From Climacium dendroides (lineage: Eukaryota > Streptophyta > Bryopsida > Hypnales > Climaciaceae): 64,000 nt of DNA. Location of the stretch: contig OX467092.1 of NCBI GenBank assembly GCA_950106755.1, forward strand, positions 4,774,001 through 4,838,000, in the 5' to 3' direction. The first letter of the stretch is position 1. Every line of letters begins with the position of its first letter. Positions 1-64,000 of this stretch are shown here, piece by piece. The notes beneath the pieces are model-generated. The model searched no databases. It had not been told where the DNA came from and worked only from the letters and a program-made list of their open reading frames with translations. Both the position numbers and the translations under genes were made by a program.

Positions 1-595
1 GGGAAAAAAAAGACATTTCACACCTTCATAGTCTAAGCCCAAAAAAAATTGAAAAAAAAGCAATGTAGTCTTCCATGAATGTATCTTCCACCCAAATTAA
101 TCTCAATTTATAATTATCATAAAATTTAAATTTTGATTTACAAAATTCAAAACCAATATAACATTTGGAAACATGAAATCCTTCACACTTTTATATAGTC
201 TTTGAAAATAAAGGTCTCCCCCTTTAAGAAAAAATGTTCGACAACAGTAAATATTAATTTACCAAATTCTTCCTGATGACCTTCAGAATCTTGCTCTATT
301 GCAAAGTTTCACGGGAAATGTTCACCCAAAACCCAATGTATAGTACATATTTATTCAAGACTTAGAAAACACTTGCAATGCCTCTATGAATACTTGCAAT
401 CACTATTCAACTATGGCAACCACAAATGAAGAGTGCAACACCCAACACTAGATTTACTCTTCAAATCATAGTAGTAGTGTTGCAAAAAAATTAATGAGAA
501 TCGTCAAACCTTATCCAACACTTGAATTATAAAGTAGAAAGCATCACCACAAAAATTTGGCCTTCCCTTCAAATGCTATAACATTTGCCTAAGCA
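1..595. other. AT-rich stretch without a recognisable gene
   Basis: I see only A/T-rich non-coding sequence with short poly-A runs. It lies downstream of the 3' end of the decayed minus-strand gene that begins at about 596. No repeat end, RNA gene or convincing reading frame was seen. Confidence 0.5.
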
Positions 596-1390
596 CTATT
601 GTGTTGGCTTTACACTACTACGGGTGACCCTACTTCTACCAATTTTAGGTGTGATCTCTATAGCTTCAGATTCAGCCTTCTTACTATCATTTCTTCTATG
701 ATGGTTCTTCCGGCTCCCATCATCCTTTGCTTTTTGAGAAGGCTTCTTTTTTGATGGTTTTTTGATAATGGGATTGCTAAGACATGAATTAACAATTGGG
801 CAGACCTCAACAAGACTAATAGTCTTAGAACTAGGGGCATCTTCTATCAATGGTCCTGAGTCCTACTTCTTGCTAAAAGAATATCTATGTCTCTTATCTG
901 TGGCAGCTTCAGTTGTAGAGAATACATTGTTTTGTGGTAAATCGAGATCTAAGCTAATAATTTCCTGAACCCCATCATGTTCAACTTTTATACCTGAAAC
1001 ACAAGCCCATTGAACAAGTCCAATTTACTTGCATGTTTGTGCATGATCATGTTCAACACACATTTATAAAATGGAAGATCCATTACATGTAAATGGCAGC
1101 ACTATTGGATTCAGAATGATACCTTTGGATTGCTCAGTTGATTCAGTACCAATTGGAATCAATTCAACAATGGGGGGTACATCACTGCTGACCAAGGCTG
1201 CAATCTGAAGCACAACCGAATTCTTCACAGGCGATTTTTGGAGAAGGACGATCTTCACGCTCGATTTCTTGTGAGGAGACGAGATTGCTTCAGAGTTTTT
1301 GGATGAGGATTTCTTCACAAATGAATTCACTTCATCAGCTGCAGTCAAAGTAGTATAATTATCTTCTAGGGCCTTGGAAAGTACAGCCAT
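596..1390 (-). pseudogene. Decayed gene for an unrecognised lysine/serine-rich basic protein
   Basis: Two minus-strand exons can be read. The upstream one starts with ATG at 1390-1388 and reads MAVLSKALEDNYTTLTAADE and onward to about 1087, where a GTAATG could act as donor. After a short gap, a downstream exon begins behind an acceptor-like TTTCAG at 999-994. It runs about 130 codons to a TAG at about 596, with one internal TAG (AAG AAG TAG). The C-terminal half is rich in Lys, Arg and Ser (for example KKPSKKKPSQKAKDDGSRK) and ends in a basic RSRVTRSSVK tail, so the product looks like a small disordered, possibly nucleic-acid-binding protein. No known family was recognised. It has the same orientation as the RING-like gene at 2460-4466 and may belong to the same decayed element. 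The internal stop and uncertain splice make it a probable pseudogene. Confidence 0.45.
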
Positions 1391-1610
1391 TGTTGCGCCT
1401 ACAAATCAAGATTGGTTCTTTGTGCTTGAAGTATTGAGCCACAAGAACCAAGGTCACTTTGCTTCTGGGAGCCTAGTACTCACAAAGAACACACCAATCC
1501 AAAACCATGAGTTCATACACTTTTATGACTATGGACATTCAAAAAAAATTCTTGGAAAGCATGTCTACAAAATAACTAAACTATTCTAAGTATGATGAAT
1601 GCCATCAACT
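1391..1610. promoter_or_regulatory. Presumed 5' flank of the basic-protein gene
   Basis: This lies directly upstream of the ATG at 1390 on the minus strand. No TATA box or other motif stands out. The label rests on position only. Confidence 0.2.
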
Positions 1611-1619
1611 TCTCTTTCA

Positions 1620-2350
1620 TCCAGAAGCCAAGCACCCAGATCAAAAGCAATGATTGGCAATAAATTGACAAATTATCCAAGCATCCAAGCACCCAAACTA
1701 AAAGCAATGACCTAACAAAGCACCCCAAACACCTTCACTGGAAGCTAACCACACACAAAGCAACTTAAGTACCATGAGCGGAACTCACATATTACCAAAG
1801 TACCTTAAGTACCCTTGATACAAGAGCTAAATACACTAAGCACTTAGAGCATAAGTATTGAGTGCGTTAAGCACCCTAAACACACGTGGTGGACACAAAA
1901 GTACTAAAGTATAAGTATTCAAAGTAGAAAACACTCTCTGTACAATTTGTCAGCAAACCAAACATTCTAAGTGCAATTGGTAAGCACACAAAGCACCCTA
2001 AGCATACACGGACAACACACAATGTTCAATAAGTACGCATGTTAAGCACCCTAAGTGCACTAAGAAGAACTGCTGGAACTCCAAGGACACTAAGTAGAAA
2101 TGTTGAATTAAGTGTAACTGGTCATAATCCTAAGCACAATAACCAAAATCAACAAACACATAGTGCACTGAAAGCACAAAGTGCTCAATGAAGTAACAGA
2201 AAGTGCTTTTCACGCTTTGCAAAAGGACTTTGCAACCGTAATCAACAATGTACACATAAAAAACACCTCTATAACAGCACCGTAAGGCAAAGTTTCAAAC
2301 TCAGTAAGCACAAACAACATATAACCGACCAACTAGCACATAGCATATTA
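1620..2350. repeat. Degenerate repeat field built on an AAGCACCCTAAG-like motif
   Basis: Variants of AAGCACCCTAAG recur irregularly, for example near 1629, 1689, 1718, 1870, 1991 and 2045, together with AAGTAC and TAAGTGCAC forms. The spacing is uneven and the copies are diverged, so this is an old degenerate repeat rather than a clean satellite. It lies between two minus-strand pseudogenes and contains no reading frame. Confidence 0.5.
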
Positions 2351-2459
2351 CCAAGAAATGAAATAGCTGCAAAAATAAGTAACAAAACTTATGCTTATAG
2401 TTTGGTCCCATAAATCCGCTATCTTCTTGCAAGTTTAGTTTCAGATTTGAAACCACCTT

Positions 2460-4466
2460 CTATAGATATAGTGAAGTAGCCTTCTCTTGTAAATCTAGAT
2501 CCAAATCTCTGAAACCAAAGGAACGCCACCAATCCGGGTGAAATAACTCTCTACAAGTCACACATCTATTTTTCTTGCTACAAAGGCTAGTAATACAGAA
2601 AGGATGATACATATGCCTATAGGAAGCAACTACAATATTAAAAGCAGAAAAAAATTTATTGCAGAAGGAGCAAGGTTGGAGTTCAAAGTGAATATCATCC
2701 TTTAGAGTCTGGGTATAAAGAATTGGTTGTAGCCACATGCAGGCTCCTCCGCTTGCCTTCATTGCAACTATCTACTCCTTAATCGCATCTCTGGAACGTG
2801 CCAAGTCAGTCATCTCTCTTTGTAAAAGTTTGAAATCTGAATTGGTCTTCCAAAGATCAATCTCAACATTTTAGTAATTTTCTTCTCCTTGCACAGCATT
2901 CCTTTGGTTCTCTTCCAGAAAAAATTTAGCTATTTCTAACTTCCTAGCTATGCGATCTGCCGATCTTTGTCTGCTTTCAGAGTGTTCAACTAGAGAAAAA
3001 GACACTTGCTGTCCCCAATTGTAGACTCATTGCCTTGCGATGCCATTCCATAATCCGAATGGTGTGTCTTAGTCCAGAAAATGACTATCAACTATCAACC
3101 CCTAAACTGCAATCCCTCTAACGATTTGAAGATTTCACCCAATAAAACAAATCCATTGAAAACAAAGAAGCAAGGATGAAGACTCCTACCCTAATCCATA
3201 TACAAGGTGATGAATTTTGGTTTAGGGTCTAGAGTAATCCAAAACATGTCTTCATATGAAGAAAATTCTGGTGTTCACAATCTCAAGCAAGGGGTCTAAT
3301 ACAGGAGTGCAATTCAAGCACAATTTGCAAATTAGAAACCCTAAACCTGCAACAAACACCCCTCTGTGACTCCCAATGAGGCAAAAACTAAATTGTTCAT
3401 TGTATACCGTAACTACTGAACTCTAAACAAAACACCACATTCCCTCAAGAACCTGTAGAAAACAAAAAATCCAAAACCATGTAAAATGGTTTCAAAAAAG
3501 AGTATCGTGTGCTACTCACCGCTTGAATTGCAAGGGAGATTTCATTGTCCAAAGTTGACAACGTCGATTTGATGACCTTCATGCTATCCTTTGATTCCTT
3601 CGTTGCGCTCTTCTTGTCATCCATGTTGTATCGGAGACCAATGATTCTATCATCTTCTTTCCTCCAAGACTCGCTAAGGGACGAGACTTTGCTATTCGCG
3701 GATTTAAGCAACTGAACCTCCACCTTCAACACGTCTTCAACTGCTACAAGGTCAACTTCAAAATTAGGGTGCCTTTCTTGGGATAGAGTAGAGGTCAATC
3801 TGGATCGGTTTCTAGGCGCTCCCCTCTTCACGTTTCCGACCTTGGCAACTTGATTTGTCACAAGCTTCCTAGATTGAGTGGAAAATGAGTAAATTGCTAG
3901 ACTGTCGCCAGACCCTCCAGCGCCCGCTTCGGAACCAAAACCCTCACAATTTCCGAAGTCAGACAACCTACACTTGTCCAACTCTCGCTAGCATCGCTCT
4001 GCTTTCTCCCTCACCGTAGAAGCGGTCGCTATGGCCCAATCCATAGCTTCACCCTTGCACTCCAAAATGAATCCTTTGACTACCTACATCATGAACTCAT
4101 TGTTGGTAACATCCTCCGTCCCATAGATCTTAGAATACAAGCTGATGAGTTCGCATCTAGTCTCTGGATCCAACTTTGTGTTTGTTGTTGATATGTGTTC
4201 ATTTTTCCCCAAACCTCCTCTAAATCTTCTGCAATAACGGATGCAGTATCAAAGATAGATTTTGGATTTAAATCCATGCTCCGTAAACCCCTAACCTCTA
4301 CAAAAAATTTAGTGGTCTGCTCTCTAAACGAAGCCAACTCCACAAGCAAGTCTTGAATGGACTTCGGCTCTACTTTTGCTTTCATTCTATTACTACGATT
4401 TCTCTCAGAATTCTTCACGCTCAATGATTTTGGAGCGCTCTCCGCTACATGAATGCTACCCTCCAT
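2460..4466 (-). pseudogene. Decayed two-exon gene: coiled-coil protein with C-terminal RING-like zinc finger
   Basis: Exon 1 runs from ATG 4466 to about 3520, with donor GTGAGT at 3519-3514. Exon 2 runs from 3008, behind acceptor GGACAG, to about 2460; the intron is about 511 bp. Exon 1 encodes a Ser/Arg-rich N-terminus and then heptad-like, charged coiled-coil segments. Exon 2 adds another helical segment and ends in a zinc-finger-like module with CSFC, then HMYHPFC, then CVTC, then HPDWWRSFGF. That spacing is RING-like, but the position where I would expect a Cys before the HxxH part reads Tyr/Arg, so one metal ligand may be lost. In-frame stops lie at 4086-4084 (TAG), 3990-3988 (TAG), 2873-2871 (TAA) and 2774-2772 (TAG). 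A frameshift is needed near 4170-4200. I have the impression of similar 'HPxWWRS(F/W)G' finger proteins in repetitive plant families. A role in ubiquitin transfer is only possible. It is broken and not expected to make full-length protein. Confidence 0.6.
3009..3519 (-). other. Intron of the RING-like pseudogene
   Basis: The ends are canonical: GTGAGT donor after GCG on the minus strand at 3519 and an AG acceptor at 3010-3009. The reading frame closes on both sides. It holds nothing else recognisable. Confidence 0.5.
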
Positions 4467-4822
4467 TTGTTTCTTGCCAAAATAAACAACTCAAAGAGAA
4501 ACCCCAAATCTAAAAAAGGCAGCAATCACAAAGACCTCCCACAAACACCTTTGCACCTTTGCATTAACAAATCCCTAATCATACATTGGCAACGACAATT
4601 TCAATTCGCACCTCAATTGTCACAAGAATCATGAAACAATTGCCGCCGCAACAGCAAGCATCCTCAAGAAACTTTGCAAAACCCTAAGCCTACGGTTGAT
4701 CGATATGCGATGAACAACGACTCCCTCCTACCCCAGCAAAACCTTAGGCATGCATCCCTGCAAGAATTCAAAATCAACTAACAAGCGCTACTACGGGAAT
4801 TCACAACGCCCTAACAAGCAGG
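4467..4822 (-). promoter_or_regulatory. Presumed 5' leader/promoter of the RING-like gene
   Basis: It lies between the ATG at 4466 and the left end of the large TIR element at about 4823. On the minus strand it holds TAGGGTTTTGC and TTAGGGATTTG-type sequence, common in plant 5' leaders, and it is more GC-rich than its surroundings. No clear TATA box was seen. The transposon end lies only about 356 bp upstream of the start codon. Confidence 0.35.
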
Positions 4823-4890
4823 GTTGCTAAAGTATGAACAGGGAGCGATGAGAGTTGAGCGTTGAGCAATGAGTGTTGAGCATTGAGAAT
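4823..4890 (+). repeat. Left terminal inverted repeat of the large element
   Basis: It pairs with 15556-15625 in inverted orientation. The strongest block is GTTGAGCGTTGAGCAA at 4855-4870, facing TTGCTCAACGCTCAAC on the right side near 15579-15595. The arm itself is built of repeated GTTGAGC/GAATGAG-like words, so some pairing could come from this internal repetition. Confidence 0.65.
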
Positions 4891-4899
4891 TTTTTGAAA

Positions 4900-5419
4900 A
4901 ATTTGTGGAAAACCTATAATTTTTCACCATAAGGGTTTTTGGTCTATGGTTTATTATAAAAGCATAAAACTATAGATGCACTCAAAGAGGATGAATAGAG
5001 ATGAATGGAGATGAACAGAGTTGGATGAATTATTTTTTAGTTGACTTTATTGAATGAAATACATTTGTTCATGACATTGGATGAAAATGAGTTTGGATGA
5101 TTAATCAATTATTTGTGAAGTTCACCAAATTTATTTTTATGCTAACACCAACATTTACTATTTCTAATTATATGTTTTCATCAAAGAGAAGTACCATGTT
5201 GTTAATAGAAAAAAATAAATTCAATCCAAAAAAATTTCTACTAATTGACAACAATAACCATTATCTCTTGAAATAGATGCCCTTTTCACTACCACTTTAA
5301 AGATCACCAAAATGCAAAATAACTTAAGAATATGGTAAAGTGCAAGAATGTAGTGGCCCTTTTCTTCTCACTACATGACATTAAAAAATCAAGTAACAAC
5401 AATAGTCTTTAGAGCAAAA
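4900..5419. other. Subterminal AT-rich region, no gene
   Basis: This lies between the left TIR and the 3' end of the methyltransferase pseudogene. It holds a run of GATGAAT/GATGAAC words at 4990-5030 that has diverged counterparts inside the right end. Nothing else was recognised. Confidence 0.45.
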
Positions 5420-5834
5420 TCAATTTGACCCAATGCCACATATGGAAGAAGAATGATCACTGGCTTCACTACTATCACTATATGTAAGCCTTAGTGTCTC
5501 AAGATCTGCTTCAAGGTCTAAAAACTTCTTGACAGCAATATTGTATGAACGATGTTTGGCAATAGAAATAGGTGATGGAGCCTCTGCCATAGATGTCGCT
5601 AGAGTCTCAATGTAACATGGCAAACTCTTTGGACTAGGAGAAGGCGAGAGCACCAAATGCTTGAGAAGATTGTCTCTACAAGATGCAATGATTAAATAGG
5701 TAGAAACTTTGAATAAATTAAAAGACAATGCCTTTAGGATGATCAAAGGTTGAAGAAGACCTTCAAAAATCTCACTATCGCTCTCCAAGGCCACCAAATG
5801 ACGTCCAATGTTGCGGCATGCATGGATAGAGGCC
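5420..5834 (-). pseudogene. Exon 11: methyltransferase motif II and C-terminus
   Basis: Behind an AAG acceptor at 5837-5835 the frame, after one base shift, reads HACRNIGRHLVALESDSEIF. This corresponds to the strand after motif I and motif II (acidic residue at its end), as in 'GRxVIGxExD' of beta-class enzymes. The frame continues to a Ser/Pro-rich, acidic C-terminal tail (DSSEASDHSSSICGIGSN) and stops at TGA 5422-5420. Confidence 0.6.
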
Positions 5835-5927
5835 CTTGTTTATTGAATGCAATGTCATCAGTTGCACCAAATATGTTACATACAATGTAAAAATTATATG
5901 GTTTCAATAATAAAAAGTAAAAGGTAC

Positions 5928-6207
5928 CTGCAGATGCAAAACAATCCAATACCACATCACTAGGTTTTGGAAATGCCTCAACTAGTAGCTGTACAAATAG
6001 AGGGTCTTTCTCACGAGCACCTCTCCACGGAATTGTACCATTCATAAGCTGAGTCTGTAAGGAGGTGTAGTTGTGGAGAAGGTCAACTTCTTCAAGGTTT
6101 GTACCTGCATCACTAAGTTGTTGGTTTATAGTGATAGAAAATTTGAATTCCACCGATGTTTCCTCCCATTGTCTTCATATAAATAAGAGGATCCGAAAGC
6201 GCTGTGA
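5928..6207 (-). pseudogene. Exon 10: methyltransferase motifs X and I
   Basis: It starts behind TTGTAG with TALSDPLIYMKTMGGN in one frame, then a frameshift near 6150 leads to VEFKFSITINQQLSDAG and onward. PWRGAREKDPLFVQLLVEAF followed by PKPSDVVLDCFASAG matches the beta-class signature, motif X helix then 'GDxVLDPFxGSGTT' motif I that binds S-adenosylmethionine. The splice falls between the Gly and the expected GT of motif I. Confidence 0.65.
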
Positions 6208-6479
6208 CTACAAGGGATAAACAAGTATGACAATTAGTATTTGACAAATACAATTTTACTAGTACTATACCAAAATGTGGTAAAAAGAATCGCAGTCAAA
6301 ATTCATTGCAGTTTTTTTCCCACAGTGTTGTACATGTTGTTGACTATTGCTGCAACCTTCTTTTTTCATTTTCTAACTCAGTTTTTGAAATTTGAAGGCA
6401 TGTAATATACCAAAATGAAAACTTAAAAATACCTTTCCAATGGTATACTACAAATGAGAAAAAATTTAGTGAAACTCAC

Positions 6480-6830
6480 CCAACGTTTGGATTTTTTGAA
6501 ACTCGAAAGCTTCATCTCATTGACACCCTGCCAAGAGTCAAGTAGACGAAAACCATACGTATCGACACGCTCAAGGGTAAATTCCTTTATCTTACTATTC
6601 TTTGGATGGAACAACAAAATTGCTCCATCATCATGAATAAACTCCGAAGCAAATTCGAAGATAGGTTCAATAACCTCTTCTTGATTCAACACGTTCCAAG
6701 AAGGAATATTAGAAGGTGGAATGGAGACATTGGGGACCGGTAGTCCATCCGGGATATTGGCAACAATCAAGTCAAAGCATGCAATAGGGCTCACGGAGCC
6801 TCCAAGAGTTTGCACCCGGTCCCTACCAAC
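6480..6830 (-). pseudogene. Exon 9: methyltransferase motif IV region
   Basis: This is 117 uninterrupted codons between GTCAAG and GTGAGT. It contains FDLIVANIPDG, the place of motif IV (usual form D/N/S-P-P-Y/F/W, which flips the target base). Here the core reads N-I-P-D. The family's beta-strand/helix repeat follows: DDGAILLFHP, then VDTYGFRLLDSWQGVNEM. This is the best-preserved exon. If N-I-P-D is ancestral, catalysis would be atypical or absent; if not, the site has mutated in this copy. Confidence 0.6.
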
Positions 6831-6951
6831 CTTGACAATAAAAAATGTACACTATAAGTTAGATGTATGAATGAATTGCAATGTCATGCTAATAACTTAA
6901 TGTGAAATGAAATAAATTAATCATAACAAGGCTAGAGAACGTAGACCTTAC

Positions 6952-7964
6952 CTTTTGGGTAAAATCAAGCATTTGATTCCATATTGATGCATTGTTCCCC
7001 GTCTTCTCCTTAACATTGAGCATTGCAGAAATTGATGATGGTAGAATTAGAACTTGAGGCTCAATATCGTGTCTGTCAGGTTGAATTGCGGATCTAGCAA
7101 TGTATTCTGATGAAGCAAAGGCATCTGTAGTAATAGACATGAGAGTTGTAGGGAAATGAGACCGAGCTGTATCAATGACTTCCAAAGTGGTAGGAGGCAC
7201 AAGAGAAGGAGGAGGTACACAAATAGAAGCTGGAATAGATGAAGAAGGGGTGTCGTCTTTCGTGGCTGTCTCTTTTGTCGTCTTCTTTATAGCCTTCTTC
7301 TCCTTTGGCTTACACCCCTTCTTCAGTAGTGGAACTTCTTAAACCTCCTCTTCATCAAGAGACTCCTCCGGTAAACTTGCCTTGGGATGGTCTTTGGCAA
7401 CCTCCTTTTCAAATGCTTTAAGTGTTGGGGCAAAACTCTTGGACACTCTAGATACCAAGGACATGCTTGGAGCTCTTGAATATAAAACCTTCGCTGTTGA
7501 GTCAAAGTGAACATACAACCCTTCAAGGAAGTATCAAGCCATCCTCTAAACAACTTAGGCATGAACTTTCGCTCCATTCTACCTTTTAGAATGAGCTCTC
7601 GCTTGAAATATTTGTAATCATAGAATATGTGTGATTATTACAATGAAAAAAATGCACATGCATTTTTGATGACTTTGTGAAATAATCAAAATTTACAAAA
7701 CTAAAGGCAACTAAAATAAAAGATATACCTATATAGAATCCTCCTTGTAGCCACATCTGTGCCTTCTTGGTCTTTGAAAAAAGTAGATCGTGAATACGAA
7801 GAGTCCTTCTTGAACAACCACCAAAAAGCATGATCCCACAACACAATGTGCCATGTCTCCACATAATCTCTAATGGAATCCAACTCATCATTGGCATTCC
7901 ATTGAACTACAATATTCTCAGACTTGATGATGTTTGTGAATTCTACTTTGGCTACCTCCTCCAA
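6952..7964 (-). pseudogene. Exons 7-8 of the methyltransferase gene (helical and disordered linker)
   Basis: Exon 7 (7964-7729) is open throughout and encodes LEEVAKVEFTNIIKSENIVV and onward to RRILY. Exon 8 (about 7597-6952) has TAG, TAA and TGA codons at places where Gln, Arg or Trp codons are one transition away. The clearest is TAA at 7341-7339. Its frame includes AKVLYSRAPSMSLVSRVSKS, a Lys/Thr-rich linker and SAMLNVKEKTGNNASIWNQM before a GTAAGG donor. A second frame is open in part of the exon but carries no family signal. No domain was recognised. Confidence 0.5.
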
Positions 7965-8326
7965 CTACAAGAAAATTCAAAAGTATAAGTACCAAGACAT
8001 TATGAAGGCAAAGCATATCATGGTACTATAATACACCACTATACCAAAGTGTGGTAAGAAGGAAACACAATCAAAACATACCATTGGAAAGGTATTACAC
8101 ACTATGAAATTCCAAAAATTCAATTCAGAAATTGAAAAAACAGGCTGCAGCTGTAGTTAACAACATGTACAGCATTGTGGAGAAAAGAACCGTAGTGAAT
8201 TTTGACTGTGTTTCCTTCTTACCACACTTTGGTATAGCACAACTATAAGATAAAAATCAAAATATTTATAAACTTGTAAAATGTAAATTTTTTTCATATG
8301 AATGAAAAAGAAAGTTGATTACATAC

Positions 8327-9124
8327 CTCAGCCCAAAATGAGGCCTTACAAAGCCAAGTCTCTAAAGTCATTGTGTTGAAACCAAGGGCGGGGAATCTGA
8401 AACCCTCCCTAGAAGTCTCACTTGAATTCCACCACCTAAGCCAACAAACCTTGTAGTTTGGTTGAACTTGGCATGTAGAAATCCTTTCAAGTTTCTCCAA
8501 GGACATCTCGGACTTCTCGTTGGCTCTGTAATGCAAGTCAATCTGAAATTTGAAAAGACATAAGTATAGTAAAAATTAAGTCCAAAAATAATCATATAAA
8601 TAAATAAAAAAGCAAGTAGGCATAATAATATGCCTCTTCTAGGAATCCAATGCCGTTTTTTGGATTTGCAATGGCGGATTGGCAGATTGTTTATCAAACT
8701 CCGTTTGAAATCCTTTGATAGCTGTAGTGGCGGCTTGAGTCATGGCCTCATGAACACCCTTTGGAGTTTGTTCTTCCAACCGTGTCTTCTCATAGAAAGT
8801 TCACACAACCACATCTGAAACAGTAGCAATTTCTTGCTGCATATGAAAAACATGAACTTGAAATCAGTATAAAATGAATTTTAAAAATCACAACAATTGA
8901 ATGAAAAAATATTACAAACAAAAGATACTCACCCGATGAAGGAATTGTATGAAGACGGGAGATGTCAATGGATACCAAGCACCTGTTAGCTTTCTAGCCT
9001 CACATTTCTTGTAATCTTCATCACTTAGAAGCCCCTTGAATTCTTCCAATTGCAAGTTGTCATAGGTACTCATTCTATGCAATTGTTGAACCAAGTTGCT
9101 CTTGACATGGGAGTGCTCTGTAGA
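8327..9124 (-). pseudogene. Exons 4-6 of the methyltransferase gene (linker region)
   Basis: Exon 4 (to 8933, donor GTGAGT) encodes STEHSHVKSNLVQQLHRMST and onward to FLHR. Exon 5 (8836-8634) encodes QEIATVSDVVV, a TGA, then TFYEKTRLEEQTPKGVHEAM and onward with a late TAG; its donor reads GC instead of GT. Exon 6 (8542-8327) is 72 uninterrupted codons including VCWLRWWNSSETSREGFRFP and a GTATGT donor. These link the ParB-like part to the catalytic part. The segments are Trp- and charge-rich and match no family I can name. Confidence 0.5.
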
Positions 9125-9246
9125 CTTGCAAATATCAATGAAAATAGAATGTAAAATGAATGAATGTAAAAGCATAAAATATTACAATACAATTGAAGAA
9201 ACGGTAAAATAAAATAAATATTGATTCAACAAACATTGGAACTCAC

Positions 9247-9830
9247 CAATTGATGTCATTCATAACCTCCAATAGAATGCATGTACAGCCTTCGGACACC
9301 AATAACATACAATCAATAGGCAAATTCCACTTGCGATCATGACAATGCATTTTGTAGATGTAAGCATATCAGGCCACCAATCTATAATTGGCATCCCATA
9401 CGAAAAACATGTGATTTGACAAGTGTGAGATGGTTGGTTGAGAACACAACCAACACTCAAATTGGTCATTCTCGTGTATCTAGTGTTCATTCCATGTCTC
9501 TACGATCTCAGGTGTCACTAACTTGGAAGCTCCCTTGTCATTTTTTGTTGACACGTAAAGTACACAATCACCTTGTCGATATCCATGAACAAACTCAACC
9601 TCCAATCATTTCACTTGACTTTGGAGGAGAGGACAGACCAATAGAAGTCTAATCATCCTGCACAAAGGAATATCAAATCAAGATCCTGGACCACCACCAT
9701 TGAAGAGCATGCTGTTGATGACTGCATTGGAGTCCAATTTCTAACCATTTCGCACATCTTCTTCCACCTCATCTACCGTTCACTCTTCAAAAACTTGATC
9801 AACAGTTTGAATATCAACGGTACTATCAAC
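9247..9830 (-). pseudogene. Exon 3: ParB-like domain with internal stops
   Basis: After the acceptor at 9831 the frame is open apart from TGA (9782-9780), TAG (9743-9741), TGA (9680-9678) and others. A one-base shift near 9596-9603 restores a long frame with EFVHGYRQGDCVLYVSTKND, then LVTPEIVETWNEH, then HMFFVWDANYRLVA. The last matches the ParB/sulfiredoxin-fold box, hydrophobic-hydrophobic-x-D-G-x-x-R-h-x-A, with Gly replaced by Ala. It is preceded by the expected 'region plus hydrophobic helix' layout. ParB-like domains fused to DNA methyltransferases are known in bacteria and phages. The exon ends at donor GTGAGT (9246-9241). ParB assignment rests on this one box plus the fusion context. 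Confidence 0.5.
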
Positions 9831-9968
9831 CTACAATCAATAGGAAATTGAACCCAAGTTATAGTTAACATTAAGAAGTCATGGAAATGAAAACAAATAC
9901 GACAACTGTAATACAAAATCAATGATCATAGAATTTATTATACAAACATAAATAGAAATGCATCTAAC

Positions 9969-10061
9969 CTGAGGATTGCCAACCACAAGCTGAGAATCAT
10001 CATTGGTGACTAGCTCCAAGCGCTCCATTTGTGGAAGCCTTCCATAGATGTCCATAAAGCT
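9969..10061 (-). pseudogene. Exon 2 of the methyltransferase gene
   Basis: It spans exactly 93 nt between CAAAACAG and GTTAGATG and encodes SFMDIYGRLPQMERLELVTN and onward to GNPQ without a stop. Both boundaries are phase 0, so it joins exon 1 and exon 3 in frame. The function of this short segment is unknown. Confidence 0.55.
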
Positions 10062-10119
10062 CTGTTTTGAAAAAACAAGAATAAGTATTTTTTACATCTT
10101 TATTAAAAATCAGCCTAAG

Positions 10120-11065
10120 TAGTGACCGTATTAACGAGGTTACATTTTCAACCCAAAGCAAGCATCGGGAAAATACATTTTGAACCTTAGACTTAAGTTT
10201 AGATTCTCTAAGTGAGTACTTAGAATACATTGGCAGAAGTGACCTTGTTAACGAGGTCTGTTTTGCCAATGTATTTCAATAGTGTAAAGAAAGAACAATG
10301 AAGAAGGCTAAAGTGAAAAACTGAACCATGTAAGTGATCCCTAAAAAATCTGAAGAAATAAGCCTCGTCAACGAGGCCACTTTTTCCAATGTATTTCAGT
10401 AGTGAGAAGGCAAAGAAATGAAGCCTAAAGTGAAAACTGAATTCTCTTAGTAATCTCTGTAAACCCTTGGAAAAGTGACCTTGATAACGAGGTCACATTT
10501 TGCAATCCATTTCAGTAGTCTTTTAGAAAAAACCGAAGCCGAAAATTAAAACTGAATTGTCTTTGTCATCTCTCTAAACCCTTGGAAAAGTGACCTTGTT
10601 AACGAGGTCACATTTTGCAATCCATTTCAGCAGTCTCTTAGAGAAAACTAAAGCCTAAAATGAAAACTAAACTATCTTTGTCACCTCTCTAAACCTTGGA
10701 AAAGTGACCTTGTTGACGAGATCACATTTTGCAATTGATTTCAGCAGTCCTTACAACAAAAAGTGAAATCTGAATCCTAAACTAAAATTATCTTAGTGAT
10801 TTCAGAAATCTTGGAAAAGTGATCTCGTTGACGAGGTCATGTTTTCTAATTTAATTCAACAATCCGTAGAAAGAATTTGAAATTATGCATCAAAATTAGA
10901 AATCGTCTTAGTAAGACTGTAAAGAACCCAAGAATGTAACCTTGTCAACGAGGTCAAGTTTCAAACCCTGAAATTGCAATCTTCTGAAAATCATACATCA
11001 AAACTGGAACTGTTTGAGTGATCTCTTAAATCCTTGAAAAAGTGACCTCGTCCACGAGGTCAAGT
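10120..11065. repeat. Array of nine about 115-bp repeats, each centred on a near-palindrome
   Basis: Copies of GTGACCTTGTTAACGAGGTC (and variants) begin at about 10122, 10239, 10359, 10475, 10590, 10704, 10819, 10936 and 11042. The spacing is about 117, 120, 116, 115, 114, 115, 117 and 106 bp. The core is a 22-bp near-perfect inverted repeat, GTGACCTyGTTnACGAGGTCAC. The flanks also repeat (ACCTTGGAAAA before, CATTTTGCAATCCATTTCAG after). The array fills intron 1 of the methyltransferase gene. Regular spacing of palindromes looks like a binding-site array for a dimeric protein, for example the ParB-like part, which normally recognises palindromic parS-type sites. That link is inference. Confidence 0.75.
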
Positions 11066-11100
11066 TTACAACCTGAAAAAGGGGTGTTCAGAAATGACAC

Positions 11101-11226
11101 CTCTTGAGGATTTCTAGGAACTTGAACTTCCATCACATCGCCGCCTTCGATGGTGTTGGAGACACCCTCCCCACCGTCGCCGCGTGCCTCTCCATCCTTG
11201 TGCAGCATGCCACTCCGTAAGTTCAT
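11101..11226 (-). pseudogene. Exon 1 of the methyltransferase gene (start exon)
   Basis: ATG at 11226-11224 opens 42 codons beginning MNLRSGMLHKDGEARGDGGE. The exon ends at ...NPQE followed by donor GTGTCA at 11100. It is phase 0, matching the phase-0 acceptor of the next exon at 10061. It is markedly more GC-rich than its surroundings, as plant first exons often are. No stop interrupts it. A start one Met further on (...GMLHK) is also possible. Confidence 0.5.
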
Positions 11227-11775
11227 TGCGGAAGCAACCCTAAGCCAAAACACAAAAGTGGAGAAGGAAGAAAACTACACCAAAGCAAGCCGAAGATCAG
11301 CCCATGGAGTTGTTCTTTGGTTTCAAAAAAAAAAAAAGGAAGAGATTGGTAGATTTAGGCCAAAGGAATCTTTCTAATAAAATCTGCAATTTCATAGATT
11401 TTTGGTCCAAATTTTTGGAGCATATAGATTATAACCCCAAAAGTAACCCCAATTTTTTCCAAATTTTTTGAAGTTACGAGGAATTTTACAAAAATCGGCA
11501 AAGTCTTCTAAAAATATTTGGATAAGATTTGGCTGAAAAATCAGCTGATTCTGAAGATTTTAGAAAAGATTCCAAGATGCTAAATTAATTTAGGCTGTAG
11601 AACATTCAAAAATGCTCCATTTTTGCGTGCAATATACCGTTGGAATTGTCTTTTCAAAATACACGAAATGAAGTTTGGTGTCAAATTCACCTCTAATAAA
11701 AAATATTCAACACATACAATCAACTCCTCACAGCATAATGGCTCCAGTCCTACCAATGAATACATAAACTTACGA
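11227..11775. promoter_or_regulatory. Region between the methyltransferase start and the next minus-strand gene
   Basis: It starts as GC-richer sequence (11227-11300, likely 5' leader of the methyltransferase gene) and becomes AT-rich with a poly-A run at 11326-11338. It should contain the methyltransferase promoter. No certain TATA box was identified. A reading frame at 11580-11828 overlaps the end of the neighbouring exon but has no family support. Confidence 0.35.
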
Positions 11776-12390
11776 ACTTTGTGCTGATCACTAGGGACAT
11801 GTTCTTCTCTAGCATACTCAGTTGGCATACGTCCACTTCAATTTCATCAACAGTGTCAAGCTTGGCAATATCCATTCCTTCACTATTTTGTGTCAAACTA
11901 AACTCGTGTTCAAAAGGTGCATCTTCAATCCCATCATCCTCATACGACAAGGTCCAAACAATGCTACTAATCTCACCACCATTGGATTTCTGTAAGCGCC
12001 TAAACATCTTCGATCTTTCTAGCTGTTTCTTGCTAGAGAAGCAAAGTCCTGCCTTACGTCTCTTTCTATAAGAACCCTTCGGCATCCCTCCAACCAAAAA
12101 ATCCAAGAAAGCGGACTCGACTTTCTCATTAGCAATACCGCAATCTCTCCGATATATAACACTCTTCAAGTCTAATGAATGTATTCTCATCCAATTCATT
12201 ATAACTTCTCCAAATAAAACATCTACTGACCAGGATATAAATGGTCAATAAGATCATCCGTTCTTCACTCAACTGCTTCATAATCACTCTCATATTTGAA
12301 TATACCACCACTACATTGGAAGAGGCCTCCATTTGAGGCCTTCTAATCACCCTTCAATGTGAAAGTGGCGCTATGTACAATTCATTATTC
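11776..12390 (-). pseudogene. Decayed gene for an unrecognised protein inside the large element
   Basis: The minus-strand frame includes GGLFQCSGGIFKYESDYEAV, an in-frame TGA, then a one-base shift near 12230. A long open stretch follows: DVLFGEVIMNWMRIHSLDLK, then VESAFLDFLVGGMPKGSYRK, ending at ...SLVISTKF before a GTAAGT donor at about 11775. The middle is basic (SYRKRRKAG, SSKKQLERSK) and the end acidic (YEDDGIEDAPFEHEF). No family was recognised. It is transcribed divergently from the transposase pseudogene that begins about 350 bp away and points the same way as the methyltransferase. It may be a further cargo gene of the element or an upstream part of a longer gene. Confidence is in coding character, not function. 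Confidence 0.45.
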
Positions 12391-12728
12391 CAAAGATCGG
12401 GTACTGGTAACTAAATTTAAAAAATTCAATTGTTGGCCGTGCATTAAATCTTTAAATATGGAACCTTCAATTCAAATTTCAAATTTCAAATTACCAAAAT
12501 CCTACATAAAAAAGGTCAAATCCATGTCCACTACCTCTTTGTCTTTTACCTATTCTCGCTAGAAACTTTTGGGATCCTACCAATAGTTCCATGTAAGCAA
12601 TGATAGTCTGTAGGAATTTGTAGATTGTAAACACATTCTAATATGGACATGGCACTTGTTTATGGTGACGAGTCCAGCATTCAATTTTTTTTCCTTGTAG
12701 CGATGGCGGTAGTACATGGGTATCTGCT
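12391..12728. other. Divergent intergenic region between minus-strand cargo gene and transposase
   Basis: It is AT-rich and holds no stable reading frame. A TTTTTTTTCCTTGTAG at 12684-12698 looks like a splice acceptor (polypyrimidine tract plus AG) and may precede the first readable transposase exon. A divergent promoter may be present, but no TATA box was identified with confidence. Confidence 0.3.
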
Positions 12729-14520
12729 TTGATTCTCAATGTACGCTTTAATTTAGAGTTGTCGTCTCTATGGGTGGAAGAAGAGCTATTTCATTCTCAG
12801 GGACTTCAAGTCACATCTACAGTCATGCTATTCAAGATCAAAACAAACTCCGGAGGTGGCTGGAAGCTTTTTCCAAGCAAGTATCATGCTTTTGGCACTC
12901 TTAGGTTCACTAGATTGATGTCAACTGAAATACTCACACTTGGGTCTGCTACTTCTACTGTTCAAATGTCTTATGGAACTCGTGTGAAAGTAGAGTCTTC
13001 GAGTCATAGCCATATTGATCTTACAGAGTCTTCCGACGATGATGCTACTATTTTCATTGATGCAAGTCGCAAGCTACCTAGCATATCCAAAAAATGTACA
13101 GACACTATTCAAAGTATGGACAACATTCAACATGATAGCATGTTGCATCCTTCAATTCAACAAAGGGTATCCAAATTTGTGAGCGTCTCAGAATGCCTTA
13201 AAGATATGCAAAGTCGTCCGTGTGCATGAAATGAATTGAAGTTTATAAACCTCAGTACACTTTGTTGTGAATCTGTACGACATCTTCCTCAATCATTCAA
13301 TGGAGACATTCTTTTTGAATTACCTCTTCTTCTTTCTTCGACATCTCCTTCTGGGAGTCGACCTAATTCAACTTCCTCATCTTCTGTAGGTCGGCAACTA
13401 GAAGGCATGGATCGTAAATTTGATGGCCATAATTGGACACACACACTACAAACATCGCAAACGACTTTGGCCTAAAGTTCCGCTATTCTTTGTGTGTGGG
13501 CCACCTAGTTTGCGAGTACAAAGCGTGCCCTAGACTACGCCGAAGTGTCAGCAAAAATGAGACAGAATGGGAGGGGTCGTCACCTAGCGTCTTCCTTGTG
13601 AGAGAGCAGTCTCCATCAAAGTCCACTCTTGTATGTCAAATATGCAAAGAAGTTCATTTCTACAAAGCTTCATACCCTTGTCGCATGTATAGGGTCTTGA
13701 ACTCTTTAGGCCTTCCCATAGCTTGTATCCACGTTGGAATTCATGATCATCCTGTGGGTAGAGGCATCTGTCGTGATTATGTTGATTGAACAACATTCTT
13801 GATTGGTGAAGAGGCATCAAGAATGCCTACAGCAACAAATTCGGCCATACAACTTGCTACTAGCAAGGAATTCCTTGCATATGAATTGTTTGGAGAGGAG
13901 CTCGGAGAGGAGGGACTACAAGGTGACCAAAAGCCACTTCACGGAGAGGCACTTGAGGCAGTTATGGATAAATTTTGAATACTCAATTCACCGAGTATTT
14001 AGAATATTGTCTCTAATTTCCGTCATAGTGCAAGTGGGGGACCCATTGACAACATTATCTCATTAAAAATGAAAAATACTTATTCATTTATTCAAGATAG
14101 TGTATTTCCAGGCCAAGGTAAAGATAAGATTTACCTTTCTAAGATGTCTAAGGAAGGCCCGAGAAGTGGAGTGGATTTGATAAGGCGAATGCAACCGAGG
14201 GAAGACTTGCAAAATTCTTGGTGCATGTTTGATTATGTAAAGAGGGTGAAAGGATGCACGTCAATGGTTGCCCACGTATATGACCCTCAATTTTGTCAGG
14301 TTCAAACTATTTGTGTTTGTGACATGATGAGCGAGGATGCTGTGAGCCAAGAACAGATGTAGAGATCCCTTAACTCAGTCAAGGCGCGTCACGGGGTTTC
14401 TTCTCCACAGTTCAAGGGTTTTATGGCTGACAATGTGATGGCAAACTGGCATGCTGTTCGGGTGGTGTATGGAAGTGGCAACAAGCAAGAGTACTAGGTT
14501 GAAAAACTACTTTTGTTTAG
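12729..14520 (+). pseudogene. Transposase pseudogene (MULE-like DDE family, tentative)
   Basis: The N-terminal part (12729-13226) ends in a stop and includes HIDLTESSDDD, a SUMO-interaction-like motif. The part at 13236-13475 holds FNGDILFELP and GMDRKFDGHNWTHT. After a shift at the ACACACAC run (about 13440), one frame runs from 13433 to about 14520, with stops at 13787, 13976, about 14000, 14360 and 14495. It contains a Cys/His region (CVGHLVCEYKACP, then CQICKEVHFYKASYPCRMY, then IHVGIHDHPVGRG). A DDE-like core follows: HVYDPQFCQVQTICVCDM (Asp codon 14282-14284) and FKGFMADNVMANWHAVRVVY (Asp codon 14429-14431). Downstream sequence is AT-rich, so the region expected to hold C..H and the catalytic Glu is missing. 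The order matches Mutator-like transposases in outline. I also recognise this wording from repetitive plant proteins but cannot name the family with certainty. Confidence 0.6.
13012..13050 (+). other. SUMO-interaction-like acidic motif in the transposase N-terminus
   Basis: The residues HIDLTESSDDD match the pattern hydrophobic-D-L-T followed by Ser and acidic residues, seen in SUMO-interacting motifs. It lies before the zinc-binding-like Cys/His part. Functional meaning is inference. Confidence 0.35.
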
Positions 14521-15550
14521 AAGTGGATATAGAATGATCCATTGAAGTAGTTGATACGTATGCTAAATCCTAATTAGTTTAAGTTGGAAATAGTTTGTAG
14601 CAACTTACAGACAACTAAAATGATTTGTAAAACCATAAACATAACAAAAATACATTTAAAAAGGCTAAATTTAGCCAATAAAACATTGCAGAAAGAAATA
14701 TTACAATTCTACAAATGAATCTTGAAAGTACTACTACATTCTAAGAAGAACTTATTATAATAAAACAACATTATACAACTGATTGTTACATATCTCTAAA
14801 TGAACCTTCTAAGAGTTTCTTAAAATAGCCTCACCCATAACTATTATTGTACCTATAACCATCACTTCCTTAAATCTTGGAAAATCTTGGGGAGTAGGAA
14901 GATGTATTTGCAAGAATGTACCTCATCTAAAAATTTGACGTAAGTGGTGGTTTTAAGTCAATGTACAATTGGCTCTTTTAAAAATTCAAAACTTATTCTT
15001 ACAATGTCCAAAAAATAAATTAAAAAATGCATTGAAATTCTTTTTCTCTTATAAGTACAATTAAGTAATTTTTTGGATGTCTATTAATCAACAATATATC
15101 CCAAACCCCTTATTTTGACAGTTATAGGTGCTTCTACCTTAGTTACAAAAAACACAACCAACCTCAGATTAGTTAACAAAGTTTTAAAGTCAACAATGCA
15201 AACTTCAAAAATTTTGTAAATTATTATTTTTACAAGGAAAAAAGTTCATTTTTTAAGACATATTACAAATATGTAAAGAAAATTTTGGGAGGATGGATGA
15301 TAAATGGATGACATGAATGAAGCTCATTCATTCATCAAATCTATGGTTGAAAATCATCTACTTGTGGGAAATGCTAGTCTTCATTCATGCCCATTCATGC
15401 AACATTTGAATGTAAAATTCATTATTTTCAATAAATAAAAATTGCAATTTCTTGGATTTATTTTTTTATTTTTGGTTTCTGACATTTCTATATTTAGATC
15501 TGACAACCCTATTTATTACTCTGACATGTCTATTTTTAATAAAATTCCTC
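14521..15550. other. AT-rich region between transposase remnant and right TIR
   Basis: No reading frame or gene was seen. ATGAATG/CATTCAT words at 15290-15410 mirror GATGAAT words inside the left end and support the idea of subterminal repeats. The transposase C-terminus is absent here. Confidence 0.4.
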
Positions 15551-15555
15551 ATAAT

Positions 15556-15625
15556 GAACGCTCAAATCTAATTGCTCGTTGCTCAACGCTCAACGTTCAT
15601 TGCTCCCCGCTCACACTCTAACACC
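15556..15625 (-). repeat. Right terminal inverted repeat of the large element
   Basis: The inward-reading strand, starting GGTGTTAGAGTGTGAGCG, pairs with 4823 onward. The GTTGAGCGTTGAGCAA block is shared exactly or nearly so. The boundary at 15625 is where similarity to the left end stops. Confidence 0.6.
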
Positions 15626-16380
15626 ATTGCCTTGACAAGTACGACAACCATGCTATCCATCCAACTGTCACCAAAGTAGTCCAGTAAAGCACCTCCTTGA
15701 ATGGTGCAAGTGGTTCCTATTAGTCTGTTTTGACCCATGACCATTGTTGGAGAAGATTTCCTTGAAGCCTAGACGTGGAAAAAAGTGGTCCTAAGTGTTT
15801 TGAGTCATTTTCCGGAGGATTTGAGTGAGATTCAAATCTCTAAAGTTGGTACTAGTAAGGTGGGCCAAATTCTTGTCCGTGGAAGTGGTGCTAACCCACC
15901 ATATGGCAAAGCTATCACTTGAAGACAAATTTCCCATAGTATTGTGCTTCATGTATGCCAAGTTAAAGTCCCAAAAAGTCCTACATGGCAGAGCTATTGA
16001 CTTAGGATTAACTTTTAGTAATAGCATTTTGGGGTTAAGCCCCCAAACGACAAAGCTTTGTCTGTCTTAAATTTTCCAATTTGATTTGCTAATAAAGGGT
16101 CCCCATAGGAGACCCATAGGTTTGGTTTTAAATCCCAAGTTTGAAATTTAAAAAGCCAAAAATTGTGGCGAGCAACGGCCAAAATTTGGATCAATTTGGA
16201 CCAATTTCAGCAAACCAGCAAGGTTGGAAGATCAAGCCAGCAAAGTCGAACCAGCCAGCAAGGTCGAAACCAACCAACAAGGTTGCTTGACTGAACTAGA
16301 TGGTTACTTGATTTACCAATTAGTTGCTTGCTTGAGCTAGCATATGGATCCACATACATCACAGCTTATTAAGCCAAAAT
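15626..16380. repeat. Unassigned repeat-like DNA with a small CCAGCAAGGTCGAA array
   Basis: Most of this stretch has no gene. At about 16205-16290 there are four diverged units of CCAGCAAGGT(T/C)G(G)AA, 14-22 bp each. The moderately GC-rich part around 15640-16080 resembles retroelement LTR or leader sequence, but no ends could be defined. Confidence 0.35.
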
Positions 16381-17284
16381 CAAATTGGGATGATGTCCTA
16401 TGATGTCCCAACTTTAAGTTTTTGAGTTTTAAAAATTTGAATTTTGGAAAACCAAAACATTGAACACTAAGCAAATTTCAAAGTTTTTTTGAACACTAGG
16501 AGCAAGTTTTTAACATTCCAAGGGCAGTTTGAGAAAGTTAGTGTTCAAATTTCAAATTGGAATCAATGACCCATATAGCTTACCAAAATTTCAAACAGTG
16601 GCTTTGCTCCAAGCCATGTACCATAGGCCAAATCATCAATTGGAGAGGGCCAGATCACAATCAATTGATAGCAGAGCTTATTCAGTTAATCAATTGATCT
16701 CACATTCAATCTGGTTCCACTCAATTCATCACTAGGTCGTTTCCAACCCCCCGTCCACACTCTAGAGCTCCAATTTCTCATTTTCACACTTTGTGCTCTA
16801 AAATCAACAACAATTCTCACACACAAAGTGATTCACACACTTGGAACTTAAAGTTAAGAAAATATAATGAACTTCAAGTGTGGGAAGTTGAGTTATTAGA
16901 GAGAGGAAGAGAGACTTAGAGAAGTTAGCCATTCATTTAGCATAAATTGACAATTGATTAAGGTTAGACTTTACTCATAGGATGAAAGGGAAAAACAAAA
17001 GAAGGAATATTAGCCTTTAGGGATATTCTAGAACTTAGTTATTAGTTAAAAGAAGTTAGGGAATTTCGTCTTAAGCTTTTGTTTGATTCCTATACTAAAT
17101 TAGCAAAAGCTTTGGAGATTAGATTTGGTAGGATTTGATTCCACAAAAATATCTAAAAGAAAAAGAAAACATTAAAAAGACATAGATCAAAAAGAAAAGA
17201 AGAAGGAAGTGGAAAGAAGAAGTTGGACGTGTCCCGACTATCACAAGAGCACAAACATACAACATCAAAAACCAAGAATATAAC

Positions 17285-17362
17285 ATGGACGAGGAAGGAG
17301 CATACAACGACATGCAAACTATCATCAACATTAATAAAATTATCAACACCACGGAATTTGAA
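17285..17362 (+). pseudogene. 26-codon start exon (copy 1) followed by a GT donor
   Basis: ATG opens 26 codons beginning MDEEGAYNDMQ and ending in EFE, directly followed by GTTAGT. Copy 2 at 44461 has the same length (78 nt) and ends in EFE|GTGAGT. Copy 3 at 61899-61837 has 21 codons (MEENEDPGRLIYNDQDDSQS E) before GTAAGA. The conserved ATG, acidic start and donor suggest a real first exon. The product is unknown. Confidence 0.45.
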
Positions 17363-18188
17363 GTTAGTCATTGACACTTTCATCCCAAACTTCTTAAATT
17401 TTCATTAAAAACACTAAGTAGGAGTCCACGTTAGAATTGGAAGTTAGATTCAAGATAAAAATTATAGAATTGAAAAACGCAAAAATTAGACTTAGAGGCA
17501 GTTAGAAAATTATCCAAGTAATAAAAAATTACCTTACCATCAAAAAAATTAGAATTCATCTAAACTTACTTTGGATGAAAAAATAGTAGTAAAAGTAGAT
17601 GAAAAATTAGAAAGTTACTAGAAGGAATCTATGAAGGAATCTTAGCATCTAGAATAAAAGTGAAAGTTAAAAATAAAAGGTAAAAGTAATTTCTAATTTT
17701 GAAGGTAAAAAAGAATTGAAAGATAAATTTTGAATGAACTTGTTAACGGTCAAAATTTACCAAGAAATTACTTTTATCGGAGGATCAAAAGTAAGGAATT
17801 TTACCTTGATAGAAAGAAAAATCAAAACCCTTAAGATAAGTTACTTAGTTTTTTTACTTAGAATAAAAACCTAAATGTTCAAAGAAAAGTAAGAATCACT
17901 CAAGAGTTTATTATTTCAGTCAAAAGTTAACCAAAGAACAAGTTAGGGTTAGAATCTTAAAGGAAATATTCTTACAATTCCAAAATCATTTTAACCTCTC
18001 CAATCAAACCATTATTGAAGAAGTTATGGTTGGATGAATTTTTGAGTCGAATTAGAGTAGAATCGGATGAAAGTCAACCAAAATTGACCAAACCAATCCA
18101 AATTCAGAACTTAGGTAGAAGATAGAAAATAGAAAAGAATCCAAAAATCTAAAGTGAATTTTAGTAGTTAGATTGTTAGAAATTGATG

Positions 18189-18228
18189 GATGAAGTTTTA
18201 GAAGGTAATTTTAGAGTCAAACTTCATC
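18189..18228. repeat. GATGAAGTTT...AAACTTCATC hairpin
   Basis: This is a perfect 10-bp inverted repeat (18189-18198 with 18219-18228) around a 20-nt loop. The same hairpin recurs at 44857-44907, 45318-45357, 61451-61491 and 62508-62549. Confidence 0.6.
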
Positions 18229-18429
18229 TGCAAATATCTTTTAGACACGAAGTCCAAATTTTGACTTATTTTTATCATTTTGGAAAGGGCAAAACAAGCT
18301 CTACATTCCGGTCTACTTTACTTTTCTGCTTGACTAACTCCATTGGCCCTGAGTTTTGATTGTCATAGCCAAAACCTGGTCTTAGGTACTAATTTGCATT
18401 CATTTGTTAGTCATTTGCCATTAGGGAAG

Positions 18430-19828
18430 TTCAAAGTAGACAATACAACAAAGCTCCATTACTTGGAAGGCATCTCATTTACTAGAGCCAATCACCCATA
18501 GCTCGGGGGGGTTACTTAGAGTATCCATTAAAAACCATGTGCGAACAAAACTTTGGACCCCTATATACTTTTTGAATTTTATAAAAAAATTAAATGAAAA
18601 AAATATGAATAGATTGTTCTACTTTGAAAATACATGTTTTGAATTATTAATATATTTATTTGTTAATAATAATTAGTTACAAAAAGATGCACTATAGAAC
18701 TGAAAAATAACTTTCATACCCCTATATTATATAAGAAAAAATTGTCTCAAAAATGAACAAAAAATTCCTAAAAAAAAACTCTCTATTGAAAGCTCATTTT
18801 GAATTGAATATTGATACAATAGTCATCTAAATGTGTTCTCTAAAAATATTTGAGTTCAAAAAACATGCCATTTTAGTGCATTTTAAACCTCTTCTAGAAA
18901 TCATTCCATATTTTATTTGAGTTTGAAATTTTGGGAGTAGAATCCTATAATCATTAGTAAACAATGCTCAAAATTTGAAGTTAAAATTATAGTTTATTAA
19001 AAACCACTTGTTTGCACATGGTTTGTTGTAGTAGAACTAAGTGCACCCTCCGAGACCCATAGAAACTCTTAATTTAACTAGAACATGGTTGTGTATGTTT
19101 GGTCTTAAGGGTGGAGATCAAAACATTCACATGTGACAAAGTGGGGTTAATGGGCCACATGACCTAGACTTGCTTTGTTTTCACGATGAGGCTAGATTGT
19201 TCATATTGGTCACCGGGAGTTTGAAATTCAAGAATCAATCTTTTAGACGGTTCAACTTATGGTTTAGTTGTCCCGTTTTATCTGTCTGAAGCTTGTGATT
19301 TCTTATCACCTACCTTAACCCATTAACCTATTTAGAGCCATCATATGATAGGCCAATGGAAAACAGTTAGAAGATTTGAAGACTTGAAGATTTGACTAGA
19401 CTTTCTAGTAAACAAGAACATTTCTTGTTGCAACTACAATCCTTGTGATTTCCCGAGGCAAACCTCTTGCTACTTGACAATGACAAGATAATTATTGCAA
19501 TCTTCACTATAATAAACTGTAGTGCCAATGTCTGGATTTGAACTCATAATCACCTCACCAATGTGCCAAAGCCAAAGTCACTGAGTCAAGGCTATAAGTG
19601 CCTTTGCTTTATCATAATATTGAAAGTATAATTAAAAACTCCATAGTACTTTTAAAACTTGTCAATAGTACAAAAGATCTATAGTATGATTGATGGCCCT
19701 AAATTGACCACCGAGATTTCCCTTGTAGTACAATGTACTAATTACTCATAGTATTCACCACCAAAACCCGAGTTTTTGCCAAAAAAAAGCAAAATTAATC
19801 ACTAATTTTTACAATAATCCCAATGTAA

Positions 19829-19836
<8 letters not shown>
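18430..19836. other. AT-rich decayed DNA, no gene
   Basis: No coding frame, repeat end or RNA gene was recognised. A G-run lies at about 18505. Confidence 0.4.

Positions 19837-19882
<46 letters not shown>
19837..19882. repeat. (AT)n microsatellite
   Basis: About 23 AT units follow a short poly-A run and are followed by ACTCAAAA. Confidence 0.95.
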
Positions 19883-19884
<2 letters not shown>

Positions 19885-19992
19885 TCAAAAAATTTAATTA
19901 TTTTCTTGGATTTTATAGATGGATACCTATTCAAAAACATCTGAACCATTCAATTCCAAATAATGAGGTGAAGGTTTTGATGAGTTTTACAA

Positions 19993-20031
19993 GGATTCTA
20001 GTTGCAACAAGAAATGTTGCAACTAGAATCC
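19993..20031. repeat. Perfect 16-bp hairpin
   Basis: GGATTCTAGTTGCAAC (19993-20008) and its exact complement (20016-20031) flank the loop AAGAAAT. A related single arm, TTGTTGCAACTACAATCC, occurs at about 19426-19443, so the arm belongs to a dispersed sequence. Confidence 0.7.
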
Positions 20032-20049
20032 CTTGTGATTTAATGGGCA

Positions 20050-20980
20050 ATAAAAATACAAAAAACATACAATGTCATCATTTACACTCAATTTTTAAAA
20101 TTTTAATATAGAAATAAATAAAAGATATTAGTTATTTACAAAAATACTTTCACCATTGTGATCATTTTCTTGTTAACATTTATCATTTTCTTGTTAAAAT
20201 TATTAACAGTTTAGTTTTTTCTTTCATTCACTACCACCTTCTATTTTATAATTTAAAAAGACAAATATGAAAGTATCTTGGTTAAGTTTTTTTCATATAT
20301 TTTCAATTCAATTTTCAAAATATTAAATAAAATTCACAAGTTATAGAACATATGTCTTTTTTCCTTAAAATGTTGAAAGACAAAACTTCAGATTTTAGAA
20401 GGGCTAAAAGAAACTACATTTTGAAGTTTAGGCACAATTAAGTTCCAATAGATAGAAATGTTCACTGAAATTTTGATATTATATGGCCTTATTTGTTAAA
20501 ATGAGACAATCTGCACATTTTGAGACTACAACCCTAAATTAGTTCTAGTGATTTCTACTTAATCAAGCTAATTAAAGGATCCTATGGTTGTATTTTAAAA
20601 AAAAAAAGTATAGATAAAGATTTTAGCCTTGCACTAGAGATGAATATTTTGACACAATTTTGGCACTTTAAATATTTGGGGATTGAAAGAAATACCATAT
20701 TTGGCTCCTTAAATAACACTTACATACATTAATAGATAAGCATTGACTTTGCACATCCCTCTACTTCCTTTGACACACACCATGTCATTCATTGGATTAG
20801 GCTTGTTGTTAAATTGAACGCAAATAAAATGACCATCCTAGTTCTACTTGACCTGCTTTGGTATGACAAAACCACTTCCATTGACCATCCTTTCCCAAAT
20901 ATATACACCTTTGTGTATAGAGAGAAAGACATATATTAGGGCCTACTAAAATCCATAGACCCATTGATAAAATCACTATA
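20050..20980. other. AT-rich DNA, no gene
   Basis: Nothing beyond low-complexity A/T tracts was recognised. A minus-strand frame at 20809-20994 continues the composition of the next block but matches no family. Confidence 0.35.
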
Positions 20981-22890
20981 AAATACACAAGCATTATAAA
21001 TCATCCACATATACTATAAACACACATCTATTGGTACTTGAGTTGGTCCTTTTAACTCCACACCACCTTATGCACAACTTTACTTGACCTTGACATACAT
21101 TCACTTTTACTATAATTTAATCTATTCACACCACTTAATATCGTTGTTAATACAAATATCCTCTAGAACAAATACCAATCAAACATACAACAAACTTACT
21201 TACACCAACACCATCTCCTCTCTAAAACTCCTCTCTTCTTCCTCCCCTCAATTATGCCCCCCTACACTACTACTTTATAGACGACTCATACAAACCTTCT
21301 ATAAAAAACTTATCTCCCTTTGCAAATTGGATAATAATTAAAAACTATTAATGGAATATATAACAATCACTACAAGAGAAACTGGTTCTAATTGACAGAA
21401 ATCAACTAGTCCTAATTGACAGAAAATTGACAAGTTTCTGTCACTCTAGACAAAAAATTGTCCGAATTGACAAAAAATTGTCCAAATTGACAAAAACCTG
21501 TCAATTTTCTGTCAATTAGGACTAGTTGATTTCTGTCAATTAGGACCAGTTTCTGTCAATTTGGACAGTTTCTCTTGTAGTGAATGGACATAACATTCAA
21601 TTATTATTAGTTGATTATGATTTGTCTTCTAAAACTACAAAATATTTTATGAGTTGAATTCATGGCCATCCTTTATATACTACAACTACTCTCTACAATA
21701 TCAAAAGTAAAAGCATATATAAACATTGATTGTAACAAAAATCAAATAGACTAGGTAAATTAGCAACTACATTATCAGACATACTACCTTCCTAAGATTA
21801 TAAACTTACACACATCATCTATTACTACTTCCACAAGGACACTCTATAAGCTACCCAACCATCTAATTCTACAAAAAATATTGGATCCTTAGAACTATAG
21901 CTATGACTCTTTACAACTCAAAACTATTAAATAAACTTTGTCAATTCTTTTAAAAGCATTAGTATATGGATAAGTAACAATCACCTTCATCTTCAACTAT
22001 TTAACAATTTTCGAAACAACTTTAGCATTTTTGACACTTAAATCAAACAACTTCTTAAATTTAGATATGGTCAATACATGCATGGGATTCACTAGAAAAC
22101 ACCTCTTTTGGACCATTCGAAGTCCTACAATCACATGCACCTTATGCAATCTTAACCAAACTAACACTCCTGATTCTACATCATACTTTGCTATACAAAA
22201 TCTCATATCCAAGAATTACTCATATTGTAACAACACAACAAAGTAGTTCAAAATTTTTAAAAACTATTACTCACATCCTAACTCTCTTTCCTATATGCTA
22301 ATGAATACTAGACATTTTTAAAATAATCTCTTGATCATACAATACTCCATTTCATATGTCCATACCCACCTCACCTCCTCTGCTATTGTAATGCTCAATT
22401 GTGTCCCAACATCCTATACATAAGCCCTATCCCTTTCCTAAATACACATCCAACTTTCCTATTCCCAACACATGCAATATAAATTTGTAGAATTCACATA
22501 TTGCATGACCGATTTTTCTTAAGTTCTACTACCTTAAAATACCAAAAATATGAATTCTTCATCTAAAATATACAAGCACTAGGATGGGATACACACCAAT
22601 TTTCTTGTCCTAACCGTTGGAGCTCATAGAACATACAATTCAACATTCCAAAACTTACAAAACACTATTACCAAAAACAGCTATTAAAAAAACTTATCGG
22701 TCATCAACAACATTGTACATACATTCTATTCAATAAATGATATTTAGAAAACAGCTAACTACCACCAAACCTTCCAAATTGTCACTTCTAAACAACATTT
22801 TACCAACCTAATATTTTTACCATTCTACTATATGCAAATTTATTTTCCATTCCTACCACCAACTTCCCTTACAATATTTTTGGTAATTAT
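20981..22890. other. Strongly C-over-G skewed block, possible old minus-strand coding remnant
   Basis: The plus strand is A+C+T with very little G. The 60 bases from 21181, for example, contain no G and about 22 C. The skew holds for about 1.9 kb, except in the inserted MITE at 21368-21582. Such asymmetry is common in retrotransposon bodies. Short minus-strand frames exist (for example GVLVWLRLHKVHVIVGLRMV at about 22000-22210), but none could be assigned to a known polyprotein. Confidence 0.4.
21368..21582. mobile_element. CACTA-type MITE, 215 bp
   Basis: It begins CACTACAAGAGAAAC and ends GTTTCTCTTGTAGTG, an exact 15-bp terminal inverted repeat. It is flanked by a 3-bp direct repeat AAT (21365-21367; 21583-21585), as expected for CACTA (En/Spm) elements. 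The interior is a nested foldback of AATTGACAGAAA-type words, so nearly the whole element can form a stem. It has no coding capacity. Confidence 0.9.
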
Positions 22891-24690
22891 TGTTTAGTCT
22901 TCTCATATAGCTTAGTTATAGAGCCTCTTCATTGAGGTACATAGTATTGGTGTTACTCTCATAGTTATTTGTGACTATGAATATGACTCAATGTGAACAA
23001 ACCCTTAATTTATGCCAACCCAATAAAAAAATATTGGAATTACTTCTCTTTTTTGCATTGCATTGGAAGGTGAAGCAATAGGGAATTTAGAAACACTTTG
23101 TAATACTTGAGTTTAACCTAGAAATGCTAATGTAGAAAATAAATTATCCTTTTGACAAATGTAAATTGATATTTTAGATGTAAAATGCATTATTTTCATC
23201 CATTTTCATTTTCTAGTAAGGCCATAGGTGTTGCTAGTGTTCTAGCAAGGTCTCAACCAAATAATCACATCATTTGATTGACTTTAATTCCTATTGGTAC
23301 ATATAAGATTTTGAATAGTATTTTGTCTAGTAGAGGATTCACGTTAAACAAATAACCACTTGGAATTAAGGTCATGTCATCACCGATTCTTGTCATAACT
23401 AAAGATGAAGGTATAACTAAAGAACAATTTTTTTTGCATGTGGATTGATTTGAAAAGATTCAATAATAAAATCAAACACTTACCATATTTACTTTCAAAG
23501 TTTGATCATAAATTGCTCAAAGTGTTATTATAATGAGAGTTTTGGTACTCAAAATCTTCAAAATAAAACAATTTTGACAAACTATTATGTTCTATTATTT
23601 ATACATACCTAACTTTAAGAATTGGTTCACTTCAATTTAATTATATCAATGCTACATATTCTCTAACCAATTTAGAAGTTTTCTTTTTAAGACAAAATGC
23701 ACACTATACCAATAAATGCATTTAACCCTTAAGTACTCCAATGTCCAATTTTTGGACAATGAATAGATTAAAACTCTTGGTTCTTTCTCATTCTATTTGG
23801 ATGAAAGTCATCTTAATTTTTGGAGATACTTTATCAAGTTCTTGTCCTATCTAATGGTTGAATTTGGTGTTAGTAGAATACATAAATTTCTAAATTACAA
23901 ATGTGGAAGAATGTCAAGTGGTTGACCAAATTGAAATTGCATTGATTCTAGTTCAAAACTAGATTTGCAAAAATGAAGTTATAGATTTAAAGAATACAAT
24001 AATTTCACAAAATCACTATATCAAAGAAACCTCATTTCAAATCCATTCCAACAAGTTTTACACAAAAATGATAATACTTTGTTTGAAACTGAATTTAGAA
24101 GGAATTTTAAATTTTTCCTTTCAAAATTAAAAAAATATTGGTGATAGCATTGATGAATCTAACTATACAAATGGAATCTAAAACTCAAAATCTACAAGTT
24201 TTATTTGTATATGAATTCCAAAATATTCTTCCAAGTAGAATTTTATTGATGGATTTTCCGAAATTGTCAATTCTAGAGAAGACTCTAGATGTTTAGGGGT
24301 GAAAGCTTTAGTCTTGGACAATCTTAAGTTCCCTCAATTTGGTGATTTGTACCATACAAAAATCCACATGCAATTATTACAAAAAAAACAGTTAGAGAGC
24401 CCTTCTACATATTTAAACAGAAAATAAGAATAAACTAAAAAAAATTTACTCATGTTCAAACACAAAATATATATACCTGCAAAAAACACATTTTCAAACA
24501 TAGAACATAACATATATAAGATTTTCTTCACCTACACATGTTCAAACACATAACAAAAAATAAACCTTACACAAATATAATTATCCTTGATATATGATAA
24601 TTATAATATAATGACATGCGGGTGCTAAGATATAATTTCACTAATCATCCAAGTTCTTAGTTATGAAACCATTTCACTGGATGGACAAAA
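22891..24690. other. AT-rich decayed DNA, no gene
   Basis: No coding frame, element end or RNA gene was recognised. Confidence 0.4.
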
Positions 24691-24699
24691 TCAATGATG

Positions 24700-25258
24700 A
24701 CATGGCAATTTTCCTCCACTTCAATGGCCAAATGAGGTTTGAGGCCTTATTAGGTCCATTATTAAAATTTTCTATGTGGGGAATGCATGAGATCATTGTT
24801 TACAATTTTTGTCATATCCACAATCAACAAAATTATTATTGGGCAGAGTGAAGGCAACGTCTTGTTTATTTGTTCATCTTACATACAACAAATGCAATGC
24901 AAGGCTCAAAAATGACCTTGGGCATTTAGAGGTTAGTTCAAGGATTGGGTTTGATTGAAGAGCCATACAAGACAATTTTGTCTTCCACTTCAATGGCTAG
25001 ATGAGGTTTGAACCAAGTCTTATTAGGCCCATTATAAAAGAATTCTACGTGGGAAATGCATGAGATCATTGTTTACAATTTTTGCCATTTCCAAAACCAA
25101 TGAAATTGTTATTGGATAGAGTAAAGGCAACATCTTGTTTATTTGTTCACTCACGTACAACAAATGCAGTGCAAGGCTCAAAAAAGACCTTGGGCATTTA
25201 AAAGTTAGTTCAAGGATTGGGTTCGGTTGAGGAGCCATACAAGACAATTTTGTTCGCC
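24700..25258. repeat. 263-bp tandem duplication
   Basis: Two diverged copies lie head to tail. GCATGAGATCATTGTTTACA occurs at 24785 and 25048. The shared unit also contains TTGTTTATTTGTTCA, CAATGCAAGGCTC and AGAGCCATACAAGACAATTT. No gene is present. Confidence 0.75.
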
Positions 25259-25489
25259 ACAAGAATCCCGGGTTAATGTTTGGAGAGACACTCCCTCAAA
25301 ACCTAGCTTTCAATCCAGTGAACTCTCTCACGTACCATGTGCACAAACTTCCATTCACTTTTGAGTTCTCTTCCTGCATGCAGCAGCAGCAAGGTCACAA
25401 TTGAAGGAGCCATGGTCTCAGGTTTTATTTTTTTTAAATTTCTTTTTAAAACACATGGATAATTTCCATTGATATGAAGAAACAGTACA

Positions 25490-25530
25490 AGGAACGAGAG
25501 ACCACGTCCCCTGTAAACCTTGTACTGTTT
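25490..25530. repeat. 13-bp hairpin
   Basis: AAACAGTACAAGG near 25490 is the exact complement of CCTTGTACTGTTT near 25519. The loop is about 17-20 nt. Confidence 0.6.
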
Positions 25531-25577
25531 TTTTCCTTGCAGCCAGTTTAGTTGCAGGGTTAAGTTGTACTCCCTGT

Positions 25578-25990
25578 AAGGTAGTATGGCCTTAAAGCGA
25601 CCTTTTAAGGGCTGATTCACTTTTTTCACAGGTTTCCATGGATAAAATGATTTTTAGCTCATTTTTCAGAGAAAGAAAAGTAGATGCAGAACACAGCACA
25701 AGTAGTTTTGTATTTTTTTCAAGCATTTTTGAATTATTTATGAATTTTCAAAGATTTGGGTCATAGGCATCTATTTGTGACCATAGGTGTTCCAAAATTT
25801 GTCGCCTTATGACTTATAAAGAAATGTGCAGAAACCAAAAACAATGATTAGCTCTTGCAATAAAATAAATAAATTTTCTTGAATTCATTAACAGACCAAA
25901 GAGGTCCATTCAAGGATCACCTTGCATCCACTCTATAGCTACCTACAGGACGGTCTGAAGAAGAGGGGCGCTTTAAGGCCATACTACCTT
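25578..25990. mobile_element. 413-bp segment bounded by a perfect 22-bp inverted repeat
   Basis: The 22 bases at 25578-25599, starting AAGGTAGTATGGCC, are the exact reverse complement of 25969-25990. Such ends on a roughly 0.4-kb non-coding segment suggest a MITE or foldback element. No target duplication was recognised at these exact ends. Confidence 0.5.
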
Positions 25991-26159
25991 ATATCAAAAT
26001 AAATCTATGGTATTCCCATAGTTTCCCACTTAGAAACCATTGATTTATTTTGAGCTTCAGGTTTGGGAACAGCCAACATTCTAAAATTGTACTACTTGAC
26101 AAAGACAAGAAGGTGCAAGTTTCATGGAAACATTAATTTTGAGTTGGATTGGCATTGGT

Positions 26160-26640
26160 TTGTCAAGATTATGGTCATCTTAACCCTGAAACGTTGAGTC
26201 GGTCACTGTGGAAATCATTTGTTTGGGTAATATGTGAATTGTTGGCCTTAAAAAATGCAAAAACATTCATTGGAAGACAAACTATTGTACAAGACATTAT
26301 CTTTTCACACAATTTGGAAGATGAATAGTTCACTTTTGTCCTACACGCAAAGACAGCCCTTCTCTCAAATTTGTTCATAACTTTTGATTGGAGTCTTTAA
26401 ATTTTTTAGAGATGTATGTTAACTTGATTTCACAACTTTTTTATTTCAAATTTTTTTGAAAAAAATTATTTTACTATGCTTAAATGAGATTTAAAATTTT
26501 ATTTTGAACACAATTCCTACTTTTTGCTTAGCTATGAGTATTTGAGCTCCTACTAATTTTAATTTACACATCCAACATGGTTTATATTACTTCCTACTAT
26601 CCCATATCTATGTAAGGAGCTTGTCTTTTCAATTTTAATT
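26160..26640 (+). repeat. Copy of a dispersed repeat shared with 51780-52060, 52710-52930 and 56130-56400
   Basis: The part with GGAAATCAT(T/C)TGTTTGGGTA, CATTGGAAGACA and GATGAATAGTT matches 52735 onward. The part from about 26380 (TCATAACTTTTGATTGGAGT) matches the right arm of the 56-kb foldback. No gene is present. Confidence 0.5.
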
Positions 26641-27240
26641 TCAAATTACAATTGACTTTTGAAACAAGTGAGATTGTGCATTGAAATCGTTTGGGCAGAG
26701 TTACTCAATTGTCCATATTTTCTTACATTATGAGAGACCGTTGTCAGTGTTCTAGAATCTACAAAATTGAAAGATTCAAACTTATATAACACCAACCTAC
26801 AATGTCAGAAAGTTATGAATAGTTCTTGACTTCTCTCTAGCAAACACCACTTGTAAACCCTTGCCACCAGTTCTACAGCCATGTATAATAGAAGTACCTA
26901 TTTATAATAGCTTAAGCATTTCAGCCTATGCAACATGGAAAATTCATTGAGAAATTGAGCTCAATGTGTGCAAACACAAGGATGAAGAAGAATGCAAAAA
27001 AACCTCTCCAAGAATGAATATGTTATTCAATATAAATGTGAATTTTTCATCTAAATCCAATCTGGTTTAGTAGACTCACCTATTCCAGTTAGCTTTGGCA
27101 CTTCTCTCTATGCAAGGAAGAAAGAGAGATGAATGGAAGAGATGGTACAAACAAAGAATCCTTCTCAATGAATACTACATCCAATAGGTTAGCCTAAACA
27201 AGTCATGACATGGGGCTGTCCAAAATAGGTACTTCTCCAT
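26641..27240. other. AT-rich DNA, no gene
   Basis: No feature was recognised. Confidence 0.35.
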
Positions 27241-27249
27241 AGGTCCAGA

Positions 27250-27900
27250 GAGGTTAGGAAGCAACGGTTCTGAAAAAATCCTGTACCATCACTGCAAAGA
27301 ACTGCAAAGAGCACTTGCTAAGTGCAGGTGTGCACATACCTTTTTAGTTTGTTTGGTTGTGTCCAAAGAAATGTCATGAAAATGGGATGCTACCCCCAGG
27401 CTTTTTTTTTTTTTTTTTTTTTTCTCCTTCCCCCTTTCAAGCCAGCCAGCCAAGGACGGAGGCAGGGTCTGCATGGGCACCTGAGTCATCATCAAGTTGT
27501 TGTGCATCTGTCATAAGATAGCAACTACCTTCAAAAGTGGGTGGAAAAGGGTGCAAGTATGGAAAATGTGTTGGGAGTATTATTTGCACTTTGTGCTGTA
27601 AAGCAAGGGACTGACTGAGCAGTTGAGTAGAGGAAAAGCAACTAACTATTAAGACTGATGGGCTGGCCATACTGGACCATACATCAGCCACAGAGGGTTC
27701 ACACACACACACACTCACTGGGATGCACTGGAGGAATATTCTTGCAACCGCTTAGGGAAGGTGGAAGTGTAAGTAGCTGAGCCATTCCATGGGGGGAGGG
27801 ATGAATGGGGACGTATTTATGGACCAGATTCACTCTCTGCTATAAATACCACTCCTATTTATATCAAGGTCAAACGTAACTTGCAACAATTTTGATAGAA
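27250..27900 (+). promoter_or_regulatory. GC-richer, non-repetitive-looking segment with a TATA box
   Basis: It differs from its AT-rich surroundings. It contains CTATAAATACC at about 27839-27849, a consensus plant TATA box, and CATGGGG and GGGACGT-like elements upstream. It also has a (CA)n tract at about 27701-27715 and a 22-base poly-T at 27402-27423. No plausible coding frame follows within the next kilobase, so this could be an orphan or captured promoter. Confidence 0.3.
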
Positions 27901-28479
27901 TTACAATTATGACTTAGTGTTAGGGGTAATGTTTGCAATGTGAATTGGGTTTAAAAGTAGGTCTAAATTTGTTTCTAAGACCCTCAATAACAACATTCTT
28001 TAACACCAAGTGCGAACATACATACACTCAATGTACTATCCTATGTCAAAATGTGATACGTGTTTAATTTTTTTTCTTCATTTTTTATGAAGTGCCATAG
28101 TGGCGATATTAAATGTAATAGTGGTGCTCCAAATTTCAACATTCATCCATATAATGAATAGAAAACATCACATTAGCACATATCACATATCCATAATTCT
28201 ATTTTCATCCACAATTTGGCAATTTCATCCAAGATTTTTTTTAATTTGAAGTTTTTTGGTGATTTACAAGAAGGAGTGCATGTTTATTTTTCTATAGGCA
28301 TGATGCCAAGCCAAAAAATTTGGTGCAATTTTGCACCAAATCACTAGAAAAAAACAACTACATGTGGCATCTTGTGAATGGCTTGAGGTGACATGGACCC
28401 TTGAGAATTTGATGTGGAAACTCTATTTTGGCATTTATGTGCCGAACCAAACCTTCACGTATGTTGTGTGTTGTTGTCA

Positions 28480-29660
28480 TAGCCAATGTAAAAGTAAAAA
28501 TAAAAATAATTTTTTAATCCATAAAAACTTCAAAATTCAATATCTTTACTGTTGTGAGTTTAAACGTCACTAAACAAAACTTGTGCATCCTTCCTCGTTG
28601 AGGGATGCACAATCAAGAAGTTCTCACTATAACAAACAAAATAAACAATCAAACTTGACTTTAAGGTATGGACTAGTGTGCCGTGTGTCACTACCACAAT
28701 CCAATGTTTTTTTTAAAAATTGATTCATTTAAAACTTTGAAATTTAACAACTTTTACACCATAGTGTGAGAGGTTGTGTTCTTGGTATGAATAGAAAGTC
28801 TTATGTACAAAGAGCTTTGTTTTGTGATATTTGGACATGCCAATGTGAAAGTTATGGTTTTTTCAAAATAAAAGATAATTTAATTCAATTCTTTAATTTA
28901 AAAAATTCATAAATTCTTCACCCTAGGTCCAAATGCTACAAATTTGACACGAGGAGAAAGCTTCCTACAAGAAGGGGTCCAAAACTTTGTTTAGTGGCAA
29001 TTGAAATTGCAATGTGAAAGATATTATTTTTTCAAAATTTAAGATAATTTATTTCAATTTTTGAATTCATAAAAAATTTGAAATTCAATAATTTTCACAC
29101 CATTTTGTCCCAATAGTGCACCCCTCTTTGCCAAGAGCTTTTGAGCAATATCTAAAATGCCTCTTGATGCCTCACAGTTTGTTAAATCTTACTGTATGAA
29201 ACAAAACAAAACATACAACCTAACTTAATACTATTGTGCCTTGTGTTGTTGCCACATCCAAAATAAGAGTAAAAATAATTTTTTAATTTTTTAATTTATA
29301 AAAATTTGAAATTCAATTACTTTCACACTCTATTGTAAGACATTATGTTCTTAACATGAATCAAAAGCTTTATGCACAAAGGAGTGGAAGGACTTATTTT
29401 GTGGCAATTGGACATGCTATGTGAAAGTTATGGTTTTTTCAAAATAAAGAGATGATTTAATTTAATTTTTAAAATTCTAACAAATTCATAACTTTCACAC
29501 TGTTTGTCCAAATGCCACAAAACAAAGTTCGTGCACCTCTTCTTGCCAAGAGCTTTTGAGCAATATTAAGAATGCCATGAGACGCCTCATGGTTTGTTAG
29601 ATCTCAACGTATCAAACAAAACAAACAACCTATCTTAAGGTATAGTTATATACTAATTTC
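28480..29660. repeat. Diverged repeated blocks, no gene
   Basis: The phrase TATGGTTTTTTCAAAATAAA occurs at about 28853 and 29432. GTAAAAATAATTTTTTAAT-like text recurs near 28495 and 29268. AACAAAACAAACAACCT-like text recurs near 28630, 29205 and 29615. The blocks are too diverged to define a single unit. Confidence 0.4.
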
Positions 29661-31880
29661 TCATTCCTCGGTAGCATGGAAAATGACTATTATAAAGGAT
29701 TATGAAGTTTAATTGAGTTATTATATTTTGGTTTTCATAATTTTAACATGCTCATTCAAGGATTTTAAAAACTTGAGTTGATTTTTTCTATAGTAGAGGG
29801 ATGGCAAATGTACCTATTGTAAAAATTATAAGTCTTAATTTTCATGATTTTAAATAAAATTGTTGAAACTTTTTAATTTTATTACAATTGATGTATTAGA
29901 ATAGAAAACAACATTGTGGAAGTTTATCCTAATTGTCAATTTTTCAAATATAAACAAGGTAAAGAAAAATCAAAATTTTATATTTTGAGTTTGCATGACA
30001 AACTTCAAATTGAAATCTATGATCTATAGATAACATATTATGTTACTGCTACTAGTGACTAAAAGACATCACAAAATCACAATAAGTGCAATTTCTTTCA
30101 AAACTTCAAATCATTATTGAATGTTTAGACAACCCATGGGTTTATACACCAATATTGTTCCATTAATCTAACAAAACAAAGGTAAAAAATAAAAAAATTT
30201 CCCACTGTTATAGAATGCAACATTTAATTAGAAGGAAGAAACAAAATCTTTGAAAAGTCAAGAAATGGAATTTTCATAGTTGGGTTACTAGGCTTTTTTC
30301 TAGACTAGTGTCCTTGTTGGCAACACCCTGTAGGCTAGTTTTTGGAGGGATGAAGTCAGAGAGGTCAAATTTCTGTTTGGCAAAATTTGGGTATTGTGGC
30401 CCAAATATTCAACACCTTTGAACTTTAGTATGATAAATTAGCAAAATTGACTTTTAAATATAAAATGATTTTTATTTTATTTTTAAATTTAAAAATATGA
30501 TTAAAATAAAAACATCCATCTCCAATAAAAAAATTCAAGTTTATAGAAAACATGCTTCAAAGGTTATAACGGATGACATGTGTGTCACATTATGTGATAG
30601 ACAAAGGACCACTCTATCTTGCAATCACCCAATTGATATGTTTATTTTGACAAGAGAGCAAAAACTGAAACCTTTGATGTATTGTATATTAATTCCATTG
30701 ATTATTATTTGATTTACATTGTTTTGATGATAAGACAAACATACAAAACTACATGAACGGTTGCCCACCCCTTCTCCAACATTGATTTGATCAATGATTC
30801 TTTCTAAACTCCAATATCTATATGAGAGCATCTTAAAATTTTCAATCTCCAATATCTCTAAAGTCAAAAATCTTCAATTGATCATCATTCATAGTGTGGA
30901 AAGAAACGGAAACCTTGTTTATTTTTTTGGCTTCATTCATTATAAGCCATTTTGCTTTATGCAAAGTATAATGGCGGAATTATTACATATATTTCTAAAA
31001 TATCAGTAATTAATGATAAAGTGTCTAATCACCTTATTGAGTTATTTCATCATAACATATAAGAGAGCATATAAAGATTGTAAATCATATGCACCTTTGG
31101 TAGTTGAAAATCAAATTTTAAAATTACAAAATACCTCCAATTTCTGTAGTTTTATTACATTAAATACCATGTTTTTGAAACCACAAGATCTATGAAGTAA
31201 TTTTTTCTACATTTAAGCTCTCTTCTTTGTAAGGCAAATTGCAAATGAAATCAATAATTATGTTTTGTCACTTTTAGGTATTTTATTAATATAATCAATT
31301 CTGAAAAATTATTTGGACTAAAATGGCTACTAATTCACTATTAATGAAATGAATCATTTTGAAAAATTTATAATGTATTAAAAGATGTAGTGACAGAACT
31401 AATGGTTTCAATGAACTTCATGCTATACCTTGGGGTGCCTCTATACAAATTGTATTTTGCCTTATAATTCTTCAATTGTACTTTATTGTATGAATTGTGA
31501 TACATTGTTATTTACATACTACCATGATCATTAATTTACTTTGTACATAACAATATTTGGTAAATGTTTTTTGGTGAGATCCACTATACGTTTTCATAAT
31601 ATACTATATGGTTGCAAAGGGCTTTTAGGCCCTTCTAAGGTTAACAAATGAACCTTCTTTTGTTATTAAGAGTCACCACCAATTTGTTTGTAATGATTAG
31701 CCTTTTGGATAAAACCAAAAGTAGAATTTTTTAGTACCTCAAACCTTAAAAAATAGAATTCTATGAATATTTGAAGTGAAAGGTAATATCTTCCTATTAA
31801 TGTCTGTAGACATACACTTTAAGTATTCTTCAAAAAGTCAAAATTCAAAGGATGAGGGTCCATCTGTATTTCAAAAAGTG
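29661..31880. other. AT-rich DNA, no gene
   Basis: Several short open frames occur here by chance in A/T-rich sequence; none shows protein-family signal. Confidence 0.35.
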
Positions 31881-31885
31881 AGTAG

Positions 31886-31908
31886 GGTTTAGGGTTTAGG
31901 GTTTAAGT
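31886..31908 (+). repeat. Short interstitial telomere-type repeat (TTTAGGG)3
   Basis: AGGGTTTAGGGTTTAGGGTT matches the plant telomere unit. It is flanked by two copies of AGTGAGTAGG. Confidence 0.8.
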
Positions 31909-31934
31909 GAGTAGGTTTCACTAGAGTTGAATTA

Positions 31935-32752
31935 TTAACCCCTAAATCCCAAGGTCTTTTTCCTTCAAAATCCACTCAAAATTGCCATTTCTATTACAAA
32001 GTACAAAAAACTTTTAAAATTGATTTTCTAATATGTCGGACTATAGGATCTTGTTCTATAGTCTACACTAGTATAAAAATGTATAGGAAAAATTTCAAAA
32101 ACTTTGACCATGTATATTTTCTAATTTTTTATATTTAATAATTGAGTTGAGAATCTAGGAAAAACAATTCAACAAAAATACACTTAATTCTCACTCATTA
32201 AAAAATTGTTAAGTAGAAGTAGGTTCAAGATTGAAGGGATAATTAAACTATTAATAGCTCTAAGATGGAATTGAAACACAATAATTTCAATGGTGAAATT
32301 GTTATGGTAAACAAACTTAATCTTATCTAATTTTTTTTTAAATTATTAAAATTGCATTCAAAAATGAAGTCTATAAGTTATTTTTTCAAGAAGATGCTTA
32401 GATTGCTCGAAAAACAAGATTGTCCATAACTTTTTCATCATTAGTCCAAATAGAATGAATCAAAGCTTCAAATGTAGACAAAAATATAATCTTAGAGAAA
32501 AAAAAAAAAAAAAAAAAAATTAAACTTTTTGTGATTTTCTGGGGGCTGTCCCTCGGGTTGCTTTTTAGACTTATGGTAGCATAGCTTTTGTTTCCCAACA
32601 CCAAATGAAATAAAAATTATATGCCCAAAAATCTGATTTGATTTCCTATCTTCAAAAGAAGTTTCAAAAAATCATGTCAAAAATTGAGATCACACGAGCC
32701 TATATGAAATCCCAAGAGTCCTTTGTAGGGACTTTGGGACTTTAGGAGTTAA
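31935..32752 (-). mobile_element. TTAA-flanked TIR element, copy A
   Basis: It is bounded by TTAA at 31935-31938 and 32749-32752. Inverted ends CCCCTAAATCCCAAGG and, on the other strand, CTCCTAAAGTCCCAAAG lie just inside. The interior is the inverse of copies B and C (shared: the TTTCATTTGGTG motif, GATTCATTCTATTTGGACTA, GTTATGGACAATCTTG). It is about 810 bp and non-coding. Confidence 0.65.
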
Positions 32753-32919
32753 GACGTTGATTTTGGGTCAAAAAGTAGGGCTCAAGAGTGGAAGGGTTTT
32801 GAAAATGAATATGACTACCTCAATTCATAAATCATAGCAAGTCACCAAATCACAATTCAAAATTAATCTTTAAAATTCTTTCATGTTTAGAGGCTTAAAA
32901 ATGCTTCAAAATAAGGTCA

Positions 32920-33500
32920 AAGTCTTCATCAATATTTATTATTAAAAAAATCCAACCATATGATTCTTTGGTTAACTTCTTCAATTATACTTTCTCAAAA
33001 TTTTAGAGTGAATATCCCCACCAATTGCAAGTTCAATGTGCCTAAACTTCAAAAATGTAGGATTTTCTAGCCTTTCCCAAAGGTGAAGTTTTGTCTTTCA
33101 ACATTTTTAGAAAAAACTATGCATTTCTTACTACTTGTGCATTTTAATCAATAAGTTGTAAAATAAGTTGAGAACATACATAGAAAATTTAACCAAAAAA
33201 CTTTCATATTCATTTTTTTCAAATTGTGAAGTTAAAGGTGTTAGTGAATGAAAGATAAAACTAATATGTTAATAACCTTTAGAAGAATTTAAGAATTGTT
33301 AATTCCAATGGTGAAAATGTTCTTGGAAAACAAGAAATATCCATTATTATTATTTTTTTATTTTTATAAAATTGAGAGCAAAAGACAACTTTATATATTT
33401 TTTCTACTTCATTGCTCGCAAAATAAAGTGATTGCATTGGAGTAGGTTTCTACAGTCTCAATTTTAGGTGAGATTTTTTCAACATTTTTTCAAAGATAGT
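32920..33500 (+). repeat. Partial copy related to TTAA element D
   Basis: ATCCCCACCAATTGCAAGTT and TTTCTAGCCTTTCC, then GAAGTTTTGTCTTTCAA, match 58130-58225 in the same order and orientation. TTAA ends were not defined for this copy. Confidence 0.5.
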
Positions 33501-35360
33501 AAATTTGAGTAGCTTTTGGAAAATATAGTTTATATTTCAATTTGTACCGTAAAGCAAAAGTTATGCTACAATAAGCCCAAATAAACAAAGGCAAGCAGAA
33601 AAACCAATTTTCTTTTTTTTAAAATTCTCTTTGGAAAGATTTTATTCATTCCATTTGGATAAGTGATTTGAAAGTTATGAAGCTTCTTGTTTTGCAAAAA
33701 ATCTTAGCAAATTATTGAAAAAATAAAGTATTAAATCTATTTATGAACTTGATTTTAACAACTTAAAAAAGAAGAAGTTTCATATGCTTTAGTTTGCTTT
33801 TTAGAACAATCACACCATTAGAAATTAGTGTGTTTCAATTCCATATTAGAGTATCAACAATTTTTAATCCTTCTATCTCATATGTACTTCAACTGAATAA
33901 TTTTCTTAAAGAATGAAAATCTTGGAATTTTTTTTGAATTTTTTTTCCAAATTCTCAATTTAATTTTTCAACATAAAAAAATTTAAATTCACAATTTTTA
34001 GTACAAATTTTTTTAAGTAAGAGGATTCAAAGCTTTAAAATCTAATTAGGCTAGGATTCTCTAACTCATTTTCCTCACTTTAAATGCATATATCTTGTAA
34101 TCAATATAATTAAAGTTTTTAAATTTCTTCCAAACATTTTTATAATAGTCTAATGCAAGATCCTACAATTGAATATGCAAAAGAAACAAATGTTTTAAAT
34201 TTGGTTTGTTTGAATTGAAAATAGTAGTTTTAAATGATTTCTTATAAAGAAATGGCCTTCAGACTATAGTGCCTAAAAATTGTGTGGAAAGTTTAGTAGG
34301 CACAATTGAATATACTCAATGGACTAAAAAATGATAATCTTAGATATTTTTTTGTGAAAAATAATGAAGGAAATTTAAGAGTTAATGTCATTGTCTACAT
34401 CTTTAATTTGGTCATCAATTCCAAAGTTTATTTCCAAATAATGAAAAGGAAGTACCGGCATTTAGTTACAAGCTAGTCGAATTTTTTTGAAGATTTCCGA
34501 ATGACATTGAAATGATTAGGATGAGGATCCTAACAAAAAGTAAGGTTTTGGGAAATGGGCCGGTTAAGGAAACAAATCTTGACAATTTGGCCTAAAGTTT
34601 ATATTGCTATGAAGTATGGAAATTTATGAATTTTTCAAAATTTCCAATTAAAGTAGAAACTATACTTGGTAAGTTTTATTTTGTTAGTTGGACTCAAATT
34701 CAAAAAACAACATTTTTATAGCTTATATTCACATCAAGAAAAAATAGCAAGAAATGGCCAAAATACACTACAAGGATGATCCGTGGATTGAGCATCTTCT
34801 TTTTTAGAAAAGTTAGAGTAACACCATAATGAGGGACTTTGCAATACTATTCACTAAAAATGTACTCAAGTACCCTCCAAATAAACAAATTGAATGAAAA
34901 ATCATATTTTTCCATCCTACAATGCTAAGCAACATCACCCAACAAATACTTAGTGTCTATAGTAGTGCTACATGATTAACCCTACGGCATTTTTCATCCA
35001 TTGCAGTGCTATGGAACCTCTCCAACTTTCACACACAAAAAATATTTGGATCGATGTAAGCTAGCCATCAAACTTGCTCAAGCTATTCCAATCTGATTTA
35101 CAAGGCATTTCATCTTGTAAAGGATACCGATGTTAGGCCATGTGTGTAAATCCCTACCAAGAAACGTCCCATCCATTTTGTGGGAGGATTATTTCCCGTA
35201 ATCTCCTCCTAATGCAAGAAATCCACGTGATTGGTGATTATGAATTTCTCATTCATCAATCACATTTTCATCCATTTCTAATCAGATATTATGTCAGCCA
35301 ATCTCCTCGTTGTTGGGAATTGTGAAAAGAAGTTAGCATTCCTAATCGGGCTTCACCCTC
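33501..35360. other. AT-rich DNA, no gene
   Basis: A segment around 34800-35340 (TTTTGTGGGAGGATTATTTCC, CACGTGATTGGTGATTATGA) resembles 57150-57330 and so is part of another dispersed repeat. No coding frame is supported. Confidence 0.35.
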
Positions 35361-35554
35361 CTCTTCAACTTTCATTTTTTTCCTCTAAGAATTCCCTTTG
35401 CCTCAATGATTGCCCAACACGTAAATGGTTGTAATTAGGTTCAAATTGCCACAATTTCTTAAGCGATTCTAGTATCCAAATCATATCCATGTAACGTGTG
35501 TGCGTGGAGCACAAGAGTTGCCTTTGTCGACTGGTATGGTTGCACAAAGTTTGC

Positions 35555-35735
35555 AACTTGAGGTACAGATCATTGTTTACAAACAATGGGGACTGGCATG
35601 GTTGTACAAAAATTGTACCCAACTTTGTACAGATCATTGTTGACAAATAAGGGGTCTGCTTACAAAGCAAGTACCCATCTTTGTACAGATCATTGTTGAC
35701 AGATAAGGGGTCTACTTACAAAGCAAGCACCAATT
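35555..35735. repeat. Three tandem units of about 56-64 bp
   Basis: GTACAGATCATTGTT begins units at 35562, 35625 and 35681. The last two share GACA(A/G)ATAAGGGGTCT(G/A)CTT almost exactly. No gene is present. Confidence 0.75.
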
Positions 35736-35939
35736 CCAACAGAGTTCCAAAATGCTCTTCACTTGCTAGCCCATGCTTTGATGTAGGGAGTCACATTCAT
35801 AGTTTTTGATCACTTCACTATTTGAACAGAAGATTGTGTTGCCTACGGACCAACAATTGAAAGTGACATGACATGACTTGTTTGTAGGTGGGTATACACA
35901 ACATTGTAATTCCAGTCCATTGGTGAGTTTGCTTCTAAT

Positions 35940-36660
35940 CTTAGGGCCACTTTACACCTAAGAAGGGTGGGGCACAATTCTCTTTAAAGTTGATTGCACA
36001 AAATTTCAACTTCTTTTAGGTTTCAAGTCATCTTCAACTATTTGCTAGGATAAGATTATAATGGAGGCCAATTCTCCCATATATAAAAGTATTGAGACCA
36101 AGAAGTCAAGTCGATTCAATAAAACCTAGAAATGTTCACCCCTCTCTCTCTCTCTTCAAGACCACTTTATACATAGAGGATGGGACAATTCCCCTTGAGG
36201 TTGATTGCACAAAATTTTAGTTCTTTTTAAGTTTCAAGCCTTCATAAACTACTCATTAGAATAAAATTATAATGAAGACCAATTCTCCCATATGTAAAGG
36301 CATGGAGATAGAGAAGTCAGGCCAATTCAATAAAACCTAGAAATTTTCACCTTCTCTCTCTCTCTTTCTCTCTTTTGTTAGGACCAATTTGCACATAGAA
36401 GCTAGGACAATTCCCTTTGAGGTCGATTGCATGAAATTTTAGCTTTTTTTAGGTTTCAAACTATCCTCGACTATTCAATAGAATAAGATTATAATAGAAG
36501 CCAATTCTCCCATATGTAAAGGCCATGAGGCTAAAAAGTTGAGTTGATTCAATAAAACCTAAAAAATTTCACCTTCTCTTTCTTTTTAGGACCACTTTGT
36601 AAATAGAGGGGGGGGGACAATTTTCCTTAAGGTCAATTGCATAAAGTCTAATATATGCAT
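35940..36660. repeat. Tandem array of about 210-220-bp units with CT-rich tracts
   Basis: The TTGATTGCA(C/T) landmark recurs at about 35990, 36201, 36421 and 36631. Each unit has a CCAATTCTCCCATAT phrase, AATAAAACCTA and a (CT)n tract, followed by GGACCA(C/A)TTT. A G-run ends the array at about 36608-36616. Confidence 0.8.
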
Positions 36661-37420
36661 GTAATTTGTTAAAAAAAACAATATTTCATTAACAAAGATT
36701 TTTTAATTGAAATTTGACATTAATCCAAGGCTTAAAATTGGCCTTCTATTGTTTGTGCACCCAATTCATTGAACTTGGGTCATGTTAAATCATGTCCTTT
36801 TAATATAATACAGTCCAAATATAACTTAAATTTTTTCTCCTAACATGAATCAAATCCAAAACTAGGAAGGCTCAAAAATTCATCAATTCACACAAGCTAT
36901 AAAGTGCATTAATGGAGAATTTCATTAAAATGGTAGTATTCCATGTACCATTTTTAGACCACCCGGTTTGAATTATAAAAGTGCCATTTAGAACAAGTAT
37001 AGATTTCCAAAATCTTGGATGTGTACAGATTTTATATATCTAAGACTGATATAAACTTTAGATTGCGCAATCTAAACTATAAAAGTGCCATCTAGGATAG
37101 GTGTAGATTTTTGACATCTAGGAATCATATAAATTTTAGGCATTTAGAACTAAATTTGTATCACCCTACTTGAATAATGTTTTATTTTCTATAACAAGAA
37201 CATGGATATCACCATGCCAACATTCTCACATGATAATCATGTAAGAAATATTAATTCCTTTATGACTAAGGGGTAGACAAGATTTCTAAAATTGTGAAAA
37301 TATATCATAAATTATAATACAAAAGAATGATTTGATGATGGCTTAACTTTCAAACAAAAGTTGTAAAATACACTCCATAGATCATATATATCTATAATGC
37401 TAAATCTACTTCTATAGGAA
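36661..37420. other. AT-rich DNA, no gene
   Basis: No feature beyond short local repeats of AAAAGTGCCAT(T/C)TAG(A/G)A at about 36978 and 37080. Confidence 0.35.
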
Positions 37421-37423
37421 TCA

Positions 37424-38045
37424 ACTAGTGGTTGGCGCTTGCTTTGCTATGCATTATCTATATTACTTTCATCAATTTCTCATGTGATAGAATGTAGATT
37501 ACTAAAGTATGTATAATCTTTAAATGAAAATATTGACATTCTGATACAATATTTTTTGGAAATACATATATTGTGCATTGAAAAATAATTAAAAAAAAAT
37601 CTGTATATCATAATTTTTAAAAAATCTTTGCAAACATAAAAACATTGCAAGGACACCACCACTTGATAAATTTTTTCACTTACAAACAATGGTGACCAAA
37701 ATTGAAGAATTGAAATGCAAATTTGTCAAATTGCAAAGACTTTGTAAATACTTTGTTGTAGAATCCAAAATTGCTTTAATCTAACAAAGCTTCAAATCAT
37801 TTAGTAGTAAGAAAAGAAAATTGTAGATTTGTGAAAGTAAAATGAAGTGAAATATGAAACCTCCATAATATCACAAGGCCTTCCATAATATCACATTTTT
37901 ACACTATGTGATATTATAGTCTGGGCGGCAAGAGATTCTTTGCAAGCAAAACTCACGCAGTGCTTGCTGGTCAAATGACTGTTGGAACATTATAATATCA
38001 CAAAATGTAAAAATGTGATATTATAGAAGGCCTTGTGATTTTAGT
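37424..38045 (+). mobile_element. ACTAG-family element, copy 1 (partial)
   Basis: It starts AACTAGTGGTTGGCGCTTGC, the same end as the copies at 39316 and 53239. It shares with 39316-39945 the order of landmarks, TCTCATGTGATAGAATGTAG through GAAGGCCTTGTGATTTTAGT. It includes a short plus-strand frame (MVTKIEELKCKFVKLQRLCK) also visible in the other copies. A foldback (37872-38038) forms its right part. No second ACTAG end was found for this copy. Confidence 0.55.
37872..38038. repeat. Foldback with CACAAGGCCTTC arms
   Basis: CACAAGGCCTTC-ATAATATCACATTTTTACA on the left pairs with its inverse at 37992-38038. The spacer of about 75 bp is GC-richer (TCTGGGCGGCAAGAGATTC and onward). A degenerate version of the right arm occurs at 39890-39940. 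Confidence 0.7.
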
Positions 38046-39310
38046 AGTACTCTTTTGGATACTCTTTTGGATTGAAAACTTCAAAATTGATAGCAAATTC
38101 ATATTTTGTTGAAAAAAATACATTTTCAATTACTCTTGTTGTTTCTCACACTTGTCTTCATGTGGGAAAAAAATTGAAAAAATTCATTAATACCATGAGA
38201 CCAAACTTCTAATTCTAATCATCATAGGTTGCTTTACCTTATGTGCATTGTGAAGAGTTGCATCTAAAATGTCCTCTCATAATGTCTTGAAGGTTAATTG
38301 GAGAGAGAATCATGATTTTTTTGTATTTTATGATTTTATTACTATCTATACTTAGTCTCTACAAAATCTTTCTGAATATTTTTGAAATGAAGGACTTGGT
38401 CCATTTGCACTCTTAGTGGGGGAGCACTATCCATTTTAGGGAATTCCTACCATTAAGTAGGTAGTTATGTTAGTTTACTTGCATGCCAATTTTCAAAGAT
38501 AATAAACTAATAGACTAATAGACTAATAGGGGAGTCTAGCATACCCAAATTTACTTAGCATTTGAACAAAATGTCCAAAAAAGCATCTACATGAGCAAGA
38601 TTTCAGGTTTTTTTTGAGAATGCATTTTTGGAATACTCATAATCCAATGGTCAATACAAAGATTTCCTTTTCTAAAACATATACAAATATAAAATAAAAA
38701 CTCACAAAATTATATTAAAATTAGAGCTAAATGTTTAATTTTTTAAACTACCATTTTTAGTGCATTGAAAGAAAATTGGAATTTTTTTCAATAAATTATT
38801 ATTTTCCTATACTACTATCAAAGAATTTGTGGAAAAAGAATCACTCCATTTGGCTTCATAGATTATGAGATATAAGTGTTTGAAGTTAATGAAAAATAAT
38901 GTTTAATTTTCCAACTCTTTTATTTCTTTATTCGCATGCTACCCAACTTGTCCTACAATTTTAGAAACCCATAACTTTTGATTTGGACATGCTTTTGGGA
39001 AAAAAATTGTATTTTCACAAAACTTATAGAAGATTGCATCTTCAATAAAAAAAATTCACTTTCATCCTTTCAAAAATGACTTCATGTAAACCTACTTGAC
39101 TCTAGAAAAACTTTGTAAGAATTTTTGTCTATATGGGGTTAAAATTAAAAATGAGTTATAATAACGTATTGCAAATAATTATGCCATTGACTATGTTTTG
39201 AATGGTTTAAAATTTTCAAACTTATATCAAAAGTTTAGTAATTTCTTAAACTAACGGCAATGAAAATGTTCTAAATTCATTCATGTCCCATAATGTTTTA
39301 TGTTTTTAGT
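38046..39310. other. AT-rich DNA, no gene
   Basis: Only a short ACTAATAG tandem at about 38508-38530 was recognised. Confidence 0.35.
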
Positions 39311-39315
39311 GAGGA

Positions 39316-39945
39316 ACTAGCATTTGGCGCTTGCTTTCCTATGCATTAACTATATTACTTTCATCAATTTCTCATGTGATAGAATGTAGATTATTCAAGT
39401 GTGTATAATCTTTAAATGAAAATATTGACATCTTCATACAATATTCTTTGGAAATACATATATTGTGCAATAGAAAGTAATTAAAGAAAATCTTTATATC
39501 ATAATTTTCACAAAAAAAATCTTTGCAAACATTGCAAGGGCACTAGCACTTGATAAATTCCTTCACTTACAAATAGAGGTGACCAAATTTGAAGAATTGA
39601 AATGCAAATTTTTCAAATTGCAAAGACTTCGTAAACACTTTGTTGTAGAATCCAAAATTGCTTCAAATCATTTGGTAGTAAGAAAAGAACATTAGAATTG
39701 AAAACATTCAAAGCTTAGAAAATCATAGAATTGTGGAAGTAAAATGAAGTGTGAAGCCAAGAAATACAAAACCTCCATAATATCACATTTTTACACTATG
39801 TGTATTACAAAGGTGAAATGGCCGTTGGAACTTTGTAATACCTCATTGTGTATAAATATGATATTACAGAGGGATTAGACCTCTATAATATCACACAGTG
39901 TAAAAATGTGATATTATAGAAGGCCTTGTGATTTTAGTAGTATGA
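39316..39945 (+). mobile_element. ACTAG-family element, copy 2 (partial)
   Basis: It starts ACTAGCATTTGGCGCTTGC and follows copy 1 closely. The conserved short frame reads EVTKFEELKCKFFKLQRL here. It ends in the same GGCCTTGTGATTTTAGTAGT. Confidence 0.55.
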
Positions 39946-41880
39946 TTTTTATTATTTTATTGAAAATAAGTATTTTTCCTTTATTGCACATCTTGACATC
40001 CACTATACATATTAATTGTTTCATTTGTACATAGAACTCAAAGTTAATCATTCAACAAAGCTTCTTACAATTCTATAATTGATGGATATGTGGATAAAAT
40101 AATAAAACAATAAAAGAAAACTCACAACCAATAGTAGACTTCATAATAGAAAAATAGTTTATTCAATGAAATCATTGAATCCTACAACTTAAGTAGGAAA
40201 TGAAGCTAAATAAAAGTAATGATGCCTAATGATCTCAATTGGAAGCTATTGTTCTACTCAAAATGGGCATATTAGATTGGGAGTTTGGGAACCTAAGCCC
40301 AAGAGCCTAAGAATTTGGGAGCCTTTAATTTTTGAGGTATTTTGTTTGGACTTTTGCTTTAGGATCCATAACCATGGTTTAAAAAATTTAGAATTTATAG
40401 TTAAAGAACACAAAATAGGTTGTTAGGGTACATTGTGTGAATGCAGAATTGAACAAGATATATCATATTTGATATGAAAAACACAATACACTATGCAATC
40501 AAAATACTTAAGTACTACATAAAAATATTTTAGCGAGAAGGTGTTGAATTTGAACTATCTTCATTATTTGAAGTCTTGCCTTGTTGGCCAAAATGATAGA
40601 ATAACAACAAAATTAGATTATATGAGGATTAAACCTTTGAGTGCATGTGATGGATTTAGGCTATAGGAATTGATAGTATAGAGTCAAGAAAATCTTATTA
40701 AGTCCTAGGAATCTATTTAGTTGATCCACATACAAGTCACCATTCAATTTGTAAGAACTTGAAAAAGTTATTTTGTACTTTTAGGTAAAATACAACTAAT
40801 TCAAGAAACAAGCAATTGAGGATTAGAGAGAAATGTTTTTAGCATTAAAAAAAGGCTAGGAGCTCACTAGAAAAATCGGTTCATCTAGATTCCCTAGTAT
40901 AGGAATGATTCCTCCCCAGAAGAATTAAAATAAATAACAATTAATTTAGATGCTTCCATAAATAGCACAAAGTAAACATGTAAAGCTGACTTCGTAGAAG
41001 TTATTCAAAATGTTTCATAACTTTCTAAATTGCAAAAGATGACTTTGTGGAATGCCAATTATATTTACTAGCATTAGAAAATTTATAGAAATGAACTAGA
41101 TAGCAATAAAATTCCATTAGAAATTTGGATAGTTTTTTAGCATAAATAAGCACCTAAAGACATTTTGACATCAACAAGTACTAAAACTAGTAGCAACAAT
41201 AAATTTTAATGGAATTTGAAAACATTTGATAAATTGACCAATGTATCCGGAGCTTGCAATGTCCAAATGAGGTCAACTTGAACTCTTTTTTTACTTTTTT
41301 GAACCTTCCAAAAAATGAAAGGTAGTTAAAATCTTGAAAAAGAATAAACTCCAACATTTGGATTTTTTACTTATTTTTGATTTGCAATTCACTAGCTTTT
41401 GCAAGTTAAATAGTTTAGAATTGGAAATGAAAGAATCTTGCAAAAGAATTTGGATCTTTTGAAGCTAGTAGTGCAATTTGTTTGGCATTTGGATCATTTC
41501 CCCAAAAGTCAAAATGCTCACAAAGGTAGGTTAAAAATTTGATGTAGTAGAAGTTAATTAAGTTTTTCCGTAGGTACTTTTAGGTAATTTGAGAGGGGGA
41601 GGTGCCTTGGAAATGTATACAAGGCCACAAAATCCCTCCTCTTACTTTGCATCCCTTTCTTTTTCTTGTTCGGCCAACTTAAGGCCACCTTGTTCTTGTT
41701 TTTGTACTTGACTAACTCATAGCCTTGTTGAAATTTTGACAATTTTGCCAAAAAACTTGCTTTTGAATTGCATTGGAGCCATTTTGTAATCTTTTATTAA
41801 CATTTGAATCTCACTTCAAAGGATGTTGGAATCCCTTTGAAATGCCTTACCAATTGATAATGTTTTTGAAGTTCAATTAC
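39946..41880. other. AT-rich DNA, no gene
   Basis: No gene was recognised. The GC-richer stretch at about 41590-41760 shares wording with 63560-63660 in inverted orientation (AAGGCCACCTTG; CCTAAATGG), suggesting a dispersed repeat. Confidence 0.3.
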
Positions 41881-41884
41881 TAAT

Positions 41885-42035
41885 CATTTTGTGTTTTTTT
41901 TGTATTTTTTTTGTGTTTTTGTGTTTGTTTTGTTTTGTTTTTTGTAGGGTTTTTGTGGTTTTTTGTGGTTTTTTTATTCTTCATTTTTTTGTGGTTTTTT
42001 ATTCTTCATTTTTTTGTGTTTTTTTAGTCCTTGTT
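41885..42035. repeat. T/G-rich low-complexity tract with a 25-bp duplication
   Basis: Runs of TTTTGTG and TTTTGTTTTG are followed by two copies of TTTTTTATTCTTCATTTTTTTG. Confidence 0.8.
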
Positions 42036-42372
42036 TATTTGTTTAAGTCTTAAAAATTCAAGCCTAAACCTTCCAAATGGCAAAGCATTGCCCTTATGAC
42101 TAATTTTTTGTACTTTCTTTGTAAGTGTTTTCCCAAAAGGAACTTATAAAGGAGCCTAACCATGTTAGTCTATTGATGTGACTCTGTTCCCATGTTCTCT
42201 ACAACCAAGGAACTCACGATCTTCTAAAGTCTCGGAAAAATCTAATGAACCCAATTTAGTAGCTATAGAAACCAAGCCAATAGTCAACTAATAGCTAAGG
42301 GACTAGCCTAGATAAACAAGTAAATTAGGTTAGTAAGTTAGATTGGTAGGTGCCTTGATTGGAGGCAGTTAC

Positions 42373-43334
42373 TTAAGCCTTAAAGTCCCAAAGTCCTTAC
42401 AGGGGATTCTTGGGATTTCATATAGGCTTGTGTGATTTCAGACAAGCTTGTGTGATTTCAGACAGGCTTGTGTGATTTCAATTTTTGATATGATTTTTGA
42501 AATATTTTTGAAGCTAGGAAATCAAATTAGCTTTCTGGACATATAATTTTTATTTCATTTGGTGCCTAGAAACAAAAGCTATACCACCATGAGTCCAAAA
42601 AGTAATCCAAGGGGCAAACCCCCAAAAATCACAATTTTTTTTTTAATTTTTAATTTTTTTCTCTAAGATTATATTTTTTTTCTACATCTAAAGCTTTGAT
42701 TCATTCTATTTGGACTAGTGATGAGAAAGTTATGGACAATCTTGTTTTTTGGTCAATCTAAGCATCTTTTTGAAAAAATAACATATAGACTTCATTTTTG
42801 GATGTAATCTTAACAAATTTTCGAAAAAATTTCTAGCCAATGTTGAATTTGCTTGCTAGAATAATTTCATTGTTGGGATTATTGTATTTCAATTCCATCT
42901 TAGAGATATTACTGTTTTAGTTATTCCTTCAATCTTAACCTACTACTACTACTTAATAATTTTTTTATGAGTGAAAATTAAGCGCTTTTTTTGAGTTTTT
43001 TTCTAGATCCTCAACTCAATTCTTTAACACAAAAAATTTAAAAATCAAAATCTACAGTGCAAAAAATTTAAGTTAAGAATATTGAAAGCCAAAAATGTAG
43101 TTGATTAAGGTGTAAAAAAAACTCGGTTTCTTCACTTTGAATGCAAATATCTTGCAATCTATGTAGTCAAAGTTTATAAAACTTTTCCATACATTCTTAT
43201 ACTAGTGTAATACAAGATCCTATAGTTAGATATGTATAAAAATAATAATTTTAAAGTTGTTTGCTCTTTACAATAGAAATGGCAGTTTTGAGTAGGTTTT
43301 GATGGAAAAAAGGCCTTAGGACTTTGGAAGTTAA
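42373..43334 (+). mobile_element. TTAA-flanked TIR element, copy B
   Basis: TTAA at 42373-42376 and 43331-43334 bounds inverted ends GCCTTAAAGTCCCAAAGTCC and, on the other strand, CTTCCAAAGTCCTAAGG. The interior matches copy A (inverted) and copy C (direct). It is about 954 bp and non-coding. Confidence 0.65.
42422..42483. repeat. Three 20-bp tandem units inside TTAA element B
   Basis: (A/C)AGGCTTGTGTGATTTCAGA occurs three times with few changes. Copy A has a single unit, so the expansion happened after the copies separated. Confidence 0.75.
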
Positions 43335-43339
43335 TTTCA

Positions 43340-43860
43340 CATACCCATCCATTGAATATAAATCAAATCGGGAGGACCTCCCCTTGGGATCTTAATTTTT
43401 GATTTTTGACCAATTAAATTCTGATTTTTCCAAGTTCCAAGCATTGAGGCAAAGATTTAGACAACCAAAGGTCTCATTTGAAGAGTTTAGCCATGTAGCA
43501 AAAGATTTAAGCAAAACTAGAGGTCTAATTCCAAAGTTCAAATCCTAAGGCAAGGATTACGCAATCCAAAGGTATGATTTTAAAGTTCCAAGCCTTATGA
43601 CAAAGATCCAGACGTACAAACCAAAGGCTTTATTTCAATGTTCAAAGTCTTGTGGCAAAAGATTTAGACAACCCGGAGGTCTTATTTCAAAAATTCAAAC
43701 TCTATGGCCAAAGTTTAGACAATTAGAGGTCTAATTTCAAGTTCAAGCCATGTGGTTAGAGTCTCTAAGAGTCAACAAAGAATCTCATTTTAAAGGCCAA
43801 GCTTTTAGCTAGACCATCACCATGGAGTGTAATCACATATTTTGAACCTCTGTCTCTCTC
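43340..43860. repeat. Degenerate GGTCTTATTTCAAAGTTCAA repeats
   Basis: Phrases of the type 'CAAAGGTCT(C/A)ATTT...AAAGTT(C)CAA(G/A)' recur roughly every 60-65 bp at about 43465, 43530, 43570, 43625, 43680 and 43730. No gene is present. Confidence 0.5.
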
Positions 43861-43950
43861 AAAGCCAAATCTCGAAACTGAATTGCAAAAGTGAGAATTA
43901 GTTTAGAAACTTGGCAATTTGATAGTTAGGAGTGACGAAAGAGTTCTTTA

Positions 43951-44100
43951 CACTACTAGAAAATTTCATTTTTTTGTTGTTTTGGTCGCGTTGATCCGGT
44001 CAAAATCTGATAGAAATTTGTTGGTTTCAACAGATTTCTGTCAGATTTTGACCGGATCAACGCGACCAAAACAACAGAAAAATGAAATTTTCTAGTAGTG
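43951..44100. mobile_element. CACTA-type MITE, 150 bp, almost complete palindrome
   Basis: CACTACTAGAAAATTTCAT at the left is complementary to ATGAAATTTTCTAGTAGTG at the right. The pairing continues inward through GTTTTGGTCGCGTTGATCC. It is flanked by TTA direct repeats (43948-43950; 44101-44103). It lies inside copy 2 of the 26-codon-exon family and has no coding capacity. Confidence 0.92.
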
Positions 44101-44460
44101 TTAGAGAATGTGAGCCATCCATTAGGGAATGTTTGAATCTATTATGCAAGGATTGATTTTGTTTAAGACAAAAGGAAAACTATAAGAAGGGGAATAGTTG
44201 ACTTTTAAGATTTTAGAATTTAGTTATTATTTACAAGAAGTTAAACCTCAAAATTTGTTTGATTCTTAGACAATTTAATAAGTATTTAGGAATTAGATTT
44301 GCTAGCATTTGAATTAAAAAATATCCTTAAAAAAATAGGACATTGGAAAGAAGTAGAAGAAAAGAAGAGGAAGCTTTGGAACAAGGGAAAAGAGGTTTAG
44401 ATCTCTTTCAATTATTATATGTTCCCAACATACCAAAATTGAATATGAGAAGAATACAAG

Positions 44461-44538
44461 ATGGAAGTGGATGGGCTTTATGACAAGATTACGATTAGTG
44501 CGTACAAAGATGGAACTATTAAATCCCTAGAGTTTGAG
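44461..44538 (+). pseudogene. 26-codon start exon (copy 2) followed by a GT donor
   Basis: It opens MEVDGLYDKITISAYKDGTI and ends EFE, then GTGAGT. The length is identical to the copy at 17285. No downstream exon was identified. Confidence 0.5.
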
Positions 44539-44856
44539 GTGAGTATCCTAATTGTTTTATTTTGCAAAAAAATATTAAATTAGAATTTGAAAGATTGAGT
44601 TAGAAGTTAGATTTAGATTCAGACCTTTAGTAAGTCTAGGAAACAACAAATTGAATTTAGAAGTGGTTAGATAATTTCAGTAGCTTTTCAAAAAGATATT
44701 GAACATAAAAAGTAGATAAAAACTCTAAAAGTTATGCTTGGATGAAAATTAGAGAATTTATGAAAAGGAATTTAAAAAGAATATTAGAATCTATAATAGA
44801 AATAGGAGGAAAAATAAAAAAATAAAAGCTAATTTTAAAAGTCAAGGTAAAAGAAA

Positions 44857-44907
44857 TTAATAAATGAAGTTTGAAACAATGGTTAACGATCAAACTTCAT
44901 TTATTAA
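44857..44907. repeat. Perfect 17-bp hairpin of the GATGAAGTTT type
   Basis: TTAATAAATGAAGTTTG (44857-44873) and its exact complement (44891-44907) flank a 17-nt loop containing GTTAACGATC. A second member of the type lies at 45318-45357. Confidence 0.7.
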
Positions 44908-45638
44908 TAACTTTTACTAGGAAGGTCAAAAGTATAAGTATTTAAACTTTTCAAAAAGATAAATTTAATAATTCTAAGATGAAAATTCAATCCTAAAAAT
45001 AGTAAGTAGAATTAGAGGTCCAAAGTACTGGCTAATGATTAAAGAATTTGAACTAAAAACTTGAAGTAAAACCAAGGAACAAGGTTAGAGTGGTATTTCT
45101 TAGAAAATATTCTAAAATTTCTAAAACTACTTTGAACCTACGAAATAGTTTAGTATTAAAGGAGTCAAAGTAGGATGAAGTTTTGGTTCAATTTAGAACA
45201 AGTTTGGATGAAAGTCAACAAATCAAGTCAAACTCAAAATTTACAAAGTAGAATTAAACCTAAGAGTAATCCAAAAATCCAAATCAATTCCAATAGTTAG
45301 AATAAGAGAAAATGATGGATGAAGTTTTGAGATTTAGTTTAAGGGCTAAACTTCATCCACAAATAACTTTTAGGAGAATAGTTTGAATCAAGTGAATTTT
45401 AACATTTTGGAAAGGGCATAAAAATCCCTACAATTTAGAACATTTAACCTTTGTGATTACTCCTAACTGTTAGGGACGAACTAGAACAGAACGGGACGGA
45501 ATAGAGAGGAAGTCTTTGAAAGACACAAGACAAGAGTTTGTCTAATATGCAGATGTATTACAGACAATAAAAGTACAGAAGACTAGTTTAGAGTTTGAAC
45601 AGAGACTAAGCGTTATGAACTAGAGGTTGAAAGGAGTT

Positions 45639-45668
45639 GTCGAGACTGAGGAACTTCTCAGTCTCGAC
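45639..45668. repeat. Perfect 12-bp hairpin just upstream of the LTR TATA box
   Basis: GTCGAGACTGAG (45639-45650) and CTCAGTCTCGAC (45657-45668) flank the loop GAACTT. Confidence 0.85.
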
Positions 45669-45671
45669 TGC

Positions 45672-45679
45672 TATTTATA
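45672..45679 (+). promoter_or_regulatory. TATA box of the solo LTR
   Basis: TATTTATA in CTGCTATTTATACTAGAGG lies about 200 bp into the LTR and directly after the hairpin. This suits a U3 promoter on the plus strand. Confidence 0.5.
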
Positions 45680-45765
45680 CTAGAGGATGTCAAGCTTCTT
45701 CGACAAGCTTCTAAGAGCTTGAAAGCTTCTTCAACTACTTCTATCTATTGGGAAGCTTCTTGAGA

Positions 45766-45960
45766 AGCTTCTTGAGAAGCTTCCACAACCTCGAGAGCTT
45801 CTTGAGTTGTTTCTATCTGAGAGGAAGCTTCTTGAGAAGTTTCCACAACCTCGAGAGTTTCTTGAGTTGTTTCTATCTGAGAGGAAGCTTCTTGAGAAGT
45901 TTCCACAACCTCGAGAGCTTCTTGAGTTGTTTCTCTCTGAGAGGAAGCTCCTTGAGGAGC
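45766..45960. repeat. Three 60-bp tandem repeats inside the solo LTR
   Basis: Units of exactly 60 bp containing CTTGAGAAG(C/T)TTCCACAACC, TCGAGAG and TGAGTTGTTTCT start at about 45766, 45826 and 45886. A fourth partial unit begins CTCCTTGAGGAGCTTCC. The resulting open frames on both strands come from the repeat period being divisible by three and are not genes. Confidence 0.9.
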
Positions 45961-46539
45961 TTCCAAAAGGTTCCACCAGCTTCTACGAGCTTCCAAAAGG
46001 ATCCACGAAGTACAGAGTTTCCTAAGAGGCTTCCGCTATCTTTTATGTCCGTGACACTAACGGTCTTTAGTTTTGGTTGTTGTAGCCAAAATTGATCGTA
46101 GTTATTAATTTATGATTGAATTGATTAGCATTTGTACTTAGGTATAATAAAATTAGAAATCAACAACAATTGTCCATTGCTTAAAAGATGTAATTGGACA
46201 ACCCATTAGACACCCACTAGGAATTTATTTACGACAAAGACTTTAAAATCCATTGTATACACTTTATTCTAAGGGTGAGGATAAAGCACCCACACTCGTC
46301 TACCAATGTATACTTAGATAAGTGAAACCTGAGGAGAAATTTCATACTGTATATGAGACTCACACAATTGGTCCCACATTGCCCATTGAATCCAATAACA
46401 AAATAATTGATTGAAATCATTATCCTCTCATATTGAGAGAATCATTTTGGGGTTGAGACCCCATTCTTGATTGGAAGGTTGGGATATTTATAAACTAATT
46501 TACTACGTATGATTCACATTCTGAATTGATAGCAATAAA

Positions 46540-46690
46540 GAGAAGGGGGCAAAGAGAGAGAGGATGTGAGAAGGGCAGGAGGGGAAAGAAGGGCTCTAGG
46601 AGCACAATTGGGTAGGGATCAAGGAGGGAAAGGGTAGAGGGGATTGAGGGGAGGGAGAAGAGGGACTCTATTATTGAGTACATGCACAAT
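46540..46690 (+). repeat. Purine-rich, G-run tract (possible G-quadruplex former)
   Basis: Repeated AGGGGAAAGAAGGG/GGAGGG runs on the plus strand give many closely spaced G3-G4 tracts. It lies just before the second transposase remnant. Confidence 0.5.
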
Positions 46691-47770
46691 AATGTGCTTT
46701 AGAGTCAAGGAAAAGATAATGTACACCTTTTCAAGATGCTCTTAACCCCTAAAGTCCCATTGGTCTTACTGTAGCCAAAATTCAACCTTAGGTAGGCTCA
46801 TATACTCTCAATATTCATTGTAATTTTTTGAAATTTTTGTGAATCTTGAAAAAAAATAAGCTTCACAGGAATATAATTTTATTTCAATAGGTGCTTGGGA
46901 ACAAAATTTATAGCACAATTAGCCAAAAACAAAGGTTGGCTGACAACATTTTTAAAATCAAAAAAAGTCAAAAAAAAATTAAATTTTTTTCCTAAAATAT
47001 TATATTTTTTTCTACTTGTGAAGCTTTGATTCATTCTATTTGGATTGGTGATGAGAAAGTTATGGACAATCATGTTTTTAGGGCAATTTAAGCATCTTCT
47101 TCAAAATACAACTTTTAGTATTCATTTTTTAATATAATTTTAACTTTTATCCAAAAAATTTGTTTGATAGGGTTTAGTATTTTTGCTAGAACAATCTATT
47201 TAGTAGGATTATTGTGTTCAATTCCATCTTAGAGATATTAACAATTTAGTTTTTCTTTCAATCTTGGACCTACTTCTACTTAACAATTTTTTAAACAATG
47301 AAAATCAAGTGTGTGTTTTTTTGAATTTTTTTTCCTAGATATTGAACTCAATTCTTTAGCATAATAAATTTTAAATTCAAAGTGTGTAGTGCAAAAGATT
47401 TCCACAAATGGTGGTCAAAGTCATTTGAAATTATAGGCTAAATTTTTTTTAAAACTAATTTTTTTCAACTGTGATTGCTAATACCTTCCAATATGTATGG
47501 TCAAACTTCATAAAATTTTTATCACATGATCTCAGACAAGTAAAGTACAAGATCCTATGGTTAGATTCTATAAAAAAAAAATAATCTATTTTCTTGGACA
47601 ATTGTAGCAAAAATGGCAATTTTCAATCTTTTTTCGATTGAAAAATGGCCTTGGGACTTTTGGGGTTAAGGGGGCTTGAGAGTGGAATGGATTTGATCCA
47701 TCAGATGCAACAAGGTGGTGATCTTGAGAATGCGTGGTTGATGTTTGATCATGCAAAGTACCATGATTAC
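46690..47770 (+). pseudogene. Second transposase remnant, split by TTAA element C
   Basis: The left part (46701-46741, AGTCAAGGAAAAGATAATG and onward) matches 14109-14145. The right part (47670-47766) encodes ESGMDLIHQMQQGGDLENAW, then LMFDHAK, matching RSGVDLIRRMQPREDLQNSW, then CMFDYVK of the transposase at 14163-14250. The two parts would be adjacent without the inserted element. Only this short stretch survives. Confidence 0.7.
46742..47669 (+). mobile_element. TTAA-flanked TIR element, copy C, inserted in a transposase remnant
   Basis: TTAA at 46742-46745 and 47666-47669 bounds CCCCTAAAGTCCCATTGG and, on the other strand, CCCCAAAAGTCCCAAGGCC. The flanking transposase sequence joins smoothly when the element and one TTAA are removed. 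This shows that TTAA is the duplicated target. It is about 920 bp and non-coding. Confidence 0.8.
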
Positions 47771-49080
47771 AGGATATTAACATTTTTCATTGTCATAGGT
47801 AATATACTTTTCTAAACATCAAAATTTTTTCTAAAGAGACCACTACTTTAAAAAATTTCAAGGATGATCTTTAACATTTCATTTTTTAATTTTCAAACTT
47901 TGGACTCACCAAACCTAGGCTCAAGGCTTGTAGACTCATATTTCTAGGCTTACACATTAGCATTGTTGCTACTCAACCCCTCGAGTGATGGAATTTTCTA
48001 CATGTTTCATGGGTGCTACAAGCTATTGAATCTTTTTCTTGATTCATCACTAATTCATTCATTAATTCTAACAATCACTAATCAACATGGTCTATATATA
48101 ATTGATATCCAATTAGTGTAATATTATTGTCTACCAAGCAAAAGTGTAAGCTAATAGCATGTCAATCTTACAAAGTGATAGTAACAAATTTTTTTACATC
48201 ATGATTTTGGAAGAGACAAGAATATGTCCAAATAGAATTGATAGTTGTTGAGACAACAAGGTTATCATTGTTGTAGAATATTGTTGAGACAACAAGGTTA
48301 TCATTAATGAAATGATAAATCTTCTTTATATTTGTAATTATAAAGTCTAAAGCCTAAATTTCCAAGTGTCTCCTCAAGGAATACTTGAAGATTTAAGCTG
48401 GTTGTTATGATCTCAACATTTGGCACAATTTTTTGAAATTTTTTTTGAAGATAAAAAACAAAATATAGCTTCTTGAATTTTAAAAAAAAATTTATTGGTG
48501 CCTAGGAATAAAAGTTATGCCATCCTAAATACAAAATGGAATTTACCAAGCAATTAAAAAAAACTTGAAATAAAAATTCAAAAAAATGGTTCCTCAAAAA
48601 TTATACTTTTGCCTACTCGGAAAGATTTGATTCATTCCATTTGAATTAGTGATGTGAAAGTTATAGAGCTTCTTACTTTGCAAATAGTCATTTTAACTCA
48701 TTTTTCACAATTAAAAAAAAAACATCCCACCAGCTTCAACTTGTTTTTTTAGAAAAATCTCCATGTAAAGTCCATGATGGAAATGTTTGTTGGTATAAAA
48801 AATAAATACAGGGAATGACTAGATACTAGGGACTTGTGAGCTGCAATAAAAATCAAGGATGGGGGAAATCTCTATGGAAAAACAACCCAAGTGCCAATGG
48901 AAGGAGTTTTCATAGAAGAAGAAAAAAATGGTATTAGTTGTTTACACACTAGAGAAATATGATAGGAGTGCAACTTAATTTTCATTGTTGCAATTGTGCT
49001 TAATCCTTAATGGATCTCAGGAAGGATTTGGTTCCCTATGATCAAGGTAGTTACCAAAATGCTTGAATTATTGAACCAAT
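47771..49080. other. Decayed repeats, no gene
   Basis: A 39-bp tandem duplication with GTTGAGACAACAAGGTTATC lies at about 48246-48305. The part at 48405-48700 (GATTTGATTCATTCCATTTG; TGCCTAGGAATAAAAGTTAT) is a diverged partial copy of the TTAA-element interior. Confidence 0.4.
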
Positions 49081-49102
49081 ACGTGTATTTTTTGTTTATA
49101 CA

Positions 49103-49330
49103 GTGGACAATCAACTCATCTCAGCTGTTATATGGCCTAAGCGTTGTTTAAGTGTTAAAGATGACCCTAAAGCCACATTGGATAGTATAATGCTAAGCTT
49201 CAAAATGGGGTGCCTTAGCTTTATCGAAGGCTTTTGGACATTTGGTAATACATGTAAACCAAAAAATGAACAATTACATAAGTTTTCAAGGAGTTGGGAA
49301 GAAAAGGTGAATTTGAAATTCAGGTCCTAG
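49103..49330 (+). other. Weak exon-like open frame
   Basis: A frame of 75 codons (VDNQLISAVIWPKRCLSVKD and onward) is preceded by TTTGTTTATACAG, a good splice-acceptor look-alike. It stops soon after and no partner exon was found. The composition is less A/T-biased than chance frames nearby. No family was recognised; it is quite possibly fortuitous. Confidence 0.2.
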
Positions 49331-51780
49331 ATAAGTGTGATTGCAAGAAAGACTAGGTTGTGTAGTATTTTGTAAAAACTAGGATTTTGATACTCAATAC
49401 TATGGTTATTAAAAAAAACTAGCATTGATATTGGGCCATTGATCATATTCCAGATCTATTGTACTACTAATAATATGTTTCATGAATATTACACAATTTT
49501 AGTTGTATCCATTAGTACTATGTCCCAGTTTTTCATTGAAAAGGGATAAGTCAAGTTTTTAATTTATAATAAATCTACCATTGTTGACCTCCTAAAAATT
49601 GGCAATTTGTGAGGACTTAATAGTGATCAAATTTCACCAAAAGAATGAGCTTGAAACCATCTTCAATGTTCAGAAGTGCATGTGCTAGGGAGCCCTATTC
49701 TTACAAATGTGAAGGACTTTAAAAAAATTAATTTTCAAATGTTCCTAATATAAAACATGTCCACCTATTGGAAAAATAGACCAAAGAAATTTAAACTTTA
49801 GATCATTAATTTTGGATACTCTATAGTACTCAAAATTCCAAACCTAAAAATTTATTGAATAAAAAAGTAGATTTTTAAATATAAAATGATTTTTTAAATC
49901 TTCTGAAAATCAAGAAATACGATCACAATACAAATTCAACTTTTTGGAGTTATAGTGGATGACAAGTCTGTCACTCTACATGTGATAGAAAGAAGATTGG
50001 TATTTCTTGCAATCACCTACAAATATAGGACAAAGTGCCTAGGCCCTAGGAAAAGGGGGGGGGGGATGGGGGACGGTCCTATATTAAGGATAAGAAAGAT
50101 AGAGCAAGAGAAGTGGGCATTGGTAGCATAAACCAAAAAGAAGGAAGGGAGATGTAAGTGAGGAGAAGAAAAGGGAGTGAGAGGCTTTGGGGGGATGGTA
50201 TTTTGGTTAGTATAGTGGGGGCTAGATGAGAGGAGGGGTTAGATGAAAGAAGCGTTAGAGGAAGGAAAATTGGAGCATTGAGAAGGGGTGGAGGTGGGGA
50301 CTTGGGAGATAGAAGACCAAATTGACCACCTAGAAGGTGGTCAAAGTGTCTACATATGGAAGAAAGAAGAGAAGAGAAGAAGTGGCCCAGTGGTCTTGGA
50401 AGTAGGTTCACATCTTGTTAACTTTGAAACATGTCAAGTGGCAAACTTGCTAGAGCAATATCATAGATGCATTTTTTCTATAGGTTGGGATTTGGGGTAG
50501 GTGGGGCATACTTCTATAGATGCAAATGTAGGGACACGTACAAACACAAAGGCACCAAAAGAGGTTTTTATAGGTTGGAATTTTGATGTGTTTGGGATGT
50601 ATTAGTATAGGTGCAAACATATAGGCATGGATGCTACAATATAAGAATAACCCAATGGACAACTTGGCTTTCTTTAGGCCTCACATATTCAATTTGTCAT
50701 ATGATTCTTTCCCCAAAGTAAAAAAAATTGAATTCTACTACTAGTAGTTGAAATTTGCACACCTATTTAGATCCTCATTAAAAATAATAGCCATCTCTAA
50801 AATTTAATGTAGTACAAAGTATAAATGAGTTTGACAAGAATTTTCCTTTGTCATAGTCTATAATACAACATGATGAGGGGCTTCATTAGAAAATGACTTT
50901 GTATTCAGGTTTGAATGTTGTGAATTCTCCATATTTTAGAAATTAAAGTTTGGATTACTTTTGTGGAAAGGTACAAGGTTTTATCATTTCAATTGTTGAA
51001 TTTAACATTGAAGTTGCTTTGAAATTTACATCAAACACATTTTTTAATTTTCTTAAAAATCATTTGGGTTATTTTAGTAAACATGTAGAAGAGTTTTTCC
51101 TTTAAATTGGTGAATTGAACATTAGACTTTTCTAGGATTTTATATCAACCACATGTAGTTTATTATTAAAAAAATTCTTTGGGTTACTTAAGGGTGAAAC
51201 ATTGTTATTGGTGAATTGAACATTGAGGGTACACAAATTCACATCAACCACATTCTTTGTATTTTCGTGAATCATAAAAAGACTTATTTGTTGCATTGGA
51301 GTAGTTTTCTACAAAAAAACCCAACCAAAAGCACATCAAGGAAGACTTTCAACATCAACACACTAGCTTGTGCAAAGAGTACAAAGATTCAAAAACCATA
51401 GAATATATTACTTTGTGATTTGGTCATGGTGGTTATCATCTGGGGGCCGTAACTAAAGATGCACTTCATCACTTGGACCATTAATTGACATTCTAGCATT
51501 TCCGGTACAAAGAGTGGGGCAACTTCATGCAAAATGGTATATATCATATTAGATTTCAAATTTTTTTCAAAAAAAAATATTAATTTCTTATTTGTACTTT
51601 TTGCATTGCTTGTGTAGATCTTGTTGGTTTAGATCTAATAGCCCTTTTGAGGCCCCATTCTTTTCTTGATAAAATAAGAAGATTGCTTATCCTGCTCTAA
51701 TCAAATATAACATTCCTTTTTCTTTCTTACCCCCCTCCCCCTGCAATATTGAGTTGATTGAAAACCATAAAATAATCATC
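49331..51780. other. Decayed DNA, no supported gene
   Basis: It contains a G-run at about 50057-50067 and a purine-rich tract (50080-50400) whose long open frames look compositional. At 50930-51270 the phrase GGTGAATTGAACATT recurs with AACCACATT(G/C)T-like text about every 115-125 bp. Confidence 0.35.
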
Positions 51781-51784
51781 AACC

Positions 51785-52065
51785 CACCCTTCTACTTTAA
51801 CCCTTAAACAACTTATTGATGACCATGGAAATCATCCATTTTGATACCATAGAAATCATCCATTTTGATACCATGGAAATCACTAGTCTAAAATTAATCC
51901 AAAAGCACTCATTAAAAGTCAAAGTACTATAGAAGATTTCCCTCTTCTCACACAAAATTCCGACTTGGATGAATAGTTGCACTTCTGTCCTACACAAAAA
52001 GATTCTTTGTCATCCATCGGACGCCGAACGTCCGCCTCGACGTTCGTTCGTTTACGGGTTAACCC
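51785..52065 (+). repeat. Copy of the 26-kb/52.7-kb repeat with retained CpG-rich tail
   Basis: TTAACCCTTAAACAAC..., GATGAATAGTTGCACTTCTGTCC and AAAGATTCTTTGTCATCCAT parallel 52710-52930. A local 25-bp triplication (GGAAATCATCCATTTTGATACC) lies at 51829-51885. The end, 52016-52062, is dense in CG dinucleotides. Confidence 0.5.
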
Positions 52066-52709
52066 ACCCCATTCTCCTACTTAAGAAAACAAAATTGGTA
52101 ACGTAAGTATCGGCAATGACCAAAGTCCGTGATGCCAATGGCTCCAGCTACCACATATCCATCCATCATGCTTCAGTTAGGTTAGACATGCACAGGAGTG
52201 GGGAATCTCTTTCTTGGGATGTTGAAGTCATGCAGTAGCTGAAAACCACAGAATACTTTCATGCAATTGGAAAGGGTTGCTCCTTCAGGGAGTTCAGGTT
52301 TGGGTGTGAACCAGACAGACAGACTTTTTCGTTACTCTTGCAATGGATAAGAGCTCATTGGACTGGGTAGCTAGTAGTCAAAGACTTCTACAACTGGATG
52401 AAAAACATTCTGGGTGCTAGGATGAAACATTGGGGATGAAATAGCAACTATATTTGTGACAACTGGTTGTGAGTTGTGACATTGCGTACTTAATATAATA
52501 GATTATCATTTGACCTTGGTTGTCTGAAAAATATGAGACATAAAGCATCACGTTTTCAATGGGACGTCATACTATAGTGGGATATGTATGCGGTTGTTAG
52601 ACATATAGCATCATGTTTTCAATTGGATGCCATATCATACTGGAATATGTACTTGGTTGTTAGGGTCAACATTTCATGTCAAGTAGTTAATTAAAATTGA
52701 AAAAAGTGG
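52066..52709. other. Moderately GC-rich sequence, no gene recognised
   Basis: The part at 52090-52340 has a less AT-biased composition, but no frame or motif identifies it. Two similar blocks, CATAAAGCATCA(C)GTTTTCAATGGGA and its relative, lie at 52541 and 52604. Confidence 0.3.
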
Positions 52710-52935
52710 TTCATCAACCCTTGAACAACGAGCTCATCACCGCGGAAATCATCTGTTTGGGTATCGTGTGAATTGTTGGCTTTAAAAAAATGAAAAAGCA
52801 CTCATTGGAAGACATATTTTTTCACACAAAAATTGGAGGATGAATAGTTGCACTTCTATCCTACATGGAAAGATTCTTTGTCATTCATTGGCCAAAAAAT
52901 GTCTTCTATGTCGTTTATGGGTTAAGCACTTTTAT
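52710..52935 (+). repeat. Second local copy of the same repeat
   Basis: It has CAACCCTTGAACAAC, ATCTGTTTGGGTATCGTGTG, GATGAATAGTTGCACTTCTATCC and TTTATGGGTTAA in the order of 51785-52065 and 26170-26345. Confidence 0.55.
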
Positions 52936-53238
52936 AATTCATATAAATTTTTTTTTCAAGGTAATATGAAGGACTAACTTCAATGAAGAAGACTAGTGAA
53001 GAGGTTCAACTTAACTTAAAGCAAAGCTCATAGATTTTCATCAATCCTAAATTATATTACAAAAATCATTTGGGTTACAAAAATCATTTAATAAAGACTT
53101 TCAAGCAGAAGATTGAAAACTTGATCTATATATCATATCCACACGGTTGAATCTACTACTATGGTACCCAATATTTATAAAAAATCATACTACTAAAATC
53201 ATAACTCCCTCTCTAATATCACAAATGCTACCATTAAT

Positions 53239-54051
53239 ACTAGGGGCTTGTGTTTGCTATGCTACACATTCATTGTATCACATATTAGTAAATTTTGATA
53301 TATTTGAATAGAATGCATGATAATGATTTCAATAAGTCTTTAAAATAATTATTTTAAATATTTTGTAAAAATATTTTCAATCATGCATACATAGAAATTG
53401 TATTTTCACACAATGTGATATTATAGAAATAGAGTAGTAGTTTGCAATCACTTCTGTAATATCACTTTTTACAAAGGGTGATATTATAGAAATAATATAG
53501 TTGTTGCAATTAAGGTGATATTAAAGAGGATCCATAGGATGATATTATAGAGGTAGAAAATCCATTGCTACTCTTGGCTTTACACTTCTTTGCACTCCTA
53601 TGATTTTGTGCTTTTGTGAGCTTTGAGCTTTCATGATTTCAATATTCTATTGCTACTACCAAATGATTTTGAGAAATTTATTCAATTGAAGCGATTTTGG
53701 ATTCCACAACATTTAAGTTGTTCACAAAGTTTTTGAGATTTATAAGTTTTTATTTTCAATTCTTCAATTTGGGTTGCCATTTTTTGTAATAATGGAGTCA
53801 AATTTCTAATGCATTCTAATGTATGTGTATCTTTTATAGTATTTGCCATTTCATATGTTTCATTCATCATTCAATAAATTTCTATTGTACATTTCAATAT
53901 ATGCTTACTTATAAAAAAAATTATACAAAGATTTTAGTCATTTTTATTTAAAGATTTATTGAAATTTTTGTTTTGCATTCTATCTAATACATAAAAATTC
54001 TTATAAAATTCTAATGATGAATGCGTAGCATAGCAAGCACCAACCGCTAGT
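53239..54051. mobile_element. ACTAG-family element, complete copy, 813 bp
   Basis: The ends ACTAGGGGCTTGTGTTTGCT and, on the other strand, ACTAGCGGTTGGTGCTTGCT continue into matching GATTCAT-type sequence, giving a TIR of about 35 bp. The same end begins the copies at 37424 and 39316. Inside are several GTGATATTATAGA repeats and a short minus-strand frame (53870-53682). No target duplication is evident. Confidence 0.7.
53682..53870 (-). CDS. Small conserved coiled-coil-like frame in the ACTAG family
   Basis: The 62-codon frame starts MMNETYEMANTIKDTHTLEC and contains QKMATQIEELKIKTYKSQKL. The related phrases MVTKIEELKCKFVKLQRLCK (about 37690) and EVTKFEELKCKFFKLQRL (about 39550) occur at the same place in the other copies. 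Alignment in the same frame in three diverged copies suggests that it derives from a coding exon. The function is unknown and it could also be simple sequence conservation. Confidence 0.3.
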   Translation of the reverse strand: MMNETYEMANTIKDTHTLECIRNLTPLLQKMATQIEELKIKTYKSQKLCEQLKCCGIQNRFN

Positions 54052-55890
54052 TCAAGCTAAAAATTCAAAATTTCTTCGAAAAGTAGGTACTATATGTATG
54101 TGTTGCCCATCAATAGATTGAATATTAGGTTGAATATTTCTAATTATGATTTTGGATTGAATATTTTGAAATCATGAATTTTTTCCTTTTAAGTTCAAAA
54201 TTTTAAGCTTTAATTGTGGTGACTTCTTAAATTTTGTATATTACTTGTATAGTAAACTATTGAAGTTGTATTTGAAGGATCATCTTTTAAACTCTAAGAA
54301 GTTATTTTGTAAGATGAAGCATATTAGTACCCTTTGTATTATAGAATATCTACAAAACAAAGTCTTTAAAATCTATATTTAATAAAATTAGAGAGCAAAC
54401 TTTAAAATCTAAAAATAATAATCAATGATAAATTTCATTTTTAAATGTTTGAGATGTGTTTGGATTCATCCATTATTGAAAATTTGGAAGTCTAGTCCTT
54501 CATAGGATAATAATTAATAAACTTCATAGGAGGTCAAGGAAAAATACAACGTGAAAATTAGAGATGGACTTAAAAGATATTTTTATATGGACTTAATTAA
54601 ATGATATCTTTTTTAATTATCCATGTTAACTATACAAGTTTTTAATGAGTTGTGGCCAAGAACTATTCTAAATCTGATCCTTTCTAAAAACAAAAGCTGA
54701 AATCTAAGTGTAAGAAAAATTAGTGTAGGTCTTTTTAATTTTAATTTTTTTTGGATAGTTCCAACCATTAAATCCCTTATTTAACCTCTCTAAATAATGT
54801 GTATCCTCCTAAAATCTCAATGTGAAAAATTCATCAATTCCAAGATCATAATGATTAGATTTTGAAACTGATTAATGATGAAATCAAAATGTATATCTCT
54901 CTTTTTGACAAATTTTCAATAATTATTTTGAATTTATATATTATATATGCCCTCCCTACACAAACAACTCAGTAAAAAAATTTGGTTAAATTCTAAAAAC
55001 TCATCTTTTGTGTATTTACGCACAAGTGAACTACGTTTTCTATGAGCCATGGTTGAGTTGTAAATTCAAAGATAAGTTCCAACTTCCTTTTTGTCACCAT
55101 TCTGTCTAACTCTAATTCATTGTTTATGGTATTAAAAGTGTCATTCAAATGATGGATTTCCTCTAGAGTTCTTCTAATCATTGTGGAACACTACTAGTAA
55201 AGACATTATAAAAATCTTTATTGAAGCTAGGCCTCTTTTTTAGGTACTCTATGTTGTGAAGTCAATATCAATTTGTTGTTATATTGATTAGAAATTTGTG
55301 GATGATACTAATATGAATTTTGAGGGTTCTTTAGAGAATCTAAATAGAACAAAAGAGATTTTTGCTTTCTTGCATTCATAACAAGTACTAATATATATTG
55401 CGACAAATCTCAGGCTACATAATTAGGTGCATAACTTGCCGACATTAGGAAAAAAATGAGGCCACGGGAGGGCTGCTAATTTGGGGGGGTTGGAATGATT
55501 TAGAGTGCTAGCTTGTTGACTGCCCGTGCATGTTCGAGTTGGCACTACTGGTGCCAACACAACTTTGGAAAATCCAAAAACCTATGCTTCTTTAATTCCC
55601 CACGTGCTAGGACTGTGGCAATAGACTTATGATTTACGCATTTTTTTTCCTTCTAAATCTTAGACCAACCAACCAAATATTCAAAGAAACATTAAGACAA
55701 TATGCCAAACACCATGAGAATCCTTTGAATCAAAATCCCAATGTCATTTAACCCATCCAAAAAATAATTTTGGTAGACCTATGAAGAAATTGAGTAGAAA
55801 AAATTTGAGGGAGTGAAGGTTGGAGATGTCATTTTTATATTGAAATTGAGTTTTCACCATGAATCCTCAAAAGATATGAGATAATTTGAA
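54052..55890. other. AT-rich DNA, no supported gene
   Basis: An 8-bp hairpin GTTGGCAC/GTGCCAAC lies at 55538-55558 in a GC-richer patch (55450-55620). A 62-codon minus-strand frame at 55181-54993 looks helical but has no family signal. Confidence 0.3.
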
Positions 55891-56330
55891 AATGAGTGCT
55901 AAACCGCTTATTGTCAAAATGTCAAAATTATGATTATGTAGAATTTCATACCTCATTTAGTCATAATAGAAGAATTTTTTTCAAAAAATTTTGGACTAAA
56001 AAAAATTGGGAAATTTATTTAAATTTCATCTCCAAAAATCCGTTTCATATTTCAAGCCTTCAATCAAAAGTCATGAACAAAATTTAAAGAGGATGTTTCA
56101 AGATGTAAAATGTCCCTTCCAACCCCTCTTTGAAATGTCCATAACTTCTGATTGGAGTCTTGAAATATGAAACGGTTTTTTGGAGATGAAATTTATATAG
56201 ATTTATCAACTTTTTTTAGTCTAAAGTTTTTTGAGATTTTTTATTTTACTATGACTAAATGAGGCCTAAATTTTTACTTTAAATAGAATTCTTGCTTTAA
56301 TTTGACTTTACTATGAGCGATTGAACTCCT
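55890..56330. repeat. Large foldback, arms of about 180-200 bp
   Basis: The left arm, read in reverse complement (for example CTTGAAATATGAAACGGATT and TGGAGATGAAATTTA), matches the right arm at 56130-56270 (CTTGAAATATGAAACGGTTT). The similarity extends outward through 'ATGACTAAATGAGG'. The spacer is about 60 bp. The right arm and what follows match 26380-26640. Confidence 0.75.
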
Positions 56331-56480
56331 AACTTTAATTTTTTTTATCTCACATTGTTTGCTTTACCTCCTACCACCCCATATGTATATAAAGATTTGT
56401 CTACTCCCTCTTGATCCACAAATCATGAAAGGTGTTCAAATCACAATGAAGAAACTAAAGCATTAGTTTCAATGAGTGTA

Positions 56481-56528
56481 GAATATTCCACACCATATCA
56501 TCTCGGGATGAAATGGTGTGGAATATTC
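56481..56528. repeat. Perfect 16-bp hairpin
   Basis: GAATATTCCACACCAT (56481-56496) and ATGGTGTGGAATATTC (56513-56528) flank a 16-nt loop containing CTCGGG. Confidence 0.85.
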
Positions 56529-57956
56529 CACATCATTTTGTTTAAGGGAAAGCAATCCTTATTGTTATTGAATGTTATGTGTAGAAGTGGATCAATTATT
56601 GTTAATATGGTTTTGGACTTGTGGGGCCAGTAAGATTTGTGATTTCATTTGGACGGTCCATTCTTGAGCTTGGTCATGCACTATCCATCCATCAAATTGA
56701 GCAGGTACAAGGGAATAGTGCACTTCTAAAAACCACTAACAATGGTCAACAAATCTTCTTAACAGCCTTCTACAAGGCTCAAATTTTTTGTAATGTGCCT
56801 TTTACTTGAGATGAAGAAGATAACCTTAAATGGCTCACCCCAAGCAAGACTATCCAATTTTTGAATTAAATTCAAAGTCTCGAAAGAACTTCACTTTTAA
56901 ATGACCTTAACCTCCTTCAAGAAAAAACTCGCCTATTGGAGTACTACCAAACTAGCTTTTGGTAGTAGAATCTTGATTGCTAATTAAGTTTTGCATATTT
57001 ACATTGCTTTGTGTTGGATTCTTCACCTTCAAACAACAAAAGTAGTGAAGAGTCTCATCTCTAATTATCTTTTTGGTTAGGAGAGAATGACAAATGTTAT
57101 TGTAGAGCTAAAATTGAGTGGAATTCTTGTAACCTCCAACCAAGAAATTTCTGGATTGTTTTGCAGAAAGATTATTTTCCATAATTTCCTTTTGGAACGT
57201 GAAATCCATATAATCAATGATTATGGATTTTTCATTCATTGATTACATAATTCATCTATTTCTAGCCCTGTTTTTACATCGGTCAATATCTTCATTGTTC
57301 TGAATTTTGGAAAAAAACAAAACATTCCTTGTCAAACTTCGCCTTCCTTGTTAGGTCCATGCTCTAAATTAAAAACATGTTCAATTCATGCTCTAAAATT
57401 GAGAACATTTTAATGACACAAGAGTCATATTTGGTATCTCCCCTCATTCTATTGGATACCAATAGATGAAGAAATCCATCTACTACATCAACAACCTATG
57501 AGATCATAATAAAAATGGAGATTATAAGAAGAACAATGTGATCAAGAGGCTTTGTCTAAGGTAAACAACAATATTTGTTTATTGATAGTAGATAGTGGGG
57601 AACTAAACCCCTAAAGTTCCCTGACTATGTTTTTACCATAAATGCTTTAAAACTATTATTTGTAGTACAAGTGCCAAATTTTAGATAAATAATATTTTTG
57701 AATACATTTAACCATGGGGGCTTGTAGTATACTTGTTCGAAAAGATGTTTCAAAAATTTCCACCATGTGGATTGCAAGATATTAGTGTTTGAATTGACAA
57801 AAATCAAAACATGCCACATCTTGTCTTTTTCACACAGCTTGTATTCATTGTAGGTGCCAAACCAAAAATATTAAAAAACCCTACGTGGTAGGTAATAGTC
57901 AATTAGTCATAGTACTGTCAATAAAGAGACCAAAATAGAACTTTGACAAAGTAATA
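56529..57956. other. Decayed DNA, no supported gene
   Basis: A 62-codon plus-strand frame at 56621-56809 has no family signal. The part at 57150-57340 resembles 35160-35330. Confidence 0.3.
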
Positions 57957-58907
57957 TTAACCCCTAAGGACCAATATGTTTACTGCTTAGAGGTCCAAAA
58001 CTGCTTCAAAATACTTGTCTCCAAAGCAAAGTCTTTGAAATCTTCATCAAGATTTATATTTTAACAAATCCAATTGCAAGATCCTTTAATTAACTTATTT
58101 AAGTATATTATTTCAAAATTTTAGAATGAATATCCCCACCAATTGCAAGTTCAATGTGCCTAAATTTCAAAATGTAGGCTTTTCTAGCCTTTCCAACAGA
58201 TGAAGTTTTGTCTTTCAATATTTTTAGAAAAAAACACAAATGTCCTATAATTTGTGCATTTTAGTCAATATATTACAAAATGGGTTGAAAGCATATCTAA
58301 GAAAGTTTAACCAAAAATATTTACATATTCATCTTTAAAAAAATTGTTAAGTGGATGGTAGTATTGAATGAAAGAAAAAACTATTTCTTACTAATAATTT
58401 TTACAAGAAATTGAAAATTCTAAATCCCAATAGTGAAAAGGTTATAGTAAACAAATAGTAACCCTTACTTTATTTTTATTTGAAAAAACTCAAAATTGAT
58501 ATTAGAAAATGACTTTATTTGTTTTTTCTACCTTCATTGCCCGTAAAATAAAACTCTTCATAACTTTTACTTCATTATTTAGAATTGAATGGTTAAAATG
58601 TTTTTGAATAGTTATCAATCTATACAATTTCAAAAAAATAATTAATATTTTTTTATGATAGATTTTTAGCTACTTGATTTGACATTGAAGTTAAAAAAAT
58701 CCTTTTTACTTTTGCAATATCTATCATAATGACAAAGCTTCACATGTAGATTATGATGAGTAGCATCTATATTATGATGAGTGGCATCTATTATGATGAG
58801 TAGCATCCATTATGATGAATAGCATCCAAAATTCTAATTATGAAGCTAATAGAAGTTGCCTAAGTTTTCAAAAAATCCAAAGTCAACTTTGGTCCTTTAG
58901 GGATTAA
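57957..58907 (+). mobile_element. TTAA-flanked TIR element, copy D
   Basis: TTAA at 57957-57960 and 58904-58907 bounds CCCCTAAGGACCAATATG and, on the other strand, TCCCTAAAGGACCAAAGTTG. It is about 943 bp. The interior matches 32920-33500. Its end is more diverged from copies A-C, so it may be a related subfamily. Confidence 0.6.
58752..58832. repeat. Four short tandem units
   Basis: ATTATGATGAGTAGCATC(T/C)A-type units of about 20-25 bp, with GTGGC and GAATAGC variants, sit inside TTAA element D. Confidence 0.8.
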
Positions 58908-61400
58908 AAATATATTGTATTACCAATCTTGAAATTTTTTTATTGTGATTGAACTATTTCAATTGGCTGTCATAATAGATTTTTAAAGGTTGAAAGTTTA
59001 TATTTAAGGTAATGAGGATGAAGCTAATTTTTGCATGGGTATTCACAATGAAGAAAAAGAGTTGGAATTAACGTCTTTAAAAAATACTCTAGAGTCACAA
59101 GAAGTTGAATTAAGGAAGACAATTTGTTAATTTAACTACTCAAGGACTAGATGTTCAAATTTTGAAAAACTAATGAAAACAAAGAAAATCTTGGATTTCA
59201 ATCATCTAGGTAATTGCTTGTAGTGTCTTGCATTACTTAGGCGTGGATTATCAAAAAAATTCTTTTGCAAATATTCAATAATTTATGAGATATAAATATG
59301 TCTTGGGGACTTTAACAAGAATTACCTATAAAAACATGAGACTTATTAGAGGGTACATTTTAAATGTTGGAGATAATAATATAAAAAATATTCAAACTAA
59401 TATAGCATCATTTTTTAAAGCATTTTGTATTACAACTACTACACAATAAAAATGAGGTTGTTGGTTTTCCATCAGTTGCACAATTAGGCTTTTGAAGTGC
59501 ATCTTGAAACATGTTGTATAGTAAAAACTTCTTGATGTATTTTGATTTTGAATGCCAATAGGTTTTAATACAAGTGGTGATATTGCATTCGAATCACTTT
59601 GCATTAATTCATAAATTTTGTCAACATTATTTATATTTCATTCGTGTTGATTAATAAGAATTGATGGTTCTAAAATACATTCAATAGATACATCAAACTT
59701 ATAATCTTGTTCAAATATAAAACCACTTTCAAGTTCTTCATATGTATAGAATTCAACATCATAGTCATAGTTTTCAATTTATTCAATCTTAAGCTTCTAT
59801 GAGCATTTTTTCTCCACTGTAAAGTGAGCACAATTAGATTCTTCATGTATAGTTTTTTAGATCCTAAAGTGGATGTCTAAACGTTGTCAAATTGGCCTTC
59901 CAAGAAATGAACAAGTATTTTCTTCCTACTTGCTTTAAATGCTTAAAATCTCAAAGGACATGGATTAAAAACACAAGTTAGCAATTTTGGTTGTTTTGGC
60001 TACTTTAGACCCAAAACTTTGGCTTTTAGAAAAGAAGTTTTCTAAAATCAAATTTTGATAATCCAAAGTTGTAGAATATGATTTTTCCATTCCAAAAAGT
60101 AAGAATCAAACACTCTTAGTAAAAGTTGTGGGTAGATGAAGTTTCAAGTCTTAATTGAACTAAAGAACTTTGTCCATCCAATACTATGGCCTCATGTGTC
60201 CAAAGGACTTTTATTTGGGGGGTCTACCCTACATATAAGCTAGTTTTGTCACCTTCATGCTAAAATAATTTACTTTTTGCAATTCAACAATTTGACAACA
60301 TCATCTGAATTTCTAGGCTTTTGGTGCACCTTCCTTCCTAATTTATTGACATTTTCCTTTTGGTGCACCGTACTATTGTGGCGCCTTTGCTCCTCTTCAC
60401 AACAATATTTAGACGCAATTTTTGCCTTTTCCACCTTCTTGTGGTTCTACGACTTGCCAATTTTTCTTCCACATCTTTCTACAACTACTCTTCTATTTTT
60501 ATCAACATTCCTCTTCCACAGCTTTGAAGCTTCTCTTTCACATCTTCAAGTTGCTTGTAGCTCCACTTTGTTGCCCTTCAACAACTTAGAAGTAATTTGA
60601 AGGTTAATCCAAACATTACATAGCAAATTTGATGCAATTGGGAGTGAAGTTTAGGGACACTGTATGCTCTTGTGAGAATTGTGTGCTAAAAGCTAGTATT
60701 TTTGGAAGTAGTGTAAATGTTCTTTGCAAACTCATTGAGCTTTGTCACTTCTAGATGCAATTAGGGATAGGGCTAGGAAGTGCAAGTGTAAATCAAAGAG
60801 AATCTTGTCATTTTTTTTGTTTAAAAAAAAGAATCAAGTTTATAGAGAATTCAAATAGTCATGAATTAGATGAATTAGATGAAAGAAAGCTTAAGGGCGT
60901 ATTAGAATATTCCCAAATTAATTGCACAATTGGAGGCTGTACGATTTCAAAGGTCTCTTATAGGTATTGAACAATTCTTTATTGACTACCAGAGACATGG
61001 GTGTTTTAAGTGAGTTTTTAAGTATAGTTCTACAAATAAGATTATAAGCAATGACTTTTATAAAGATTTTTAGTAAAATTGAGTTCTTCAATTCTTCATT
61101 TTGGGGTGGTGTGAGCACTTTTTTACCCACCCATGGTAAATTAGCGTTGCACAACCAGGTTCTTTGTATTGTTTTGTAAGTTTTGTCCTAAGGGTGCCTA
61201 GCGTCAATCCATTGTACCTTCCAAGCAATGGATCTTTTCTAACTCTTACATGTGAAAAATAAACAAAACAACAAGAAATTCTAAATAACTATAAGTTTTA
61301 CCCTTTTATCTCAACTAACTAAGCGAATGTGGTTTTTATTCAAAATGAATTCAGTCTAGATTTATCATTTTTAAGTGATAGAACATGTTATGCCATTTCT
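58908..61400. other. Decayed DNA, no supported gene
   Basis: A 107-codon plus-strand frame at 60277-60600 is opposite a Lys/Glu-rich minus-strand text (REASKLWKRNVDKNRRVVVE) interrupted by stops. Either could be a trace of an old coding exon, but neither has a recognisable family. Confidence 0.3.
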
Positions 61401-62620
61401 AAAAATATAAAACTCGTCCTCATCCGAGCTTTCTAACAATAGTTATGGAAGGATGAAGTTTGACCGCTAATTGGTTCATCAAACTTCATCCATTGATTTC
61501 TACTAATCTACCTTATAATTTTACTTGAGATTTGACTTTTGGTCTCTGAACTCTATTTACTATTTGACTTTCTAATATGGTTGACTTTGGATGATTTATC
61601 TAACTTTCATTCATTTTGACCCCTAAACTTCATCCGTCTCTATCTTTCTCATTTTTCGTTGGATTTCTAAGTGTGAGACATTTTTGGAAACCTCTAAACT
61701 AAAGGTATCACAATCTGAATCTAAAACTTGGAGAAAATCTAGTTTTAATATTCTGACTTGAAAGGTTAGTTCGGCTAAGGTATTTAAAACCATCTACTTT
61801 GCAATTTGATAGTAATTTGGGTATTTAGAATCTTACCTCACTTTGTGAGTCGTCTTGGTCGTTGTAGATGAGTCTTCCAGGATCTTCATTTTCCTCCATG
61901 GTTCCGTCGCTCGGTAATTTATGCTCACCTCTTGAAAGTAGACTTTTAATACAAATTTGCAACTATTCTAGCTACTATTCCTCCTTTCTTCTATTTGGGA
62001 TTTTATACTATATTTTTCTAATGGTTGGCTTAGAAAACTCTTGACCTCCTAACCACTACTTTTTCATTTTTCGCTTGCCTAATGACACCTTGCGATATTT
62101 CACATGGTCCACCCTTCGTGTCTCAATCCTATTGGTTGTTTAAGATACTTGAGATTTCTCCTTCTTCAACTTCAACTATAACAATCTAACAATTTGGTCT
62201 TCAATTCACAACTATCATTCCTATTGAGTTTTTGAACTCAAATTTAGTCTAAGTTAGAAGAGTTGAAAGAGTGGTGAGATAGAACTTTGTTTTGCATTCT
62301 TCCTTGCTAATCACACCTCCCTAATCTATCCTTCTTCCCTTTTAATCTATTTTCTAATTTCCTTATCAAATGCCTTAGCTCTCGGTCTAACTTTTGACAA
62401 CTTACTATTTTTAAACTTCTAATATGTTTTCCTTGTAGAGGCTAAAACTAGCTTTCTAAGTTGATGTGGAACTTGCAAATCGGACTTTTCTAGTAGAAGT
62501 TATGCATGGATGAAGTTTTGAGTCCTAATTAGTGTCTGAAACTTCATCCGCTTGTATCTTACTCATTTTAGCTCGGATTTCTTTGTATTTTATGTTTCTG
62601 GAAAGCTCTTGACCTCTACT
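61400..62620 (-). repeat. Copy 3 of the dispersed start-exon family, inverted and diverged
   Basis: It contains the 21-codon start exon (61899-61837, minus) and hairpins 61451-61491 (13-bp stem) and 62508-62549 (11-bp stem). The surrounding wording, such as AACTTCATCC followed by a TTGATTTCTACT-type phrase, fits the other copies. Confidence 0.45.
61837..61899 (-). pseudogene. 21-codon start exon (copy 3) followed by a GT donor
   Basis: MEENEDPGRLIYNDQDDSQ and SE are followed by GTAAGA on the minus strand. The Met-acidic start and the (I/A)Y(N/D)D core resemble the copies at 17285 and 44461. Confidence 0.4.
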
Positions 62621-62689
62621 ATGAGATTTTCAACTTCAATTTGTACTGACTCTTCTTCTTAGTGGCCTGACTACACCCTTGGTCTCGGC

Positions 62690-63700
62690 CCTAAAGAAAG
62701 ACTAATATTAAAAATGACAACTTGACCAAACTAAGGCCAAAGGCCTAACTACATAGAAATGATCAAAAGAAAGGAGAGGTTCAAAGCTTTGCCGTCAAAA
62801 TGAAAATAACTAAGAATTCAAATCCCACGAAGTCAAAGCTTTGCCGTGATTTTGAAATACACCTACATTCTAAGACTAAGAGTTATAGCTTTAGGGTATT
62901 TTCTCTAACACCAAAAACTAATAGGTTTCTAAAGACATATGCTAGGGGTGATAGCTTCGCCGTATTAGAGGGATTAACCTCAAATTCTTTTAAAAGAACA
63001 CGGTATAACAAGCACACATGGACATGGAGAACTTTGAATCCCACTCAAAGCTTCTCGGAAAGACTTGACATACTCACGCGGATCACATATTCCGATTATC
63101 AAGGCTCTAGGGGGATTTTCAACAAAGAATTGTGAAATCCCACACAATAAGCTCAAATCGGAATGGTTAGTAGATTCATACACACATCCAACCCACAACA
63201 ACAAGCGACTTGTCACCAACAAGCGACTTGTCACCAACAAAGCTTGTAGGGGGATTTACTCCAAAAAAATGGAAATCCCACACAATGAGCTTGTATTGTG
63301 ATGGTTAGTACAAGTGTTAGTTCACAAAATACTTCAAATCAAACACTAGAGGTCCCTCTAAGCGGCATTGCCAAGGTACAAAGGGGGATTTTCTCTAGGA
63401 TTAGTACAAATGTTAGTAATTCAACAAAACGCCCAAAAAACCCAAAATAACACTTCAAAAGCTTAACAAAAACACGCAAACAAGTTAGCAAAGCTTGAAG
63501 GGACCCCAAGTCCTTCAAGAGAGCTCCAAAAACAACAACAAAAGAGCTTGAAATGCTTCAAAAGCAAGGAAATTTGGCAACGTGGCCTAAATGGCCAAAA
63601 TCCAACTAAATGGACCCAAATGAAAACAAGGTGGTTCAAAATGAACCTAAGGGGTGTTTTGAGAGGAGAATGGGTGCCCTCCTATGATTCGTCTTGAGTT
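62690..63700. repeat. Repeat-derived DNA with internal duplications
   Basis: TCAAAGCTTTGCCGT occurs at about 62780 and 62833. GGAAATCCCACACAAT(A/G)AGCT-type text occurs at about 63134 and 63271. A 17-bp unit, CAACAAGCGACTTGTCA, is doubled at 63199-63232. No gene is supported; the short frames come from these repeats. Confidence 0.5.
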
Positions 63701-64000
63701 TTCTTCACCTGCAGGCTAACAATTGGAGTTTCTACTATTTTGCCAATGGAATGGGAAAACTGAAACCTCTCTTTGGGAATCTATCCTAAGGTTTTTACAT
63801 AGTTCCCTTGGACCAATTTGGTTAGAATCTGTCACTGAAAGGCAGGTTTAGACAAGTTGGACAATTTGTACTAAACATGGTTATTTTGTACAATTTCTGG
63901 GTTTCTACCCTATCTACATGCAGGATTTGCTTACAAATAACAAGAAATGCCTCAATTAGGACCAATGGTCATATTGGTATGTGACATCTCCGTTTTGGTT
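63701..64000. other. Window end, no gene recognised
   Basis: The composition is mixed, without a supported frame or element end. Confidence 0.3.

Follow-up and report, generated by a model that had tools for sequence, protein, structure and literature searches.

A MULE-like transposon in Climacium dendroides carries a predicted, probably non-catalytic protein related to beta-class DNA methyltransferases

The window analyzed in this study is a 64-kb stretch of the Climacium dendroides genome, which contains a decayed MULE-like element with terminal inverted repeats (TIRs). A methyltransferase-like gene and a broken transposase gene lie divergently within this element, and the features are listed in Table 1. 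The eleven minus-strand exons described in an earlier note were reproduced in our reading, and they were corroborated by L007, an open-frame homologue from another source with seven exons and 1136 residues in its own gene model. Most of the length of L007 can be aligned to the window gene model, and its intron places coincide with the window introns E3/E4, E4/E5, E5/E6, E6/E7 and E10/E11 when the junctions are matched by eye. Because of this alignment and the common intron places, the exon model goes beyond what chance would give, with the support falling outside exons 1 and 2. The predicted eleven-exon gene is thus a real gene by sequence comparison, and the window copy, which is disabled by the stops and frame changes noted in Table 1, is a pseudogene.

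Table 1. Features of the element and its two genes in the window.
Feature	Position	Strand	Basis or remark
Decayed MULE-like TIR element of 10.8 kb	4819..15629	.	alignment with second copy W2
Left target-site duplication, CCCTAACAAG	4809..4818	.	8/10 identical to right flank
Right target-site duplication, CCTTGACAAG	15630..15639	.	8/10 identical to left flank
Left terminal inverted repeat	4819..4904	+	64/89 aligned positions identical to right end
Right terminal inverted repeat	15542..15629	-	pairs with left end
Methyltransferase-like gene, 11 exons	5420..11226	-	exon reading; pseudogene in window copy
Exon 1 (MNLRSGM...)	11073..11226	-	reading alone, without homologue comparison
Exon 2	9969..10061	-	reading alone
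Exon 3, conserved IPLCR...DGNHR domain (window copy: DANYR; six stops)	9247..9830	-	
Exon 4	8933..9124	-	reading and homologue comparison
Exon 5 (two stops)	8634..8836	-	reading
Exon 6	8327..8542	-	reading and homologue comparison
Exon 7	7729..7964	-	reading and homologue comparison
Exon 8, charged linker (one stop, frame change)	6952..7616	-	reading
Exon 9, methyltransferase motif IV (window copy N-I-P-D; intact copies D-[IV]-P-[DE])	6481..6830	-	
Exon 10, with motif X, motif I (DCFASAG) and a frame change	5928..6207	-	
Exon 11, motif II (GRHLVALESDSEIF) and tail	5420..5821	-	
Intron-1 array, eight CTCG-N4-CGAG sites (three exact, five carrying a single C-to-T change), spacing 106-120 bp	10244..11058	.	
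Broken transposase gene, divergent to methyltransferase-like gene	12669..14497	+	similarity to W2 and family A

The element boundaries were defined by a second copy in the genome, W2 on contig C1, whose main pieces are 87-95% identical and whose alignment spans window positions 4818 to 15630 and stops there. W2 has an exact 10-bp target duplication (CGTCTCCTAG); the flanks of the window copy allow other duplication pairings in addition to the one listed. Two copies of a different family, A1 and A2, lie on contigs C38 and C35. They align in two pieces, one of 13.2 kb and one of 7.8 kb, at 99.3-99.4% identity, and have exact 10-bp duplications of their own (GTGGTAATTC and GACTGAGGTC). Both also contain a citrate synthase-like gene, and for this reason the elements seem to capture genes. 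Four families were examined in the source genome (the window clade, A, B and C, the last represented by one copy, L060), with the evidence of mobility coming from the window clade and family A and the ends of elements B and C lying outside the comparison. When exon 9, the motif-IV exon, was searched against the 412.6-Mb genome, 848 candidates were obtained; all 150 that were scored were matches, and 116 of these had no stop in exon 9 by hand count. Stops in or beside exon 3 were present in four of the six genome copies read (six in the window, one each in A1, B and C, none in W2 and A2).

The transposase adjoins the methyltransferase-like gene in the window, W2, A1/A2, B and C. The window transposase is 84.7% identical to W2 over 339 aa and 43.7% identical to family A over 343 aa, and approximately 2 kb of the W2 transposase region (W2 3356-5319) are absent from the window. 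The earlier note had placed the gene inside a TIR mobile element, and this was borne out by the ends common to two copies, the 10-bp duplications and the adjoining transposase. A Pfam scan of the window and A1 transposases gave no match, the MULE domain included. The element's transposase contains, by eye, C..H and SWIM-like cysteines. MULE membership is therefore based on the length of the duplication and on such features recognized by eye. Mutator-like elements are defined in part by 8-11 bp target duplications and TIRs (PMC6446971), and the duplications here are exact 10-bp repeats in W2, A1 and A2 and 8/10 identical in the window. The best reading is a lineage of MULE-like DNA transposons with two core genes, the transposase and the methyltransferase-derived protein.

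The earlier note had also proposed homology to beta-class methyltransferases with the motif order IV-X-I-II, and profile searches agreed with both points. Pfam PF01555 was matched over profile positions 35-217 of 221 with an E-value of 9.9e-5, at 22.8 bits, which is below the gathering score of 26.7. A profile built from four family members matched DpnA (7.4e-6) and CcrM (8.6e-4), the CcrM alignment running from motif IV to motif II; the motif-IV half alone also matched an unrelated epimerase (7.9e-4). By these matches, the predicted C-terminal domain is a descendant of a beta-class N6/N4 DNA methyltransferase. When profiles were compared with eight phage fusions, the similarity was weak (E 0.009 at 4% probability and E 0.025 at 2%). 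A prokaryotic or phage origin by direct transfer is unproven, the best tblastn matches being to a phage (E 0.01) and a plasmid (E 0.004).

The proposal of an active N4/N6 writer was not supported: no copy read has [DNS]PP[YFW] at motif IV. This sequence was found in none of the 27 readable loci (of 30, at 26 places in the source genome), in neither L006 nor L007, both of which have D-V-P-E, and in none of the nine metagenome-type ORFs (of 11) that reach motif IV, one of which has a deletion at the motif. Intact copies have D-[IV]-P-[DE], in which neither the first proline of the PP pair nor the aromatic residue is present. The SAM motif I, FxGxG, was likewise not seen; it is commonly D-x-x-A-[SA]-[TA]-G, with the last glycine retained in open copies. 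AlphaFold2 on exon 9 gave an unusable model (pLDDT 51). The catalytic motif has probably been lost and the predicted protein is probably non-catalytic. L006 and L007, which are open homologues from another source, are under purifying selection, with a dN/dS of 0.107 over 876 codons and 0.143 in the methyltransferase part. For exon 9, dN/dS was 0.27-0.73 in five pairs of the window clade and 0.18 in one pair of family A (six usable pairs of nine, the other three probably having been read on the wrong strand), and for exon 3 it was 0.40 between W2 and the window and 0.19, with saturated dS, between W2 and family C, two pairs being uncomputable. The low ratio of 0.107, together with the missing [DNS]PP[YFW] in the copies read, indicates a conserved gene for which catalysis is unlikely.

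A candidate for the ParB-like box of the earlier note is a conserved DGNHR domain in exon 3, but searches of Pfam, NCBIfam and PDB profiles did not match it to ParB, and exons 6-7 had no such match in Pfam, NCBIfam or PHROGs. An hhalign comparison with phage ParB aligned mainly the DGNHR box against the GHxR box (E 0.12); with inserted columns removed the E-value was 0.034, and three of 200 column shuffles scored as high. AlphaFold2 on this exon was also unusable (pLDDT 32). On these comparisons membership of the ParB family was not accepted and is unproven; the domain may be ParB-like. In wider searches, the full 720-residue spliced query had no match among 5.8 billion proteins and exon-size queries did return matches, probably because that collection contains the relatives as ORFs of exon size. 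Scans of viral contigs gave no match with exon 9, the transposase, an exon-10 alignment or exon 5 of L007. Genome-contig scans gave no match with exon 9, and exon 10 found L006 and L007.

When one mismatch is allowed, the window has ten CTCG-N4-CGAG sites, of which eight fall in the intron-1 array, where there is a tandem repeat with a unit of 115 bp. Exact sites exceeded expectation in the window (3 observed, 0.03 expected), in L007 (3 and 0.01) and in L051, a family-A stretch (5 and 0.06), and W2 has nine exact sites with seven intervals of 115 bp. Family B has no such site, exact or with one mismatch; it has 25 copies of TCG-N4-CGA in 24.9 kb, and 24 of these are confined to a 3.8-kb part between the transposase and the DGNHR exon, this wider core having been selected after inspecting family B. 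Family C has no array and two single sites alone. Against 200 first-order simulated sequences for each stretch, the wider pattern was observed nine times in family A (mean 1.9, largest 7), three times in L007 (mean 0.6, largest 3), four times in the window element (mean 0.3, largest 2), nine times in W2 (largest 2), ten times in B (largest 4) and twice in C (largest 3). Three of the four families, and L007, have their arrays upstream of the DGNHR exon (intron 1 in the window model), and at the ends of family A the palindrome is present with one mismatch (CTGGTATGCGAG, CTCGTATACTAG). The arrays beside or inside the gene suggest a protein that attaches to the DNA of the element itself and does not methylate it.

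Several known systems resemble parts of this element. DIRS retrotransposons are mobile elements with a methyltransferase domain and a tyrosine recombinase; they share such a domain with the present element but are retroelements, whereas it is a TIR DNA transposon. DpnA, CcrM and MboIIA (PF01555) share the motif order and detectable homology; unlike them, the element protein lacks [DNS]PP[YFW] and one motif I glycine, and has a large N-terminal fusion, many introns and a transposon location. Phage fusions of ParB and methyltransferase, examples of which are annotated as either, also have an N-terminal domain before the methyltransferase, but the plant protein has an insertion of about 45 residues before DGNHR and hundreds of residues between domains, and the ParB identity of its N-terminal domain is unproven. 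The bdelloid rotifer N4CMT and the Marchantia 4mC methyltransferase are, as described in PMC8885841, bacterial-type amino-methyltransferases in eukaryotes; in contrast to the element protein, they are recruited genes, and N4CMT has SPPY and is active. The VANDAL elements of Arabidopsis are described as Mutator-type elements with an extra gene beside the transposase and a family-specific motif, and tandem repeats of VANC motifs have built up in these elements, VANC21 introns among them (PMC5735166). VANC is an anti-silencing protein that binds a tandem motif and removes methylation. The VANC motif is one-directional, whereas the present motif is palindromic and its binding is predicted; among the Pfam hits there was no VANC-type domain.

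Taken as a whole, the evidence tentatively suggests, at not quite even confidence, a MULE-like element with a self-recognizing DNA-binding accessory protein that is anti-silencing in the manner of VANC. The predicted protein of about 1,140 residues would comprise the DGNHR domain, a middle region with a charged linker and a retired methyltransferase domain. It would attach to the palindromes as a sequence-specific, non-catalytic recognition factor, with the methyltransferase fold acting as a reader or clamp on element DNA. The element could thereby identify its own copies and keep their promoters open against host silencing. Silencing management, by DNA binding and not by methylation, is kept here as a hypothetical idea.

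Alternatively, the gene may encode an active N4-cytosine/N6-adenine methyltransferase with an unusual catalytic motif that marks the element's own DNA. The conserved fold and motif order, the retention of an acidic motif II and of the final glycine in motif I, and the strong constraint on L006 and L007 are consistent with activity, and the rotifer N4CMT is reported to mark transposons and tandem repeats (PMC8885841). However, the altered motif IV ranks this explanation low, and replacement of the Ser and Tyr of SPPY in N4CMT is reported to abolish 4mC addition (PMC8885841); we regard it as improbable. Less credible still is a captured host gene carried as a passenger without function: the apparent uptake of genes by family A fits this, but gene and transposase occur together in four families and the constraint on L006 and L007 argues against it. 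A further alternative is a helper in transposition or maintenance, binding the palindromes and possibly the ends for complex assembly or copy management in a parS-like way, with no role in silencing. The alignment of the DGNHR and GHxR boxes, the palindrome versions at the family-A ends and the transposase beside the gene in every family examined agree with it, but the arrays are found before the DGNHR exon, on its upstream side, and not at the ends, and profiles do not support ParB kinship. This explanation seems unlikely, with more in its favor than the other two.

If the protein is a self-recognition factor, a transposon lineage of early-diverging plants may have made it from a prokaryote-type methyltransferase, perhaps with a ParB-like partner domain, as a second, independent VANC-like invention; this is a more doubtful proposal, in which the non-catalytic protein would defeat host silencing and co-evolve with the tandem palindromes that adjoin the exons encoding it. 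Among the titles and abstracts returned by searches of an open-licence library, none described such an element. This plant transposon is abundant, has recent copies and supplies a testable module of protein and site; it also shows that 4mC or 6mA need not follow from the presence of a methyltransferase-like gene in a plant. If binding to the arrays is true, anti-silencing by such elements would have arisen at least twice, from different proteins.

One search of the window's genome (412.6 Mb, 123 contigs) with exon 9 as the query returned 848 candidates, and all 150 that were scored were significant. By a hand count, exon 9 was free of stops in 116 of these 150, and 27 of the 150 rows (59-100% identity) belong to the clade of the window copy. 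Copies were read from four families: the window clade (the window and a second copy, W2), family A (A1 on contig C38 and A2 on contig C35), family B and family C. The family results cover this genome and one further source. The earlier note's mobile TIR element was confirmed by ends common to W2 and the window, by 10-bp duplications and by a transposase adjoining the gene, which is related to the window's own in W2, A, B and C. The duplication is exact in W2 (CGTCTCCTAG) and in A1 and A2, which are 99.3-99.4% identical and end together. The window duplication is CCCTAACAAG/CCTTGACAAG, identical at 8/10; other flank pairings are possible, and this one is consistent with the W2 ends. Mutator-like elements make target duplications of 8-11 bp (PMC6446971, whose text does not contain the words "moss," "bryophyte" or "methyltransferase"). 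The duplication length fits this range and the transposase (window, A1) has no Pfam match; thus, the element is termed MULE-like rather than a MULE.

Features of the window, its relatives and neighbouring sequence (window coordinates unless stated; identities are to the window transposase ORFs)
Feature	Location	Strand	Size	Observation
Methyltransferase-like gene	11226-5420	minus		eleven exons
Transposase ORFs	12669-14497	plus
Alignment with W2	4818-15630			stops at these positions
Foldback, MITE-like	6254-6407			inside an intron of the gene
Foldback, MITE-like	8039-8237			inside an intron of the gene
ORFs of another gene, left of the element	596-4490	minus		coiled-coil-like part; weak RING/FCS-like zinc finger, best Pfam E 0.033
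Second transposase-related fragment	47678-47758		short	56% over 27 aa, E 9e-6
W2 transposase				84.7% identity
Family A transposase				43.7% identity
Family B transposase				46.5% identity
Family C transposase				43.3% identity over 245 aa fetched
Extra sequence in A1	L055 local 5657-7880		~2.2 kb	near left end, no counterpart in A2; perhaps a nested insertion
L006	CADCWO010000134.1		3.1 kb	partial gene
L007	CADCWO010000058.1		4.7 kb	1136-residue reading frame, seven exons

The eleven minus-strand exons of the earlier note were reproduced from the window sequence. This copy is dead: exons 3 and 5 contain stops, exon 10 has a frame change, and exon 8 has both a stop and a frame change. Recent copies are also not all intact: A1, B and C each have one stop in or beside exon 3 (W2 and A2 have none there), and the A1 transposase reading is interrupted by stops. 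Exon-9 pairs in the window clade gave dN/dS of 0.27-0.73, so part of that clade is decaying neutrally; of the nine exon-9 pairs compared in all, three were unusable. The small foldbacks in two window introns have arms of 38 nt that are 97% complementary; W2 has similar ones at matching places, one a 357 bp palindrome (97%). A1 and A2 (stretches L051 and L053) both carry a citrate synthase-like gene on the minus strand, upstream of the gene, apparently an enzyme gene captured and copied by the transposon. Its C-terminal piece in A1 matched Pfam PF00285 (4.7e-9) and its N-terminal piece had no Pfam match.

Among 5.8 billion proteins, the exon-9 query retrieved 11 relatives the size of an exon, from contigs 0.55 to 18 kb long, and a mixed query found five exon-10 relatives and none of exon 6. 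The exon-10 alignment also recovered two contigs, L006 and L007, from prokaryote assemblies. Both carry spliceosomal introns, though filed under a cyanobacterial MAG (GTDB), and are probably plant, perhaps moss, contamination. The word plant, for these contigs and for the window's genome, is based on the introns, the citrate synthase-like passenger gene and the recognizable look of the sequences. L007, in whose model the first exon was our choice, has five intron places in common with the window model, matched by eye.

The spliced C-terminal part of the window gene matched N6_N4_Mtase in Pfam (E 9.9e-5; 22.8 bits, below the cut-off of 26.7) and the beta-class methyltransferase DpnA in PDB (5.5e-4). 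The Pfam match is independent of window splicing, since P0012, an exon-10 relative read from its own contig, gave 1.8e-4. Two other such relatives gave E 0.2 (P0014) and nothing (P0016), and L007 alone had no methyltransferase match. A family profile of four members (W2, A2, L007, L006) matched DpnA across motifs X, I and II (7.4e-6) and CcrM from motif IV through II (8.6e-4); its motif-IV half also matches an epimerase (7.9e-4). Alignment of the family with eight phage fusions by hhalign was weak.

In exon 3, five sequences (W2, L007, A2, B, C) have PLCR, VR and GY in common and an invariant DGNHR..AW box, in an order that looked ParB-like to us. Pfam, NCBIfam and PDB gave no ParB match for this domain. 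When the domain was compared with 12 ParB sequences from phages or archaeal viruses, hhalign mainly placed the DGNHR box on the GHxR box (E 0.12; with inserted columns removed 0.034, equalled by 3/200 column shuffles). ParB kinship may be taken as a lead.

Eight CTCG-N4-CGAG sites lie 106-120 bp apart in intron 1 of the window gene; three are exact, and the other five each carry a single C-to-T change, the kind that decay would produce. Only two others (exact or one mismatch) occur in the 64 kb, and the expected number of exact sites is 0.03. In W2, a tandem array of TGACCTCGTCAACGAGGTCA contains nine exact sites, and seven of the intervals between them measure 115 bp. In family A, the presumed first exon is followed by a 107-bp array that carries CTCGGGACCGAG. 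Family B has 121-bp units containing CATTCGGCGCCGAATG, with 24 TCG-N4-CGA sites between the transposase and the DGNHR exon. In L007, CTCGGATCCGAG lies inside longer palindromes at 25, 131 and 347, ahead of the model's start codon. The one family C copy examined has no array. The repeat unit varies in sequence from family to family; what the array-bearing families and L007 have in common is a location upstream of the DGNHR exon and the TCG-N4-CGA core. This wider core was picked only after family B was seen, and its simulated controls were less strict for family A and L007.

Several functions may be considered for the protein. The earlier note had proposed an active DNA-methylating enzyme, here a rival reading. 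Of 30 loci fetched, 27 had a readable motif IV (at 26 places, because L043 and L045 overlap), and in none of the 27 was PP followed by an aromatic residue, which argues against this reading. Open loci mostly have D-I-P-D or D-V-P-E, decayed loci vary, and in the CcrM alignment d-v-P-e of the profile faces DPPY. For motif I, the common form is D-x-x-A-[SA]-[TA]-G. Rotifer N4CMT is reported to lose its activity when the Ser and Tyr of its SPPY are replaced (PMC8885841). These motifs and the N4CMT result suggest that the fold has been kept and the chemistry probably lost.

The other rivals are a helper in transposition or maintenance and a passenger. Between L006 and L007, dN/dS is 0.107 (dS 0.305, 876 codons), and 0.143 in the methyltransferase part, which indicates strong constraint. 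A conserved, non-catalytic DNA-binding fold beside a multiplied palindrome is as expected of a protein that recognizes its own element. For example, the motif of VANC, the anti-silencing protein of Arabidopsis VANDAL elements, is multiplied as tandem repeats, some of them within introns of VANC itself, and the protein and its motif change in step (PMC5735166). Here too the palindrome is multiplied beside the gene, in the window copy within intron 1. We propose that the methyltransferase-like protein works as VANC does: it would recognize its own element by binding the multiplied palindrome and may do VANC-type work for it, including an effect on silencing.
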